Positions 1 to 64,000 of a DNA stretch of 64,000 nucleotides are shown here, piece after piece. Source of the stretch: Panorpa germanica. Taxonomy: Eukaryota; Arthropoda; Insecta; Mecoptera; Panorpidae. The stretch is from NCBI GenBank assembly GCA_963678705.1, contig OY783209.1:3658001-3722000 (forward strand). The letters run 5' to 3'. Position numbers and translations under genes: made by a program. The notes beneath the pieces are model-generated. The model was not told the DNA's origin, ran no database searches, and saw only the letters and a program-made list of their open reading frames with translations. Positions within the stretch are counted from its first letter, which is position 1. Each line of letters starts with the position of its first letter.

Positions 1-171
1 TTTTATGGAGAGTAACCATCAGATGTCGTTGCTAGTTAACAGAGACGTATTTCTGAACTAGTTTAAAATATTTTAGTCAATAATCAGAATAAAGTTGGTA
101 AATATAAGAACTTTCTCTCACTGCACCCGTTTCTTGCAACTTACGAATTCTTCAGTAGAGTGTAGTCTCAA

Positions 172-830
172 GGTTTCAACTTTTTTTTAATGTTTATTTA
201 TTTAAATTATTGTACAACATATTAAGTTTATTGCGTAAAAATTTGAAGTCGATTGAAGTAAAACTGACGGAGATATAGAGTTCTAAGTCTTTACCTCTCT
301 GGTCTGCTTTCGTGTTACTTTGAAACTTATAAATACGGTTTCTCACACATAACTTTTTCAGAGTTGGTGCCCTCTTTAGCTAAAAATCTACTAAACCGAT
401 TCTTTTGAAATTTTGCACTCCTTCTTTACATAAATGCCGAAGTAACGCTGTTGAGTTATTTTTTATTTTTTTATTTTAACGTATTTTAAAATAACTACAT
501 TTCTGATTTTTTCATGAAAAATCGATATTTTGACTTTTAAGTGCTGTAAAAAATTGAAAAATCAATAAAAAAAAGAAAAACAGCGTTATCTGCAGAAACT
601 TAATAACTAATGAAATCATTTTGGTTTTTCGATTTTAGAAAATCCAGTGATGAGTTATGAGTTATTTTTTGTGACGTCTGCAGAGATTCGCTTTCAATGC
701 CTCATTTCTTGATATTTATTTATAAAAATTTCACAAAGTATTCTTCAAATGCCATTTTATGATGTAGTAATTATAGAAATAATTATACATTAACTGAGTC
801 GTCAAAAAACATTATCGAAAGCAACCTTCC
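172..830 (+). repeat. Interspersed repeat family A, copy 1
   Basis: About 650 bp of A+T-rich sequence that recurs at 14920-15503 (+), 35546-35807 (-, partial) and 44563-45172 (-). Shared landmarks in order are TTGTACAACATATTAAGTTT, GACGGAGATATAGAG, CTCTGGTCTGCTTTCGTGTT, a central inverted repeat (AACGCTGTTGAG near 440-455 against its complement near 580-590), and TCATTTCTTGATATTTATTT. No coding capacity is visible. I do not recognise the family. The central hairpin and lack of ORFs suggest a non-autonomous element, but no terminal repeats or target duplication could be fixed. Confidence 0.75.
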
Positions 831-1299
831 TAAAGTGGAAAGTTCATCTCATGATAAAGTATGCCAATGTAAAATTACCCGATAGCCAATGATAATTGAC
901 CCAAAGTTATAAGAGTAGATTATCTTAATGTAACTCAAGTTACACTTGAACGTATTTTTCAAAGCAAAAGTGTTATATCTACATAATTATTAAAATACTT
1001 TAATTGTTGTTGATACCTGCTGCTAAATACAGGTATATTTATTCGTATAGGTGGTTCCCCCTCCAAAAAACTACTCTTCTTTTGTTTTCTCTTAGATCTC
1101 CCACCGGGTTCCCCACTCAATTGATGAGTGACTTGTAATAAACAAGTTGTAATTACAAAAACGATATTTTTTATTGTTATTAACATAATTTTTCCTCTTC
1201 CAATTTTTTAGTTTAACATTCGGCTCTGATTCACCGTCTTCATTGTCTCCGGCGTCTAAGAGTGTGCAACTAAGGAGCATTTAGAGACCCCGTACCTCG

Positions 1300-1445
1300 T
1301 AAACGGGACTAACCCAATGTCCCAACGACTGGCGTTAAGTATCAGCCAGTTACATTCGAGACTAACGTTACGTCAGCAATGGTACAAAGCTAACGCCGTA
1401 GCACGAGCTGTAGCATTTGTAGCTCTAACACTAGCACTAGCACCT
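1300..1445. other. Moderately G+C-rich stretch with GTAGC/CTAGCA motifs
   Basis: A short stretch richer in G and C than its surroundings, with repeated CGTAGC, TGTAGC and CACTAGCA motifs near 1396-1442. Similar CGTAGC-type clusters occur at 4310-4392, 38040-38262 and 43491-43545. No gene is apparent. It may be a decayed member of the same element class as 38040-38262. Confidence 0.3.
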
Positions 1446-1843
1446 CCCTGGTCGCCACTATTAAACAAAGTTCCAACGTAATTCTAGAGAAGTTATGTCC
1501 ATAATAAACGGCGTAAGTAAGAAACAATTTAAAACGAGCAGGATTATAAAATTATGTCGACAAAGTTTTGCAAAATGGAAAATGTTATTTTTATAAGTGA
1601 ACAGGAATTACAATCATTGAAATTATATAGTGCATTTGTCTTTTAGAAATATTTTAAGTGGTTTTTTTTATAAAGTGGACCCCCTGTAATAGTAAGCGTC
1701 CACTTATCAGCGCGGAAAGTTATCAACGCTTTGAATATATTGAATGAAACGAGGAAAAGATAGGAAGGTAGTTGTGCACATTGTGTTTTAAATTTGTACA
1801 AATATAATTACTGTCCTTTTCAATAGACACTCGTCCTCAATCC

Positions 1844-2096
1844 CCAGTAAACATTTTGAAGTAAATTCTATTTCATTTCTATTACTTTTGATGAGTTTTT
1901 GTCATGAACGCGTTTATTTTCTATTTAGTCGTTCATAGGGAATGTCTCTTTTATGAGCTACGACTGCTCACTGTTGAATAAAAGCGACTCCTGTGACAGA
2001 TAGGGAATCAATTTGAACTAAAATTGATTTTCTATGCGTTGCTCCAACTTGTAAAGAAATTCACCTAGCCATTCTATTTCACCAAATGTTTACTGG
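1844..2096 (+). mobile_element. MITE-like element family C, copy 1
   Basis: About 253 bp bounded by inverted ends: CCAGTAAACATTTTG on the left and the complement of CCAGTAAACATTTGGTG on the right. Similar ends and length occur at 8776-9026 and 26901-27146. There is no ORF of note, which fits a non-autonomous DNA transposon. The superfamily is unassigned and no clear target-site duplication was found. Confidence 0.6.
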
Positions 2097-4309
2097 GTCC
2101 ATACACTGCTCTTTGCGAATTTTTCATTGTTCCAAACAGTGTGATTTTGAGAGGTTTAAGCGTTTCCCAGAAAGCCAAGAAGACGTCGAAAATGACGCAT
2201 GCCCAGAACGCCTTTATTGAAAAACATTGAAATATCTGTAATGTGATCCAATCCGACCGTCGGTTAACTACTACGTCGGATAAAGAATGCGTAAAGAAAA
2301 TTTTATTTAACAAATTTCAATATGCAAAAAGTGTGACCAAAAATTCACACAATCGAAGACTTTTTCTGCTAAGTATACTCTCTTAGTCTTAGACTATCCG
2401 CCTTATTATATGTGACGTTTATATGTTCCACAAAGCAGATTTCAGACCGTGAAACCTGTGAAGAAAGTCAGGCACGTGTTATGAACAAGCTCACAACAAG
2501 AAGTCTTCCAGCACTGTTTCATTTTCAATTCTTTGTCATCTTCTTTAGAAAATAATAAAACAAATCTGGAATGTTCTTCATCGTATTTATTGAAGCGAAA
2601 TAATAACTAACTATATTTTTAATCTTTTAAAAACAAGTTGAATACTGTTAATTAGTAAACATTTTAAATTCCTGTTCACTCAGATTATTCCCGTTGTTTT
2701 AGACCAGAGAGTCACAAACTTATGTCAGCGTACGCTTAAGACAACCCTGACACTGATATAACACTTGTCACATAATATATCACTATATATTATATCACTA
2801 GACATAATTGAATTTGAAACTAAATAAATTGTGAATGAATAGAATTGAACTTTCTTAAAGTAGTTAGCATAACATATATGTATTACGTAAATGGAGTTTA
2901 TAATTATTTTCATAAGTATTATATATTCTAATATTTATCTTATTAAAGGTTTCTTATAAATTTACAAGTTGTTGTTACTATTGAATTAACAGAAGTTGTA
3001 AATTGTCTAAATGTAGCCCGCGTCTTTAGGTTAGAGATGTCTGTCTTAAAGTCATGATTTTATTAATTCTGTTTCTGCAGTTGTATAGTATCTTCTTGGA
3101 AGAAAACTACGAAGAAAAATGAACTTGGAAAATGTCATGTTTTACATGTATAGGTGAAAATTAATCTTTAAATAAAAATAAAGTACAGCCTTGAAAAACA
3201 GAAAATAGTTGAACGAACAGTTACGGAAAAACACGAATATTACATGTTGAAAGTCAGTGACGTTCACAAATTAATGACGAAAATCCTGCTCAGAAAGTAA
3301 CGGAAATTTATCTTGGGATGATAATTTTATTACGAACTTTTTATTTCCACCCCCATTTATACAATACGTCACTGCTTTTAACTTATAATTATATCATAAA
3401 AAACAGGCAAGTATAAACCTCTTTAGACTAATTATATTATCGATGTACACATACTCATGAAAATTATATGAAAAGTGGTGAAAACATTATGAAAATTAAT
3501 TATGAAAAAAGCTCTTCAGACAGCCATTAAATAAATATATGAATAAAATGTTACAGCGAGCTTTTTTAATATTTTATAAAAGATTTGAAGAACAAAAGCA
3601 TGACGCTATTGTTTGAATATAATTATTTTTATTCAGTTGTCATTATCATAATTTAATTGTTCTAAATGTTTTTATAAATAACTAAATATTTTTTAATTAG
3701 TGAGTCAGTCTCTTTTATTAATAATTAAAACCATAAATATTAAAACTAAACAAAATGTTTCGTTAAAAAGCTGGAAAATGTTTTAATACTAGTTCAGTTA
3801 TTAGATTAGTAAGTTTTTACGAAAATCTATTGAAATTTTATTTGTTGAGATTGTTTAAGAATTGGCCATGTATAATTCTAGTTTCCTTGCAATTCTCTAT
3901 TTATTTTTTTAAAGCAAAATCTTAAAGGAGGCGCACTATTAAAAGAGAAGTATTAATACGAGTATATATGTATTTATTTGACAGAAACCCAAACCTAAGT
4001 ACATTAACTAAAAGCGCCCCACACCCTGAAGCGGCCCTCTATTATTTTTTATTTTATAATAATTCTTAAAAACAACAATATATTAAGTTTCATCTAGTAA
4101 ATGTTTTCGCTATAAAACTAAAACTGTACAAAGAGAAGTTGGCTGTAAATTAATATTTTGAGAGGGTTCTCTAAAACAAAGATTATTTCAAAGCTCCCTT
4201 GAGAACTACTAATATAAATCAGCCTTCAAGAACTCGACTGAATAAACTACCCTTAAACAAATCATATTTATTAAAAAATAGTTGAAAGCAGTGTTCTAAA
4301 TCTTAATAA

Positions 4310-4392
4310 CACCGCTACGTTTGGCTCTAGCGTTCGCTTTATTTCGTAGCTCTTAGATCGTAGCCGCGTAGCCCCGTAGCCCGTAGCACATA
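4310..4392. repeat. CGTAGC-motif cluster
   Basis: The motifs GCTACG, CTAGCG and CGTAGC (several times between 4355 and 4388) are crowded into about 80 bp within very A+T-rich surroundings. The composition matches the fold-back element at 38040-38262 and the cluster at 43491-43545, so this may be a fragment of that element. Confidence 0.4.
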
Positions 4393-5016
4393 TATAGTCT
4401 CTATGCAAAACTGATGTTCAAAAACTTCCCTAATATTTTTTTTCTGATGTATTTTTTTTTTACTTGGGAAATTTTAAAAGCAATGAATCTTGTTCTTTTA
4501 GAAAAGTTTTTCCTCAATATTAAACATACGACTTCCTGTAACAAAAGAAAAATGAAAATATAAAGGAAAAAGAAAGGGAACAGAACAGTCGGAAAAGTGT
4601 AAAAACCACACGTTTTGAAGTCGATGTGCATTCAAACGAATACGAATATTGTAAAATACAAGAATGCTACAAATCATTTCAAATGATTTATGGAATTTCT
4701 CAAAATCCGCGTCTGATTATTAATATTACTAAAATGTATGATTAATTATTTTAAATTTTCTTTTAATAAAAACAGGCATGTTTTTCTTGTTTTCTTAAGT
4801 AAGACAGACACCTGTCTGCGAGCAATGAGAGGTTGACTATAAAGGTACGCATCCACAAACCCATAAAAGCATCACTTGTTAACTTGTTACTCTTAAAATT
4901 TGTGGCATAGTGGGATAAGGTTATTCGTCTGAAGTTAATTTATTTTAATTAAATTTTGTTTATTATATTTATATCAGTAAGGAATTCAAGCACTTTTTCT
5001 ATTGTCTGGTCGATTG

Positions 5017-5037
5017 ATATATATATATATATATATT
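5017..5037. repeat. AT dinucleotide microsatellite
   Basis: About ten uninterrupted AT units. Confidence 0.85.
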
Positions 5038-6029
5038 GCTTTAAGTGCTAATAACTTTTTAAAGTTGATGCACTGAAATAAATATTAAACAAATGTACTC
5101 GTATTTCTATTATGCTGATAATATGAGGATATGTTTTATATTAAAATTAATGCACAATCCGGATCTATATATTGATAATTCCGATGGGACCTGATACCTG
5201 GACAGTCAGTCGTGTGCGAAGGCTCCGTGGGCCCCGTTAGACCTCCAGGTAACCAGGATGGCATAGGATGGGAGATCGCGTGACATTTGTAATTTGTTTG
5301 TCACAATAATCGCCTTCCGTGATGTTTTTGCCATTTAGTATAATACTCTGTGCAACAATTTGTTTACCATATTGTTTTGTATATTTTTTAAAATATCAAT
5401 GATTTTGTAATGTGATCAAACAACGCGCGTTTATCTCAAATCCCACGGATATTGATTGTACATTATGGAATGCACCCAGAATAGAAAATTGTCTTGCAGT
5501 GCGAGTTCCACATTTGCTAGTTTATCGCAAGCTAATAGAGAATCGAGTGACTTAATTGCTTTCTGAAGAATTAAGAAATTTGTAAATCCAATTAGGCTCG
5601 TATCTTGACTTGCAATTTCCAATGTAAGATAAAACTGAAAAGTAATCGATAACATCTACAAAATATTTAAAAAAAAATTTTTTTTTTATTTTTATTTCAA
5701 TATGTTTCAAAATTATGAGGACCCTTTCCATTTCAATTTGACGTAAAATCCTTTGGATGTTATAACATATTTACAGATAATTTTATGTTTCTAAAAGACA
5801 CTATAAAAAAGAAACATTAGCCTTTTTCCTTCTTTGCCTGCAACCCCATTTACCGTCACGGATTACTAAAATAAGTTATTTCAGAATTTGATAAAAATAA
5901 ATTGCCGTCATGAAATAAATAGTCCAATATTTAGATTCATCCATTTATGGTATTAAAAGGTTATTCTAAAGGGATAGAACAGCTAAGGAAAAAAAAAATC
6001 TTTAAAAACAATTTTTAAATCCAGTTAAA

Positions 6030-6300
6030 TTCATTTGGGAGTAAGATTTACCACTCCTGTAGGAATTTGGGATACAGAAAAAACCCATCTGTCAAATGCC
6101 AGTGGAAAACCTGTGGTGAACGACGGGAATAGCGCGGTAGCCCTCCCGCGGATTGGGTAAGATTGGGCTGATACGAGTGGGTGGTGCTGCGTGAGCACAT
6201 TAGAGCCACCCGCTCTCATCCCCTTGGCACTACGAACTAGAAGCGGTGGTGAAAAGGTAGGAGGAAGAGGAATAGGTAGTCTCTAACCCTATCGGAAGAG
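6030..6300. other. G+C-richer island with 62-codon open frame
   Basis: Composition is clearly more G+C-rich than its flanks (for example CCTCCCGCGG near 6144). The minus strand is open for 62 codons at 6031-6219, and the peptide is rich in P, S, F and T with no domain I recognise. Such an island in this background is more likely a decayed transposon or retroelement piece than a host gene. Confidence 0.3.
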
Positions 6301-6954
6301 ATTAACCTAACGGTGTGTAAAAATATCCTGTAAGCTGTGTGCCTCATATAAAAAATAGTAGGAAATGACTGAACTCGGTCTGTGGTCACTAATCAGGCTG
6401 GCGATTAGTGCTGAGGAAAGGAGATCGATGTTTATCTATACTTTTTATTAAGTTGCTATATTATAAGCGATAAGTAAGATTAAAAAATATAAAAGAATAA
6501 GTTGTTACCAGACGACTCCTCCGATTCCTATCCTATTAATTACCATTAATTTTAAGACACTAATCAATCGTCAATTACAAATTACAGATGACTCAGCAAA
6601 CACATAAAGTTATGCTAATATGAAACTTGTGAACAGACATAAATAAAATCGATTACTTATTATTTTTTTATTTATTTGCCTTGACTTTTATTCGTCAGAG
6701 CCACCATCAACAACATTTTTTAGATAAATTTAACATTTTACAAATTTCTAAATATTTAAATAATTCACTTATTTGTTTTGAATCACTTAACAAAAATTTA
6801 GTATAAACAGGAAGAGTTTTGTTCTTTTGTAAACTATAATTTATGCATTCAAATATAATATGATCCAAAGGTACTTCTTCACCTTCTTTCCTTCTTAATT
6901 TTGTACATGTGAGTTGAGGTTTTACAATGATTACTTTTGATTTCGATTACTTAT

Positions 6955-7112
6955 TAGACTACAGACTTTAGCGCTTATTTTATGACAATAAAAGATACTT
7001 AAAAATCAAGTATCAAAACAGAAATTCAAATTTAAAATAGCTTTATCTCCGTCAACTCATTTCAATCAAACATTTAAAGAGACACCACTAAAAAATTATT
7101 TCACAAGCCCAT
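6955..7112 (-). repeat. Repeat family B, internally deleted copy
   Basis: Read on the minus strand it starts TGGGCTTGTG, then TTTTTTAGTGGT, GATTGAAATGAG and GACGGAGATAAAGCTATT. This is the order found at the left end of the full-length element at 52579-53211. The segment between the end and the GGAGATA motif is shortened and the copy is diverged. Confidence 0.5.
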
Positions 7113-8145
7113 TAATGCAATGTTTCTCTGACGTCAAATCTTTTTCAATGCGTAAATTTCACTTTTGAATTGTATATAGTATTTGTAATAATACATTGTT
7201 TCTTTTAGGTTTATTTAACGTCGGCCTATTTACAATGTTAATGCGATTTATGTAGAGTCGAGGCCTCGTATATGTGGCTACTACTTCCAAAACATAACGT
7301 ATGTTTATTGAATTTTAAAAGTGTGTCAATTTTTCAATTTAAAAGCAAAATTAACTGTATTATCGAAATTACACTGGGAGAGCAGCACTAGTCCGTTCCC
7401 ACAGTAGCGAAGGACAGGCCAACAGAAAGGGAAGTGTGGGGGGGAGGGGAGAACGTGGAATATGTGTTCTACGTTCTACACAACATTATGTACCTACAAA
7501 CTAAATACTAAATTACAAAAAATATATCACGTGACCATTATCATTTATAAGTTTTGTAAATGATTTTTTTTTCAACGAAAACAAAACTAAATGTATAATT
7601 GAACGTATACATTGAAAAAGTCATTTATAACAAAGAGAATTTGGATTATGTTTTTTATTTATAAACATGTTTTTAATAATTACACTCTTATCTGTTTGAA
7701 ATCGCTAACTGATTTAGTCAAAATGAATAACGTATTCATACACTGATGAATTGAGTGTTACGAGTGAGTGTGCATTTGTAGGACTAACTAATTAATTAAC
7801 AGGATCATCTGTTGGGTTTAATTAACATTAAATATTTTTACTACAGTAATTGGTTTGCAAACTATTAGTTTGGGTGTCGCTGTATAGAGGGCCCCCAAAT
7901 TAATGTCACCATACATTTCTAATTTTGCAAGTGATGACTTTTGCAAAATGTTAATTTCAGATTACGTTACATCAAGCATAAATTTATAACAAACTTTTTA
8001 TTATTGACTGTAAGCGTATGGATATCTCGGCAATTGTCCTTTTTAGCCACAGAATAAAGCATCCTCTAAAATCTACCGCCCAGAGGAACACGTGTTAAAA
8101 CAAATATCAATAAACAACAATCTTAAATTACAAGGCTTAAACGTC

Positions 8146-8508
8146 TTAACTCTGTTTGTTATTATCAAGGTGCCGTAATAAGAACGACGTGGGCGAACCA
8201 ACATCCCAACTAAATTTATTCCACTTGATTAATGGGACTAACTCGAGGGCGTTGGACATATTGCCCATTCCGCGTTTCGCATCGCGGACGCGTGGACTCA
8301 TTGTCAGGCCTTGGGGTGCAAAAGGAAGAAGCCATAAAGTGGTGGGGGTTCGTTCAGTACCCAGTAAACTAATGTTGCCTTTATTAATTAATATGCAAAT
8401 GAATTCAGCGTTGTAGGATCGTGAAAAAACAATACAACACTTATTTACAGTGCGCTGCTGGTATGCGTAGTACGTGTGAGGACATAAATTGACTTTAAAA
8501 AAAAACAT
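8146..8508. other. G+C-richer island open on both strands
   Basis: The minus strand is open for 120 codons over this interval, and the plus strand is open for 86 codons at 8156-8416. The centre is notably G+C-rich (CGCGTTTCGCATCGCGGACG near 8269). The minus-strand peptide is basic and has no membrane segment or domain that I recognise. Double-strand openness is partly a consequence of composition. It could be a transposon fragment or a small lineage-specific gene; I favour a fragment because nothing around it looks genic. Confidence 0.3.
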
Positions 8509-8775
8509 TTTAAATATGATAAGGCGATAAAATAGCCCATTAAATAATACAAGTACCCATACCCAGTATATACTCCTGCCTTACCCGGTATGGGTTTAAA
8601 TAACCTGCAATTTCTTTATTCTTTTGTTATTAAGAGAGACTAATGCTTCCAACTCTTTTATATGAAGAGAATAAGCTAGTAGTATATAAAGGTATATTAC
8701 ACAGTAAAACAATTAAAATTATTATTTTGCTTTAATTACTCTTTCAACATGAACGCTATGGTATAAAGTGTGGCA

Positions 8776-9026
8776 CAGTTTACTTATTTAACATCAATCA
8801 CTGCTGGAAATTCAGTACTTTGTCGTAGCTCTAATACAGCTGAAATTTTTCCCCAAAAACTGTGTTTATAGACAATTATGACTAGATAAAATACATTTCC
8901 CGTGAGATCTAAAGAAGGCCACATAAAACGAATTGGATACAACTGAAGATAAAGTTGATGAGAATTATAATTGAAGTGCAATAAGAAACGTCACAAAAAG
9001 GGACACTTCACTAAATTGTTTACTGG
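8776..9026 (+). mobile_element. MITE-like element family C, copy 2
   Basis: About 251 bp. The left end CAGTTTAC is degenerate relative to CAGTAAAC; the right end is CACTAAATTGTTTACTG. The right third matches copy 26901-27146 closely, including AGAAACGTCACAAAAAGGGA and TATAATTGAAGTGCAATA. Equal length and shared right half support one family. Confidence 0.6.
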
Positions 9027-12000
9027 ATATAATAATTTCAATCTTTAAAAATCCCGTATAAATTTCAGTATATTTTGTTTCCCCCACAAAAGTCAGTGAT
9101 TAAATTATTAATACAAATAATATTACTTACAAACTGAAGATCATTATGAAATTAAGTAGTTGTCTTACCTGTAATAAAAAATAAAATATATTAGTTAAAA
9201 AAAAAACAAAACGAATAATAGGAAAATTCAATAAAGCTACATTTTGGGAAACCCCGCTTTCAATAATAATGGCTTAAAATATGTCCATTCCCAATATTTG
9301 CATTAAAACGCTAAAATAACAAAAGTATAACAGCAATATTCGGTAATCCATGTCTCCCCTCCCATCCACATCATGTGGTGGATAAACATTACTCGTACCA
9401 CTCTCCCTTCGTACCCTTCCTCTACATAGTGTAACATAACCTAGTTTTAACCTGCTCATGTACACAATTATTGAGCTAACAGGCCATTACATATTTTATT
9501 ATCAATGGTTTTATTAACCAATGTAGCATAGAGGTTGTAAAAATATTATTTCTGCATACAAAAATATTTATAAAGAAAAAAAAGGCTTCTTGTTGCTTTG
9601 AAGTAGTGGTACACAAACTATAGTTGGCGGGCTATGTAAGATGTACCAACCTTGCAAAAAAATAGGTGATAGAAACATTTTCTTAAAACCCGTCCAAGTG
9701 AAATGACAAACACTGCTCTCAGACCTGTCTAGAGGTGCGTCCAATGTTACGAACAGGAATAGTGAGACGAGTGACATCAATAAATTGAATGCTGCTGTTA
9801 CACAAGCGTTCATAGATCAGAATTTGGCGGTTTGCATCAAACAAATTCATTATAAGCATAATGACATGAATAATCCTATAAATTGGTAACTATCTTCGGT
9901 GAGCTTGCTAGAGATTTAAATAAAGCGACATAGAAACCATGGTTGTAAGCCTCTGATTTAAAACCTAACTATAATATTGACAAAATGGCTTCCAAAACCG
10001 TTATAAAACTACAATGTAGTTCAAACCTCGAGGCTAAGTTTGACTTTCATTTCATTTGTTTACCTACAAGTACCAACATAAGAATAATATACAAAATATA
10101 AACAACAAATATTCTAAACTATGTACACATGTACTCTGCGTAGTATTCGTTGTACATATTATAGCTGTCTGATACATACTGTATATTGTATATATTTCTA
10201 TTTACAATATAACGTGCTTACCCCTAGCCCTTAGGCTACCCGTCGCGACACGCGGCCTTTATTTTGACTGCGATATACGTATGAGAACCAGACTGCTAAC
10301 TTCCAAGATTTTTTTTTTGTTTTATACAAATTGTTTTATTTTGTTCTTGAAAAAACCGTATTATTTTAAAAGCAAATATATTAAGGCATTGTATCCATCG
10401 CTTTAACTAAAGCCCTGAGTGTCTTGTACATAAGGTAACAAAAACCAAAGAATTCATTGTTTTTTAATAAATGATACAATAATTCAATTAGTTTATAATA
10501 GATGTCACTATTATATTATACACACTTATTATGTTATCCTATATAAATCTATTGAGTTCAATTGTAAAGGTAATTGTTCTAATACAATAGAGACAATTAG
10601 TCTAATCTAATAATTCCCTAATGTCTTGAAGCAGTACCAACAATATATGCGACCATTTACGTATACTGTATTTAAACATGCAGGTACAGACTAAGGGGCC
10701 ATCCGTAAATTGCGTCACACAAATTTCATGCTATTCTGATCCCTCTCTCACCGTCCTTGTCACACTTTATGGAATATCAATATATGATGCAAATTTATAT
10801 AATTTGAAAGGAATAAAACATCCTGTTTTAAAAAACCGATCTACAACCTTGTAGCAAGGGTCAAAGAGCAACAATATACTTTCACAAGTTCACGTTTTCT
10901 CCAAATGGTGGTGCTGCAGTCACCATTAGAGTTTCATTGCATAAACAACAGACTTCTTCTAACCCTAGATAAAAGTAATATTTCTAAAACCATTTTCTTC
11001 TCGCGACCTGGAGCTCCTACACAAACATAAAATAAGTAGTGAAGTAGTCACGTGACTTACTAGTACATTGTACGCTGTATTTGTATACCGATAAAATGAT
11101 ATAAACGCGTTTAATATATTTTCTTATGTGTATATATTCATTTTTCTTGGTTTATTTGAAAATTTTCTTTTTTATCGTTTCGTTCTTTTTTTGTCTATGT
11201 TGTAATAAGATGTTTTAATATACGAGCATTCTAGGAGTATAGTTATCTCCTTGCGGAAATTTCCAACGCAACCATAACGTCTGGAAATAATATATTTCTA
11301 CCCCTAGATCCACCCCTCCAAGATCTACTTCCTATTTGCTATTGTTACAGGTAAAATATAGTTCTACATTACATTTTTATAAAACTATAAAAATAGAATT
11401 ATTCTAGTGCATATTGAAACCGATGATATTTTGCTTATAACATTCTCTTTTCAACGTTCAACTTTATTCTAGCTCAGAGTAGCCTCACATTGAAGATGCA
11501 ACTGTTTTAAGACTGTTTGGGTTTTAACACTGCTCTGTCTGAAAAGGATGACATCTCCTATGCATAACAGTCATCTAGCGTCATTATTCAGTGATGAAAT
11601 TATAATAAGATCGTTGAAAATAACATACAGAATAATTTTTAATAATGCAACCGTCAACAAAATTTGATCAATACTAATTTTGTTTATCGTGTTCAAAGTT
11701 AATGGTATTTGAAAGGTTTTCCTCATTCCTAGTTAATTATCATAGAGTTATTAAGCCAGACAGAGATATAATTACTGATTCATCAATATTCTCTCCGCTG
11801 CGCTTCATTGCATTTACCAGCAGACCGACCGCTAATTACTAAAAATTTAAATAATAAAATCTGTAATCAAAACTTTGTTAAACTAATGTTGGATATAAAC
11901 AAGCATAAAGTAAAATTTTATAAATTACTGCAGTTAAAATTAACTATAGTTAGATCATTTGGAGTATATTCGTAATAGTAATGGTCGTGTACATTTGAAT

Positions 12001-12304
12001 GCGTTCCAATCAAGTTGTCAATTAAAATGCATTATTCAATTAACACGTCTGCATATATGAGGTTCGGAGTGGAAGTGGGAGTGGGAGTGAGGTGAGGATA
12101 GGTACAAATGGTAAACGTTGTAATAGGTGAAACGTGTGTAGTGTTTTATCATCATGGCTAGTAAAGGGAACTTGATTTAAGCTAACAAATTGAGTTGTAC
12201 ACTTGCGTTGTACAATGAGCTTATGAACCATGTCTTAATTTCTATAAAACTGTACTATATATGTATATTGAAAAGTTGTTTCCTTTTAATTCACGTCAGC
12301 TAAG
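9027..12304. other. Intergenic, no gene supported
   Basis: A+T-rich with scattered short open frames that look like chance. Near 10695 the motif GGGGCCATCCGTAAATTGCG resembles the terminus of a DNA transposon, but I could not find a matching inverted end nearby, so no element is called. Confidence 0.6.
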
Positions 12305-12580
12305 GCGTCTTTTATGTAACAGAGCGTAAAAGAGATAGCATACTTAACAGAGAACTATTTTACATATAACAATAACTGACACATCACTTAATAGTACAGA
12401 CATGTTACGTCATAAATATGGCCGACATTTTAGCGCTAAAACTACAATTTTAAATTTTTAATTGCTATATCTCCGTCAATATTTAGATATTTAATAAAAT
12501 AGCAACGCCAATATTCCTTTATTAACATCAATTTCAACCAACAATTAAAAAATTGACCTCAAATAGACTTGGCAAGTCCA
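12305..12580 (-). repeat. Repeat family B, partial copy (minus)
   Basis: On the minus strand it runs TGGACTTG, AATTGTTGGTTGAAATTGAT, GACGGAGATATAGCAATT, TTTTAGCGCTAAAATGTCGG and CCATATTTATGACGTAACAT, then TCTTTTACGCTCTGTTACAT. This is the order of the left half of the full-length copy at 52579-53211 plus the region seen at 48180-48265. The right half is missing. No coding capacity. Confidence 0.7.
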
Positions 12581-14919
12581 TTGAGTTGTAGAATGATTTA
12601 TGAAAGAATTAGGCCACTTAATATTACTTAAAGGTATTGATCTATAATCTTATATTTTAGAGCGGGTATAAGTACTCTAATTTAAAAATGTAGGTCTTTG
12701 AAAAAAGTCAAAATTGAACTACTTATGGACTATTATGTTGGAAAAATGGGGCCCATATTGCCAACATAAATAGGAAAGTTCAAAACATTTTTTTAACAAA
12801 TTTTGTACAAGACAGAGTAGAATCAGAAATTTTGCAAACCAGTCAAATTATAGTGTATTCAATGGAATCGACAATATTGCTTGGGATCCCATAAAAAGTA
12901 GAACGCCCCAATCTAATCCTATATAAACTTACTATAGTAGTAAAATAAATCTAGATTAGTATATGGAGCCCTTAATTCAACGCCACACAAAAGTAAAATG
13001 ACGAGAATGCAATGTTTTAGCATATTAAATGAGAATGTCTTACTTTATTTTAAAACAATGTACTCAGTTCTAACTGAAATAGATTTAATAATGCAACCAG
13101 CCACGGCCACCTATAAATATGCAAACCAGTTAAATCTTTTAATTGAAATTACTCCAACAAGTTTAGACACGCGGAAACTGGTGTCAGATATTGGAAACAA
13201 ACTGTAATTCAAACCTACAACAAAGAGGGAAAGAGGAACGAAGAGAAAGAGGTAAGAGTGCGCGGAGAGAGTGTAGATTGTATAGAAAGTTTTACTATTT
13301 TTATTGTAGTTTATACTTTAATGAAAATTTGTTTTGTTTTTATTTGGAAAACAGCTTGGAACTAAATGAATGCATACAGCATAGAGAACACTATAAAAGC
13401 AAAGGAGTGCAATCAGTCTGCAGTAGCTGATTGTTCTAAACCTGGCTCCTATCTATAACCGGTGTAACAAATGATGTATTTAGTTACAAACGAGATATGA
13501 TGTTTTCAGTTTGTATAGTACAAACTTTTAAATCAAATACTTAATTAAATTTGTTTTAAAAGTTGATAGAAATAAAAAATTTATTGGTTTATATGTCAAC
13601 TGGTTATTTACGCCACAAGTCCGATATCGCACACGCGTTCATGTGTCGGCAAATTGCATGCGACACAACTTAAGAAAATAAGTATGTTAAATATTAAGTA
13701 TAGATATAAAATAACGAGAGTGATGCAGTAAAACTTTTCATTATAAATGTTTAATTACTTTCTCTTCAATATACATCCCTCGCTTATCTCTAAACATCCA
13801 TTGGTTTAAAGTGTCAATAACTATTTAAAGTTGGTTCACTAAAAATTAAAAATTAAAAAAAGAAATAGGTTTTTTTACAAACGAAGATCACTGTCAGATT
13901 AATATGTCTACAGATACGGCGGCAATCGAAAGAGAAGGGTTTACGCTAGACATCTGTCAGTCGAATGAGTTTGGCGCATGCGTAGTAGCATCAGTCTCGT
14001 TGAGAAATAGCCACATCTCGTATGCCAATTGCTACACTACAGCGTTTGCTATTTAAATATTAAAACGTTTCATCTATATGTGAACATTATAATTCTAGGA
14101 AAATGGAAATGGAAAATGGATTACGAATCTCAACAATGGAAACACGTTTTGAATCGTAAGCTTAAAGCATCTCGGTTGACTTACTTATTGTAATACATAG
14201 CACACAGCACGCTACTCCTACATGCCACACTATATAACGTATACGTAAACGATGTTACTTATAACGTTACATAAAGAATGTATTTCATTTCTGTTACTAT
14301 AAATCTTCTAAAGTTTCTGCTTGAAAAACTAGCCAATATTTATATTGTATATTTTTTAGTTCAACTCTTTCCAAACCAAAGCTTTTCTGAGGTTTTTAGA
14401 GGGTTGGTGGTTGGGAAATGCAAAGCGTAATAGAAGTTCCGCTGTCTGCAGTAAGAATGCTCGCAAGATCACATAGACCAAGACTAAGAACAAGAAGAAA
14501 ACCATTATTGCGGTTGTTTGCTTTTCTTTTGTTTTATCTCTTAAGATTTTGTGTATATTTTAAGAAGCTGATTATAAATTACTATTTTGTGGAATTAATA
14601 TATATGCAGTGGTGTCCGCAGATTTAGTATTCAAGTTTTAATTTCATATTGTAATATATTATCAGTAGAATAGTTTTTGTTCTCTATGCCATGGACGCTC
14701 ATGGTGTTTATGATAATTCTGATATTAAAGAAGTTGGATTCGTGGAAAACTCATGCATAGATTTTTGTTAACAATACTATAATAGCCCCGTGAAGAGAAA
14801 AAAGAAAGGTTACCTTCTCTCGGATATATTATTATTGAATTGATCCTTAACAGGAAAGACAAATTTAATATTTAGTAGGGGTATGGGGGGGGACTTCTTT
14901 TTCATTTTTTTTATATTTA
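12581..14919. other. Intergenic, no gene supported
   Basis: Short open frames at 12998-13207, 13191-13430 and 14418-14627 show no domain, paralogue or convincing composition. No repeat longer than a few units was recognised. Confidence 0.55.
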
Positions 14920-15503
14920 TATTATTGTACAACATATTAAGTTTATTGTGTGAAAAGTTGAAGTCGATTGAAGTAAAACTGTCGAAGATAGAGAGTTTTA
15001 AGTCTTCACCTCTCTGGTCTGCTTTCGTGTTACTTTGAAACTTTTAAATGCGGTTTCTCATACTTAGCTTTTTCAGAGTCAGTGCCCTCTCTAGCTCAAA
15101 ATCTACTGGACCGATTCTTTTTAAATTGCGCACTCTTTCTTTACATAAATGCCGAAATAACCCTGTCGAGTTTTTTATTTTAACGTATTTTAAAATAACA
15201 AAATTTCTAAACTGTAAAAATAAAAAATCAATAGAAAAACTCGACAGGGTTACCTGCACAAACTTATCAACTAATGAAATCATTTTGATTTTTTGAATTC
15301 AGAAAATCCAGTGATGAGTTATGAGTGGCACCGCAATGTTACTTTTTTTGTGACGTGTGCGGAGATTCGCTGTCAATGCCTCATTTCTTGATATTTATTT
15401 ATGAAAATTTCACAAATTATTCTTCAAATGTCATTTTATCATGTAGTAATTATAGAAATAATTATATATTAATTGTGTCGTTAGAAAACATTATCAAAAA
15501 TAT
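14920..15503 (+). repeat. Interspersed repeat family A, copy 2
   Basis: Collinear with 172-830 along its whole length. The internal inverted repeat is near perfect here: CCCTGTCGAG at 15160-15170 is matched by its complement at 15239-15249. This explains why both strands are open for about 80 codons at 15044-15296, so those frames are not genes. Confidence 0.8.
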
Positions 15504-15544
15504 GTTTTTTTTTATCGTTTTGACATTGCAATGAAACAGACATG

Positions 15545-15599
15545 ACAGAACCTCTTTTAAACATGAGTCACAGCTGAACTCTCGTAATTTGAACTATAC
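15545..15599. repeat. Repeat family D, right-end fragment
   Basis: Contains AACCTCTTTTAA followed by GAACTCTCGTAATTTGAACT, matching the right end of the complete D copies at 30470-30681 and 40905-41122 (the latter in reverse). The left part is absent. Confidence 0.6.
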
Positions 15600-18500
15600 G
15601 GCAGGAATATCCGAATATAATATTTATCGTAAATTCCTATTCCAAATTAATAGTTTTTAGCCGTTTAATAATTGTACAAAGTTTTGAATTATTAATTACA
15701 ACTAATTAATAATTCAGAGCATGATATAACTCATATTAAAAGTTGAAAATAATTAAAACTGTATAATCTGACTCTGTCGACTCCACGCTGGGGCGGTGCT
15801 GTGTACTTCGGTGCTAATTATTATAGAAGGAAACTAGTTACCGGAAGTACTCTAGTCTACTCCCTCCCTACGTGTAATGATTGTTATGAATTTATTATTA
15901 TTTTGTTCTACTTTCAACATTGTAGTTTCATTTTAGAAAACATTGCTTCCTGATAATAATACCTGTTATGCAGGTGAAGATGGCGCTTGGTGTTTGTGCA
16001 GAAGTTATATTGGAGTTTCTGCTTGAATATAGATACATATTTCTTTATTGTTTATTTGCTAAAATGTATCTAAGACCTACACCCCATTGAGGAATAATTC
16101 CACAAGGAAAAAACGCGAACACATGGAAACATATAAACATGCACACACCATCGGTTTTAATTATAGGTAGAAAAAACATCTGTAGATATCTATAAAAATC
16201 ACAGCGGTGCAGACAGGTTTTTTCCTTATCTTTCTTTGTAAAACATATAGTTGAATGTGGACACACGCACTACGGAAACCATATACTGTTATCACCGTAT
16301 CTCTTTGGAAGAAGTTTGCATCTGTTGCTGCATCTCCTTGAACATCCACTAATATTACATGGTAAATAAATACAACAGTATAAAACTAAGCTAAGTACTG
16401 CATATAAACTCAGATGAATTTATCCGCAGTTGTGTGCTAGGTAAGTTTTAGTATTATTCCTTAATGGAATTTTGGCCTTATATACATTTTAGCAAATAGA
16501 AAATGAAAAAATATGTATCTATGTCTATGCAGATGTTTATTAAATGTAACTGAATAATAGTTAAAAGTACATAGCTTTACTTTTTAACAATTGCTTGTTA
16601 TAATAAACAACGCTTTGTGTCAAAATCTGCTATCCATTCCGTCATTGCAAGCTAGTTGATGTATCTAATATGGTTCCACTGAACCACTTACAATTCGAAG
16701 ATAAAATCACCAAAATGCGTGTAACCAAAAAGAAAACTACATGTAGTTTTTAATGGCCCATGTAGTTTATTTTGTATTTTACTGACCCAATTATTTATAA
16801 TACAGTTACATTTTTAACAGCCTCAAATCCAGGACTGCTGTATCCTTGTTAAACATCTAAAACATCTCTGAGTATCTAAACACACTATTATAGAGGGGTA
16901 GTAGTTACACTAATACGCCAATGCTACCCTAAAAAGAGGTCGGAGGGAGGAAGCCTTATGTTATAGTACGTTTACCAGTTATAAAAGCTTTCCGGAAGTA
17001 GAAGTAAATCCAAACGTAAAATCAGAACTAACTATGCGTTTGTTTACTACCCTTAATACCCCCACTACTACCACATAAGGGTTATTTTGATAGGATATTG
17101 CTGGATTAACGGAGTTCTTAGTAACTATTAAGGGATTACCTATACACGAGTATGCCAGAGTTCAAATACAAAAAACAAACACAATCTAATGAGTCACTAA
17201 ACCTAGACTAATTATTTTTTATTTTCCATTGCATCTTATTTGTTTCACTAGAAATTTATTTTCTTGAATTGTAAAGTGTGTCATTACTATAGAATTTCTT
17301 TATTTTTTAGTGAATGTAACCAATTTAATTAGAAGAGCTTGTAAATGCAAGATTCTGTTTCTTCTTTGATTAAAACTATTCTTCTAGTTCTCTATAGAAG
17401 GAGAGAAACTTTAATGCAGCTCTTCTGCAATTCTGTTTGATTGAATCGTTCAAGAATGTGGAATAGAAAATGTGGTTTATATAAATACAAGAAAAATGGA
17501 ACATTCTAAATGTACTCGTTCTACCAGTAGCGCAGTGCATGTATCTACTCTATTAAAGAGATGTATGTAGTACGAAAAATTCTATTTCCGGTAGTTGCAA
17601 TGGAATATGGTACAATATTTCTTTTTAATTTAAGTAGTCTCAGAAAACTCAAAGATGTTACAGACTACCAATTTTATGTAGAGTCTGAGACGGTTTCAAC
17701 TCCAAGGTCATGTTCACCTAAAGTTATTTTATTTTGGTTAAATTTGATTCAAGTTTATGTTAGTTAAAAACTGGAGCACTTTTTGAAATTTTTCTTGATT
17801 GACTCCAAGCTTGTCTTTGGTTCACCAATGACGCTGTGTTATGACGTCACATGTAATACAAAATGAAGAGAAGGTTTAAAAAAAAGTCATTTCCTAAACA
17901 GTACAAAATATTAAAAAAAAAATTATTATTTGAAATATATAACAAGAGCGAAGAACAGAGAGGGGAATGGTTAAAAATACCAGGCAATTTGTGTGACCTA
18001 ATTTATGGATGATAAAGGAACTCTTAAAAATGTAATAATCCTTAAAAATATTTTCTTAAAAAATTTAATGAGTATACCAATGCACAAGAGGGTATATTTA
18101 ATTTTCCAAAAACAGTAAAATAAATCTAAAAACGTTATATATTAGATAAAATCGTTAAACGAGTAGAAAACGAGTAAGAGGGATAATATATTTTTATGAT
18201 TTACTACGTTATTGCATTGTATAGTATCCACAAATAATTTCCCATGTCTCTAGCTTACAAAGTTCAAATTTCAAACATCAACGTGACACCTACGTAGAAT
18301 GGCGGTAAATTCAAAACAGTCACTTCTTATTGATACACCCTTACAAAAAAAAAACACGAACAAATTACAAAACTAAATAATTTTGTTTCAAGTTCTACTG
18401 TGACATAAAAATAAACAGGTGCTCAAGTAATTATAAATCATAACCGTAAAGTGTCAACATCTAATTGAAAATATAAAACTTGAAGTAAAGTAAATATAAA

Positions 18501-20399
18501 ACTTCAACAAGGAATTTGTTCACTAGTTCCAGGGGGGTTGCAGTGCCACGGGAAGACGTTCTAGGGGGTGGTTTAGCTAGTAATGATGGCTGCAATGAAT
18601 AATCGATTAATGAAGTACATCTGTCTGTTCACATCGTTTGTACTTTGAATTATAGACGTCAAGTATTGACGGAGTCGAAAAACGAATTAATGAAAAAATA
18701 ATGACAGGGTTATTAATTGTGCTTTAATTATGGTAAATACAATTATCTGCGGGTGCTCTAATAATACGTGGTAAGAACTTAAATATAACAGAAGGTAGGC
18801 GGACTATTTAAAGGTTTTTACAGTCTGGACAAGAAGAGTCGTTATACATACAAAACCGTATATACGTACGTAAATTATTACTTCAAATCGTTTTATATAA
18901 AGTAAGTTATAATTAACACCAGTAGAATGTTTAATCACCTATGTCCTAACTGTTCATTTACTTTTCTAAGACATTACAATTATTTCAATATTCATTTATT
19001 GTTACAAACTTATAATTTTATACACCACGTTCTTTGTCGCTAGTAGCGTTATCGTAACACGCCGTTTCATTGTTGTTTTGATAGAATTACTTACTTCCAA
19101 CCAGGGTACTATCACATAGAGTAAAATTATTGGACATGGAATAAACCGCTTTAGGCGACCCCTGTTGGAATATTATATCTATATGAACTAATATTTTCGG
19201 CGACTCAACATCTGAAGAGAAGGAAAGGTGAAGGGAGTGAAGTGTAAACATTTTGAAGTGTACTCCTTTCACCCTTCCTTCTCCCTCTCTTTCTCTTTTT
19301 TTTGGTCTAAAGTTGTAAAAGAATTCATTGAAAATGAAAAATAATATACCTGGATCTGAATTTTTTTAATACCTAGTTCTAAAATATGCTCTTTTTGAGA
19401 GTGTACCCTAGAAGCGGAAAAGTGTTTCATACAACTTTTAAGGAAGATTCAAAATGTGCAACAACGAATATAGAAAACGGCTTAATATTTAGCGTCAAAA
19501 CAATATTAGTTCATTGACTACTACCTGGGTGTTAAATGAAATGTCACCCGAGATACTTGAGGACCTGATTCGACCCTGAGAGCATTATTAGCGTTTGCCT
19601 GACAACGACTTCCTTGTCAGAAAAAGTATTGTCCTGTAAGGTTATCTCGTTCGAGAAATTATAAGAACATATCGGGTTGTCATGAGATTATCCTGATCGA
19701 AACGTACCCGACAGGGGCCTTGTCATTTCCTCATCATTTGTCATTTGAACCGCTGTATTACATACATCTATAAAATGTGTAATAAAGGCTAAAAGAGATG
19801 TTATTTATAGTATATACGTACACAGTCCTACTAAAATTCTCAAAGACTACAAACACGTTTATATTCACCCCAAATAAACTATTTTATAAAATAGCTAGCA
19901 TCCCTTAAGTTATAACTAAATATATAAATTAAAGAATATCGAGAAACACAGTACTACATCAAGTTATGGGCCATTTCGACTGTATCAGTAATTCTCACAG
20001 AGTAATTTACACCGGTTAGTTTACTTCTATCTGGCAACCAGAATGTATAGCATTCATCCCCCGCAGATCCCCACAACCCGCCTCTGGTGATAAATACAAG
20101 TTTGTTGACCATCCACCCAAACATTACGAGTAAAATAAATGGCGAAAAGAGAAAGATAGTCGAAAACATTAAAGGAAGAAGATAGGGAAGAAGAAAAGTA
20201 GGGGAAGTTATTAGACCACTACTAAGTATTATAGTAACAAATATCATCCATAAGTAAAAGGACTCTTATCGTAAATCGGCTGTTGAATGGAAAAAGGATT
20301 TTGTGGTAGAAACGGAGGATGAAGATGAGGATGAAGCTGATGAAAAGAAAGTAAAAGTTTTTATCTAGGATTTTTTTTTTAAAATACCACCAGATATTG
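15600..20399. other. Intergenic, no gene supported
   Basis: A+T-rich sequence with no recognisable gene, RNA or repeat copy. Minus-strand open frames at 16045-16349 and 19954-20247 are short, hydrophobic and without domains. Confidence 0.55.
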
Positions 20400-21453
20400 A
20401 CCACTACGATTGATGTTAACAAATGTATATTGGCGTTTTTATTTTAATAAATATCTAAATATTCACGGAGATATAGCAATTAAAATTTCGAATTATAGTT
20501 TTAGCGCTAGAGATGTCGGCCATATTTATGACGTAACATGTCTGTATTATTAACGGTAGTTCAGTTATTTTTTCTATGGATAAGAATTCTGTGTTGAATG
20601 TTCTATAACATTGAATCCGTTTAATAATTGACCAGCGACAAAATGACTTTTTTAATTGTTAATATCTCCTAACGTATAAGGAGTTGTTAAAAAATAATTG
20701 TACATTTGAGGTTCTAGTAACCAACTTTATCAATAGGGTGTTTGGTAGCAAGGTGCAAAGCCTTAAGGGGATGATAGTTGACACCATTTAGAACATTTTG
20801 AGCCATACATGTCTTAGCCGAAGTCTGCTTATTTATTTTTTACTGCTATTTTTATGTTATTTTTTTAAAAACATAATTTCTGACAGTTAAATGCCAACAT
20901 TGGCCCAATTTAAGTTTATATGTTAAATGTTTTATTTTTTGGCGTTTGTCAGATGTGTGCCTAATCTAATAAAACAAGTTTCAAGAATCTGCGTTATTTA
21001 AAAAAAATACTAGACACTTTTGAAGTTGTAAAAACTTTTAAAATTAAAAAAAGGTGCTGCAGTTTATGGCATTTAGAAAAATAAATAAAATAGCCTCGAT
21101 CGTACAAACATGCTCGGTTATTGGCCTTTCTTTAAAGGTATCATTTAGACTTATATTTTTTAAAATAACGTATTATTAGATTAGGTACACATCTGACAAA
21201 CGCCAAAAAATAAAAAAATTAACATACCAACTTAAATTGGGCCAATGTTGGCATATAAATGCCAGAAATTATGTTTTTATAAAAATAATATAAAAACAGC
21301 AGTAAAAAATAAATAAGCAGACTTTGGCTAAGACATGTATGGCTCAAAATGTTCTGAATGGTGTCAACTATCATCCCCTTAAGGCTTTGCACCTTGCTAC
21401 TAAACACACTGCATTGTTCAGTATTATAGAAATTAAGACATAGGACACAAACG
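20400..21453 (+). repeat. Repeat family B, copy split by a fold-back element
   Basis: The left part (20400-20737) carries GATGTTAACAAATGTATATT, CGGAGATATAGCAATTAAAA, TAGCGCTAGAGATGTCGGCC, ATGACGTAACATGTC and AATTGTTAATATCTCCTAAC. The right part (21408-21453) carries AGAAATTAAGACATAGGACA. Together they are collinear with 52579-53211, so the 670 bp between them is an insertion. The extreme left end of B is missing. Confidence 0.75.
20738..21407. mobile_element. Fold-back DNA element with 233-bp inverted arms
   Basis: Left arm 20738-20970 begins GTGTTTGGTAGCAAGGTGCA. Right arm 21175-21407, read in reverse complement, begins GTGTTTAGTAGCAAGGTGCA. The arms match with few differences for about 230 bp, ending GTCAGATGTGTRCCTAATCT. 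A roughly 204-bp unrelated spacer separates them. No transposase frame is present. The element lies inside a family B copy, so it is younger than that copy. A target-site duplication could not be resolved. Confidence 0.85.
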
Positions 21454-22978
21454 CATTGCGCTGACAACAAGGTTTCCAATATGTCGCAATGTGTCAACTG
21501 AATTATTTAAAGCTACAAAATGTTTACACATTAAATGAACAACCATTTAACAAAACCCATAAAAATCGGCTACAAACTCCAGACATAATCTATGTAGTTA
21601 TGGTCCCCATAAAATATTTTACATAAAATGTTACAGCTGCATAATATTAAAATTGCAGAAAGCTTTCGTCAAGAAATGCAGCAAAAATTTTATATAGCTG
21701 AAAAGATTTTAGCTTGAAAAGTATTTTTCGTTTTATGATCCTTTAGACTTCAGCAGTCTTTTGTTAATAATGTACATAAAAAGGACTTGTTTATATTTGA
21801 ATTTTCTTCAAGAAAAATTCAAATGTAAGAAGATTAAAATATTTCATGTTTTTTTCTGGAAAAATGCGGATAATGCTTTTGCTGCAACAGTTGGTAAAGG
21901 AAATTATTTATTACATGAAAAAATATGCTGTGTAATTGAGTAAAATGTAACGCCTGAAGTGAAACTTCTTTTTAATTCGTCCTTCGTCATTCTTTCTAAC
22001 GGTTATGACTGCTACTACTATCGTAAAGTTCTCTGTGTCTAATAATCCAATATCCCAGAGCCCCCAGACCTATGTCGCGTAAACGTTCTTAAAGATAATT
22101 AGAAAAAGGTACGGCTGTTGTTCAATATATTGTGAATTTAAGTCAGATACCGATGAAGACGCTGTGCATAGCTTCTATGTAGCATTTAGAGGGTTAGAGA
22201 GGGGTAGAAAGCGTCTGAAAAGACGCAAGAAGCAAAGAGACAAGATTATAACATTAACATTATAGATCATATATTTTCAAACATATATGAAACTCCGAAA
22301 CTATTTCAAACTATTTAAAGTTTCCAGTAACGGAAATAAATACTTAAAAGTTCTGATTTTTAAACGAATAAAAGTTTCTGTTTTCATAAAACAAAATACA
22401 AGTGAGTTATTGTATTGTGTGCATTGTTACCACACTTTACATCACTGTAGGTGATGTAGCCATAAAAGTAAATGTTTATTCTACGTCCGTAACAAATACA
22501 GGGTGGTTACTAAGTCACGAAAGTTTGTTTTTGTGTTCTGTAAATACAGTAACGAATTGGATAATTAAATGACTATACTTAAGAATTTTTTTAATGATAT
22601 TTTGAATTTCACGCTAAGCACTGTTATGTATATTTCTGTAGTTTCTAAAAGATTTAAATTTTGCTGGATAGAGGGTTTATGTCTGTAATAGAGTGATAGA
22701 GGGATAGAAGGGAAGAGGGACAGCGAAACGATAATAGAGGGTTTGTCGAGAGCAGACAAGGAATGCAAGAGGTGTGAGGGAGGTGCAGGCAAGAAGGAAG
22801 GAGTAGCAGGAAACGGTGAGAATGAGGGAGGAGTAGGGAACATGAATTAGAAGATCAAGAGAAGAAGAAGAAGAAGAAGAAGTAGAAAGTAATTTTGGAA
22901 GTAGTAAAAGTCTAGAATAGTTTAAATTTAGTTTTAAGTTTGAATTTATATAAGAATGAAATGTATTAGGAAATATAA
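21454..22978. other. Intergenic, no gene supported
   Basis: A+T-rich. The minus-strand open frames at 22565-22843 and 22677-23063 arise from a purine-rich tract and a GAA microsatellite and encode low-complexity peptides. Confidence 0.6.
22860..22882. repeat. GAA trinucleotide microsatellite
   Basis: Seven consecutive GAA units within a longer purine-rich tract (about 22680-22890). Confidence 0.8.
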
Positions 22979-23195
22979 TATAGTTCAAATTACGAGAGTT
23001 CGCCGGTAACACATGCTTAAAATAGGCTGTGTTGTATAAATGTACGATACAATAAAAAATCACTGTGTTACACGTTGCTTTATATTGAATATAGGAGCAA
23101 ATAAGATAAAATTCAATATCGTATTCTAATTTATACGGTTTTTATAACCTCTTTTGAGCATAACTCACCGCCCAAATTTCGTAATTTGAAGTATA
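22979..23195. mobile_element. MITE-like element family D, copy 1
   Basis: About 217 bp. The left end is TATAGTTCAAATTACGAGAG; the right end is an imperfect inverted copy ending TTTCGTAATTTGAAGTATA. It is collinear with 30470-30681, including AAATAAGATAAAATTCAATA and ATAACCTCTTTT near its right side. TA at both edges would suit a Tc1/mariner-type target duplication (inference). No ORF. Confidence 0.75.
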
Positions 23196-25009
23196 CTGTA
23201 GATTTAAAGCCGTAAGGCACACAATTAATATAATTAATTAATAATACTTAAAATTATTATATATTTTATATCATTTTAAGATAAAAAATAAAATTCATAT
23301 AGTTTCTATAGAGTCTAAGCGACGTACATCGACTGTCCAGGTCATTACTGAGACATCTAAAAATAAATTCGATTTTAAAATGCAGTTACATGTAAGAATG
23401 TACTCTTTATCTGATTCATTACTCGGATATGTCATAATCGGATATGCAAACAAAAAAATTATAATAAAGAAAAGTAAGTCGGATACTCAGGAATATTTTG
23501 GGGTAATGACAGGGCTGCCTAATAAATTGATGACCATGTAAAAGAGATATTTGCTAAACATCTCTCCTAAATATTTAAGCCGACTCTGTTTTATCCAAAC
23601 ACCAAAAACTATCATCTCTAGCACCATCTCCGTACCGTGAACACATACAGCAGCAGCATCAGCAGCGTGTCCGTGTCTCCGTGTCTGAATCTCTCCTTGT
23701 TTTATGATTCCTTCTTGGCTACTTCAGTAAGTCTGAAGAAGTATTAATGCTTCTTATCTTAAGAAATGTTTTGTGTCAGAAGTCAGAACTAAAGGACTAA
23801 AAGTGATATATGAATGTGTTTAAACATCCTTTTCCAACGAACTTTTACTTCTACACTCACTTCCAATATATTTACAAAAGTAAATAAATTTCTTCTGGAA
23901 TATATTCGCATTGGGTATAGTTATAAGTATGGCTTTGGCCGCCCGAAAATGGATTCCTATGCTAATTCAAAACGACATTTCATTTTTATAGTTATAATAC
24001 TTTTAACGTTAAAATTTTGTTCGATTACCATCTAAGAAGCTTTAAGATATACTCGTATGGGAATAAGAAAGGGAATGGGAACGAGTGGGGAGATCTTTTA
24101 TGCAAACTCTTTTATGTGTTTATTTATTTGCATCGCTTATATGTATGTGTGGAAGGTCGTAAAATTTTGCTGAGTATGTGGGAGAAGCAACTATGAGAAC
24201 TATAAAAGATCTATGAGAAAGGGAAATTATAAACGTGGAGAAAAATAATGTTATAAGAAGAAAAAAGGTTATACTCTTAATTTACCGCAATGACTTACGT
24301 TATTTACGAGAAACGTTTTCCAGATTCGTGAATTAATCTAGTTTTCCCATGAACATTGACAGTTTTAAAATCAAATTTTATTATTGATTTCATTGAAATA
24401 AATGTAAGAGTAACAAACATTATCTTTTATTTACTGATCGAAGGATCCGTACAGCATCCGTGGTTGTAGACAACTGAACAGTGGACCGACCGACCGACTA
24501 ACTGGACTGGACCTAGTTTAACAATAAAATTGAATGTGTTATGTCCAACGGCTGGTACATTGTCTCCATTGAATGCTGACTCCACTGTCTGAACGACCAT
24601 AGCTGTCTAACTTCAATCTGTTGTCCCGTCCTTCATACTCTTCCATAAAATGGCGATCATAATAACAATATGGCGGAATTATCTCCACAGCTATGTTCAT
24701 ACGAATATGTGTTAAAGATAGAAAATAAAATGTGTTAAATTATTTTTATGTGGTAAAGACTGAACAATCAGCAAAGAGTGACGACACAATGCAGGGCACG
24801 AATTCGCAATGCATTATGGTAGAACATAAAGACAGTTTTTATTGACTATTATTGTTATTAGAGCGGCGAAAAATCTCTCAAATTGAGGAGCACGTTGCAA
24901 GCCTATGATATTGTTATTATTATCATCTATTTTGGATTATTATAATCTGCAAAATTTCAAGCACAGCTTTATGAATCTTTTAGGGGTTGGTTGGCGATGC
25001 TGTGGTAAT
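23196..25009. other. Intergenic, no gene supported
   Basis: Includes a moderately G+C-rich section at about 24440-24680 with a small GACC tandem (near 24484). No domain, RNA gene or repeat copy was recognised. Confidence 0.5.
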
Positions 25010-25575
25010 TAAAAGCATATGTCAAACCGTGTATCGTACCTCTATAGAATTTTTAACAATAGCAAAACAGGGGATTCTATCTTAATCTTAATATATATAA
25101 ATTACGTGTCACGTTGTTTGTCCGTGTTTGTCCGCGATGGACTCCTAAACTACTTAACCGATTTTAATCAAATTTGTACACCGTGTGCAGTTTGATCCAA
25201 CTTGAAAGATAGGATAGCTTACATCTCAATTTATGATTGCAATATTATCTTATTGCAAATTCTTTGTCTATTAATTATCTGTTAGCTCCAAACGATTGTA
25301 AAAGATGGCGACATCTGTTGACTAGATTGAGTAAATATTCAATAGATGGCGCTATGTAATGTAATATGACAAAAACGTTACTCACAGCAACGCGTGGCCG
25401 GGACAGCTCGTTGTGTTATATTTGATTATATGTATGTATTTAAATACTTTTCAATAGTATTCGTAAACATCTCTGTTGATGAAACCAGCAAAGCCTTGCG
25501 ACCGAGAAATCTAGTCGCTGAATATATGCTCAAAACCAGTTTCAAATCAGTTTAGTTATGTTCGTGCCGTGTTTT
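25010..25575 (+). repeat. Repeat family G, copy split by a Helitron-like insert
   Basis: The flanking parts match 48385-48650: TCTATAGAATTTTTAACAAT on the left, and ATGTATGTATTTAAATACTT, CTCAAAACCAGTTT and TCGTGCCGTG on the right. The copy is interrupted at 25081-25411. I do not know the identity of family G. Confidence 0.65.
25081..25411 (+). mobile_element. Non-autonomous Helitron-like insert, 331 bp
   Basis: The boundaries come from the uninterrupted family G copy at 48421-48475, where TTTTAT joins directly to TGTGTCG; here TTCTAT is followed by 331 bp and then TGTGTTA. The insert starts CTTAATCTTAATATATATAA and contains GTTTGTCCGCGATGGACTCC and TACTTAACCGATTTTAATC. It ends with the G+C-rich CAACGCGTGGCCGGGACAGC. 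That combination is, from general knowledge, characteristic of small Helitron/Helentron-type elements common in insects. Insertion between two T residues with no target duplication fits that class. No ORF. Confidence 0.65.
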
Positions 25576-25708
25576 ATTTCAATCGTAAACACGTTCGTTC
25601 TTTTACGTAACCGTTTAGTGTTTGACTTGTGACCTGTTTTGTTTACTGCCTCGAGTGTTATAATAACGTTTACTTTGTTACATAGTTGATTCATTTTTAT
25701 CTTTCCTA

Positions 25709-25735
25709 ACACACACACATATATATATATATATA
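25709..25735. repeat. AC/AT microsatellite
   Basis: ACACACACAC followed directly by an AT run. Confidence 0.85.
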
Positions 25736-26900
25736 CTTGTATTTGTATTTAGTTTACAAGCATATTTCTGTGTATTCATCATTATTATTACTATAACCAG
25801 TAATCGACTGTTGCCACCTCAAATTAATTTCAGCAGTGTGGTCAACCCTGCTTCATAAGTCGATGGAGGATGCTTTTAGTGCCCAATAATATGCATGTAT
25901 ATTCATGACGTCGATGTTCACGGAGGTGATGTTCTGAATATAATACTTTAAGCCTTTCGCTTCGAATATAGAAACACCAAAGCGAGAACGGTTCAAATTC
26001 AAAGGCCACTTTGAACTCAACGTCAACAAACGTTATAATATTTAAACCTTTAATTAAAATAATTAGCTTTTATAAGCTACGTCTAATTAATATGGTAATT
26101 ATTTAATTAGCACAAGTGATTTATTAATGAGAAGATATTGGAATGTTATTTTCTTTAGAAATATTCATGCCCTTTGTATCAGATGTACAAAGAAGGAAGT
26201 AATAACACTGTGATAGAAAGTGTTTTTAGTAAGTTAACTATGGTTTATTATAAACTTTGGTTAATAACATTGTATCCCAGCTGTTATTTCTGTTCAAGGT
26301 AAGTATATGTTAGATACATTTTTCGCTAGTTAATTGTGGTCGGTCTGTAATAAGTTTTAGGGTAAACTTTAGGTATGTCATAACTGAAGTTTAAATGATG
26401 AAATGGTACGTGTCACTAGCCCTTCACCATTTCCTCTCTTGTTGGTTAGACTAAATATTATAGTTTACAAATAAATTGTTACTAAATAGCTTAATCTTGG
26501 TTAGACGACATACAAGAACAGACAAATCCAATTAAAATTAATACAGTATTTGTTTTAAGTGCATCAAGTACGCAGTTAAGTTAAGTGTATTGGATTTACG
26601 AGTAGAACCCACTTAATAAACATCTACGCAGCTCTTAGGTCTTCTAATTAGCGGTTCATGTATTTTTGTGGCTAATTAGTCTCTATCGAGTTGGAATCAA
26701 ACTCGAGATACATTGTGTTCAAAAACAATTGAACCAGCCGTGCCGTGAGATACGTTGCGGAGAGATCCGTGCGTCTATCTCTCTACTTTTCGTCGTCTAG
26801 TTCAGAGGTTCCCAAACTATTGCATCCAGCTCACAGGTTCTTTTGTAATGAACATCAATAAAGCATTCAATTTGCAGTAAAGAAAAGGCATGCACTCAAC
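25736..26900. other. Intergenic, no gene supported
   Basis: No convincing open frame, RNA gene or repeat copy was recognised. Confidence 0.5.
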
Positions 26901-27146
26901 CCAGTAAACATTTTGGAGTCACTTTGACATCATGCGATGATGGCAAGATGCGTATGATTTTTTTGTCATAAAAAAATTCATTTAAACACACTTGTTCATA
27001 TGAAATATCTATTTTATCGGCTACAAATGGAGAAACCACTCCACCTGTTGGAATTCAAATGAATATGAAGTTGATGCGAACTATAATTGAAGTGCAATAG
27101 TGATAGAAACGTCACAAAAAGGGACACTTCACCAAATTGTTTACTG
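26901..27146 (+). mobile_element. MITE-like element family C, copy 3
   Basis: About 246 bp with the clearest ends of the family: CCAGTAAACATTTTGGAGTC on the left and CACCAAATTGTTTACTG on the right. Internal AAGATGCGTATGAT, TTTGTCAT and CCACTCCACCTGTTGGAAT are shared with the interrupted copy at 49668-50157. The right half is shared with 8776-9026. No ORF. Confidence 0.75.
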
Positions 27147-27940
27147 AGTAGTGCCATTATTTGAATCGGAATGTTTATAACTATAAGAAAATATATAAAC
27201 CAAATACTGCTCTTGTTTATTTTATAGCCAACAGTTTTGTTAACAAAAAATGTCTTCTGGACTTAATACGAAAGAAATTACTTTCCATACAAGGGAAGGG
27301 TAGAGGGGTCATGATAAAAGCTACATTAGACTACATGAAGAGAGGAAGAGGTTCTAAAGAGTCCAAAAGAGAACCACACACATTTAGTTTTTTAATCCGG
27401 TCTGCGTATTACTCAATGTGGAGTCCGTGGACTCTAAAAGTTTGAGTGTTCCTGGTCTATTTAAATCGATAACCCCTAGTTAAACATGCAAACATTGTAA
27501 CCAATAATGAACCCCTTTTTCCTAAAAATATCCTAATTAAAAAAATACTTGTTACTGACATTTTCTTTATTAATCCGACTTCAATACGCTCAGGTTTGTA
27601 ATCAATACTGACGGCTACTGGAACACCCGGTACAGGAAGGTACATTCTTAGTATTTATTACTTTTCTTTTGTTAGTTTCTTTTTATCTGATGAAAGTTTT
27701 TCTTTAGAATTTTCACACTAATAACTGATTTTTTATCAAATATTTTACAGACAAAGTTTTGAAAATGAAATGCATGTATACGCCATCGTTGTCGGGAATT
27801 TGAAGTAAGACAACCAGACAGTCATTAACAATTAGTGTTCAATAATTAAGTTTAAGTTAAACGTTATATCGACCAGTGCACACTCGTATATCAAGCGCAC
27901 GGCGCATAAACAAGGCCTGTCGCACACAGCAAGCGTATTT
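27147..27940. other. Intergenic, no gene supported
   Basis: A 94-codon plus-strand frame at 27161-27445 is basic and lysine-rich without a domain or paralogue. I do not call it a gene. Confidence 0.5.
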
Positions 27941-28245
27941 AACCGACGAATTCGGACGTAAATCAGCGGCGAATCCTGTGTTCTTTGCATGTATTGTGTC
28001 ACAATACATACATACCACGTACCGATACAACAGTACGCCAAGTCAAACTTGTGTACTGTAGGGTGTATTGGAGTTATTTTGTACTAATATAATTTAACAT
28101 GAGAGTAAACTTTTACTTTAATTTTTATCGATACACCACTGTTCCCTTAGAGTCTGATCCGACAGATGTGCGAGATCTCATTGCATTTACAGGGTTCGGA
28201 TAGGTAAAGCATTTCGCTTAAATACGCTTGCAGTATGAGATAGAC
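27941..28245 (+). repeat. Interspersed repeat family F, copy 1
   Basis: Collinear with 35826-36160: CCTGTGTTCTTTGCATGT, AGTACGCCAAGT, TGTACTGTAGGGTGTATTGG and TTTTATCGATACACCACTGT. It carries a perfect 9-bp inverted repeat with one spacer base at 27990-28008 (TGTATTGTG, T, CACAATACA). Short length and lack of ORF suggest a SINE, a solo terminal repeat or another non-autonomous element; class not determined. Confidence 0.65.
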
Positions 28246-30469
28246 CTAAGGACTCTAGCATTTTTTTAGATACTTACGTCAAGTATGCTCATATATTTCA
28301 AAGGGAATTATATATATTTATAAACTATTAAAAAAATAGTTCTAATTATTATTTAAATGATAAAGACTTTAAAGGAAACTATTTTAAAGTGTTCCCTATA
28401 CATAAATAATTAGAGAGACCTAGTATTAATGTAATAGAAATAGATTAGTGAATTGTGTCGTAGTTAAAATTCCAAAAATAAACAAACCATCAAGTTAATG
28501 TATGTAAATGTAAAAATATTTATAGTTGTTGACTTCAAAAGTTTAATTTCACTATTTTTATTACCTTCCAATATAGGAAATGTTGCTTTAATAAATATAG
28601 CTTTTATTGGAATTGGTATTATAAAATTAGTATACGTATTAATGTGTCACGTGTTCTATTTGATGTTATAATTGCTCAGCAATGATTTAAAATATCAGTG
28701 TATTCGTGTCAACTGTGTTAAATAGTGTTAGTTAAATAGAAATTGGAAAACACTACTAGAACATTTGTTACCCACTTTTTATGCTTTTTACATTCTAACC
28801 TTTTGATCTTTAGATCTTATTAAGACTTGAACTATTCAGGATTGTTATGTAGAGTGAAACGAATATTATTATTAACAGAATGTAAATTTGGATACAGGTT
28901 TCTTTTTTTTACTTTTACTCTCGTCCTAAATTTCATTCTATCTGAAATAGATAAGTTTAAGATGTAATTAAGGTTAATTTTACATAAAATAAAATATCTG
29001 TTAAGTTTTATGACCTATTTTATTACTTTGTAAGAAATAAATCTAGGATTATAAAAAGGAATAACTTTAATAAATGAAAGAATGATTTTTTATATTTTTT
29101 GTATAGATTAATCGCAAATGTGCTGTCGTTGGCATTGCTGAACAAGGCTAATTCGAGTCAATTTTGTCACTTTGTTCACTGCCACGTTTCATATAATAAA
29201 GCGAATAAGTTTCTGCAGACCTGTGAACGCTTATTTCAAATACGCAAATTAACAAGAATATTAATTTAGAAATTATTTGTTTAGCAAGAACCTACATTGC
29301 CTCATAAATCATTAGCCACCGTCCCAGCCACTTTTCAACCCGATATAAAACATTTTTTTATTTAATTTATTTAACGTCGGCCTATTTCCGACACTGAATC
29401 CTATCACCATCGATATATAACACCTAAATGTGATAATTTCCTTAATTTATATTTCAGATTACATCCGCGGTACTTGTGATGTACCAGTGAGATCATTAAC
29501 TATTCATAAATTAAACACAGGTTGTCACAAGACTAAAGTTCAACTTCTATATTCATGAATATAAATTGTAGTATTTTAAACAGTCATAAGGTCAAACGAG
29601 AGATCAATATATTAAGGTCAATATTAATATTTTATCAATATTCAATCAATGGCATTCAAGTAAATCAAAAAGTATTTTTAGCTTTCGAAAATGATTTACA
29701 AAATGTTTATGAATATTTTAAAGACCTTCTAAAAGGATTTTCCACGCACTTATTAATATCTATTGACCTATTATAATAAGAATACCTTCTAAAGGAGGAT
29801 AATTAAAAAATAATAATTATATAGGAACAGTCTTGAGAAGATGTCGTAAATAAAATCGGATTATAAAAATTGTTAATTGAAAATAGCGTATGCCAAGAAT
29901 CTAGACAATCTTGTTTTTTTGTGGCTTAAATACTTTAGACATATTGCTTGCACCTGTAATAAATGTATTGTAATTAAACCGAAAACAAAATGAATTTAGA
30001 GAAGGTTTAAAAACTTACAGCTAGTGAGAAGTCATGACAAGTGAAGAATTATCGACTTACCTAGAAAGAAAAAAAAAGAATATTAGTACAACAATACATA
30101 TTTAATATTTTAATGTAAATAATAGAGGTATTTATAGCAGAATTATTGACGACTGACTGCTGTGTCTTCAGGTTTAATCTCCGGACCAGAGTTATATTTT
30201 CTGTGTTTGGTATAATCATAAACTTATTAGAAAACGGTGTGGTGCACATATATAAGGCCATGACAGAACAAAAACTCCAAACACAGTAGCAGATCGTCGA
30301 TGATATACTCAGCATCGGAAATAGGCCCCGTTAAATAAATTATAAAACATATTGTATGATAATGTTCTAGTTTCTGTGATTTTTACTCCGCGAAACTTTA
30401 CCTCATCATTCTCTCTAACGTACGAAATAAAAGCAAGAATTACAGCCCGAAATAATGATTATTATGCAT
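28246..30469. other. Intergenic, no gene supported
   Basis: A+T-rich. Short open frames at 29555-29776 (+) and 30061-30315 (-) show no domain. No repeat copy was recognised. Confidence 0.55.
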
Positions 30470-30681
30470 TATAGTTCAAATTACGAGAGTTTGGCAGCGA
30501 CTCATACTTAAAACAAGTTGTAGGGTATAAACTGGCGATATAACTAAAAAGCACTGACTCTCTTATTTTTCTATAATGTATATAGAAACGAATAAGATAA
30601 AATTCATTATCGTATTATAGATTTATACCGCTCTTATAACCTCTTTTAAGTATAAGCCGAACTCTCGTGATTTGGACTATA
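30470..30681. mobile_element. MITE-like element family D, copy 2
   Basis: About 212 bp. The left end is TATAGTTCAAATTACGAGAG; the right end is GAACTCTCGTGATTTGGACT followed by ATA. Closely matches the copy at 40905-41122 in inverse orientation, including TTTATACCGCTCTTATAACC and GAAACGAATAAGATAAAATT. The pair is close enough to define the family ends well. Confidence 0.85.
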
Positions 30682-30816
30682 CTAAACTTACTTAGACCTG
30701 CCTATGTAAATTGCCTGATATATGGAAAACCAGTGGCACAGCGATTGTAATCTCTTGCGAATTTGGAAAAGGAAAATATTGCCGAAAATTTATAAAGCAG
30801 TATGAAAAAAGTGGAG

Positions 30817-30960
30817 TGTCTCACGACTACCTCCTACTCATTAAGGCTTTTTAATAATTATAATGCAAGTTATAAATACTTCACTTGCCCCAGCGGCTAA
30901 TTATAAGCATAAGCGCATAGCATAAGCTTTAGCGCCATTCATTTTCAGTGGTTAGTTGCA
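30817..30960 (+). repeat. Interspersed repeat family E, copy 1
   Basis: Shares TGTCTCACGAC, AGTTATAAATACTTCACTTG, CCCCAGCGGCT and GCGCCATTCATTTTCAG with 45735-45902. No coding capacity. Ends are not defined and the class is unknown. Confidence 0.6.
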
Positions 30961-33833
30961 GTGGAGAATAAGAATAAATATGTAAATATATAACAGATGT
31001 TAAGAAAGTGGTATAATGACGGATATGTACAAAGAATTAACGCAAACAGAACCGGTAATAAGAAGTTTATGGAAGAGAATCTAGTGCGACGAAGACCCAA
31101 AGATGCATAGTTGTGATGAATTGAAAGAGGAATACTGCCAATACGAAGGAATCGAAAAGAATCTCAAAGAAGGATGATTCCTTCTTACGTGGTCCACAAT
31201 CACGAAACCGACTAATGAATGAATGAATGAAAATGAATTAAATACATTTCGAATATTTTAGCTGCAAGAAAATGTCTACTGCCAAAGACAAGGAGAATCA
31301 GAAACGCTGTAAGTTAAAGACCAACTTCAAATGACATTTGCTGTGTGTTTCAGCTTGTGAATCTAAAATCTAGACTACGAGAATACCGTACTATATAAGG
31401 AAGTCATGTTCTTAAGGTCCCGCAGGGCATTCCAAGCGCAACAAGAACTTAGAAACTGCTTTTGAACTGTGCTGCGATTCTACTAGTACTATTCAGTAGT
31501 ACGACAATAGGGCTATTGAGAGAATGCTTTAGCTATTGAAATATTATAGATATTACTGAGAATAATATTTCAAAGCATAAAAAAGTATAAACATGTTATT
31601 GATGTCAGTAACTCAAATAATCAAATGACCCATCTCCAATAACTCAGCCATCTCGAGAATCTTAATTGGAAAATGTCAATAATTCGCTTGATTTATTAAA
31701 TAGCGTGTACACTCCTCTACAAAATATCACTCTGTAACTGATCCGTCTTTTGATATCTTCTTTGTACTTCATACTGTCTATACAACCCTTTGATCCCTTT
31801 ATAATTATTTATGTATAATTATTCATATACTCTCCCATGTAATTGTTTATAGATTCTGCTACCCAATTAATACGTACTACTAATTATTTTCTTATTTACT
31901 GAAGTGTTTCTTACTTATACACTCTAAAATTTTCTTGCTGTGCGGATTCAAGTTTGGTAGCTTAAAACAAGTTAATTTTAAGATTCATTTTATACCTCTA
32001 GCAACAACTTGCTAGCGTGCTACAAGCTAATTCAAGTAGATTTGTTTGTTTATATGGTTAGTATATTTGTTTATCATTTGGTGGGATAATTCTTTATCTG
32101 TCATAGAATACATTTATTTCATCTCCCGGAATAGAACGTGCACCTATGAGTGTTAGAGTGAACAAGTGTAGATTTAAATAGCTTGGTTTTATTTACACTT
32201 AAGTACAACTGAGATATATTTCTATTTGGATTCTCTATTTTGTAATTTTTGACGCTGTTTTGAGAGCGTTATTTTTACATTTTCATAGATTGCTGTCAGG
32301 GACTTTCTTTTTTTGAGAACCGATTTATTTCTCAATAAAAAATATTTTTTTCCTTTAAGCTCGATACATTTAATCCAGCGCTTCAGGTTGGAAACAGAAA
32401 GTTTACGGATTTTTGCCATGGTGACTACACACTCAATCGCAATCGCTGCATTCATCACGACGATAGCTACTTGCGCACATAAACTAATGGGCCTATTTTG
32501 TAACTGCTTACCTGACGTCTGTTAACTTCTGAAGTTTCTAATCATATTAGTCACTGTAAATAAAAGATTATAATTCCTCGAGAGCTTAGAGGTTATATAC
32601 TTCTAAAAATTCTAAGAATTATCTGTTCTTTGATAGAAATATTTTAACAGAGAAACACAACTAAATTATGTGTTTTTAAAAAATTAATTATATTATATTT
32701 TATTATTAAATATACAATTAAAATAAAAGATCAAAGTAAAAGCAAAAATATGTAAAAATTAATGTTTTATAAAACATATAACATTATTTTTCCACCTGTC
32801 AGGGCTGAACATTAAAATCAGACATTAAAATTCTACCTGTCATCAACCAAAAAGATTTTTTATTTCACAGTATATAAAATTTAAAATTTCTCATATATTT
32901 TTAAAATTATATTAAATTATTTAAGTTAATCTTTGTGGAGGGGGGAATATAAAGGTTCACACAGATCACTTGACAACAGTTCTGTCCGTTTTATAATTTT
33001 TCTACTCAAAAAACGCAAAATATTCGGACTAGCAAGTTTTAGCAGGTACTCGAACCCCTTCTGAAATGATGGTAACATTTGATGGTGGTCCCTAATTAGA
33101 ACCGGATATAAATTCCACTCCTTTAGAATGAGTTATTCTATTTCCCGACAAAAATGTATTGTATATAAAAAGTAAAGGGTGAACAATTTTGTAAAAGCTT
33201 TCCATGTAAAATTGTCAAATTAAATATTTAAGCTGGGATTTAAACCATAATGATGCTCGTTGAATATTAATTATTTGTGATATCATTTTTCCAGTATTCT
33301 TCATTACTGTACGCCCTTATCTCTCGTAACGAATAATCAGCTTTTAATTTAAATGTATTTTAATTGCTCATGAGTTGGACCAATTGGTCAGTATTTCGAA
33401 AATTCGAAATTTGAGATCAATATTACAGTTTGAAAGAATTGCATTGAAAGTTTTTATCTAAAATTATTAACGAGTTACGAATTATACATTACACTGAGTG
33501 CAATAAATCTTAGTTGATTTTTCTCCTACTCCTAGAGGTTTACGATGCCAGCCTCGCCTCGTCAAACTCGCGAAGTTTTATGCAGAAATTGCATCTGCAA
33601 ATGTATGAAACAAGGTGAGATTAACCACTAACCCCATGGATCACTGAAGCGTGTTCGTCCTAGGAAGGAAAGGAGTATGGTTGTGAAACGTGTACTGTTC
33701 ACCGTTGGCACGAAAAGTGCAATGTCCTCATTTGTATAACACCACAGCCGCAATCTGAACGGAAGTCGAACGCGATAAATACTTTACTAATTAGGCTATC
33801 ATATATTTTTATATTTAACATAATACACATAGA

Positions 33834-33835
<2 letters not shown>
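30961..33835. other. Intergenic, no gene supported
   Basis: A+T-rich. The minus-strand frame at 32222-32458 (78 codons) is lysine-rich and overlapped by a plus-strand frame; see rejected items. No RNA gene was recognised. Confidence 0.5.
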
Positions 33836-33906
<71 letters not shown>

Positions 33907-33934
33907 ATGTGTGTGTGTATGTGTGTGTGTATGA
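33836..33934. repeat. Compound AT/GT microsatellite
   Basis: About 24 AT units followed directly by a GT run interrupted by single A residues. Confidence 0.95.
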
Positions 33935-34484
33935 ATGTATATCTTAAAAAAGTACATGAAAGTTTTCTTATGAGTCGGCACTAGTTAATATATTTAACTT
34001 CATCATTTATTTCAATTCAGTGAACGTCAAAAAATGAATATTAATAATGTTGATATATCGTTAAAAGTTTGAAAGCTCCATACTTTTGAGCTTTTGAGCT
34101 TTTGTGCCAAGATAATGCAAATACACGTACTATATACCAATGATAAAATATATTATATATTTACTTAATTGAAAATACGTCTATTTTTCATACCTTAAGT
34201 AAATATTATTATTTTAAGAAATAATATTGCTCTTCCAATTAACATTGAACTTATAATGTTTCTAATATTTAAAACTAAATTGTTTACAATTTAATATTTA
34301 AAGAAGCGATAAAAACTTTGTTGTTTCCTTGTTTGGGATAAGTACAAACACCAGCAAAAGAATCAACGAAATATAAAAATAACAAACGTAACTTATACGT
34401 ATATTAAAGATGTATCTAACATATCAATAATGAGTCCTATCACAAGTTAATGATTATGAACAAAACCTAGAAAATATAACTCTG

Positions 34485-34890
34485 GTCTATTTTTCAATTG
34501 TTGATTGAAACAGATGTTAATACATGTATATTGACATTTTTATTTTATTAAATATCTAAATGTTGACGGAGATATAGTAATTAAAAATTTCAATTGTAGT
34601 TTTAGCGCTACATATGTCGGCCATATTTATGACGTAACATGTCGTATGTATAAGAGCTCTGTGTTTAGTATGCTATCTATTTTACGCTTTGTTGTACAAC
34701 AGAGATGTCAACTTAGCGGACGTGATGCTACATGTATTTATATATCGTTGGATCTCTTTAATAATCAAAGTGAAAAAATAACTATTTTAATTGTTAATAA
34801 TGCGAGTTATTAGTTAAGGTCCTGGTAGTCAACTTTATCAATATATAGTACAGTTTTATAGAAATTAAGACATGGTTCACAAGCTCATTC
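34485..34890 (+). repeat. Repeat family B, copy with internal deletions
   Basis: Shares AATTGTTGATTGAAACAGAT, TTGACGGAGATATAGTAATT, TTTTAGCGCTACATATGTCG, CCATATTTATGACGTAACAT and TATATAGTACAGTTTTATAG with the full-length copy. The right end AAGACATGGTTCACAAGCTC is degenerate. Shorter than 633 bp because parts of the right half are missing. Confidence 0.75.
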
Positions 34891-35118
34891 CCTTCAACTA
34901 CAACCAGATTTAGGTATAAGCAACATAGAATAATAAATAAATTTATTTTAACATGGGTATATCTGTTATATGGCGTCATTCTACAAGAAACGAGTAACGG
35001 AGTCTCGTCTGTCTGTGCAGATGACGCCACCTTTGCTTGACACTTGAACAAAACTCAGTTAAGTTTAAAGGTTCTTACTCTACATGAACATACTCCCACT
35101 TTCTTTACACCTCCCCCC

Positions 35119-35131
35119 CCCCCACACTCCC
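35119..35131. repeat. Poly-C tract
   Basis: A homopolymer of roughly 12 C residues in A+T-rich surroundings. Similar tracts occur near 36787 and 57695. Confidence 0.8.
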
Positions 35132-35414
35132 TACGCTAAAATAATACAAAGTTTGAATACCAAAGTTTGTTACACCGAGTAAAATAATTATTTCATTTAA
35201 TAATGTGAAACACATACACGTTGAATGAGACCATTACATATACTTCCTTAATGGGGATAAAAGATTAAGAAAATTCAATCCCGTTCATTTCAATTATTAT
35301 TCTTTAAAATTTAAATATCCTTTTTATCGGTTTATCTATTATAAGAAATTATGTTCATTTTGATATATACATAGATAGAATGGGATTGTAAACTTATATG
35401 TAAGGGGTGGTTTC

Positions 35415-35545
35415 TTTAATTTTTAATTGAAATAAATATTAATATAAGTATACTGGAGTTTTCATTTTTTTAAATATCCAAATGTTTACGGAGTTATAGC
35501 CTTATCAAATTTGAATTTCAGTTTTGTAGCATTTATGTAAAGAAA
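35415..35545 (+). repeat. Repeat family B, left-half fragment
   Basis: TTTTTAATTGAAATAAATAT, then AATATCCAAATGTTTACGGA, GTTATAGCC and TGAATTTCAGTTTTGTAGC follow the order of the left half of family B. It stops at the conserved AGCGC position and passes straight into an inverted family A fragment. Confidence 0.55.
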
Positions 35546-35807
35546 GACTTTACAAAATTTCAAAAGCATCGGCGCAGTAGATTTTGAGCTAAAGTGGGTA
35601 CCGACTCTAAAAAAAGCTAAGTGAGAGAAACCGCATTTAAAAGTGTCAAAGAAGAACGAAACCAGACCGGAGAGGTGAAGACTTAAAACTCTATATCTCC
35701 GATAGTTTTACTACAATCGACTTCAAATTTTCACACAATAAACTTAATACGTTGTACAATAACATAAATAAATTAAAAGAAAATGGCAAAAAAATTGAAA
35801 CCCTAAC
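35546..35807 (-). repeat. Interspersed repeat family A, copy 3 (partial)
   Basis: On the minus strand it matches the first half of family A: TTGTACAACGTATTAAGTTT, GATATAGAGTTTTAAGTCTT and GAAACCGCATTTAAAAGTG (given as plus strand). It ends at the central hairpin position, so only about 260 bp are present. Confidence 0.75.
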
Positions 35808-35825
35808 CCCCGCACCTCCCCATTA

Positions 35826-36160
35826 AGCGACGGCAAATTCGGACATAAATAGGTGGATTAGTTGGACGGCTAGAACTCTCGGAGCAAGCCGACCCCTGTG
35901 TTCTTTGCATGTTGTGTCACAATACATGCATACCATGTACAAATACGACAGTACGCCAAGTTAAACTAATGTACTGTAGGGTGTATTGGAGTTGTTTTGC
36001 ACTAACCTAATTTATCATAAGAGCAACCTTTTACTTTAACTTTTATCGATACACCACTGTTATGAAAGAGACTATTGCATTCCTTCCAGTCTGAGACGGC
36101 TGATTACAAGGTTCAGATAGGTTTAGCGTCGTAGCGTCCGCTTTAATACTGTTGCAGATT
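35826..36160 (+). repeat. Interspersed repeat family F, copy 2
   Basis: Collinear with 27941-28245. It has an extra segment near 35850-35890 (GGACGGCTAGAACTCTCGGA) absent from copy 1, and the palindrome is shortened (ATGTTGTGTCACAATACATG). It lies within 20 bp of a family A fragment. Confidence 0.65.
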
Positions 36161-37435
36161 GTGACGGGCTTTACTTGTTGTACAGATTGAAAGTTGTCCT
36201 TTATGTGCTTAATTAAATATTAATTCTTATTAACTATATAGAGTACACATCTTCCGATTTACTAACTTTTAAAAATATCAACAAAAAAATTTTTCTTAAA
36301 GGTTCTGTTTTATTTTTACATATATAATGGAACAGAACAGACTTTATCCTAAAAAATGTTTAATACAGCAAAGTCTTCTGCCTCTCCCTCCTCTTTTTTC
36401 TAAAGGTTGATATTTTTTTGTATACCTTTCTGTAAATTAATAAAAAGTTAAATACAAAAATTCGTAATTTAAAACATAAATAATTAAACAGAATAAAAAA
36501 AGAAAAAGAAGATGTCAGTACTTCATAATATAAAAAAAAAGTCCATCAACATAATAAAATAAAATAACTTTATAATTACAAAAAGTCATTCATGTGCGAT
36601 AACTTTTAAAATTGTCCGTCCATTTCTTAAATAAAATTATTATAAATTTCATCATTAAAAGATGCAAACATTTATTATAAATTATAACACTGTATTTAGG
36701 GATGGATTTACTTTAATATTAAATCCCTACCCTTTTAGAAGGCGAAGGCAGATGTGTCGCTACCCGTTACACAACCCCATTCCGTGCCCCCCCCCCCACC
36801 ATTCCTGTAACGTTCCGCTCCGACACTCCACCCTCCCTACTCACCCGGAAATACACTAAGCCTCTGCATGCGCCAAGCTCCAGTAAAACGACCTAGCCTA
36901 ATGAGACCCAGTTTTTTATATCAACACAACCAGTTTGCCTTCCTGTTCTATATATTTACAGGACCGGCAGTCGCTAGTCGACCGACGACACACAGTGGTT
37001 GAAGTGTGGCTGAATTATGCATAGATTGCTAATACAATATATGAAATTTATGAACACGAAATATGAAATGGGTTACGTACACTTTTGTTGATAAGTTAAG
37101 ATTCTTTTTGGACAGGTCCAGTAAGCAGGGGTCTACGAAGCTACAAAAGCTCTTGCCAGTCGTAGAACCGGCAAATTGGGCATGTACTAAAGTTTACCCC
37201 ATCGTAAAGCGACGTCTCTTTTGTAGGTATGATTTGAATTCAATAAAATAATTCGTAATGTTATTTCAAATTTTACTTCCATTGAAATAATTAACTCGAA
37301 TATATTTATGAACAGGTGTTCAATATAAAAATAATTGTTCATGCTGAATAAAAAAATAATTATTATCTAAAGTCGTGCGTTATTTGACCACCTTTTTTTA
37401 AAAGTATGTGTTTTTTCTATTGATTTATAACTTAG
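36161..37435. other. Intergenic, no gene supported
   Basis: Contains a poly-C tract near 36787-36799 and short open frames at 36662-36859 and 37063-37251 without domains. Confidence 0.5.
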
Positions 37436-37735
37436 GTGCCAAAGGTACCCCGTGCCCCCAAATTAAGTTTTTGAATTTGGATTTTTTTTATAACTTAGAT
37501 ACATTTTTCTATTAGATCATTTCTTTCATTTCCTTCTTCAAAGTTCTCTTCCGGGCCACCTAATTTTCTCAACGCCCCTTTAATCATTTTTTGCATTTTT
37601 AATTTTCGGAATATGTTCGCATTACATAGCGTAATACACATGTCAAATGTTTTCTCTATTACAGATTAACAATTATTCAGCAAAAAGTACTTTTCTTTTG
37701 GTTTTTCCAAAATAACGGGTTTTTTTGTGTGTGAA
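37436..37735 (-). repeat. Interspersed repeat family H, copy 1
   Basis: Read on the minus strand it contains AACCCGTTATTTTGG, then ATGTGTATTACGCTATGTAA, TGCGAACATATT, AAAGGGGCG, CCGGAAGAGAACTTTGA and AATTTGGGGGC. The same order appears at 60634-61130. Diverged, no coding capacity, ends not defined. Confidence 0.6.
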
Positions 37736-38039
37736 TATATAATGTTTAATTTTCAATGAACTGTTAATGCATCTGAAAATATTTTCCATATAAAAATAAA
37801 TTTAGAAAAATAAATATATCTTGCATTGACATTTTCTAATGACGTCACATAATGGCTAGTTTAACATAATATAAAAAGCTCTAAAAGAAACACGATGACT
37901 TAATAATATTCCAAATGATATTAAAAGTCTCTTTAGAAAAATATTTAAATGTATATGTGCTCTTAAAAAAGTTCTTTAGTTGTTGTAACCCTTGGCTACT
38001 TGGATTTAGAGAACATTAGCATGTAAAATAAACTACAAC

Positions 38040-38262
38040 ATCGTAGATACATTGTAGCATATGCTACATCTACAGCTACTGCTACGGCTACGGCTACAGC
38101 TACGAGGCTACGGTATGGTGATCTTCAATGTGTTACGAAGATACGTACCATGAGCATTACACCTGACGTATAATCGCTGCTGGTAATTTGCTGCAGTTTA
38201 TGCTCCACCATACTATGCTACGGTTCGGTCGTAGCGACGTAGCCTCGCTCTACGTTATAAGC
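38040..38262. mobile_element. Fold-back element built of GCTACG motifs
   Basis: The left side has GCTACG/GCTACA hexamers in tandem (38080-38112); the right side has their complements. The pair TACGAGGCTACGGTATGGT (near 38100-38118) and ACCATACTATGCTACGG plus CGTAGCCTCG (near 38208-38250) can pair. About 220 bp overall with no ORF. I interpret it as a MITE-like palindrome with short-repeat termini. Confidence 0.5.
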
Positions 38263-39369
38263 TCTGAGATTGAACTATTATTTAAGCGCATGGATTTTTT
38301 TTTTATAAAATAATTTTCTTTGTGTAGTTTCTTTCTGTAATAATAATAACATTTAAATTTTATGTTTCTCATCGTTTTACCTTGAAGAATTATAATGAAA
38401 TAGACTATATTATTTCTGTTATATATAATAGATAGCTTGGACAAGTTAGAAAATAACCAAATCAAAAATCATCTAGTGTGACTGGAATGGCAATCGATGA
38501 TCTTAATTTTAGCAAGATGGTAGTTTCTTAACGTAAGATTTAATAACAGTCACAAAATATGCGCTTGTAGAAAAGCTCTTTCTTAATCCTTCTAAGGATT
38601 ATATATGTAAAGATGCTGATCTTTATAAAGCAGTTCCTTAAATAATCATTAGCCCGCCGTCAGTATGGTATGGTCAAGATGACCCGGCTATTGAACAGTA
38701 TCTCATCTCTACCGTTTCAAGGAAATTTAAGGATTCATCTGTGTAATTTCTAAATTGTTATATTTTGGTGAGAAACAATAAAAAAGCGAGTCTTATTAGG
38801 AACTTGTTATGTATTTATGAAAAGACTATAAAATCTAATACGCGCGTTTGAAAATATCACGGGTCATTATGACCCAACCTGACTGATGTTGGGTTAAATT
38901 GATACCTTTCTTTCAGGTTGCCTCTTTCGCTGTAAAAAGCAATTCCTTCCTACATTTTCTTCCTTTTCCTCTAAACGTTGCCCAAATTCCTTATTTAACC
39001 TCTCTTCTCTCACGATTTGTGTTTAGCGTGTATTTAACAGTTACTATAACTGACAATAAAGGCCCTAATAAACGACTGTTAATCAATAATAAATAAAATT
39101 TGTATTTGGATAAAAAAAACGTGCAATGGAAATATTATAGGACATGTTTGTTATACAATATTTATTTATTATTTTTTGTTTTTCACATTTTTTATTATTG
39201 GTGTAGCCATTTTGTCGTAACGGGGTCGTGGACAAATGACTTTATTTATTTTGATTGAACGTTTTCCCAGTGCTGCCTCATGACATTCATTGCAGACAAT
39301 CATAAACAGGCCACCCCATTTTTTTCTTTCCTCAAATGTATTTTTTCACCAAGACGTTTTATAAATCGT

Positions 39370-39371
<2 letters not shown>
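38263..39371. other. Intergenic, no gene supported
   Basis: No domain-bearing frame, RNA gene or repeat copy was recognised. Confidence 0.5.

Positions 39372-39440
<69 letters not shown>
39372..39440. repeat. Long AT microsatellite
   Basis: About 34 uninterrupted TA units. It creates tyrosine-isoleucine repeats in the overlapping open frames at 39336-39611 and 39359-39718, which are therefore artefacts. Confidence 0.95.
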
Positions 39441-39443
<3 letters not shown>

Positions 39444-40904
39444 TGTTCGAATGTAGTAAAAATGTGCGTTTGTAGGACAGAAGTAATAAACCTTTTCGAA
39501 CCTTTAAATAGATTAGCTCCCCTTACCGGATCATCACTACATTTTCTGGGTTTGGTTGTTGGTTTATTTAGTGAACAATTTACTAAATATAAGCATACAT
39601 TTATTAGATAGCGATGCAGTTCGTGTATATTAGAATTGATTGTACAAAATATTGTATTGATTGCCAGCATATTGACTTGAAATTTACCATGAATGTTAAG
39701 AAAATTATATGGAAGCAAGTAAAGTCACTGGAAAATTATTTTATCAATACAATAAGTTTATTGCAACTCTAGACATGGTTTAAAAAAGATATGTCCAGAA
39801 GATTTATACCCACTATTTGTCGATTAAGATCTGGATATTGCAAAAACTACGTGTTCAAACCAAGCAGACTAAGAAACAACAACAAAGGTGTTCATGGGAA
39901 TGTGTTTTGTTTACTAAAACAGTTTTTAAAGACAAAAATGTTTTAAGAACTGTCTCTTTGGTATAAACATTGGTGTTTTTGATCAGAAAAACAAGTTTTT
40001 GTTCGTGTTTTATTGAACTGTCTCTGATGTGAAACCGGCATAACATCAACATTGCAAGAGAACCACCAACAAACGGTTGTTAACCCCTGTTACACAGCTG
40101 TCCATATATCTACAAAGTTTCAGTACGAATTACATTACATTTTCAAATATCTACAATACAGAAACGTGTGGGTTCCTTCTGGTTTATTTTCAGTATTTGT
40201 TTTACATAATATTGCGTAGTATATTTCTTTCACATTTCTTGTTCTATGGGTTAACGTCCCGTTCCTGTAGGGTACGCGTCCTACCATGCACGGGTTGTTT
40301 GGTATATTCCAGCTCCTGTCCACTGTCCTGGACAGCCACAAGCCTGGAACCTGGAGGATCAAGTTCCACGCTATGAGATATATATGGTAGAGATAAACTG
40401 CTGTATATGCCGCTACACGGATCTGTTTAAGGGGTAATATAAAGTGCATTTAAGTTTATGATAGTGCCACCAACCAACATATTTACTAATATTATTTGCA
40501 GTTTTCAATTAAAATGTTCATCCTACTGTGGGATTACTTCGCAAATATAAATATAGTAAAGTAAAGCTTCATGTCATATAAAAAAATCATTAGAAATGTT
40601 ATTACTTTTATTTGTACACTACTGTAGACAGGACTGCATTTAGATTGGTAGAGTCTCGTAGACTAAAAAAATTGGATGATGCTTTTTACAACTAGAGTTC
40701 CCAATAGAGGGTGGCACAGCGTTGCAAGATTATTTCTAAATAAATACAGATAATACATCTAATTGTTCAATATATGGAGAGAGTCATTTAGATTTAGTTT
40801 TAAAATTAACAAATGCAGAGTGAAAATATTTTATCACTCTTGTCCATGGCGTCAAAACTTACAGACAATAATATATTTTCACTTTCTATGTGAAATAAAG
40901 TTAT

Positions 40905-41122
40905 TATAGTCCAAATCACGATAGTTCGGCGGTGACTTATGCTTAAAAGAGGTTATAAGAGCGGTATAAATCTATAATACGATAACGAATTTTATCTTAT
41001 TCGTTTCTATATACATTATAGAAAAATAAGTGAGTCAGTGCTTTTTAATTATACCAGCAGTTTATACCCCACAACTTGTTTTAAGTATGAGACGCCGCCG
41101 AACTCTCGTAATTTCAACTATA
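40905..41122. mobile_element. MITE-like element family D, copy 3
   Basis: About 218 bp. The left end is TATAGTCCAAATCACGATAG; the right end is GAACTCTCGTAATTTCAACT followed by ATA. It is the reverse of the 30470-30681 copy, sharing GGTTATAAGAGCGGTATAAA and AATTTTATCTTATTCGTTTC. TA borders both ends. Confidence 0.85.
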
Positions 41123-42496
41123 TTCATCATTATAATTAATTTTTAATGAGGGTTTGTTATTTTCAAATGTGAATTAGATTTCCATTAAAAGTCAAATTAT
41201 GACAAAAAGTTTAATTATCTGTAATTTGCATAATAACTGTAAAACTGTTGCAAAATAACCACAAATATTGCAGAGATATTAAGCGGACTCCAGATAATGA
41301 TCCAGATCAAATATTGGAAGATTGACATGGTAAGTTTCCTGCTACACGGTGGAACGAATGTTTGATCCGAATGATTTATTTATTTTATTAATTTGTTGAT
41401 ATTATTGACACTGACACTGTTTAACAAAAACTTTCAAGTAAATAAAGAAACTTTTAAGTATAAAACCTTCCTTTGTTGAACGATAATAGTCCGAACTTCT
41501 TCCAACATGAACGTTGGACACATTCAGTCCTAACATCGACCATACGATGCGTCCAATTATCAAGCGTCAAATATTAGCTTAACCACACGAATATATCCAC
41601 ATATATTCCCTGTATATTCGTATATGTTCCATAATATGAAAATAATATACATATACATGAAATGAATAAACATGACAGTATATACTATGTACATGAACTA
41701 ATGTTTACATATGTACATACATATGACATACAGTGTAGATTTTACATCACAACAGAATATACATATCCTATGTATTATTTATTTATTGAAATTTGAACAG
41801 GACAACGTCTGTCGGGTCAACTACTTTTTGAATAATACTTAATGGGTGTATTTCAAATAATTGGTCAACAATGTTGGGATACATATCATATTTATAACGT
41901 TTAACAGATGACTTAATATTTCATAATTAATAAAGTAAAGTACAGATAGTCTTCGACTTACGACCTACAACTAATTCAGGAAAATATTTTCAATATATAA
42001 TAATTACTTCCCAGTATAATTTTGAATACGAATCCCGGGAAAACCCGGTCACTTTCGTTAGTACTCTAAAAAGCAACTATGTAAATTATTTCATTTATTT
42101 AATAAAACAGGTTTATCAAAGCATTGTTGCGGCAGGACATTTACGAGCAGTAAATGCCTTAAGTTCCAGCTTCCTCTTGTTAAGTAAAGGAAATGTTGCA
42201 AATAGACGGACCGGGCTGAGGAACACGAATTCCTGGTGCTTACATGCGAACAATTCATTATCAAGATGTAGATTAAAAATGTAAAAATTCTTTTAATATA
42301 TTATTATACATGAACAGTTTATTTTGAAAGTGAACTAAGTCCATTTCCTATGGAAAATTTCAGGTGTGATTAAAGTAAAATATATCTTCATACTGTTATA
42401 TTGTAGATCAAGAACTGTCATTTTAATAGTCTTTCAATGAGAGATCTTATTTTATATCAACAAAAACACGAAATATTTTTGTGAAAAGTGGTGATA
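41123..42496. other. Intergenic, no gene supported
   Basis: A+T-rich, with an ATACATATG-rich section at about 41575-41765. No gene recognised. Confidence 0.5.
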
Positions 42497-42965
42497 TTTT
42501 TACCTGAAAATGTGTAAAAATGTGTACGAGAGAGAAAGGTATATGTTCCTATTTGTTCGACATGCGTCGAAAGTGACAGTTGTCAAGTCAGAGCTGTCTA
42601 GATATAATACGTGACAGTTATTAAATATGACATTATATTGATGTAGAATAATGTAGATATGTATAAATATGAATAAACTATATATAATTATAACTAAAAA
42701 CGTGAGTTCTGTCCACTCCAAATATCAACTGTATTGGCCGTTATCCCTACAGCGTTCATGAGTATATGTTTTCACTGAACGGTCACTGTTTTACCGACAG
42801 ACGAGCTTTGTACCAACCAAAAAAATGTAATTTCTTTACATATTTAATATTTATTATATCTAGACAGCTGTCAATTTCGACGCATGCGCAGAGAGAACAA
42901 ATAAGAACATATACCTTTCTCTCTCGCACACATTTTGGACACACTTTTAATCTATACGAAACATA
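42497..42965. mobile_element. Fold-back DNA element with roughly 100-bp arms
   Basis: Left arm (about 42497-42605) contains GTACGAGAGAGAAAGGTATA, TGTTCCTATTTGTTC and ATGCGTCGAAAGTGACAG. The right arm (about 42860-42965) is its inverted copy, with GACAGCTGTCAATTTCGACG and ATATACCTTTCTCTCTCG. A roughly 250-bp spacer carries no transposase. The opposing short frames at 42500-42721 and 42766-42986 are artefacts of this palindrome. Confidence 0.7.
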
Positions 42966-44562
42966 GGCTATTCTCTTTGTGCGCATTAATCTATAAGTTG
43001 TGTTGCCTAAAGTTAATTAATAAGCATTCGTTTACTTTTTTATGCGGTACACCAATTCTGCTAAGTTATTATTCGAATTTCTTGGGCTCTTACATATCTT
43101 TATCAATCAATTAAAATCGATGTGTGTAACTGTGTTTACAAAGTGTTCAGTACTCCGAACACACCACATATATTTGCATATGAACTTCATCAATACGTAT
43201 TAAATTTTTTTTAAATCTATGAACATTCTCATATATAAAAATTATCATTTAGTTGATATTGCCCGCTTTCAAAATGAACTGGTCATATATGTATACAGTG
43301 CGTAAGAATAATATATACTCTCTATACAAAATTATGGGTAACTATTATATCACAAACGACCAGTCTGTAATGACCGCTTCGTTCCCTTCCGTCCGGGCTG
43401 TAAACCTTCGAATATCGCCTCTAAGCATGCACATTACAGTTTAAACTTTATTTGCAAAAAAACTCATGTAACAAAATACCCAGAATACATGTCTACGTCA
43501 CGAAGCGAAGCGTAGAAGCGTAGCATAGAGCTACGCGATGGTATGACATCATGTCAATATAAGATAAACAAAGATATTGCAAAATCCTTCAATCTTAGCA
43601 AGTAAGATATACAGCACAAAGGATCATAGAGATTCTGGACCGGAATAATATCACGTCACTAGGAAAGGACGAAGGACGAAAGACGATGAAAGTTATATTG
43701 TATAGGATGTGTGGAATGAGGTATAATGGAAGAAATTGGGTGGTGGGATGATAACAGAGTCGGGTTAAAAACTTGGAATCAGTTTCATAATTCTCAAAAC
43801 TTATTAAATCTCAAAATAGATTTATTTTCTTTTGCGAGTGCGTCAAACCATAACGAAACTAATTTCATTAAACTAATATTTTATCAGATACAGGGAGCAC
43901 ATTTCTTAGAACAATTATTTGTGTTAGTGCAAGCTGCTATCTTATTACAATTCATTGCAAAAGTAATTAATTGTTGAGGCGGTAATTGTTACCTCATTAT
44001 TCTTCAACCTCTTTTATATTGCAGCAAGCAGCTTTTAAAAAGGGAGCTTATTTTGATATGTTATCTAAGTTCGGCTCTGGGAGGAAAAGTAGCAAAAGTT
44101 CAAGAACGACACCCGGCTTTGACATGACATGTCCGATATTGGCAGCCGGTAAATTTCACGACTGTAAATGCAGGGAAATGACGGCCACTATCTGAGTTAT
44201 AAAAAAGAACGTATAGTTCGCCAGATGATCCGAAATCCTGAGCATAAAACTTAATGCAAGGAATAGAGTAGAGGAAACAGGGAGGCGCTACGACTCGGCT
44301 GGGATGGTGGATCTCTTGTGTCGTGTGGAATAGGTCATCACGGTGAAATGTGTGTAGCATTAAATGAATATAACTTTAAAATGTATTCTGGGATTTGTAT
44401 AGTCAAACAAAATACAAAACTGGAATCGATATAATCGATGAGATCGTTGAGGCAGTGATATTGCTCACAGTGACTCCACTTGTTGTTTTACTGAGTTGAC
44501 AACAAAAGTAAATGATAGTAATTAAGGGTAGGTAAGGTCAAAACGATGAAAAAGGAGCATAT
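42966..44562. other. Intergenic, no gene supported
   Basis: Short frames at 43726-43977 (+), 43986-44195 (+) and 44100-44360 (-) overlap each other or lack domains. A CGTAGC cluster lies at 43491-43545. Confidence 0.45.
43491..43545. repeat. CGTAGC-motif cluster
   Basis: GAAGCGAAGCGTAGAAGCGT followed by AGCATAGAGCTACGCGATGG. Composition and motif match 4310-4392 and 38040-38262. Confidence 0.4.
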
Positions 44563-45172
44563 TTTCGATACTGCTTTTTGACGACACAATTAATATATAA
44601 TTATTTCTGTAATTACTACATGATAAAATGATATTTGAAAAATACTTTCTGAAATTTTCATAAATAAATATCAAGAAATGAGACATTGACAGCGAATATC
44701 CGCAGATGTCTACTTTGTTGTTCTCTATGCGCAGATTTTCTGAAATCGAAAAACCAAAGTGATTTCATTAGCTGATAAGTTTCTGCACGTAACGCTGTCG
44801 AGTTTTTCTTTTTTTATTGATTTTTCAATTTTTTACGGCACAAAAAAGTCAAAATACCGATTTTTCATGAAAAAAATCAGAAACTTTGTTATTTTAAAAT
44901 ATGTTAAAATTAAAAAATTAAAAAAAACTCAACAGAGTTACCTCGGCATTTATGTAAAGAAAATGTGTGCAAAATTTCAAAAGAATCGGTCCAGTAGATT
45001 TTGAGCTAGAGAGAGCACCGACTCTGAAAAAGCTATGTGTGAGAAACCGCATTTAAAAGTTACACGCTAATAAAACTCTATATCTCCGACAGTTTTACTC
45101 CAATCGATTTCAAATTTTTACACAATAAACTTAATATATTGTATAATAATATAAAGAAATAAAAAAAAAAGT
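44563..45172 (-). repeat. Interspersed repeat family A, copy 4
   Basis: Collinear with 172-830 on the minus strand, nearly full length. The central inverted repeat is present (CGTAACGCTGTCGAG near 44788 and CTCAACAGAGTTACC near 44929). Plus-strand frame 44759-45004 lies entirely within it and is not a gene. Confidence 0.8.
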
Positions 45173-45734
45173 TGAAGTTCTATTTTATTCAGTATAAATT
45201 TATCTTGATCTAAAACATTCTAAATACTTGTACATAATGCGAAAAGAAAGTAAAACAGTAAGAAATGTGTAAGACGTACTTACGAGTACATAACTAAGAT
45301 ATACGTTGTGTTCTAATTAATATTGTTGCAAATGTTTCGAGATCTTCACAGAGTGAAACATAACGCAGACTTTTTTCTTTTTTTTATTATATTCAACAAA
45401 ATTATACATCTCATTTCTTTTGTCTTATACATTCTCTTTTAAATTATCATAAGTCAACTGTCTCGCCGTGCTGGAACAAAAGTTGGATTCATTTCTAAGT
45501 CAAGGGATGGGTCAGGGTGGTTGGTATGGGGGAAGAGGGTTTGGTGAGGGTTTTGTTGACTTCTATATTGCTACTTACATCAGTGTACGCAACGAGGCAA
45601 CACATATATGAATAAAAATTCACATTGTCTTAACAAGACTACTTTCGGAGTCATTACTATTCGGTAGTGTGTGGTAACTGTGAGTCACAGTATAAATTTT
45701 GCTACTACCACCAAGATCTGTACCGATGGCGGCT

Positions 45735-45891
45735 CCAGGCAGTCTCACGACCAAACCCTTCTGCGCACACCACCGCGACCCTTCTACGCATTGAGGCTTT
45801 ATAATAATTATAACAAAGTTATAAATACTTCACTTGCCCCAACGGCTGAGTATAGGCATAACGCTTCAACGCCATCCATTTTCAGGGCTAT

Positions 45892-45902
<11 letters not shown>
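45735..45902 (+). repeat. Interspersed repeat family E, copy 2
   Basis: Shares CAGTCTCACGACC, AAAGTTATAAATACTTCACT, TGCCCCAACGGCT and GCCATCCATTTTCAGG with 30817-30960. About 35 bp longer in its left part. Confidence 0.6.
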
Positions 45903-45929
<27 letters not shown>

Positions 45930-47989
45930 ATTCCGACTTCCATGGCCACCGTCCATGGCCATATTAAAAATAGAAACTGAATTGTTAGTTGGAACGTTTT
46001 GTGAGTTCATCGCAAAAGACTTCATTGTACTCATTAAACGCATCGCATAGTCCAATCGCATTTAGATATTTTTTGTAGATCACTGGATGTACTATTCACA
46101 AGTCAAAATTTATTTAATATCATTAGGTTGATAGCGTGAAATTCTCATAGTTAATTATAAAAAAAAGAATATATTTTTTTGCTCGCTAAAGACTTGTCTA
46201 AACCTGTTCAAATTTGAACAAGTCTAGTAAATGTTACATGGCGAAGTGGTTACCAATATTCAATACACTTTTATTTCGATAATATTTATTTATAGTTCTC
46301 ATTTTAGATAGAAATATTTATATATGAATAATACATAGTTTTTTAGTATACACAGGCTGACATTGAAAAAGTCAGCTAGGGCAATCTCCCACAGCTAGAT
46401 CAAGATCTATCACAGATGGAGAATGACTCAGTGATTAACGAAATGTGTAAAAAGAACATCAGAAAAGATGCGACAGATAAGATGGAATATGAAACATTAA
46501 ATAAATGTCAAAAAGTAAGAAAAATATAAAAATTAGATGAAAAAATATAAATATATGAATTTCGTAGAATATTTTCACGCATAGACGTCGTTTTGTGTAA
46601 TTTTACAGGGGCTTTTAGTTATATGAAGAGAATTGGATTATAAGGTGAATAAAATGAAAATTGTAACAGTGAAGAAAGAAACAACAGCTGATTATAAATG
46701 GTTTTTTTAATTCTTTAGACTTTAGTTTGTATTCAAAATAAATTTTATCAAACACGTAAATGTTACATAAAATATAAATTTTCAACAGTTTTTTAAATAA
46801 AACAAAAAATTAAAAGCATCTTGTTAACCACAGTTACGTCTATTTAAGGTTTATCTAAAATATACAACGTTCCTATTTTGACCTATTTTACTACTCCTTG
46901 AAAAAGTATTTTACGTTTATGTTGATTAATAAAATCTTTAGGAAACTTTTTAGTAAGACCTATTCAACAGTTAAACATTTTAAGACTTTATTTTAAGGTA
47001 AACGTCTCACAACTAGCGCATTAGCTTTGTTGTACATGCTCTTCGAACCGACCTCATTGTATAATTGCAATTGCGCTGTATACGCCTATATTCATAATTA
47101 TTACCCTAATGCAAGTATAATGACAAATGCAGATTACCCTAAACAGGTCTCATTAACCAAATAAATCCAATAGTTATATCTATACGTAGTCAATTTTAGT
47201 CTGACCCACATTAAACCTTGGTATTTCTAAGTACAGTTTAATGTTTACTTAAATCCTTGAAATACTACCTGGAAATATTACCTAATAATAAATCCTTAAC
47301 TTACATCGAATTGTAAAAAGCTTTACTAAACTAAAGAATAATTATAATTATCTTAAAACATACATAATTAAACCTGTTAAATATTCGGCGCCTATGTTTT
47401 ATACTCTGTCTTAAATTAGTTTCTGAAAAGTTTAATAAATTTCTTCGTATTTAATATAACAGCAATAAATTCAAACTCCTAGCCTTGTGACGTATTTGGC
47501 TTGAATAGAAATACAGGATTCAAGGAAAACAGGGGTGATACTTTCCCTTTGACATAATAAATACATTGATCTTAATACTCAATATATAATAAATATTATA
47601 TTTCCGCGGAAAACAGTTCAGTAAACAGAATTAAACTCAGGCTAGGTGGTGGAGGGAGTATACATCACAGATCGGAGTAGGGGTTGAGAATGGGGTTGTT
47701 TTTTGAATGGGAAATCTTATACAAGTTACTAGAATCTTATACATAATAAGCTATTTTCTAGGTTTATGTATGTTGTTGATACACAAGTAAGTTATTCATT
47801 AACATCATCTTCAAGGAACTCAGCAAATAATCATAACTCCCCGTCTCTCATCGTTGGATTATTATTAGTAGAATGAATATTAATTGAATGAACCACATTC
47901 AGAAAATGTAGTTGTATAGTCTAGAACAGGGATGACGAACCTATAACATGTGTACAAAATAAGACGCTGTACTACGTATTATATAATGT
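45903..47989. other. Intergenic, no gene supported
   Basis: A+T-rich sequence without recognised genes, RNAs or repeat copies. Confidence 0.55.
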
Positions 47990-48265
47990 CCTTGCGTACT
48001 CATTTTTTAGGGGTCGATTTATAATTGTTGATTGAAATTGATGGTAATACACTTAAATATATATTGGCGTTTTTATTTTATTAAGTATCTAAATATTAAC
48101 GGAGATATAGCTATTCAAAATTTGAATTGTAGTTCTAGCGCTAAAGATGTCGGCCATATTTATGACGTAACATGTCACGCTATTAAAGAATAGGTTAGTT
48201 ATTTGTTATATGGATAAGAGTTCTGTGTTGAGTATGTTATATCTTTTACGCTCTGTTGTGTAAGA
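47990..48265 (+). repeat. Repeat family B, left-half copy
   Basis: CTTGCGTACTCATTTTTTAG, AATTGTTGATTGAAATTGAT, TAACGGAGATATAGCTATTC, CTAGCGCTAAAGATGTCGGC, ATGACGTAACATGTCACG and TCTTTTACGCTCTGTTGTG follow the family order. The right half is absent. A short related motif (TTTACGTAACATGTCACATG) recurs at about 48312. Confidence 0.75.
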
Positions 48266-48384
48266 GGATAGCATAACAAAATACTGACCTGTACCTTAAT
48301 AGTGCGATATTTTACGTAACATGTCACATGTGTTAAAGTTTATTATTTAAATTAACATTTTTCATAGTGAGCTCTGTGAGCTCC

Positions 48385-48650
48385 AAATATCAAATGTTTC
48401 GAGCCGTGTTTCGTGACTCTATAGAATTTTTAACAATAGTATAACTGGGGATTTTATTGTGTCGTATTTGCATGTATGTATTTAAATACTTTTGAATAGT
48501 ATTTGTGCACATCTCTGCTCATGATGGCACCATCAAAAGCATGCAACGTAATTGCCCTACGACATAGAAACACAGTCGCCCAAAACGTGCTCAAAACCAG
48601 TTTGAAATCAGTTTTCTTTCATTCGTGCCGTGCGCGTTCTCTCACTAACA
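48385..48650 (+). repeat. Repeat family G, uninterrupted copy
   Basis: Matches both sides of 25010-25575 and lacks the 331-bp insert there, so it preserves the pre-insertion arrangement. It carries an extra segment of about 25-30 bp near 48540-48570. A 109-codon plus-strand frame (48503-48832) starts inside it; I see no domain in that frame and treat it as chance. Confidence 0.65.
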
Positions 48651-48832
48651 ACACAGTTGCATTCTCATTCGGTTCGGGCAGATTCGAGGCTAAGGTTTGC
48701 ATTCAGTTGACTCGTGTGCGGAGGGCCTTACTTTGTTGGAGTCGTTGCACTACATACACTACAATGAAAGTAGCTATAACTAATATACCTATGCGTAGAC
48801 TGCGTATGGACATAATGCATGCTTATAACTGA

Positions 48833-49667
48833 TGGAAGTACGACATCTTAAGATTATCATCTATAGTTTTAGGGTCGTAGAGTACATCTAGGTCTCCACC
48901 CTTTCAACATTTAATAATTGAGCACATTCAAAAAGCTGATATTAACTTTCTTATAAAAAATAAAAACAAATATTTAGTTTATATGTAAATCTAAAGTAAT
49001 CAACAATGAACAAGTAAGCATAAAAGTTTCAAACACGCCCCATTATTCCAGTTTTCCTTCTCAATTTCTACTTTCCATTTATCGTTAGCCGAACCATCGT
49101 TAATATCAACAATTAAATTAAACAAACAAATAAATTTGATTACAAATAAATTACAATATATTTTTTCTTTAAACTTTTTCATTGGATATTAACGAAACGT
49201 TATGGCGCTGTTTGGTACGGCGGCCAACTTCTTGATTTTTTAACTTAAACAAACGAACATTAAAAAAGTTGAAGTTTGTTACATTTTTAATTACATAAGA
49301 AGTTTTATTTTACTAAGCTTACGTATAATATTTTTATGTGTAAATACTATATGCGATGATGAGCGTCGGAATTTGTCAACAGGATTGTATCTAGTATTAA
49401 TTTGCCATTTTTCATTCATTATAGTGTAATTTGTCAGTAATTAGTGGGCACGGAATTTATTTTAACCCCTCTAGCCAAGGGCGTACTATCTGATTGTAGA
49501 TAGCAGCTAGCCTCATATGAAGTTCTGATAAAATAAGCCTTCAGTCAGCGCTGCATTTAGGATTTTTTCGAGGTATGGCAAAAATCTCACATTACTGCCT
49601 TTTATAATAATTGCCGAAAATAATTTCATTTATTTTACATTCATTGATATTTGTTCCTTTATGATAT
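48833..49667. other. Intergenic, no gene supported
   Basis: No domain-bearing frame or repeat copy was recognised. Confidence 0.5.
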
Positions 49668-50157
49668 AAACATTTTGGAGTCACTTCTCGAGTCGAAATT
49701 TTAGACCTATCCTGATCCTAAAAAGGATTTTTACTCCTCTTTTCATACTAAATAGGGTAAAGTAAACCTCGTCTCATCCTAAACATTATTATATGACCCT
49801 CCTTTGGTCCTAAACGAAATCACGATCCTCGTCTTATATGTAATTCAAACTCTGTAAACCATTTTTAAATCTAAGATGGTCAAAAGGAATGTCTTAATAC
49901 CTGCTATATGTACGTTAAGGATTGAATATGAAATAATGAGTTAGAGAGAGATAGATAGATGCAAATTTACCATCATATTGAAGATGCGTATGATATTTTT
50001 GTCATGAAAGAGTTCGTTTACAGTTAAGTTTCTTTCTGAAGTTTTATATGAAGGCAATAATTGGGAAACACCTCCACCTGTCGGAATACAAATGAAGATA
50101 AAGTTGAAGTTATAAGTTGAAACGTTATAAAACAAGATAGTTCACCCAATTGTTTAC
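49668..50157 (+). mobile_element. Family C element, probably interrupted copy
   Basis: The left piece (near 49671) reads AAACATTTTGGAGTCACTTC. The right piece (from about 49968) contains AAGATGCGTATGATATTTTT, GTCATGAAAGAG, ACCTCCACCTGTCGGAATAC and CAATTGTTTACTG. The roughly 280 bp between them have no match in the other C copies and are probably inserted sequence. Confidence 0.5.
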
Positions 50158-51125
50158 TGAGCCTTAATTTATAACTTTTTTAACAACGTGAGAAACATTA
50201 GGCGGTATTATTAGTACCTTAACTTTGTTTGAAATACTACTGTATAATATTGAATGGAACGTCGGAAAAAAGTTACACAATATGGACCTGAGTCCAATCA
50301 CTGATAACCTACTTTGGGTATAATTTTTCGCTAGGTATTGTGAGACGGTAGTAAGTTATTGTCAGGCATGACACACGTCCTGATAAGGCGGTGGTAAGCA
50401 ATGTTGGCTACAACACTGACAAAGACATTTATTACAGCGAGAAAACATAGTGCTGGTCCAACTCCTAAAGACACAGAATCTGGCGTTAAAGACCACCACT
50501 CTTGGCCACTGTGTCATCTTAATTATGTTTACTGACTGCGGATAGTCGTATATACCTAAATAAAATATAACTAATTTAACTAATAGCAATTAAATTAGAT
50601 TTAAAATTTCACAAATGTCAATATCTATTGGTGAAAATTCCCAACAAGCAAAATGAACTTCTCTTGTATCAAAAACATGTTGTCAAAATGATTGATAAAC
50701 CACCAACCACAAGCCGGACAGATTTATTTTAGATTTATCAAATTTGTAAAGTTGTCAGATTTGCTATAATTTTGCTGATTATGAATTCGTGCTTTCATAA
50801 TTGCTTTTAGAACAACTCTGCATTATCAAACGTATCTAAAATGTCTACTTATGGACAGAAACTAGCGTTTATTGAATAATTACATAATCAGGTTCTGGTT
50901 GTTCTAATTCCACGTGATCAATCAGATATTTATAACAGATATCTGTCTGATGAACTTCTATTTCAAATGTATCTAGAATCTACATTATAGTAAACTTTAT
51001 TTATAGTCCATTCCTTTTAGGAGGTTATTATATCTATGACAATAAGCCACAGCTTTCAAACAGAAGAAAATTTCTATATAACAGAATATAAAAGTCTTTT
51101 TTTCAAAAAATACATTTTTATTATA
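50158..51125. other. Intergenic, no gene supported
   Basis: No gene recognised. The minus-strand frame at 50362-50589 lacks a domain. Confidence 0.5.
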
Positions 51126-51721
51126 AGGTTGGTCACCCAAATAACGCCCGGGCCCTAATAACGCCCACCTGTAATTATTTAGCATAAATATAGGAACATA
51201 TAGAGCCAATAGTGGGCAGTTTAATAGTGAAAACGAAATGGCTTGCCGAAAGTAGTTAAAATAATTTTTGAAAAGGCATCCCGAAATATCCAGGCTCAAA
51301 TGCTGAGTCCGACAAGAGCCGTGCACCATGGCTGTGTACCATGTCTAAGTATCAGGAATTATGTGTGTGTATGGCAAAAAGGATAAATATATATTTCAAT
51401 TGTCCTAGAGGCTGCAACTGATTATATTTAATGAAAATATTTATTCCTTCGATTTCTTTTGGAAATGGCTTTCATTTAATGATATTTCTTTGATTATTTT
51501 AGTCCGGGCGTTATTTGAATCAATGCTGCCTAATAACACACATTGACATAGTTTTTTTTATTTTTAACATAAATTTAGCAATTTTGTTAAGCCAATCTCG
51601 ATTCTCTAATAGAAATATGTATGCTTTATTAAAAATATTCGTAGTTTTCATTCCACTGGTAATCTTTTTTGAAATAATAAATAAAAAACCCTTAGGAGGG
51701 CGTTATTTGGTTAACCTACCT
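51126..51721. mobile_element. 596-bp TIR element flanked by TA
   Basis: Left end AGGTTGGTCACCCAAATAAC; right end in reverse complement AGGTAGGTTAACCAAATAAC. Both continue as GCCC. A TA lies on each side (51124-51125 and 51722-51723), fitting a Tc1/mariner-type 2-bp target duplication. ATAACGCCC, or its complement, recurs inside each end (about 51157 and 51506), like subterminal binding sites. No transposase is encoded; short frames at 50997-51329 (-) and 51515-51724 (+) are incidental. Confidence 0.75.
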
Positions 51722-52547
51722 TAATATATTACTATACTATAGACAGCAGCAGATGCCTGTAACTAGACAATGTAACAATATAACTCAGTAAGGCAATGCT
51801 CTGCCTTGCAATGAAATTTGTATAAAACAGAATGTTAAAATTTCTATTAACAAAAATACATTTAAGGTTAGAATTTTAAATTAAAACTAAAAACAGTGAG
51901 TGGGAATAGAGATTAATTGGAGTTTCACTGAGAATTGATAAGTGGCACTAAATCAAATATTCACGTTTTATTAATGCTTGATACGTATGCAACTTTTGTA
52001 TATGACGCACTTGTAATAAAGGAATCGTATAATACTTCTCATTAGATTCATTTCACACAAACGCATATAAATATACATGTTAGTACATTTTACATGTATA
52101 TAAATTTCTTTTTGTTTTTAAATCTCTCGAATGAACAAGGGAGTGGGTACAGGGCTGTGTGGGGTGGCTTAGCGTTCGTTTGTACATATCCTCTTGAACT
52201 GAGTTTCGCTAATTTGTTTCACATTTCTCTTTTTATCGTTCAAGTGATGTATGAGAGTCCAGTGGTGTTGAGAGTTTCTAGAGAGAGCATTCAGCATATT
52301 CACTGGAAAGGGTAACTACCCTTCCACTCTTATTTTCTGTTGGCCATGTTAATATTACAACTCGTGAGTGCGGGTAACAGAAAACATATTCTTTTTTAAT
52401 CATATTTTTACCATTTACATTAATATTATTATTATTACTGTCATTAATTAAAATATTATTTATGATAAATACATATTGCTATTAGAACAGGCCAAAGTTC
52501 GGCCTATGTACTCCAAAATATATTATTACAAATGTTATATATCTATA
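51722..52547. other. Intergenic, no gene supported
   Basis: A+T-rich. The plus-strand frame at 52094-52315 (73 codons) has no recognisable domain. Confidence 0.5.
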
Positions 52548-52578
52548 TGACTGCTAATTTTTTAGACATATTGACAAT
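52548..52578 (-). pseudogene. Start-codon remnant of a GT8 glycosyltransferase gene
   Basis: On the minus strand this reads ATTGTCAATATGTCTAAAAA then ATTAGCAGTC, identical to the translation start of the genes at 59326 and 61878 (peptide MSKKLAV). All coding sequence beyond codon 7 is gone to the left. The matching upstream flank resumes at 53213, on the far side of a 633-bp family B element. The peptide type (KKLAV rather than the KKIAF or RKIAF of the other minus-strand copies) shows this copy belonged to the gene 3/4 subgroup. Confidence 0.8.
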
Positions 52579-53211
52579 GGGCTTGTGTCCTCATTTTTTA
52601 GTGGTCGATTTTTCAATTGTTTATTGAAATTGATGTTAATAAATGTGTATTGGTGTGTCTATTTTATTAAATATCTAAATATTGACGAAGATATAGCAAT
52701 TAAAAGTTATAAATGTAGTTTTAGCGCTAGAAATAGTCGGCCATATTTGTATGACGTGAAATGCATTTTAACGTCAGTTATTTGTTGAGTAGGGCAGTGC
52801 TGTGGTAATGTTTTGTAGCTGTTGGTAGTCAAATAATCAAGTCAAATCAAGGAATAATAAGTTTTTATTTTATTTAACCCTGCTAAGGTAGACATAATAT
52901 TGAAATTTGATTGTTCCCCGAAATAGCTGTAAATAATATTTGATATTTTGATATATAAATACATATAGCAGAGATTTATGAGCTGTAAGGTTGGTAACCT
53001 TACACAAGAATTGTGATGTCACATGCACTTGGAATGTGTACAACGTTGAATCCCTTTAATAACTAAAGAGACAAAATGGCTTTTTTAATTGTTAATATCT
53101 CTTAACATATAAGGAGTTATTAAAAAATAATTGAACATTTGAGGTTCTAGTAACCCACATTATCAATATATAGTACACTGTTATAGAAATTAAGACATAG
53201 GACACAATCCC
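52579..53211 (+). mobile_element. Repeat family B, full-length 633-bp element
   Basis: Terminal inverted repeats GGGCTTGTGTCCT (left) and GGGATTGTGTCCT (right, reverse complement). The insertion site is known from paralogous flanks: intact copies read GACAATTTGGACTACG, and here GACAAT is followed by the element and then ATTTGGACTACG. The target duplication is therefore at most 2 bp (AT), or none if the terminal T/A belongs to the element. No transposase frame, so it is non-autonomous. This copy defines the ends of the partial copies at 6955, 12305, 20400, 34485, 35415 and 47990. Confidence 0.9.
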
Positions 53212-53212
53212 A

Positions 53213-54290
53213 TTTGGACTACGCGCGCTACTGCGATTGTTTACTGGATTCAAATGTTTTACCGCGCAGGCCTCCTAAAGTGATGAGATTTCTTTTAAAA
53301 CAATTATTTTCTGATTTTTAAGAAATTTTTAATAATTAGGTGCGGTCTGAAGACAATTCTGTTTGCCATTAGGAAATCGCATCAATTTTGATAAATGAGT
53401 TATTGCTAATTAATAATCAATTAGTTTATCAATTATAAATGTTAATGTTAATTAGAGGCTATCTGTCTGTCCTTTATTTTAATAAACAACATTTGATTTA
53501 TACACGGCCAGTGGGCTCTGTTTGAGATAAATACTTTTTATGGATACAATTTAATCTTATTTTAATCTACCTAAATAGTTAATTTTTTTGGAATTTATGT
53601 AATAACATTATTTTGTTATAAACTTATCGGTTATGTTTGTTTTTAATTAATAAATAACGTGCATATTGATTAAAATCGTATTTTTTGATTTGATAAGATG
53701 AGCTACTGCGAGTACTATAATCTTGCAGTATCTTCTAGTTTTATTAAGTATGGTTCTCCCGTTAACAGAGATAGTTGGGTCGTAGACTCTAAGATTAGTT
53801 TATACTTAGGTTCAGATTTAAAGAAATAATATTATTCTATGACTGACAAAAGAAATATCTAACCAAAAAATAATCAAATATACCAACTGTACAACAAACA
53901 ACTCAACAAAGCGCACCATTAACATATTTCACTTTTTGCCAGTTATTAAAATATATACCAATTTATAAAAAATGATTATTTATGTCTAAACGTATCAGCT
54001 ACATAAATGCTACATTTTATACGTTGGCTTATAAAACCGTTTTTACTAGTGAACCTTGTCACATATTTAAATCCTGCTCATCACATTGCACTTTCTTCAG
54101 TGACATAGCTGGAGCCTTAGCCTGGTGATTTTTGAGTTTGTTTAAATTTATTTTCAAATCTTAATTCTTATAAAAATGGATTATGAAAAAATATTAAAGA
54201 GAGAAATTAAAAGTCAACAAACTTGCAACGAAAAATTATTTAGGTTAATATTCATTTTGACTTACATGAATTCTAATTAGGTTTTTTAAA
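53213..54290. repeat. Duplicated spacer: 5' flank of the remnant joined to 3' flank of gene 1
   Basis: Collinear with 55427-56400 at high identity and, inverted, with 58672-59325. The left part is upstream sequence of the minus-strand remnant (TTTGGACTACGCGCGCTACT, ACCGCGCAGGCCTCCTAAAG). The right part is downstream sequence of gene 1 (TCTTCAGTGACATAGCTGGA, TAAAAATGGATTATGAAAAA). An extra 83 bp at 53484-53566 is absent from the other copies and is bracketed by TTATTTTAAT direct repeats. Confidence 0.85.
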
Positions 54291-55412
54291 TTAATCAATC
54301 GATTTGTTGTAGTAACATAGGGTCCCCATGTCCCTTCCCCTCGCAAGGTTGTTTAAAATACCAGTTTGATTACCATCAAATAATGTAAGGTTTACCATCT
54401 CAAAAAAAATCCACGTGAAATTAACATTTAAGATTCGATGAAATCTCCCTTCATTTCCATGAAGAACAATTACTCCATCTTCTTCCTCTCGCTGTTCTGA
54501 TGCGTTAGCTCCTAGCAGGTTTTGCAACTGAGCAGCAGTTCAAGCAGTTACAATGTCGGTGCAAAAAATTGAACTTACAAGGAAGAACTAACACTCTCTC
54601 TGGATGATAGTAAAAGATGATATTGATAACATTTTGATCACCTTTTCCTTTCTGAGATTTTTAATGGAAAGAACACGATTAGTCCAGTTAAATGATCGCA
54701 TTCTAGTTAAATTCATTAACATTACTCCAGAATTTAGGCCGCAGTTGTGATCGGAATATTTTACACTAAAGTTGTACAATCCCTCTGTAGCATTCTCCAA
54801 GACCATGCTAGCTAAATGGTGACTGTTGAAGCTTGATAATTTAGACCACAACAATTTAGGAGGTGCCAGGAATAACGTATCACTGTCTACATATAATACG
54901 GTATCGATATTTGGTAATAAATCAGGTAAAAATAACCTCAATGATGCACAGCGTTTGAAAAGGTTTCTCCAATAATTTGAAGGAAAGTTTGGTTCAAGTA
55001 TCGTGAAATGAAATGTCTGATTTCCTTTTGTTTGCCAAGAAAACAATGTGTGAGAAAACGTTGGAAAATTAGATTTTTCCGTAAACACTATAAAGTGCAG
55101 CACAGAATTTGGAGAATACAAAATGGCGGACTTGATTGATGTTAGTGACTCTTCCGTTCTTTGATAACATCCGACAGACACGATGTAAATGACGTCACGT
55201 TGACTGGACACGAGGTATTCTTTAGGTAGAGACGTTTTGATATCCATTAAAGTTTTTCTTTCATTCTCGATGCGGATTGTCAAATTCTTTACTTTTACAT
55301 TTTGTAGTGATTGTTGGTGTCGTCCGTGGTGAAATTTTACCCAAATGAATAAAGCACATAATAAAATAAAAGCGATTACCGTAAATTTTATAAATGCTAT
55401 TTTTTTAGACAT
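54291..55412 (-). pseudogene. Broken GXYLT-like GT8 glycosyltransferase (gene 1)
   Basis: Minus-strand copy of the array's glycosyltransferase. From ATG at 55412 the frame runs 274 codons and covers the N-terminal membrane anchor (about residues 10-28), stem, the start of the GT8 domain, the DSD metal/UDP-sugar motif (VDSDTLFLAPP) and LNSGVMLMN. Relative to genes 2-4, a net 10-bp deletion near 54641 shifts the frame and gives an early TAG near 54588. A 1-bp insertion near 54514 (CCTGCTAGG against CCTGCAGG) puts the remaining C-terminus back in frame, seen as a separate 78-codon frame. The shifted segment would have held the D-Q-x-I-I-N motif and the first cysteines of the C-terminal region. 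It has most likely lost activity. High identity to gene 2 shows the damage is recent. Correction by assembly is possible, so sequencing error should be excluded. Confidence 0.85.
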
Positions 55413-55426
55413 ATTAACAATTTGGA

Positions 55427-56400
55427 ATACGCGTGCTACTGCGATTGTTTACTGGATTCAAATGTTTTACCGCGCAGGCCTCCTAAAGTGATGAGATTTC
55501 TTTTAAAACAATTATTTTCTGATTTTTAATAATTAGGTGCGATCTGAAGACAATTCTGTTTGCCATTAAGAAATCGCATCAATTTTGATAAATGAGTTAT
55601 TGCTAATTAATAATCAATTAGTTTATCAATTATTATTGTTAATGTTAATTAGAGGCTATCTGTCTGTCGTTTATTTTAATCTACATAAATAGTTAATTTT
55701 TATGGAATTTATGTAATAACATTATTTTGTTATAAACTTATGTTTGTTTTTAATTAATAACTAACGTGCATATTAATTAAAATCGTATTTTTTGATTTGA
55801 TAAAATTAATGAGCTACTGCGAGTACTATAATCTTGCAGTACCTTCTAGTTTTATTAAGTATGGTGCTCCCGTTAACAAGGATAGTTGGGTCGTAGACTC
55901 TAAGATTAGTTTATACATAGGTTCAGGTTTAAAGAAATAAATTTATTCTATGACTGACAAAAGAAATATCTAACCAAAAAATATCAAATATACCAACTGT
56001 ACAACAAACAACTCAACAAAGCGTACCATTAACATATTTCACTTTTTGCCAGTTATTAAAATATATACCAATTTATAAAAAATGATTATTTATGTCTAAA
56101 CGTATCAGCTACATAAATGCTACATTTTATACGTTGGCTTATAAAACCGTTTTTACTAGTGAACCTTGTCACATATTTAAATCCTGTTGTCACATTTTAC
56201 TTTCTTCAGTGACATAGCTGGAGCCTTAGCCTGGTGATTTTTGAGTTTGTTTAAATTTATTTTCAAAACTTATTTTTTATAAAAATGGATTATGAAAAAA
56301 TATTAAAGAGAGAAATTAAAAGTCAACAAACTTGCACCGGAAATTTTATTTAAGTTAATGTTCATTTCGACTTACAAGTATTCTAATTATGTTTTTTAAA
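55427..56400. repeat. Duplicated spacer: 5' flank of gene 1 joined to 3' flank of gene 2
   Basis: About 970 bp nearly identical to 53213-54290 except for small indels and absence of the 83-bp insert. Its presence on both sides of gene 1 shows the duplicated unit is roughly 2.1-2.2 kb and contains gene plus spacer, so the copies arose by DNA duplication rather than by independent retroposition. Confidence 0.85.
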
Positions 56401-57528
56401 TCATTCAATCCATTTGTTGTAGTAACATAGGGTTCCCATGTCCCGCCCCCTCGCAAGGTTGTTTAAAATACCAGTTTGATTACCATCAAATAATGTAAGG
56501 TTTACCATCTCGGAAAAAATCCACGTAAAATTAACATTTAAGATTCGATGAAATCTCCCTTCATTTCCATGAAGAAGGACTACTCCTCCATCTTCTTCCT
56601 CTCGCTGTTCTGATGCGTTAGCTCCTGCAGGTTTGGCAACTGAGCTGCAGTTCAAGCAGTTACAATGTCGGGGCAGAAAATTAAACTTACAAGGAAGAAC
56701 TATAACTTTCTCTGGGTGATAGTAAAAGATGATATTGATAATGTCTTGATCACTGTTGATCCGTTTTTTCGGCATGAATTTATTAGTGAAAATAACACGA
56801 TCAGTCCAGTTAAATGATCGCATTCTAGTTAAATTCATTAACATTACTCCAGCATTTAGCACGGTGTTAATCTTATTTCCATTAACTTTGTAGTATCTCT
56901 TTTCTGTGTATGCCACGACCATGCCAGCTAAATGGTAACTGTTAAAGTTTGATAATTTAGACCACAACAATTTAGGAGGTGCCAGGAATATCGTATCACT
57001 GTCTACATACAAAACGGTATCGATATTTGGTAATAAATCAGGCAAAAATAGTCTCAATGATGAACAGCGTTTGAAAAGGTCTCTCCAGTAATTTGAAGGA
57101 AAGTTTGGTTCGAGTATCGTGAAATAAAATGTCTGATTTCCTTTTGTTTGCCAAGAAAACAATGTGTGAGAAAACGTTGGAAAATTAGACTTTTCTGTAA
57201 ACACTATAAAGTGCAGCACAGAATTTGGAGAATACAAAATGGCGGACTTGATTGATGTTAGTGACTCTTCCGTACTTTTATAACATCCGACGGACACGAT
57301 GTAAATGACGTCACGTTGACTGGCTATGAGGTATTCTTTAGGTAGAGACTTTTTGATATCCATTAAAGTTTTTTTTTCATTCTCGATGCGGAGTGTCAAA
57401 TTCTTTACTTTTACATTTTGTAATGATTGTCGGTGTCGTACCTGGTGAAGTTGTACCCAAATAAATAAAGCACATAATAAAATAAAAGCGATTACCGTAA
57501 ATTTTATAAATGCTATTTTTCTAGACAT
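56401..57528 (-). CDS. GXYLT-like GT8 glycosyltransferase (gene 2)
   Basis: An intact single-exon gene of 375 codons. The product is a type II Golgi-type membrane protein: short basic cytosolic tail (MSRK), membrane segment about residues 8-27, stem to about 72, then a GT8 catalytic domain. Visible motifs are DVIYIVSVGCY (73-83), TVLYVDSDTIFL (171-182) with the DSD metal/UDP-sugar site at 176-178, LNAGVMLMNLTRMR, DQDIINIIF, CKFNFLPRHCNC and LLHGNEGRFH (319-328). This motif order is that of glucoside xylosyltransferases (GXYLT1/2, Drosophila shams), which add xylose from UDP-xylose to O-glucose on EGF repeats. Several N-x-S/T sequons suit a lumenal enzyme. It differs from the other copies at residues 204-223 (VVAYTEKRYYKVNGNKINTV) and has LNAG for LNSG. 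The donor is inferred from family resemblance; another xylosyl or glucosyl acceptor is possible. Confidence 0.85.
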   Translation of the reverse strand: MSRKIAFIKFTVIAFILLCALFIWVQLHQVRHRQSLQNVKVKNLTLRIENEKKTLMDIKKSLPKEYLIASQRDVIYIVSVGCYKSTEESLTSIKSAILYSPNSVLHFIVFTEKSNFPTFSHTLFSWQTKGNQTFYFTILEPNFPSNYWRDLFKRCSSLRLFLPDLLPNIDTVLYVDSDTIFLAPPKLLWSKLSNFNSYHLAGMVVAYTEKRYYKVNGNKINTVLNAGVMLMNLTRMRSFNWTDRVIFTNKFMPKKRINSDQDIINIIFYYHPEKVIVLPCKFNFLPRHCNCLNCSSVAKPAGANASEQREEEDGGVVLLHGNEGRFHRILNVNFTWIFSEMVNLTLFDGNQTGILNNLARGRDMGTLCYYNKWIE

Positions 57529-58671
57529 ATTGAAAATTTGGACTACGCGCGTTACTGATTCAAATGTTTTATCGCACAGGCTTCCGAAAGAATTGTGATT
57601 TTGTTTTTAAAACAATTATTTCCAGAATTTTTAGAAGCAATTTTTAATTATGTGCAATCTTTCAATAGTTGGTCGATTGTATAAGAAAACATTACCCCCC
57701 CCCCCCCGCTCCTTCCTTTTCTCATTTTACACTTATTAACGTTACGTTTTTTCAATAGCTGTGTTTTATTATGTAGCACATTTGAATATTACTTTATTGT
57801 ATTATAATTTTAATAATGAAATAAATACACCATTTTCTATTAATGCATTATATCTTACAACGTCTATATTGTTCTCAATTGTTCTCAATTGTTTTTAGAA
57901 ATTTATCAAAGTATACATATAAAATATATATGATATATGACATATCAAAGTATGTCATTAATCACAAACACTACATATTACAAACCTTGGTTCACAACTG
58001 TAGTTTAACTGACTATTGGAGAATCGGCTTGTAATATATTAACCGCGTTGCAGAAGAGTTTAATATACAGAGATTATATATATAATACGGGTAGACATTC
58101 ATCAATATCTTTAAGAGACATACGTCTGTAATGGATGGCATCATAATGACATGACGACGCCGACGTCGGGGTCAACAGATGTCTTAATTGACACTGACGT
58201 CCATTACCGACAGGTTATTGTTTTAATTTAATTAACTTAGATAATAGTGCCATGCTTTTATGATGCTAATACACTGTGTTCATATCAATTAATTCTATAT
58301 GCATCGCCATTGATGTGGAAATAACACCTCAAGTGAATTAATAATATTGATTGATTGCAAATATATACTGTTATTAGTACAGACCAGAGATGTGCTACTT
58401 TTTTGCATACTCTTATATATATGAGGGTAGTTGAGAAGCGTTTTCTCAAATTTTTTAATTCCTTCCAAATAATAGCAAATCAAGACTCTCAAAATATGGT
58501 TTGTTTCAGTGATGACCTCTATGTTAGACCAAATTTTTTACTTTTTTAATTTTGGAAAGTGGAAATAGTCGCAGGGGAGTTAAATCTGGAGAATATGCTG
58601 GACGGGTGACTAAACGCACAACCGCAATCGCGGCTTTGCTGCTAGCTGCTCCCAATGTACGGATAAATATA
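57529..58671. other. Junction region between the two opposed halves of the array
   Basis: The first 120 bp are a diverged version of the common upstream flank of gene 2 (ACTACGCGCGTTACTG near 57542). Homology then ends. It holds a poly-C tract (57695-57707), an AT run near 58080, and a small inverted repeat at 58123-58213 (CTGTAATGGA with CCATTACCGACAG). Open frames at 57843-58034, 58295-58492 and 58355-58549 have no domains. This is where the orientation of the repeats switches. Confidence 0.6.
57695..57707. repeat. Poly-C tract
   Basis: Thirteen consecutive C residues, one of three such tracts in the window. Confidence 0.85.
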
Positions 58672-59325
58672 ATAATGGTGCGCTTTGTTGAGTTGTTTGT
58701 TATAGAGTTGGTATAATTGTTTATTTTTTGGTTAGATATTTCTTTCGTCAGTCATAGAATAAATGTATTTCTTTAAACCTGAACCTAAGTATAAACTAAT
58801 GTTAGAGTCTACGACCCAACTATCTCTGTTAACGGCAGAACCATACTTAATAAAACTAGAAGATACTGCAAGATTATAGTACTCGCAGTATCTCATTTAA
58901 TCTTATCAAATCAAAAAATACGATTTTAATCAATATGCACGTTATTTATTAATTAAAAACAAACATAACCGATAAGTTCATAACAAAATAATGTTATTAC
59001 ATAAATTGCAAAAAAATTAACTATTTAGGTAGATTAAAATAAACGACATACAGATAGCCTCTAATTAACATTAACATTAATAATTGATAAACTAATTGAT
59101 TATTAATCACTTATCAATAATTAGTAATAACTCATTTATCAAAATTGATGCGAGTTCCTAAAGGCAGACAGTATCGTCTCCCGACCGCATCTAATTATTA
59201 AAAATTTCTTAAAAATCAGGCAATAATTGTTTTAAAAGAAATCTCATTATTTTAGGAGGCCTGCGCGGTAAAACATTTGAATCCAGTGAACAATCGCAGT
59301 AGCGCGCGTAGTCCAAATTGTCAAT
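58672..59325 (+). promoter_or_regulatory. Conserved upstream region of gene 3
   Basis: About 650 bp shared, inverted, with 53213-53900 and 55427-56020. Two parts stand out. A 9-bp stem, AGATACTGC (58861-58869) with GCAGTATCT (58885-58893), is nearly preserved in the other copies. The last 75 bp (AGGCCTGCGCGGTAAAACAT, ATCCAGTGAACAATCGCAGT, AGCGCGCGTAGTCC) are the best conserved and are identical upstream of gene 4. The promoter and 5' leader probably lie there; CCAGTG and GCAGTA resemble arthropod initiators, but no TATA box is clear. The start site is inferred, not seen. Confidence 0.45.
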
Positions 59326-60465
59326 ATGTCTAAAAAATTAGCAGTCACTTCTATAAAATTTTCGATAATAGCTTTTATTATAATTATATTATGTGCTTTA
59401 TCCATTTGGGTAATACTTCACCAGGGACGACACGGGCAATCATTACAAAATGTAAAAGTCAAGAATTTGACACTCCGCATCAAGAATGACAGAAAAACTT
59501 TAATGGATATCAAAAAGTCTCTACCTAAAGAATACCTCATAGCCAGTCAACGTGACGTCATTTACATCGTGTCCGTCGGATGTTATAAAAGTACGGAAGA
59601 GTCACTAACATCAATCAAATCCGCCATTTTGTATTCTCCAAATTCTGTGCTGCACTTTATAGTGTTTACGGAAAAGTCTAATTTTCCAACGTTTTTTCAA
59701 ATATTGTCTTCTTGGCAAACGAAAGGAAATCAGACATTTTATTTCACGCTACTTGAACCAAAATTCCCTTCAAGTTACTGGAGCAACCTTTTCAAACGCT
59801 GTGCATCATTGAGACTATTTTTGCCTGATTTATTACCAAATATCGATACCGTTTTGTATGTAGACAGTGATACGATATTCCTGGCACCTCCTAAATTGTT
59901 GTGGTCTAAATTATCAAACTTTAACAGTTACCATTTAGTCACCATGGTCTTGGAGAATGCTACAGAGGGATTCTATAACTTCAGTGTAGGCAATGAACCA
60001 AACAACCGCGGGCTAAATTCTGGAGTAATGTTAATGAATTTAACTAGGATGAGATCATTTAACTGGACTGATCATGCCATTTCCACTAAACCGCATAAAA
60101 TGAAAAAACGGATCCACAGTGATCAAGAAATTATCAATATTATCTTTTACTATCATCCAGAGAGAGTTTTAGTTCTTCCTTGTAAGTTTAATTTTGTGCA
60201 CCGACATTGTAACTGCTTCAACTGCTGCTCAGTTGCAAAACCTGCAGGAGCTAATGCATCAGAACAGCGAGAGGAAGAAGATGGAGTAATTGTTCTTCAT
60301 GGTTGTGGAAGGAGGTTTCATCGAATCTTAAATGTTAATTTCAAGTGGATTTTTTCCGAGATGGTAAAACTTACATTATTTGATGGTGATCAAAGTGGTA
60401 TTTTAAAAAAACTTGCGAGGGGAAGGGACATGGGGACCCTATGTTACTACAACAAATCGATTTAA
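59326..60465 (+). CDS. GXYLT-like GT8 glycosyltransferase (gene 3)
   Basis: An intact single-exon gene of 379 codons for a predicted type II Golgi membrane glycosyltransferase. Cytosolic tail 1-12, membrane segment about 10-31 (IIAFIIIILCALSIWVIL), stem to about 76, GT8 domain from DVIYIVSVGCY (77-87). The DSD motif lies at 180-182, LNSGVMLMNLTRMR at 230-243, DQEIINIIF at 266-274, the cysteine cluster C286, C295, C297, C300, C301, and the final HG motif at 325-326 as HGCGRRFH instead of HGNEGRFH. Sequons occur at N47, N135, N211, N218, N238, N246 and N310. By family resemblance it would move xylose from UDP-xylose to O-linked glucose on EGF repeats. The ATG is chosen because the leader is identical in gene 4 and the remnant. 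AATAAA signals follow at 60503-60508 and 60519-60524. It reads divergently from gene 2. Residues 1-120 are identical to gene 4. Confidence 0.87.
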   Translation: MSKKLAVTSIKFSIIAFIIIILCALSIWVILHQGRHGQSLQNVKVKNLTLRIKNDRKTLMDIKKSLPKEYLIASQRDVIYIVSVGCYKSTEESLTSIKSAILYSPNSVLHFIVFTEKSNFPTFFQILSSWQTKGNQTFYFTLLEPKFPSSYWSNLFKRCASLRLFLPDLLPNIDTVLYVDSDTIFLAPPKLLWSKLSNFNSYHLVTMVLENATEGFYNFSVGNEPNNRGLNSGVMLMNLTRMRSFNWTDHAISTKPHKMKKRIHSDQEIINIIFYYHPERVLVLPCKFNFVHRHCNCFNCCSVAKPAGANASEQREEEDGVIVLHGCGRRFHRILNVNFKWIFSEMVKLTLFDGDQSGILKKLARGRDMGTLCYYNKSI

Positions 60466-60633
60466 AAATTTAAAAAGCTTAATTAGAATGCATGTAACTC
60501 GAAATAAAAAATAACCTAAATAAATTTTCGTTGCAAGTTTGCTGACTTTTAATTTCTCAATAATATTTTTTCTAATCTATTTTTATAAAAATTAAGGTTT
60601 GAAAATAAATTTAAGCATACTCAAAAATCACCA
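60466..60633. repeat. Shared 3' flank of gene 3
   Basis: Collinear with 63024-63190 and, inverted, with the right ends of 53213-54290 and 55427-56400. It includes AATAAA and TAAATTTTCGTTGCAAGTTT. Homology stops at AAAATCACCAG, where a family H repeat begins. Confidence 0.75.
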
Positions 60634-61130
60634 GTTTGAGGTTCTAAAACGGAAACGGCTCCGGCGATGTTTTTGAAAATTTCCTATTTCGTAGAGATAA
60701 AAATTCTAAGACTTTTGTCGTCCTTTGGATTTTTCCTTGAATTTCCTGGAAACCCGTAATTTTGGAAAAACAGGAAAAAAAATAATCACTTTTTCCTGTA
60801 TATCTTTTAATTCGTAACAGATAGAAAATTGAAATTTTGCATGTGTACTATGCTATTTAATGCGAACATATTTCAAAATTTATAAATTTATAAAAGGGGC
60901 GCGGGGAAATTTGGGGGGTCCGGCAGGAAACTTTGAGAAAGCTCAAATTTTTGATTGTGAAATAATTAAATGTCATATTAAGAAAAAAAAATTCAAAATT
61001 AAAAAATTGTATTTGGGGGCGGGTTTATTAGCGAGAGTAAAAATTGTGCTGGAAAGTTGAAATTTTGTACATGGGCTAACTTTAGTACCTAATTTACAAA
61101 TCGAAAAAAAATTCCCAAATTTTGAAAAAA
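60634..61130 (+). repeat. Interspersed repeat family H, copy 2
   Basis: Related to 37436-37735 in inverse orientation: AACCCGTAATTTTGG, GCATGTGTACTATGCTATTT, AATGCGAACATATTTC, AAAAGGGGCGCGGGGAAATT, GTCCGGCAGGAAACTTTGAG and TTTGGGGGCGGG. It begins exactly where the duplicated gene flank stops, so it marks an insertion or rearrangement breakpoint between genes 3 and 4. The plus-strand frame at 60860-61060 lies within it and is not a gene. Confidence 0.65.
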
Positions 61131-61729
61131 AAGTTGGTCAACTTACGAATAAATTGAAAATTTTTTATATTTTGTTGAAAAAAATAATTTCTTTTAGTCA
61201 GTCTGTATAAAAAATTATTTGTTGTTATATGTAAAATTAATATAGAACGAGTTAAATATTTCAATTTAAAAATGGAATTAAAATTTGAAATGAATATCAA
61301 TTCACACACCAAAAACAGTCGTCACTTGCGAATATAAATCGAATGTAGTATATATTAAAATAAACAACCATAATGCTGGTGTTACTAGGAAATGAAACAA
61401 ATTACGTATAACACGCACTCTAAATTTAATTATTAAAATCAGAACTATCGCTATTTTACTATACGAAGAGAGCAACTCATTACTGTTGCAGTCGCTTGTT
61501 TCCAGATAGCTATTCAACATTAACAAACATTTCTAATCGTTATTCCAAATGAAAATAACGGCCGATGATCAATTATTACTACCTGAAAATCTTATGCTAA
61601 TTATAATAATAATAGATTTACAGGTAACAGAATTTATTCTAAAATAACAATACACTCAGAAAATCTGAAAATTTATGTACCACATTTTTCAAAATTATTG
61701 TCATTCATTTACAACAGAAACATAATTGT
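61131..61729. other. Spacer between genes 3 and 4, unrecognised
   Basis: A+T-rich, with no homology that I see to the gene flanks and no domain-bearing frame. It replaces the distal part of the upstream flank that gene 3 keeps. Confidence 0.5.
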
Positions 61730-61877
61730 CTTCAGACCGAATCTAATTATTAAAAGTTTCTTAAAAATCAGGCAATAATTGTTTTAAAAGAAATCTCATT
61801 ATTTTAGGAGGCCTGCGCGGTAAAACATTTGAATCCAGTGAACAATCGCAGTAGCGCGCGTAGTCCAAATTGTCAAT
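61730..61877 (+). promoter_or_regulatory. Retained proximal upstream region of gene 4
   Basis: Only about 148 bp of the common flank is present before the ATG, starting at CTTCAGACCG. It is almost identical to 59175-59325, including GGAGGCCTGCGCGGTAAAAC and AATCGCAGTAGCGCGCGTAG. If gene 4 is transcribed, its core promoter or leader must lie in this short block or in the new sequence upstream. Confidence 0.4.
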
Positions 61878-63023
61878 ATGTCTAAAAAATTAGCAGTCAC
61901 TTCTATAAAATTTTCGATAATAGCTTTTATTATAATTATATTATGTGCTTTATCCATTTGGGTAATACTTCACCAGGGACGACACGGGCAATCATTACAA
62001 AATGTAAAAGTCAAGAATTTGACACTCCGCATCAAGAATGACAGAAAAACTTTAATGGATATCAAAAAGTCTCTACCTAAAGAATACCTCATAGCCAGTC
62101 AACGTGACGTCATTTACATCGTGTCCGTCGGATGTTATAAAAGTACGGAAGAGTCACTAACATCAATCAAGTCCGCCATTTTGTATTCTCCAAATTCTGT
62201 GCTGCACTTTATAGTGTTTACAGAAAAGTCTAATTTTCAAACGTTTTCTAACACAATCTCTTCTTGGCAAACGAAAGGAAATCAGACATTTTATTTCACG
62301 ATACTCGAACCAAAATTCCCTTCTAATTACTGGAGAAACCTTTTCAAACGCTGTGCATCATTGAGGTTATTTTTGCCTGATTTATTACCAAATATTGATA
62401 CCGTATTATATGTGGACAGTGATACGATATTCCTGGCACCTCCTAAATTGTTGTGGTCTAAATTATCAAGCTTCAACAGTCACCATTTAGCTGGCTTGGT
62501 CTTGGAGAATGCTACTAAGGGATTCTACAATTTCAGTGAAGCCAATACACGAAACAACCGCGGGTTAAATTCTGGAGTAATGTTAATGAATTTAACTAGA
62601 ATGCGATCATTTAACTGGACTGATCGTGTTATTTCCACTAAAAAACTCAAAACGAAAATACGGATCAATAGTGATCAAGAAATTATCAATATCATCTTTT
62701 ACTATCATCCAGAGAGAGTTTTAGTTCTTCCTTGTAAGTTTCATTTTCAGCCCCGACATTGTAACTGCTTCAACTGCTGCTCAGTTGCAAAACCTGCAGG
62801 AGCTAACGCATCAGAACAGCGAGAGGAAGAAGATGGAGTAATTGTTATTCATGGATATGCAAGTAGTTTTCATCGAATCAACTTAGATGTTAATTTCACG
62901 TGGATTTTTGCCGAAATGGTGAAACTTTCATTATTTGATGGTGATCAAACTGGTATTTTAAAAAACCTTGCAAGGGCGCGGGACATGGGGACCCTATGTT
63001 ACTACAACAAATCGATTGATTAA
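61878..63023 (+). CDS. GXYLT-like GT8 glycosyltransferase (gene 4)
   Basis: An intact single-exon gene of 381 codons with the same layout as gene 3: tail, membrane segment about 10-31, stem, GT8 domain from residue 77, DSD at 180-182, LNSGVMLMNLTRMR at 230-243, DQEIINIIF at 266-274, cysteines at 286, 295, 297, 300 and 301, and the late histidine-glycine motif as HGYASSFH (325-332). Residues 1-120 are identical to gene 3; from 121 on the two differ at many positions, so the pair is a mosaic. One extra residue lies in HRINLDVNF, compared with HRILNVNF. Predicted role as for gene 3: Golgi xylosyl transfer from UDP-xylose to O-glucosylated EGF repeats. AATAAA follows at 63058-63063. Changes at 202-227 and in the HG motif lie in regions expected to contact acceptor or donor, so its specificity may differ. 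Confidence 0.87.
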   Translation: MSKKLAVTSIKFSIIAFIIIILCALSIWVILHQGRHGQSLQNVKVKNLTLRIKNDRKTLMDIKKSLPKEYLIASQRDVIYIVSVGCYKSTEESLTSIKSAILYSPNSVLHFIVFTEKSNFQTFSNTISSWQTKGNQTFYFTILEPKFPSNYWRNLFKRCASLRLFLPDLLPNIDTVLYVDSDTIFLAPPKLLWSKLSSFNSHHLAGLVLENATKGFYNFSEANTRNNRGLNSGVMLMNLTRMRSFNWTDRVISTKKLKTKIRINSDQEIINIIFYYHPERVLVLPCKFHFQPRHCNCFNCCSVAKPAGANASEQREEEDGVIVIHGYASSFHRINLDVNFTWIFAEMVKLSLFDGDQTGILKNLARARDMGTLCYYNKSID

Positions 63024-63262
63024 TTTATAAAGCTTAATTAGAATGCTTGTAAGTCGAAATAAAAAATAACCTAAATAAATTTTCGTTGCAAGTTTGCTGA
63101 CTTTTAATTTCTCAATAATATTTTTTCATAATCCATTTTTATAAAAATTTAGGTTTGAAAATAAATTTAAGCAAACTCAAAAATCACCAGGCTAAGGCTC
63201 CAGCTATGTCACTGAAGAATGTACAACGTGACAACAGGATTTAAAATTGTGACAAGGTTCAC
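63024..63262. repeat. Shared 3' flank of gene 4
   Basis: Matches the downstream flanks of the other copies, including AATAAATTTTCGTTGCAAGT, AAAATCACCAGGCTAAGGCT, CCAGCTATGTCACTGAAGAA and TGACAAGGTTCACTAG. It extends further into the common spacer than the gene 3 flank does. Confidence 0.75.
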
Positions 63263-63720
63263 TAGAAATTCTTTTTAAGATTCTGTAAAGAAAAATATTT
63301 CCAAATAAACTTTAGAGACATTATAGAAAAGCTACTAATATCCTGAGAAACAATAAGGTTGAAGACCTAAGCTAACCAATATACATAAACAATTTAAACT
63401 AAATGTAATTTTTTTTAACTCTTACAATTTTTTAGAACATATTCTAATCAGTAGGATAACTAGGGAATATTCTGGAGGAGCCATTTGTCTGGAGCATGTT
63501 AGTTATGCGAGTTGTGCAATAGTAAAACAGATATTCAATGATTAGATTTGTTTAAAAGGATTACCTTTTTGCAAGTAAGGATGGAAGATGAACTAATCCC
63601 TTTTTCTTCTAATTCTTGATTTAGAAAATACGGTCCTTTTACTCGGTTCACGTTAACGGGCACACTTGAAAAATTACAAAATCAGAGTACTAAGAATTAA
63701 TTTTGTACGGACCGTTTCAT
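63263..63720. other. Insertion within the common spacer downstream of gene 4
   Basis: About 455 bp with no match in the spacers at 53213-54290 and 55427-56400, where the sequence on its left (GGTTCACTAG) lies close to that on its right (CGTTT, then TATAAAATGTAGCATTTATG). No terminal repeats or coding frame were recognised. Confidence 0.55.
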
Positions 63721-64000
63721 AGGCCAGAGTATAAAATGTAGCATTTATGTAGCTGATACGTTTAGACATTAACAAATTTTTTTTATAAATTGGTATACAT
63801 TTTATATTATATTACTGCGAGGTCATCAGCTAGGTTATAACTCGTAAAAATTGAAATTTGTTAATTGTACGGTTTGTTTAGTTGTTAGTTATATAGTTGG
63901 TATATTTGATTATTTTTTGGTTAGATATTTCTTTTGTCAGTCATAGAATAAAATTATTTCTTTAAACCTGAACCTAAGTATAAACTAATCTTAGAGTCTA
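63721..64000 (+). repeat. Upstream-type spacer running off the right edge
   Basis: Resumes the common spacer: TGTAGCATTTATGTAGCTGA, TTGGTTAGATATTTCTTTTG, CAGTCATAGAATAAAATTAT and AAACCTGAACCTAAGTATAA. The same motifs lead into the start codon of gene 3 after about 515 bp, so another plus-strand copy or its remnant is expected beyond this window. Confidence 0.7.

Follow-up and report, generated by a model that had tools for sequence, protein, structure and literature searches.

Vertebrate GXYLT genes, human GXYLT1 and GXYLT2 among them, are multi-exon, whereas the genes examined here form a single-exon array that also lacks the WYNRFARHPYYG segment of GXYLT. Drosophila Shams (CG9996), a glucoside xylosyltransferase, resembles the family studied here in being a membrane-anchored glycosyltransferase with a DxD-like motif. 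It is described as the fly's sole close homologue of GXYLT, which tunes Notch by capping O-glucose (PMC3675014). Against this one homologue, we found at least 17 open GXYLT-like frames on six chromosomes of the German scorpionfly, Panorpa germanica, eight of them in a single array on chromosome 6. The best solved-structure match by sequence is the xylosyltransferase domain of LARGE1 (7ui6, 7zvj; 1.8e-19 with the family profile), which shares the D, D, H, Q catalytic set with the array (PMC9746966 for LARGE1). LARGE1 is, however, a two-domain polymerase, and this species has a separate LARGE1 orthologue on its X chromosome, split into at least three pieces, so the array is not LARGE. XXYLT1 (4wlg) is likewise a GT8 xylosyltransferase with NSG and DQD motifs, but it matches more weakly than GXYLT1 in all 17 frames. 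As to organisation, tandem multigene families under gene conversion resemble the locus in their gene-plus-spacer units, inversions, relics and cassette exchange; the difference is that here the gene is a glycosyltransferase, single-copy in the fly, and that exchange is concentrated in the stem and in a loop next to the predicted active site. Taken together, we consider the locus a likely lineage-specific expansion of Golgi GXYLT-derived GT8 enzymes, mosaic by cassette exchange and diversifying in acceptor range, where "lineage-specific" is inferred from the fly having a single gene. In the open-licence PMC literature, we found no account of GXYLT expansion in insects among the matches listed.

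The window, that is, the whole stretch of DNA analysed, comprises 64,000 bp of chromosome 6 (3658001-3722000), and its features are collected in Table 1. A preliminary description had placed an inverted array of single-exon genes in the right part of the window, and much of this is borne out: minus-strand copies lie on the left and plus-strand copies on the right, three frames are intact and one copy is frame-broken, and each intact frame extends without an intron from a hydrophobic segment near the N-terminus, its anchor, to a shared C-terminus. Its "start-codon remnant", by contrast, proved to be upstream leader only (93.4% identity to the broken copy's leader across 272 bp), and a dispersed repeat outside the gene family takes up most of the initial 660 bp of the range described. 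Nor does the array end at position 64000: five further intact copies and two coding fragments lie to the right, up to chr6:3734847, giving a local expansion of eight intact copies, one broken copy, one leader remnant and two fragments. The broken copy carries two frameshifts and also contains a TGA and a TAG.

Table 1. Features of the array; positions are those of the window unless a chromosome is named
Feature	Position	Strand	Remarks
Dispersed repeat	52576..53214 (approximate)	.	Adjoins and truncates the left-most leader remnant; not a gene-family member
Upstream-leader remnant of a further copy	53212..53483	-	Stops about 10 bp before the ATG position; without coding sequence
Frame-broken copy	54294..55412	-	5' frame of 286 aa, stop to stop; C-terminal frame resumes
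Intact gene a1	56401..57528	-	375 aa; N-terminal TM anchor, GT8 domain, DSD, type-2 loop
Head-to-head spacer at inversion point	57529..59325	.	About 1.8 kb between two start codons; inverted-repeat arms
Intact gene a2	59326..60465	+	379 aa; type-1 loop
Spacer a2-a3	60466..61877	.	Dispersed repeat inserted near 60790-61175
Intact gene a3	61878..63023	+	381 aa; type-1 loop; reference numbering for cassettes
Loop cassette of a3	62496..62570	+	Codons 207-231, type 1; between DXD 180-182 and NSG 231-233
Spacer toward next copy	63024..64000	.	Array goes on outside the window
Genes a4-a8 (outside window)	chr6 3722606 to 3734847	+	

The spacers of about 1 kb reported earlier are indeed common to the copies. 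One repeated unit (chr6 3711557-3713527 against 3713671-3715631) aligns at 90.6% over 1,994 bp, and further alignments share spacers as well, one of them at 91.7% over 2,123 bp; the array therefore spread by DNA duplication. Assembly of large inverted tandem arrays carries a known risk, and haplotype duplication or a misjoin could in principle mimic such a locus. We saw nothing in favour of an artefact of this kind and regard it as exceedingly improbable, as the copies are only 73-89% identical in protein, carry private indels and differ from one another at 6-20% of DNA positions, unlike duplicated haplotypes. Assembly duplication was rejected on this divergence together with the published quality figures (QV 59.9, duplicated BUSCOs 3.1%; PMC11464959).

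Within the array, the genes are mosaics. The transmembrane anchor and stem, the loop at residues 207-231 and residues 250-272 each group the genes differently (0/2000 and 0/1000 shuffles), and incompatibility between neighbouring sites is 0.267 against 0.444 (sd 0.010), a value as low being reached in none of 2000 permutations. When all 25-codon windows and all splits of two to four members were scanned without supervision, the choice fell on residues 207-233, separating a1, a6, a7 and a8 from the rest, with a score of 0.302 where the shuffled maximum was 0.169 (0/1000). Between type-1 and type-2 loops the divergence is 0.36-0.45 per base, whereas the same genes differ by only 0.05-0.09 per base in residues 77-206 and 0.05-0.14 in residues 232-320. 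The loops of a1 and a6, which lie on opposite strands about 12 kb apart, are identical (0/69 bases differ), and the first 76 codons of a2 are identical to those of a3. Gene conversion or unequal crossing-over between neighbouring genes best accounts for this mosaic of exchanged cassettes. We considered positive selection in the loop but do not claim it: dS (0.46) is high as well as dN (0.32), both possibly inflated by a two-codon gap, and dN exceeding dS is unsupported by bootstrap (13/100 resamples), so that the loop reads as an old or imported segment and not as proof of positive selection.

The preliminary description had assigned the genes to a GXYLT-like subfamily, and this assignment held. 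In the window, all three intact frames, together with the broken copy's 5' frame, give matches to Pfam GT8 (PF01501) with E-values of 6.6e-12 to 5.7e-18, at 46-66 bits in four of five pieces against a curated cut-off of 24.3; taken by itself, the broken copy's C-terminal piece gave no Pfam GT8 match. Across the genome, each of the 17 open frames obtains a higher score with human GXYLT1 than with the pieces of LARGE1 or XXYLT1, a comparison in which the GXYLT1 sequence is provisional, longer than the other two, so that bits are not strictly comparable, and the sole GXYLT reference. On this outcome we rejected a LARGE or XXYLT identity. In a midpoint-rooted tree, which has three long branches and no outside outgroup, the eight array copies form one clade (100/99) with a chromosome 10 copy as sister (99/96), and chromosome 7 copies 3 and 4 stand next to these (100/100); the position of a chromosome 14 gene has moderate support (84/87 and 90/91). 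This chromosome 14 gene is the closest GXYLT/shams-like gene, with 49% identity to the provisional human GXYLT1 sequence, and is likely the shams orthologue, judging by comparison with the human protein. The array copies are 33-38% identical to the chromosome 14 gene and 33-36% to the provisional human GXYLT1 sequence. The WYNRFARHPYYG segment before NSG, which we take to be a GXYLT-defining feature, is present in both the chromosome 14 gene and the provisional human GXYLT1 sequence and absent from 8/8 array copies, for which reason we name the array GXYLT-derived and not GXYLT. Given this missing segment and the low identity to GXYLT1, donor and acceptor may both differ.

The earlier suggestion of one original retroposition finds no support as a local event: the intronless state predates the array, because the likely orthologue on chromosome 14, with its own transmembrane anchor, is also single-exon. 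The same is true of the copies on chromosomes 7, 10 and 2 and of the second copy on chromosome 5, and the only apparent intron-bearing member, judged by eye, is the chromosome 5 copy at 380853-381857. With older relatives already single-frame, inheritance of the intronless state from an older family member suffices, and recent local retroposition was rejected as its source. A related possibility is that a retroposed GXYLT transcript inserted into chromosome 6 or 10, with later amplification by DNA duplication. The intronless coding region of 8/8 intact array copies would fit this, as would the extent of homology between chromosome 10 and the array, which takes in the coding region, some 100 bp beyond the stop and an upstream block of about 83 bp before it fades. 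At a silent distance of 0.38-0.49, however, neutral flanks would fade anyway, neither poly-A nor target-site duplication was noticed by eye in the aligned chromosome 10 and array flanks, and the nearest family members, like those on chromosomes 14, 7 and 2 and the second on chromosome 5, are single-frame too, making a new retroposition unnecessary. We therefore regard this course of events as unlikely, though conceivable; an old retroposition before the whole family may have occurred.

Are the copies working genes? Loss of single copies is tolerated, as one broken gene, two coding fragments and one leader attest, and with one of nine full-length copies broken and an overall dN/dS of 0.61, the array might be drifting to pseudogenes, its open frames simply left from recent duplication. 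The pattern of gaps speaks against this: distinct gaps are in frame in 10/10 cases in coding sequence but in 1/11 in the 150-bp flanks. Neutral simulation from the consensus gave a joint chance of about 1e-12 for eight stop-free frames, a figure that treats the copies as independent, which real copies are not. Furthermore, dN/dS falls to 0.31 in the core (residues 77-206), and the D, D, Q and H of the active site are intact in 8/8 copies. We rejected the pseudogene reading, on the gap pattern and the simulation, as very improbable; the array copies are not decaying, and purifying selection acts on the catalytic core, although the overall ratio could also reflect partly relaxed constraint. With segments exchanged at the N-terminus and next to the predicted active site, the copies look like diversifying working genes, not debris.

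A hydrophobic 19-mer (mean 2.0-3.2) lies within the first 40 residues of 16 of the 17 frames, consistent with a predicted type II topology; in c5a, on chromosome 5, the anchor lies in a putative separate exon. The array lacks the in-register lysine of the HG...K motif, which we take to have a role in these enzymes and which keeps its lysine in the chromosome 14 gene and in chromosome 7 copies 1 and 2. This loss and that of WYNRFARHPYYG would suit an array encoding catalytically altered or binding-only GT8 proteins instead of xylosyltransferases, as would three family frames with changed DXD and His (c5a and c5b on chromosome 5, c2 on chromosome 2), the last of which is altered in Gln as well. 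Yet the remaining 14 of the 17 frames keep all four residues, including every array copy (D180, D182, Q267, H325), and the array core is constrained, so we judge altered function of this kind decidedly unlikely. The roles of D, D, Q and H are known from LARGE1 and XXYLT1 (PMC9746966). The loop aligns near LARGE1 residues 282-286, a mapping counted by hand on alignments, and residues around these are described as unmodelled in the LARGE1 crystal (PMC9746966); we placed the loop by sequence alignment since structure prediction from three window proteins reached a mean pLDDT of 32.6.

In the expansion we favour, gene-plus-spacer units multiplied by DNA duplication and inversion, and each array gene would encode a type II membrane enzyme of the Golgi. 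This enzyme would transfer a sugar, probably xylose with UDP-xylose as donor, by means of a metal-binding DXD and His and a catalytic Gln. The chromosome 14 gene probably retains the shams role, xylosylation of O-glucose on Notch/EGF. With WYNRFARHPYYG gone and two alternative loop types there, the array copies probably have other or additional acceptors. The count of at least 17 GXYLT-like frames, of which 14 retain their active-site residues, together with an array that swaps loops, suggests that the fold has been recruited beyond Notch, and type-1/type-2 swaps in near-identical backbones are natural experiments on GT8 acceptor choice. As a long shot, the array might be a glycan-diversity locus, in which exchange of an acceptor-side loop and a Golgi-targeting stem changes the set of glycoproteins that are xylosylated or otherwise capped. 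If we were to guess at a setting, the male salivary secretion of Panorpa would be a candidate, where glycoprotein properties could be under sexual selection. Panorpa males may offer this secretion as a nuptial gift, males of some named Panorpa species offer prey only, and no mention of P. germanica itself was noticed there (PMC3783485).

Inspection of the shared leader by eye led us to claim no promoter motifs. Elsewhere in the window, the six frames scanned out of seven other long ones had no Pfam match at 0.01, and searches of the window found no Rfam match at gathering scores, no tandem repeats of score ≥200 and no tRNAs (bacterial settings). The repeat in the a2-a3 spacer (chr6 3718790-3719175) matches L018 at 80%, and the dispersed repeat beside the leader remnant has further copies on chromosome 6 (3748571, 3753850) and on chromosomes 2, 5 and 7.

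In this array, exchange between tandem gene copies centres on two places, the stem and a loop adjoining the predicted active site. A tandem gene family with conversion is of a known kind; the enzyme family is unexpected. Read from stop to stop, the window (chromosome 6, 3658001-3722000) has three long frames that are intact, and a fourth that lies in two pieces. In line with the preliminary description, which had claimed three intact genes and one frame-broken gene, a1, a2 and a3 are each one long frame with a GT8 domain (3/3), a hydrophobic N-terminal stretch and a common C-terminus, and a broken copy lies to their left (see table). What had been called a start-codon remnant matches only the leader of other copies, the match stopping ~10 bp short of the ATG at the start of a dispersed repeat, and is therefore a leader remnant; its truncation point is the edge of that repeat (52576-53214).

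Features of the array and of related loci (window positions unless a chromosome is named)
Feature	Position	Strand or orientation	Remarks
a1	56401-57528	-	375 aa; start and stop located
a2	59326-60465	+	379 aa; start and stop located
a3	61878-63023	+	381 aa; start and stop located
Broken copy	54294-55412	-	two frameshifts, one TGA and one TAG
Leader remnant	53212-53483		left of broken copy; matches leader of other copies, nothing else
Dispersed repeat	52576-53214		up to 94% identity to copies on chr2, chr5, chr6, chr7
Second dispersed repeat	chr6 3729202-3729550 (inside array) and 3706399-3706730 (window 48399-48730)	inverted	also chr7
Coding fragments	chr6 3730435-3730638 and 3732801-3733411		upstream of a7 and a8; loop matches neither type
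Second GXYLT-like cluster	chr7 9793549-9799543	-	four copies, older and more divergent
Altered-DXD frames without metal-binding His	chr5 380853-381857, chr5 783155-784366, chr2 25107205-25108359
LARGE orthologue	chrX 20873500-20882500 (stretch L020)		three or more pieces, which are 51-79% identical to parts of LARGE1

Further copies, a point raised in the preliminary description, do exist. A protein search of the genome (464,208,970 bases, 249 contigs) returned at least 22 matches, all such counts being lower bounds: 12 on chromosome 6, including the broken copy as two rows and two coding fragments, four on chromosome 7, two on chromosome 5 and one each on chromosomes 10, 14, 2 and X. The X match was rejected as a family member, being part of the LARGE orthologue. 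Once it, both rows of the broken copy and both fragments are removed, at least 17 open GXYLT-like frames remain, the basis of all counts out of 17; the first chromosome 5 copy (c5a) is among them, though its frame lacks a membrane anchor. The array runs from the leader remnant past the window to chromosome 6 position 3734847 and holds eight intact genes (a1-a8).

The proposed assignment to GXYLT rather than another GT8 subfamily is upheld by score: a reference catalytic region of human GXYLT1 outscored LARGE1 and XXYLT1 pieces taken from solved-structure matches in 17/17 frames. Among those matches, found by sequence, LARGE1 was best, followed by small GT8 proteins and XXYLT1, and no GXYLT chain was present. 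Identity to this GXYLT1 reference is 49% for the chromosome 14 gene, which retains the WYNRFARHPYYG segment, and 29-37% for the other 16 frames. The chromosome 14 gene is likely the orthologue of Drosophila shams, judged by its match to the human sequence. A single close GXYLT homologue is described in Drosophila (PMC3675014), and among the matches listed from the open-licence PMC literature there was no report of an insect GXYLT expansion of this kind.

The chromosome 14 gene is a single 381-aa frame from membrane anchor to C-terminus, and the chromosome 7, 10, 2 and second chromosome 5 copies are also one frame each. LARGE in this genome falls into three or more pieces. In coding regions, the intron-free state thus predates the array. 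A search for an intron-containing parent had been proposed. By eye, c5a alone looks intron-bearing: a pyrimidine-rich tract resembling a splice acceptor precedes its frame, and a plausible exon for the anchor lies ~1.3 kb upstream.

In the midpoint-rooted tree the eight array genes form one clade (100/99), with the chromosome 10 copy as sister (99/96) and two chromosome 7 genes next; deeper forks, including the position of the chromosome 14 gene, are moderately supported. Spread by DNA duplication, as first described, is borne out by several array pairs in which gene and spacer align at 88-92% over ~2 kb or more. Spacing from start to start is 2.1-2.7 kb across most of the array, and ~1.8 kb separates the start codons at the head-to-head junction of minus and plus copies. 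Directly upstream of a7 and a8 lies a coding fragment, copied along with each gene (91% over 1,817 bp). Homology between the array and the chromosome 10 copy covers the coding region, ~100 bp past the stop and one 83-bp upstream block. The window copy of the second dispersed repeat (48399-48730) lies ~4.5 kb left of the array.

Across the eight intact genes there are 140 informative sites with two states; incompatibility between neighbouring ones was 0.267, compared with 0.444 after shuffling (sd 0.010; 0/2000 shuffles as low), an excess compatibility that marks recombination. In a3 numbering, residues ~6-67 split off a4, a5 and a6, residues 207-233 a1, a6, a7 and a8, and residues 250-272 a2 and a5. 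An unprimed scan of every 25-codon window against every split of two to four members ranked 207-233 first (score 0.302; best of 1000 shuffles 0.169). This loop (207-231), between the DXD (180-182) and NSG (231-233) motifs, occurs in two versions differing by 0.36-0.45 per base, with 0-0.15 within type 1 or type 2; outside it, genes of different type differ by 0.05-0.09 (residues 77-206) and 0.05-0.14 (232-320). Genes a1 and a6 have identical loops (0/69 bases) and stems 0.19 apart, and a2 and a3 are identical over the first 76 codons (0/228 bases). The chromosome 10 loop is nearer type 1 (0.23-0.24) than type 2 (0.38-0.43), so type 2 would either predate the split of the chromosome 6 and 10 copies, or have been imported, or be fast-evolving.

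Mean pairwise dN/dS within the array is 0.61: 0.96 in the transmembrane/stem region (residues 1-76), 0.31 in 77-206, 0.69 in the loop, 0.63 in 232-249, 0.73 in 250-275, 0.55 in 276-320, a noisy 1.85 over the 20 codons of 321-340, and 0.41 in 341-381. Against the chromosome 10 copy and chromosome 7 copies 3 and 4 it is 0.25-0.60. Gap intervals are divisible by three in 10/10 cases in the coding alignment versus 1/11 in the 150-bp flanks on each side. With observed substitutions placed at random in simulation, the chance of remaining stop-free is 1-8% per gene, or ~1e-12 jointly assuming independence, which array genes do not have.

A LARGE1 study that draws on a comparison with XXYLT1 assigns metal binding to the two DXD aspartates and a histidine, and a probable catalytic role to a glutamine (PMC9746966). 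The aligned equivalents in a3 (D180, D182, H325 and Q267) are all present in 14/17 frames, including 8/8 array genes. DXD and His are altered in c5a, the second chromosome 5 copy and the chromosome 2 copy, the last with an altered Gln as well; these three are hence predicted to be inactive enzymes, and would be pseudoenzymes whose frames have stayed open. Counted by hand on the alignment, the LARGE1 counterpart of the exchanged loop includes residues 282-286, reported as unmodelled in the crystal (PMC9746966). The array genes probably encode functional Golgi glycosyltransferases whose choice of acceptors has diversified. Structure prediction from the three window proteins gave a pLDDT of 32.6. 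Elsewhere, a single-frame trypsin-like protease (L013:2375-3328) adjoins the chromosome 7 cluster, and a Mos1-type transposase N-terminal domain (L017:5572-6015) lies directly downstream of the chromosome 2 frame.
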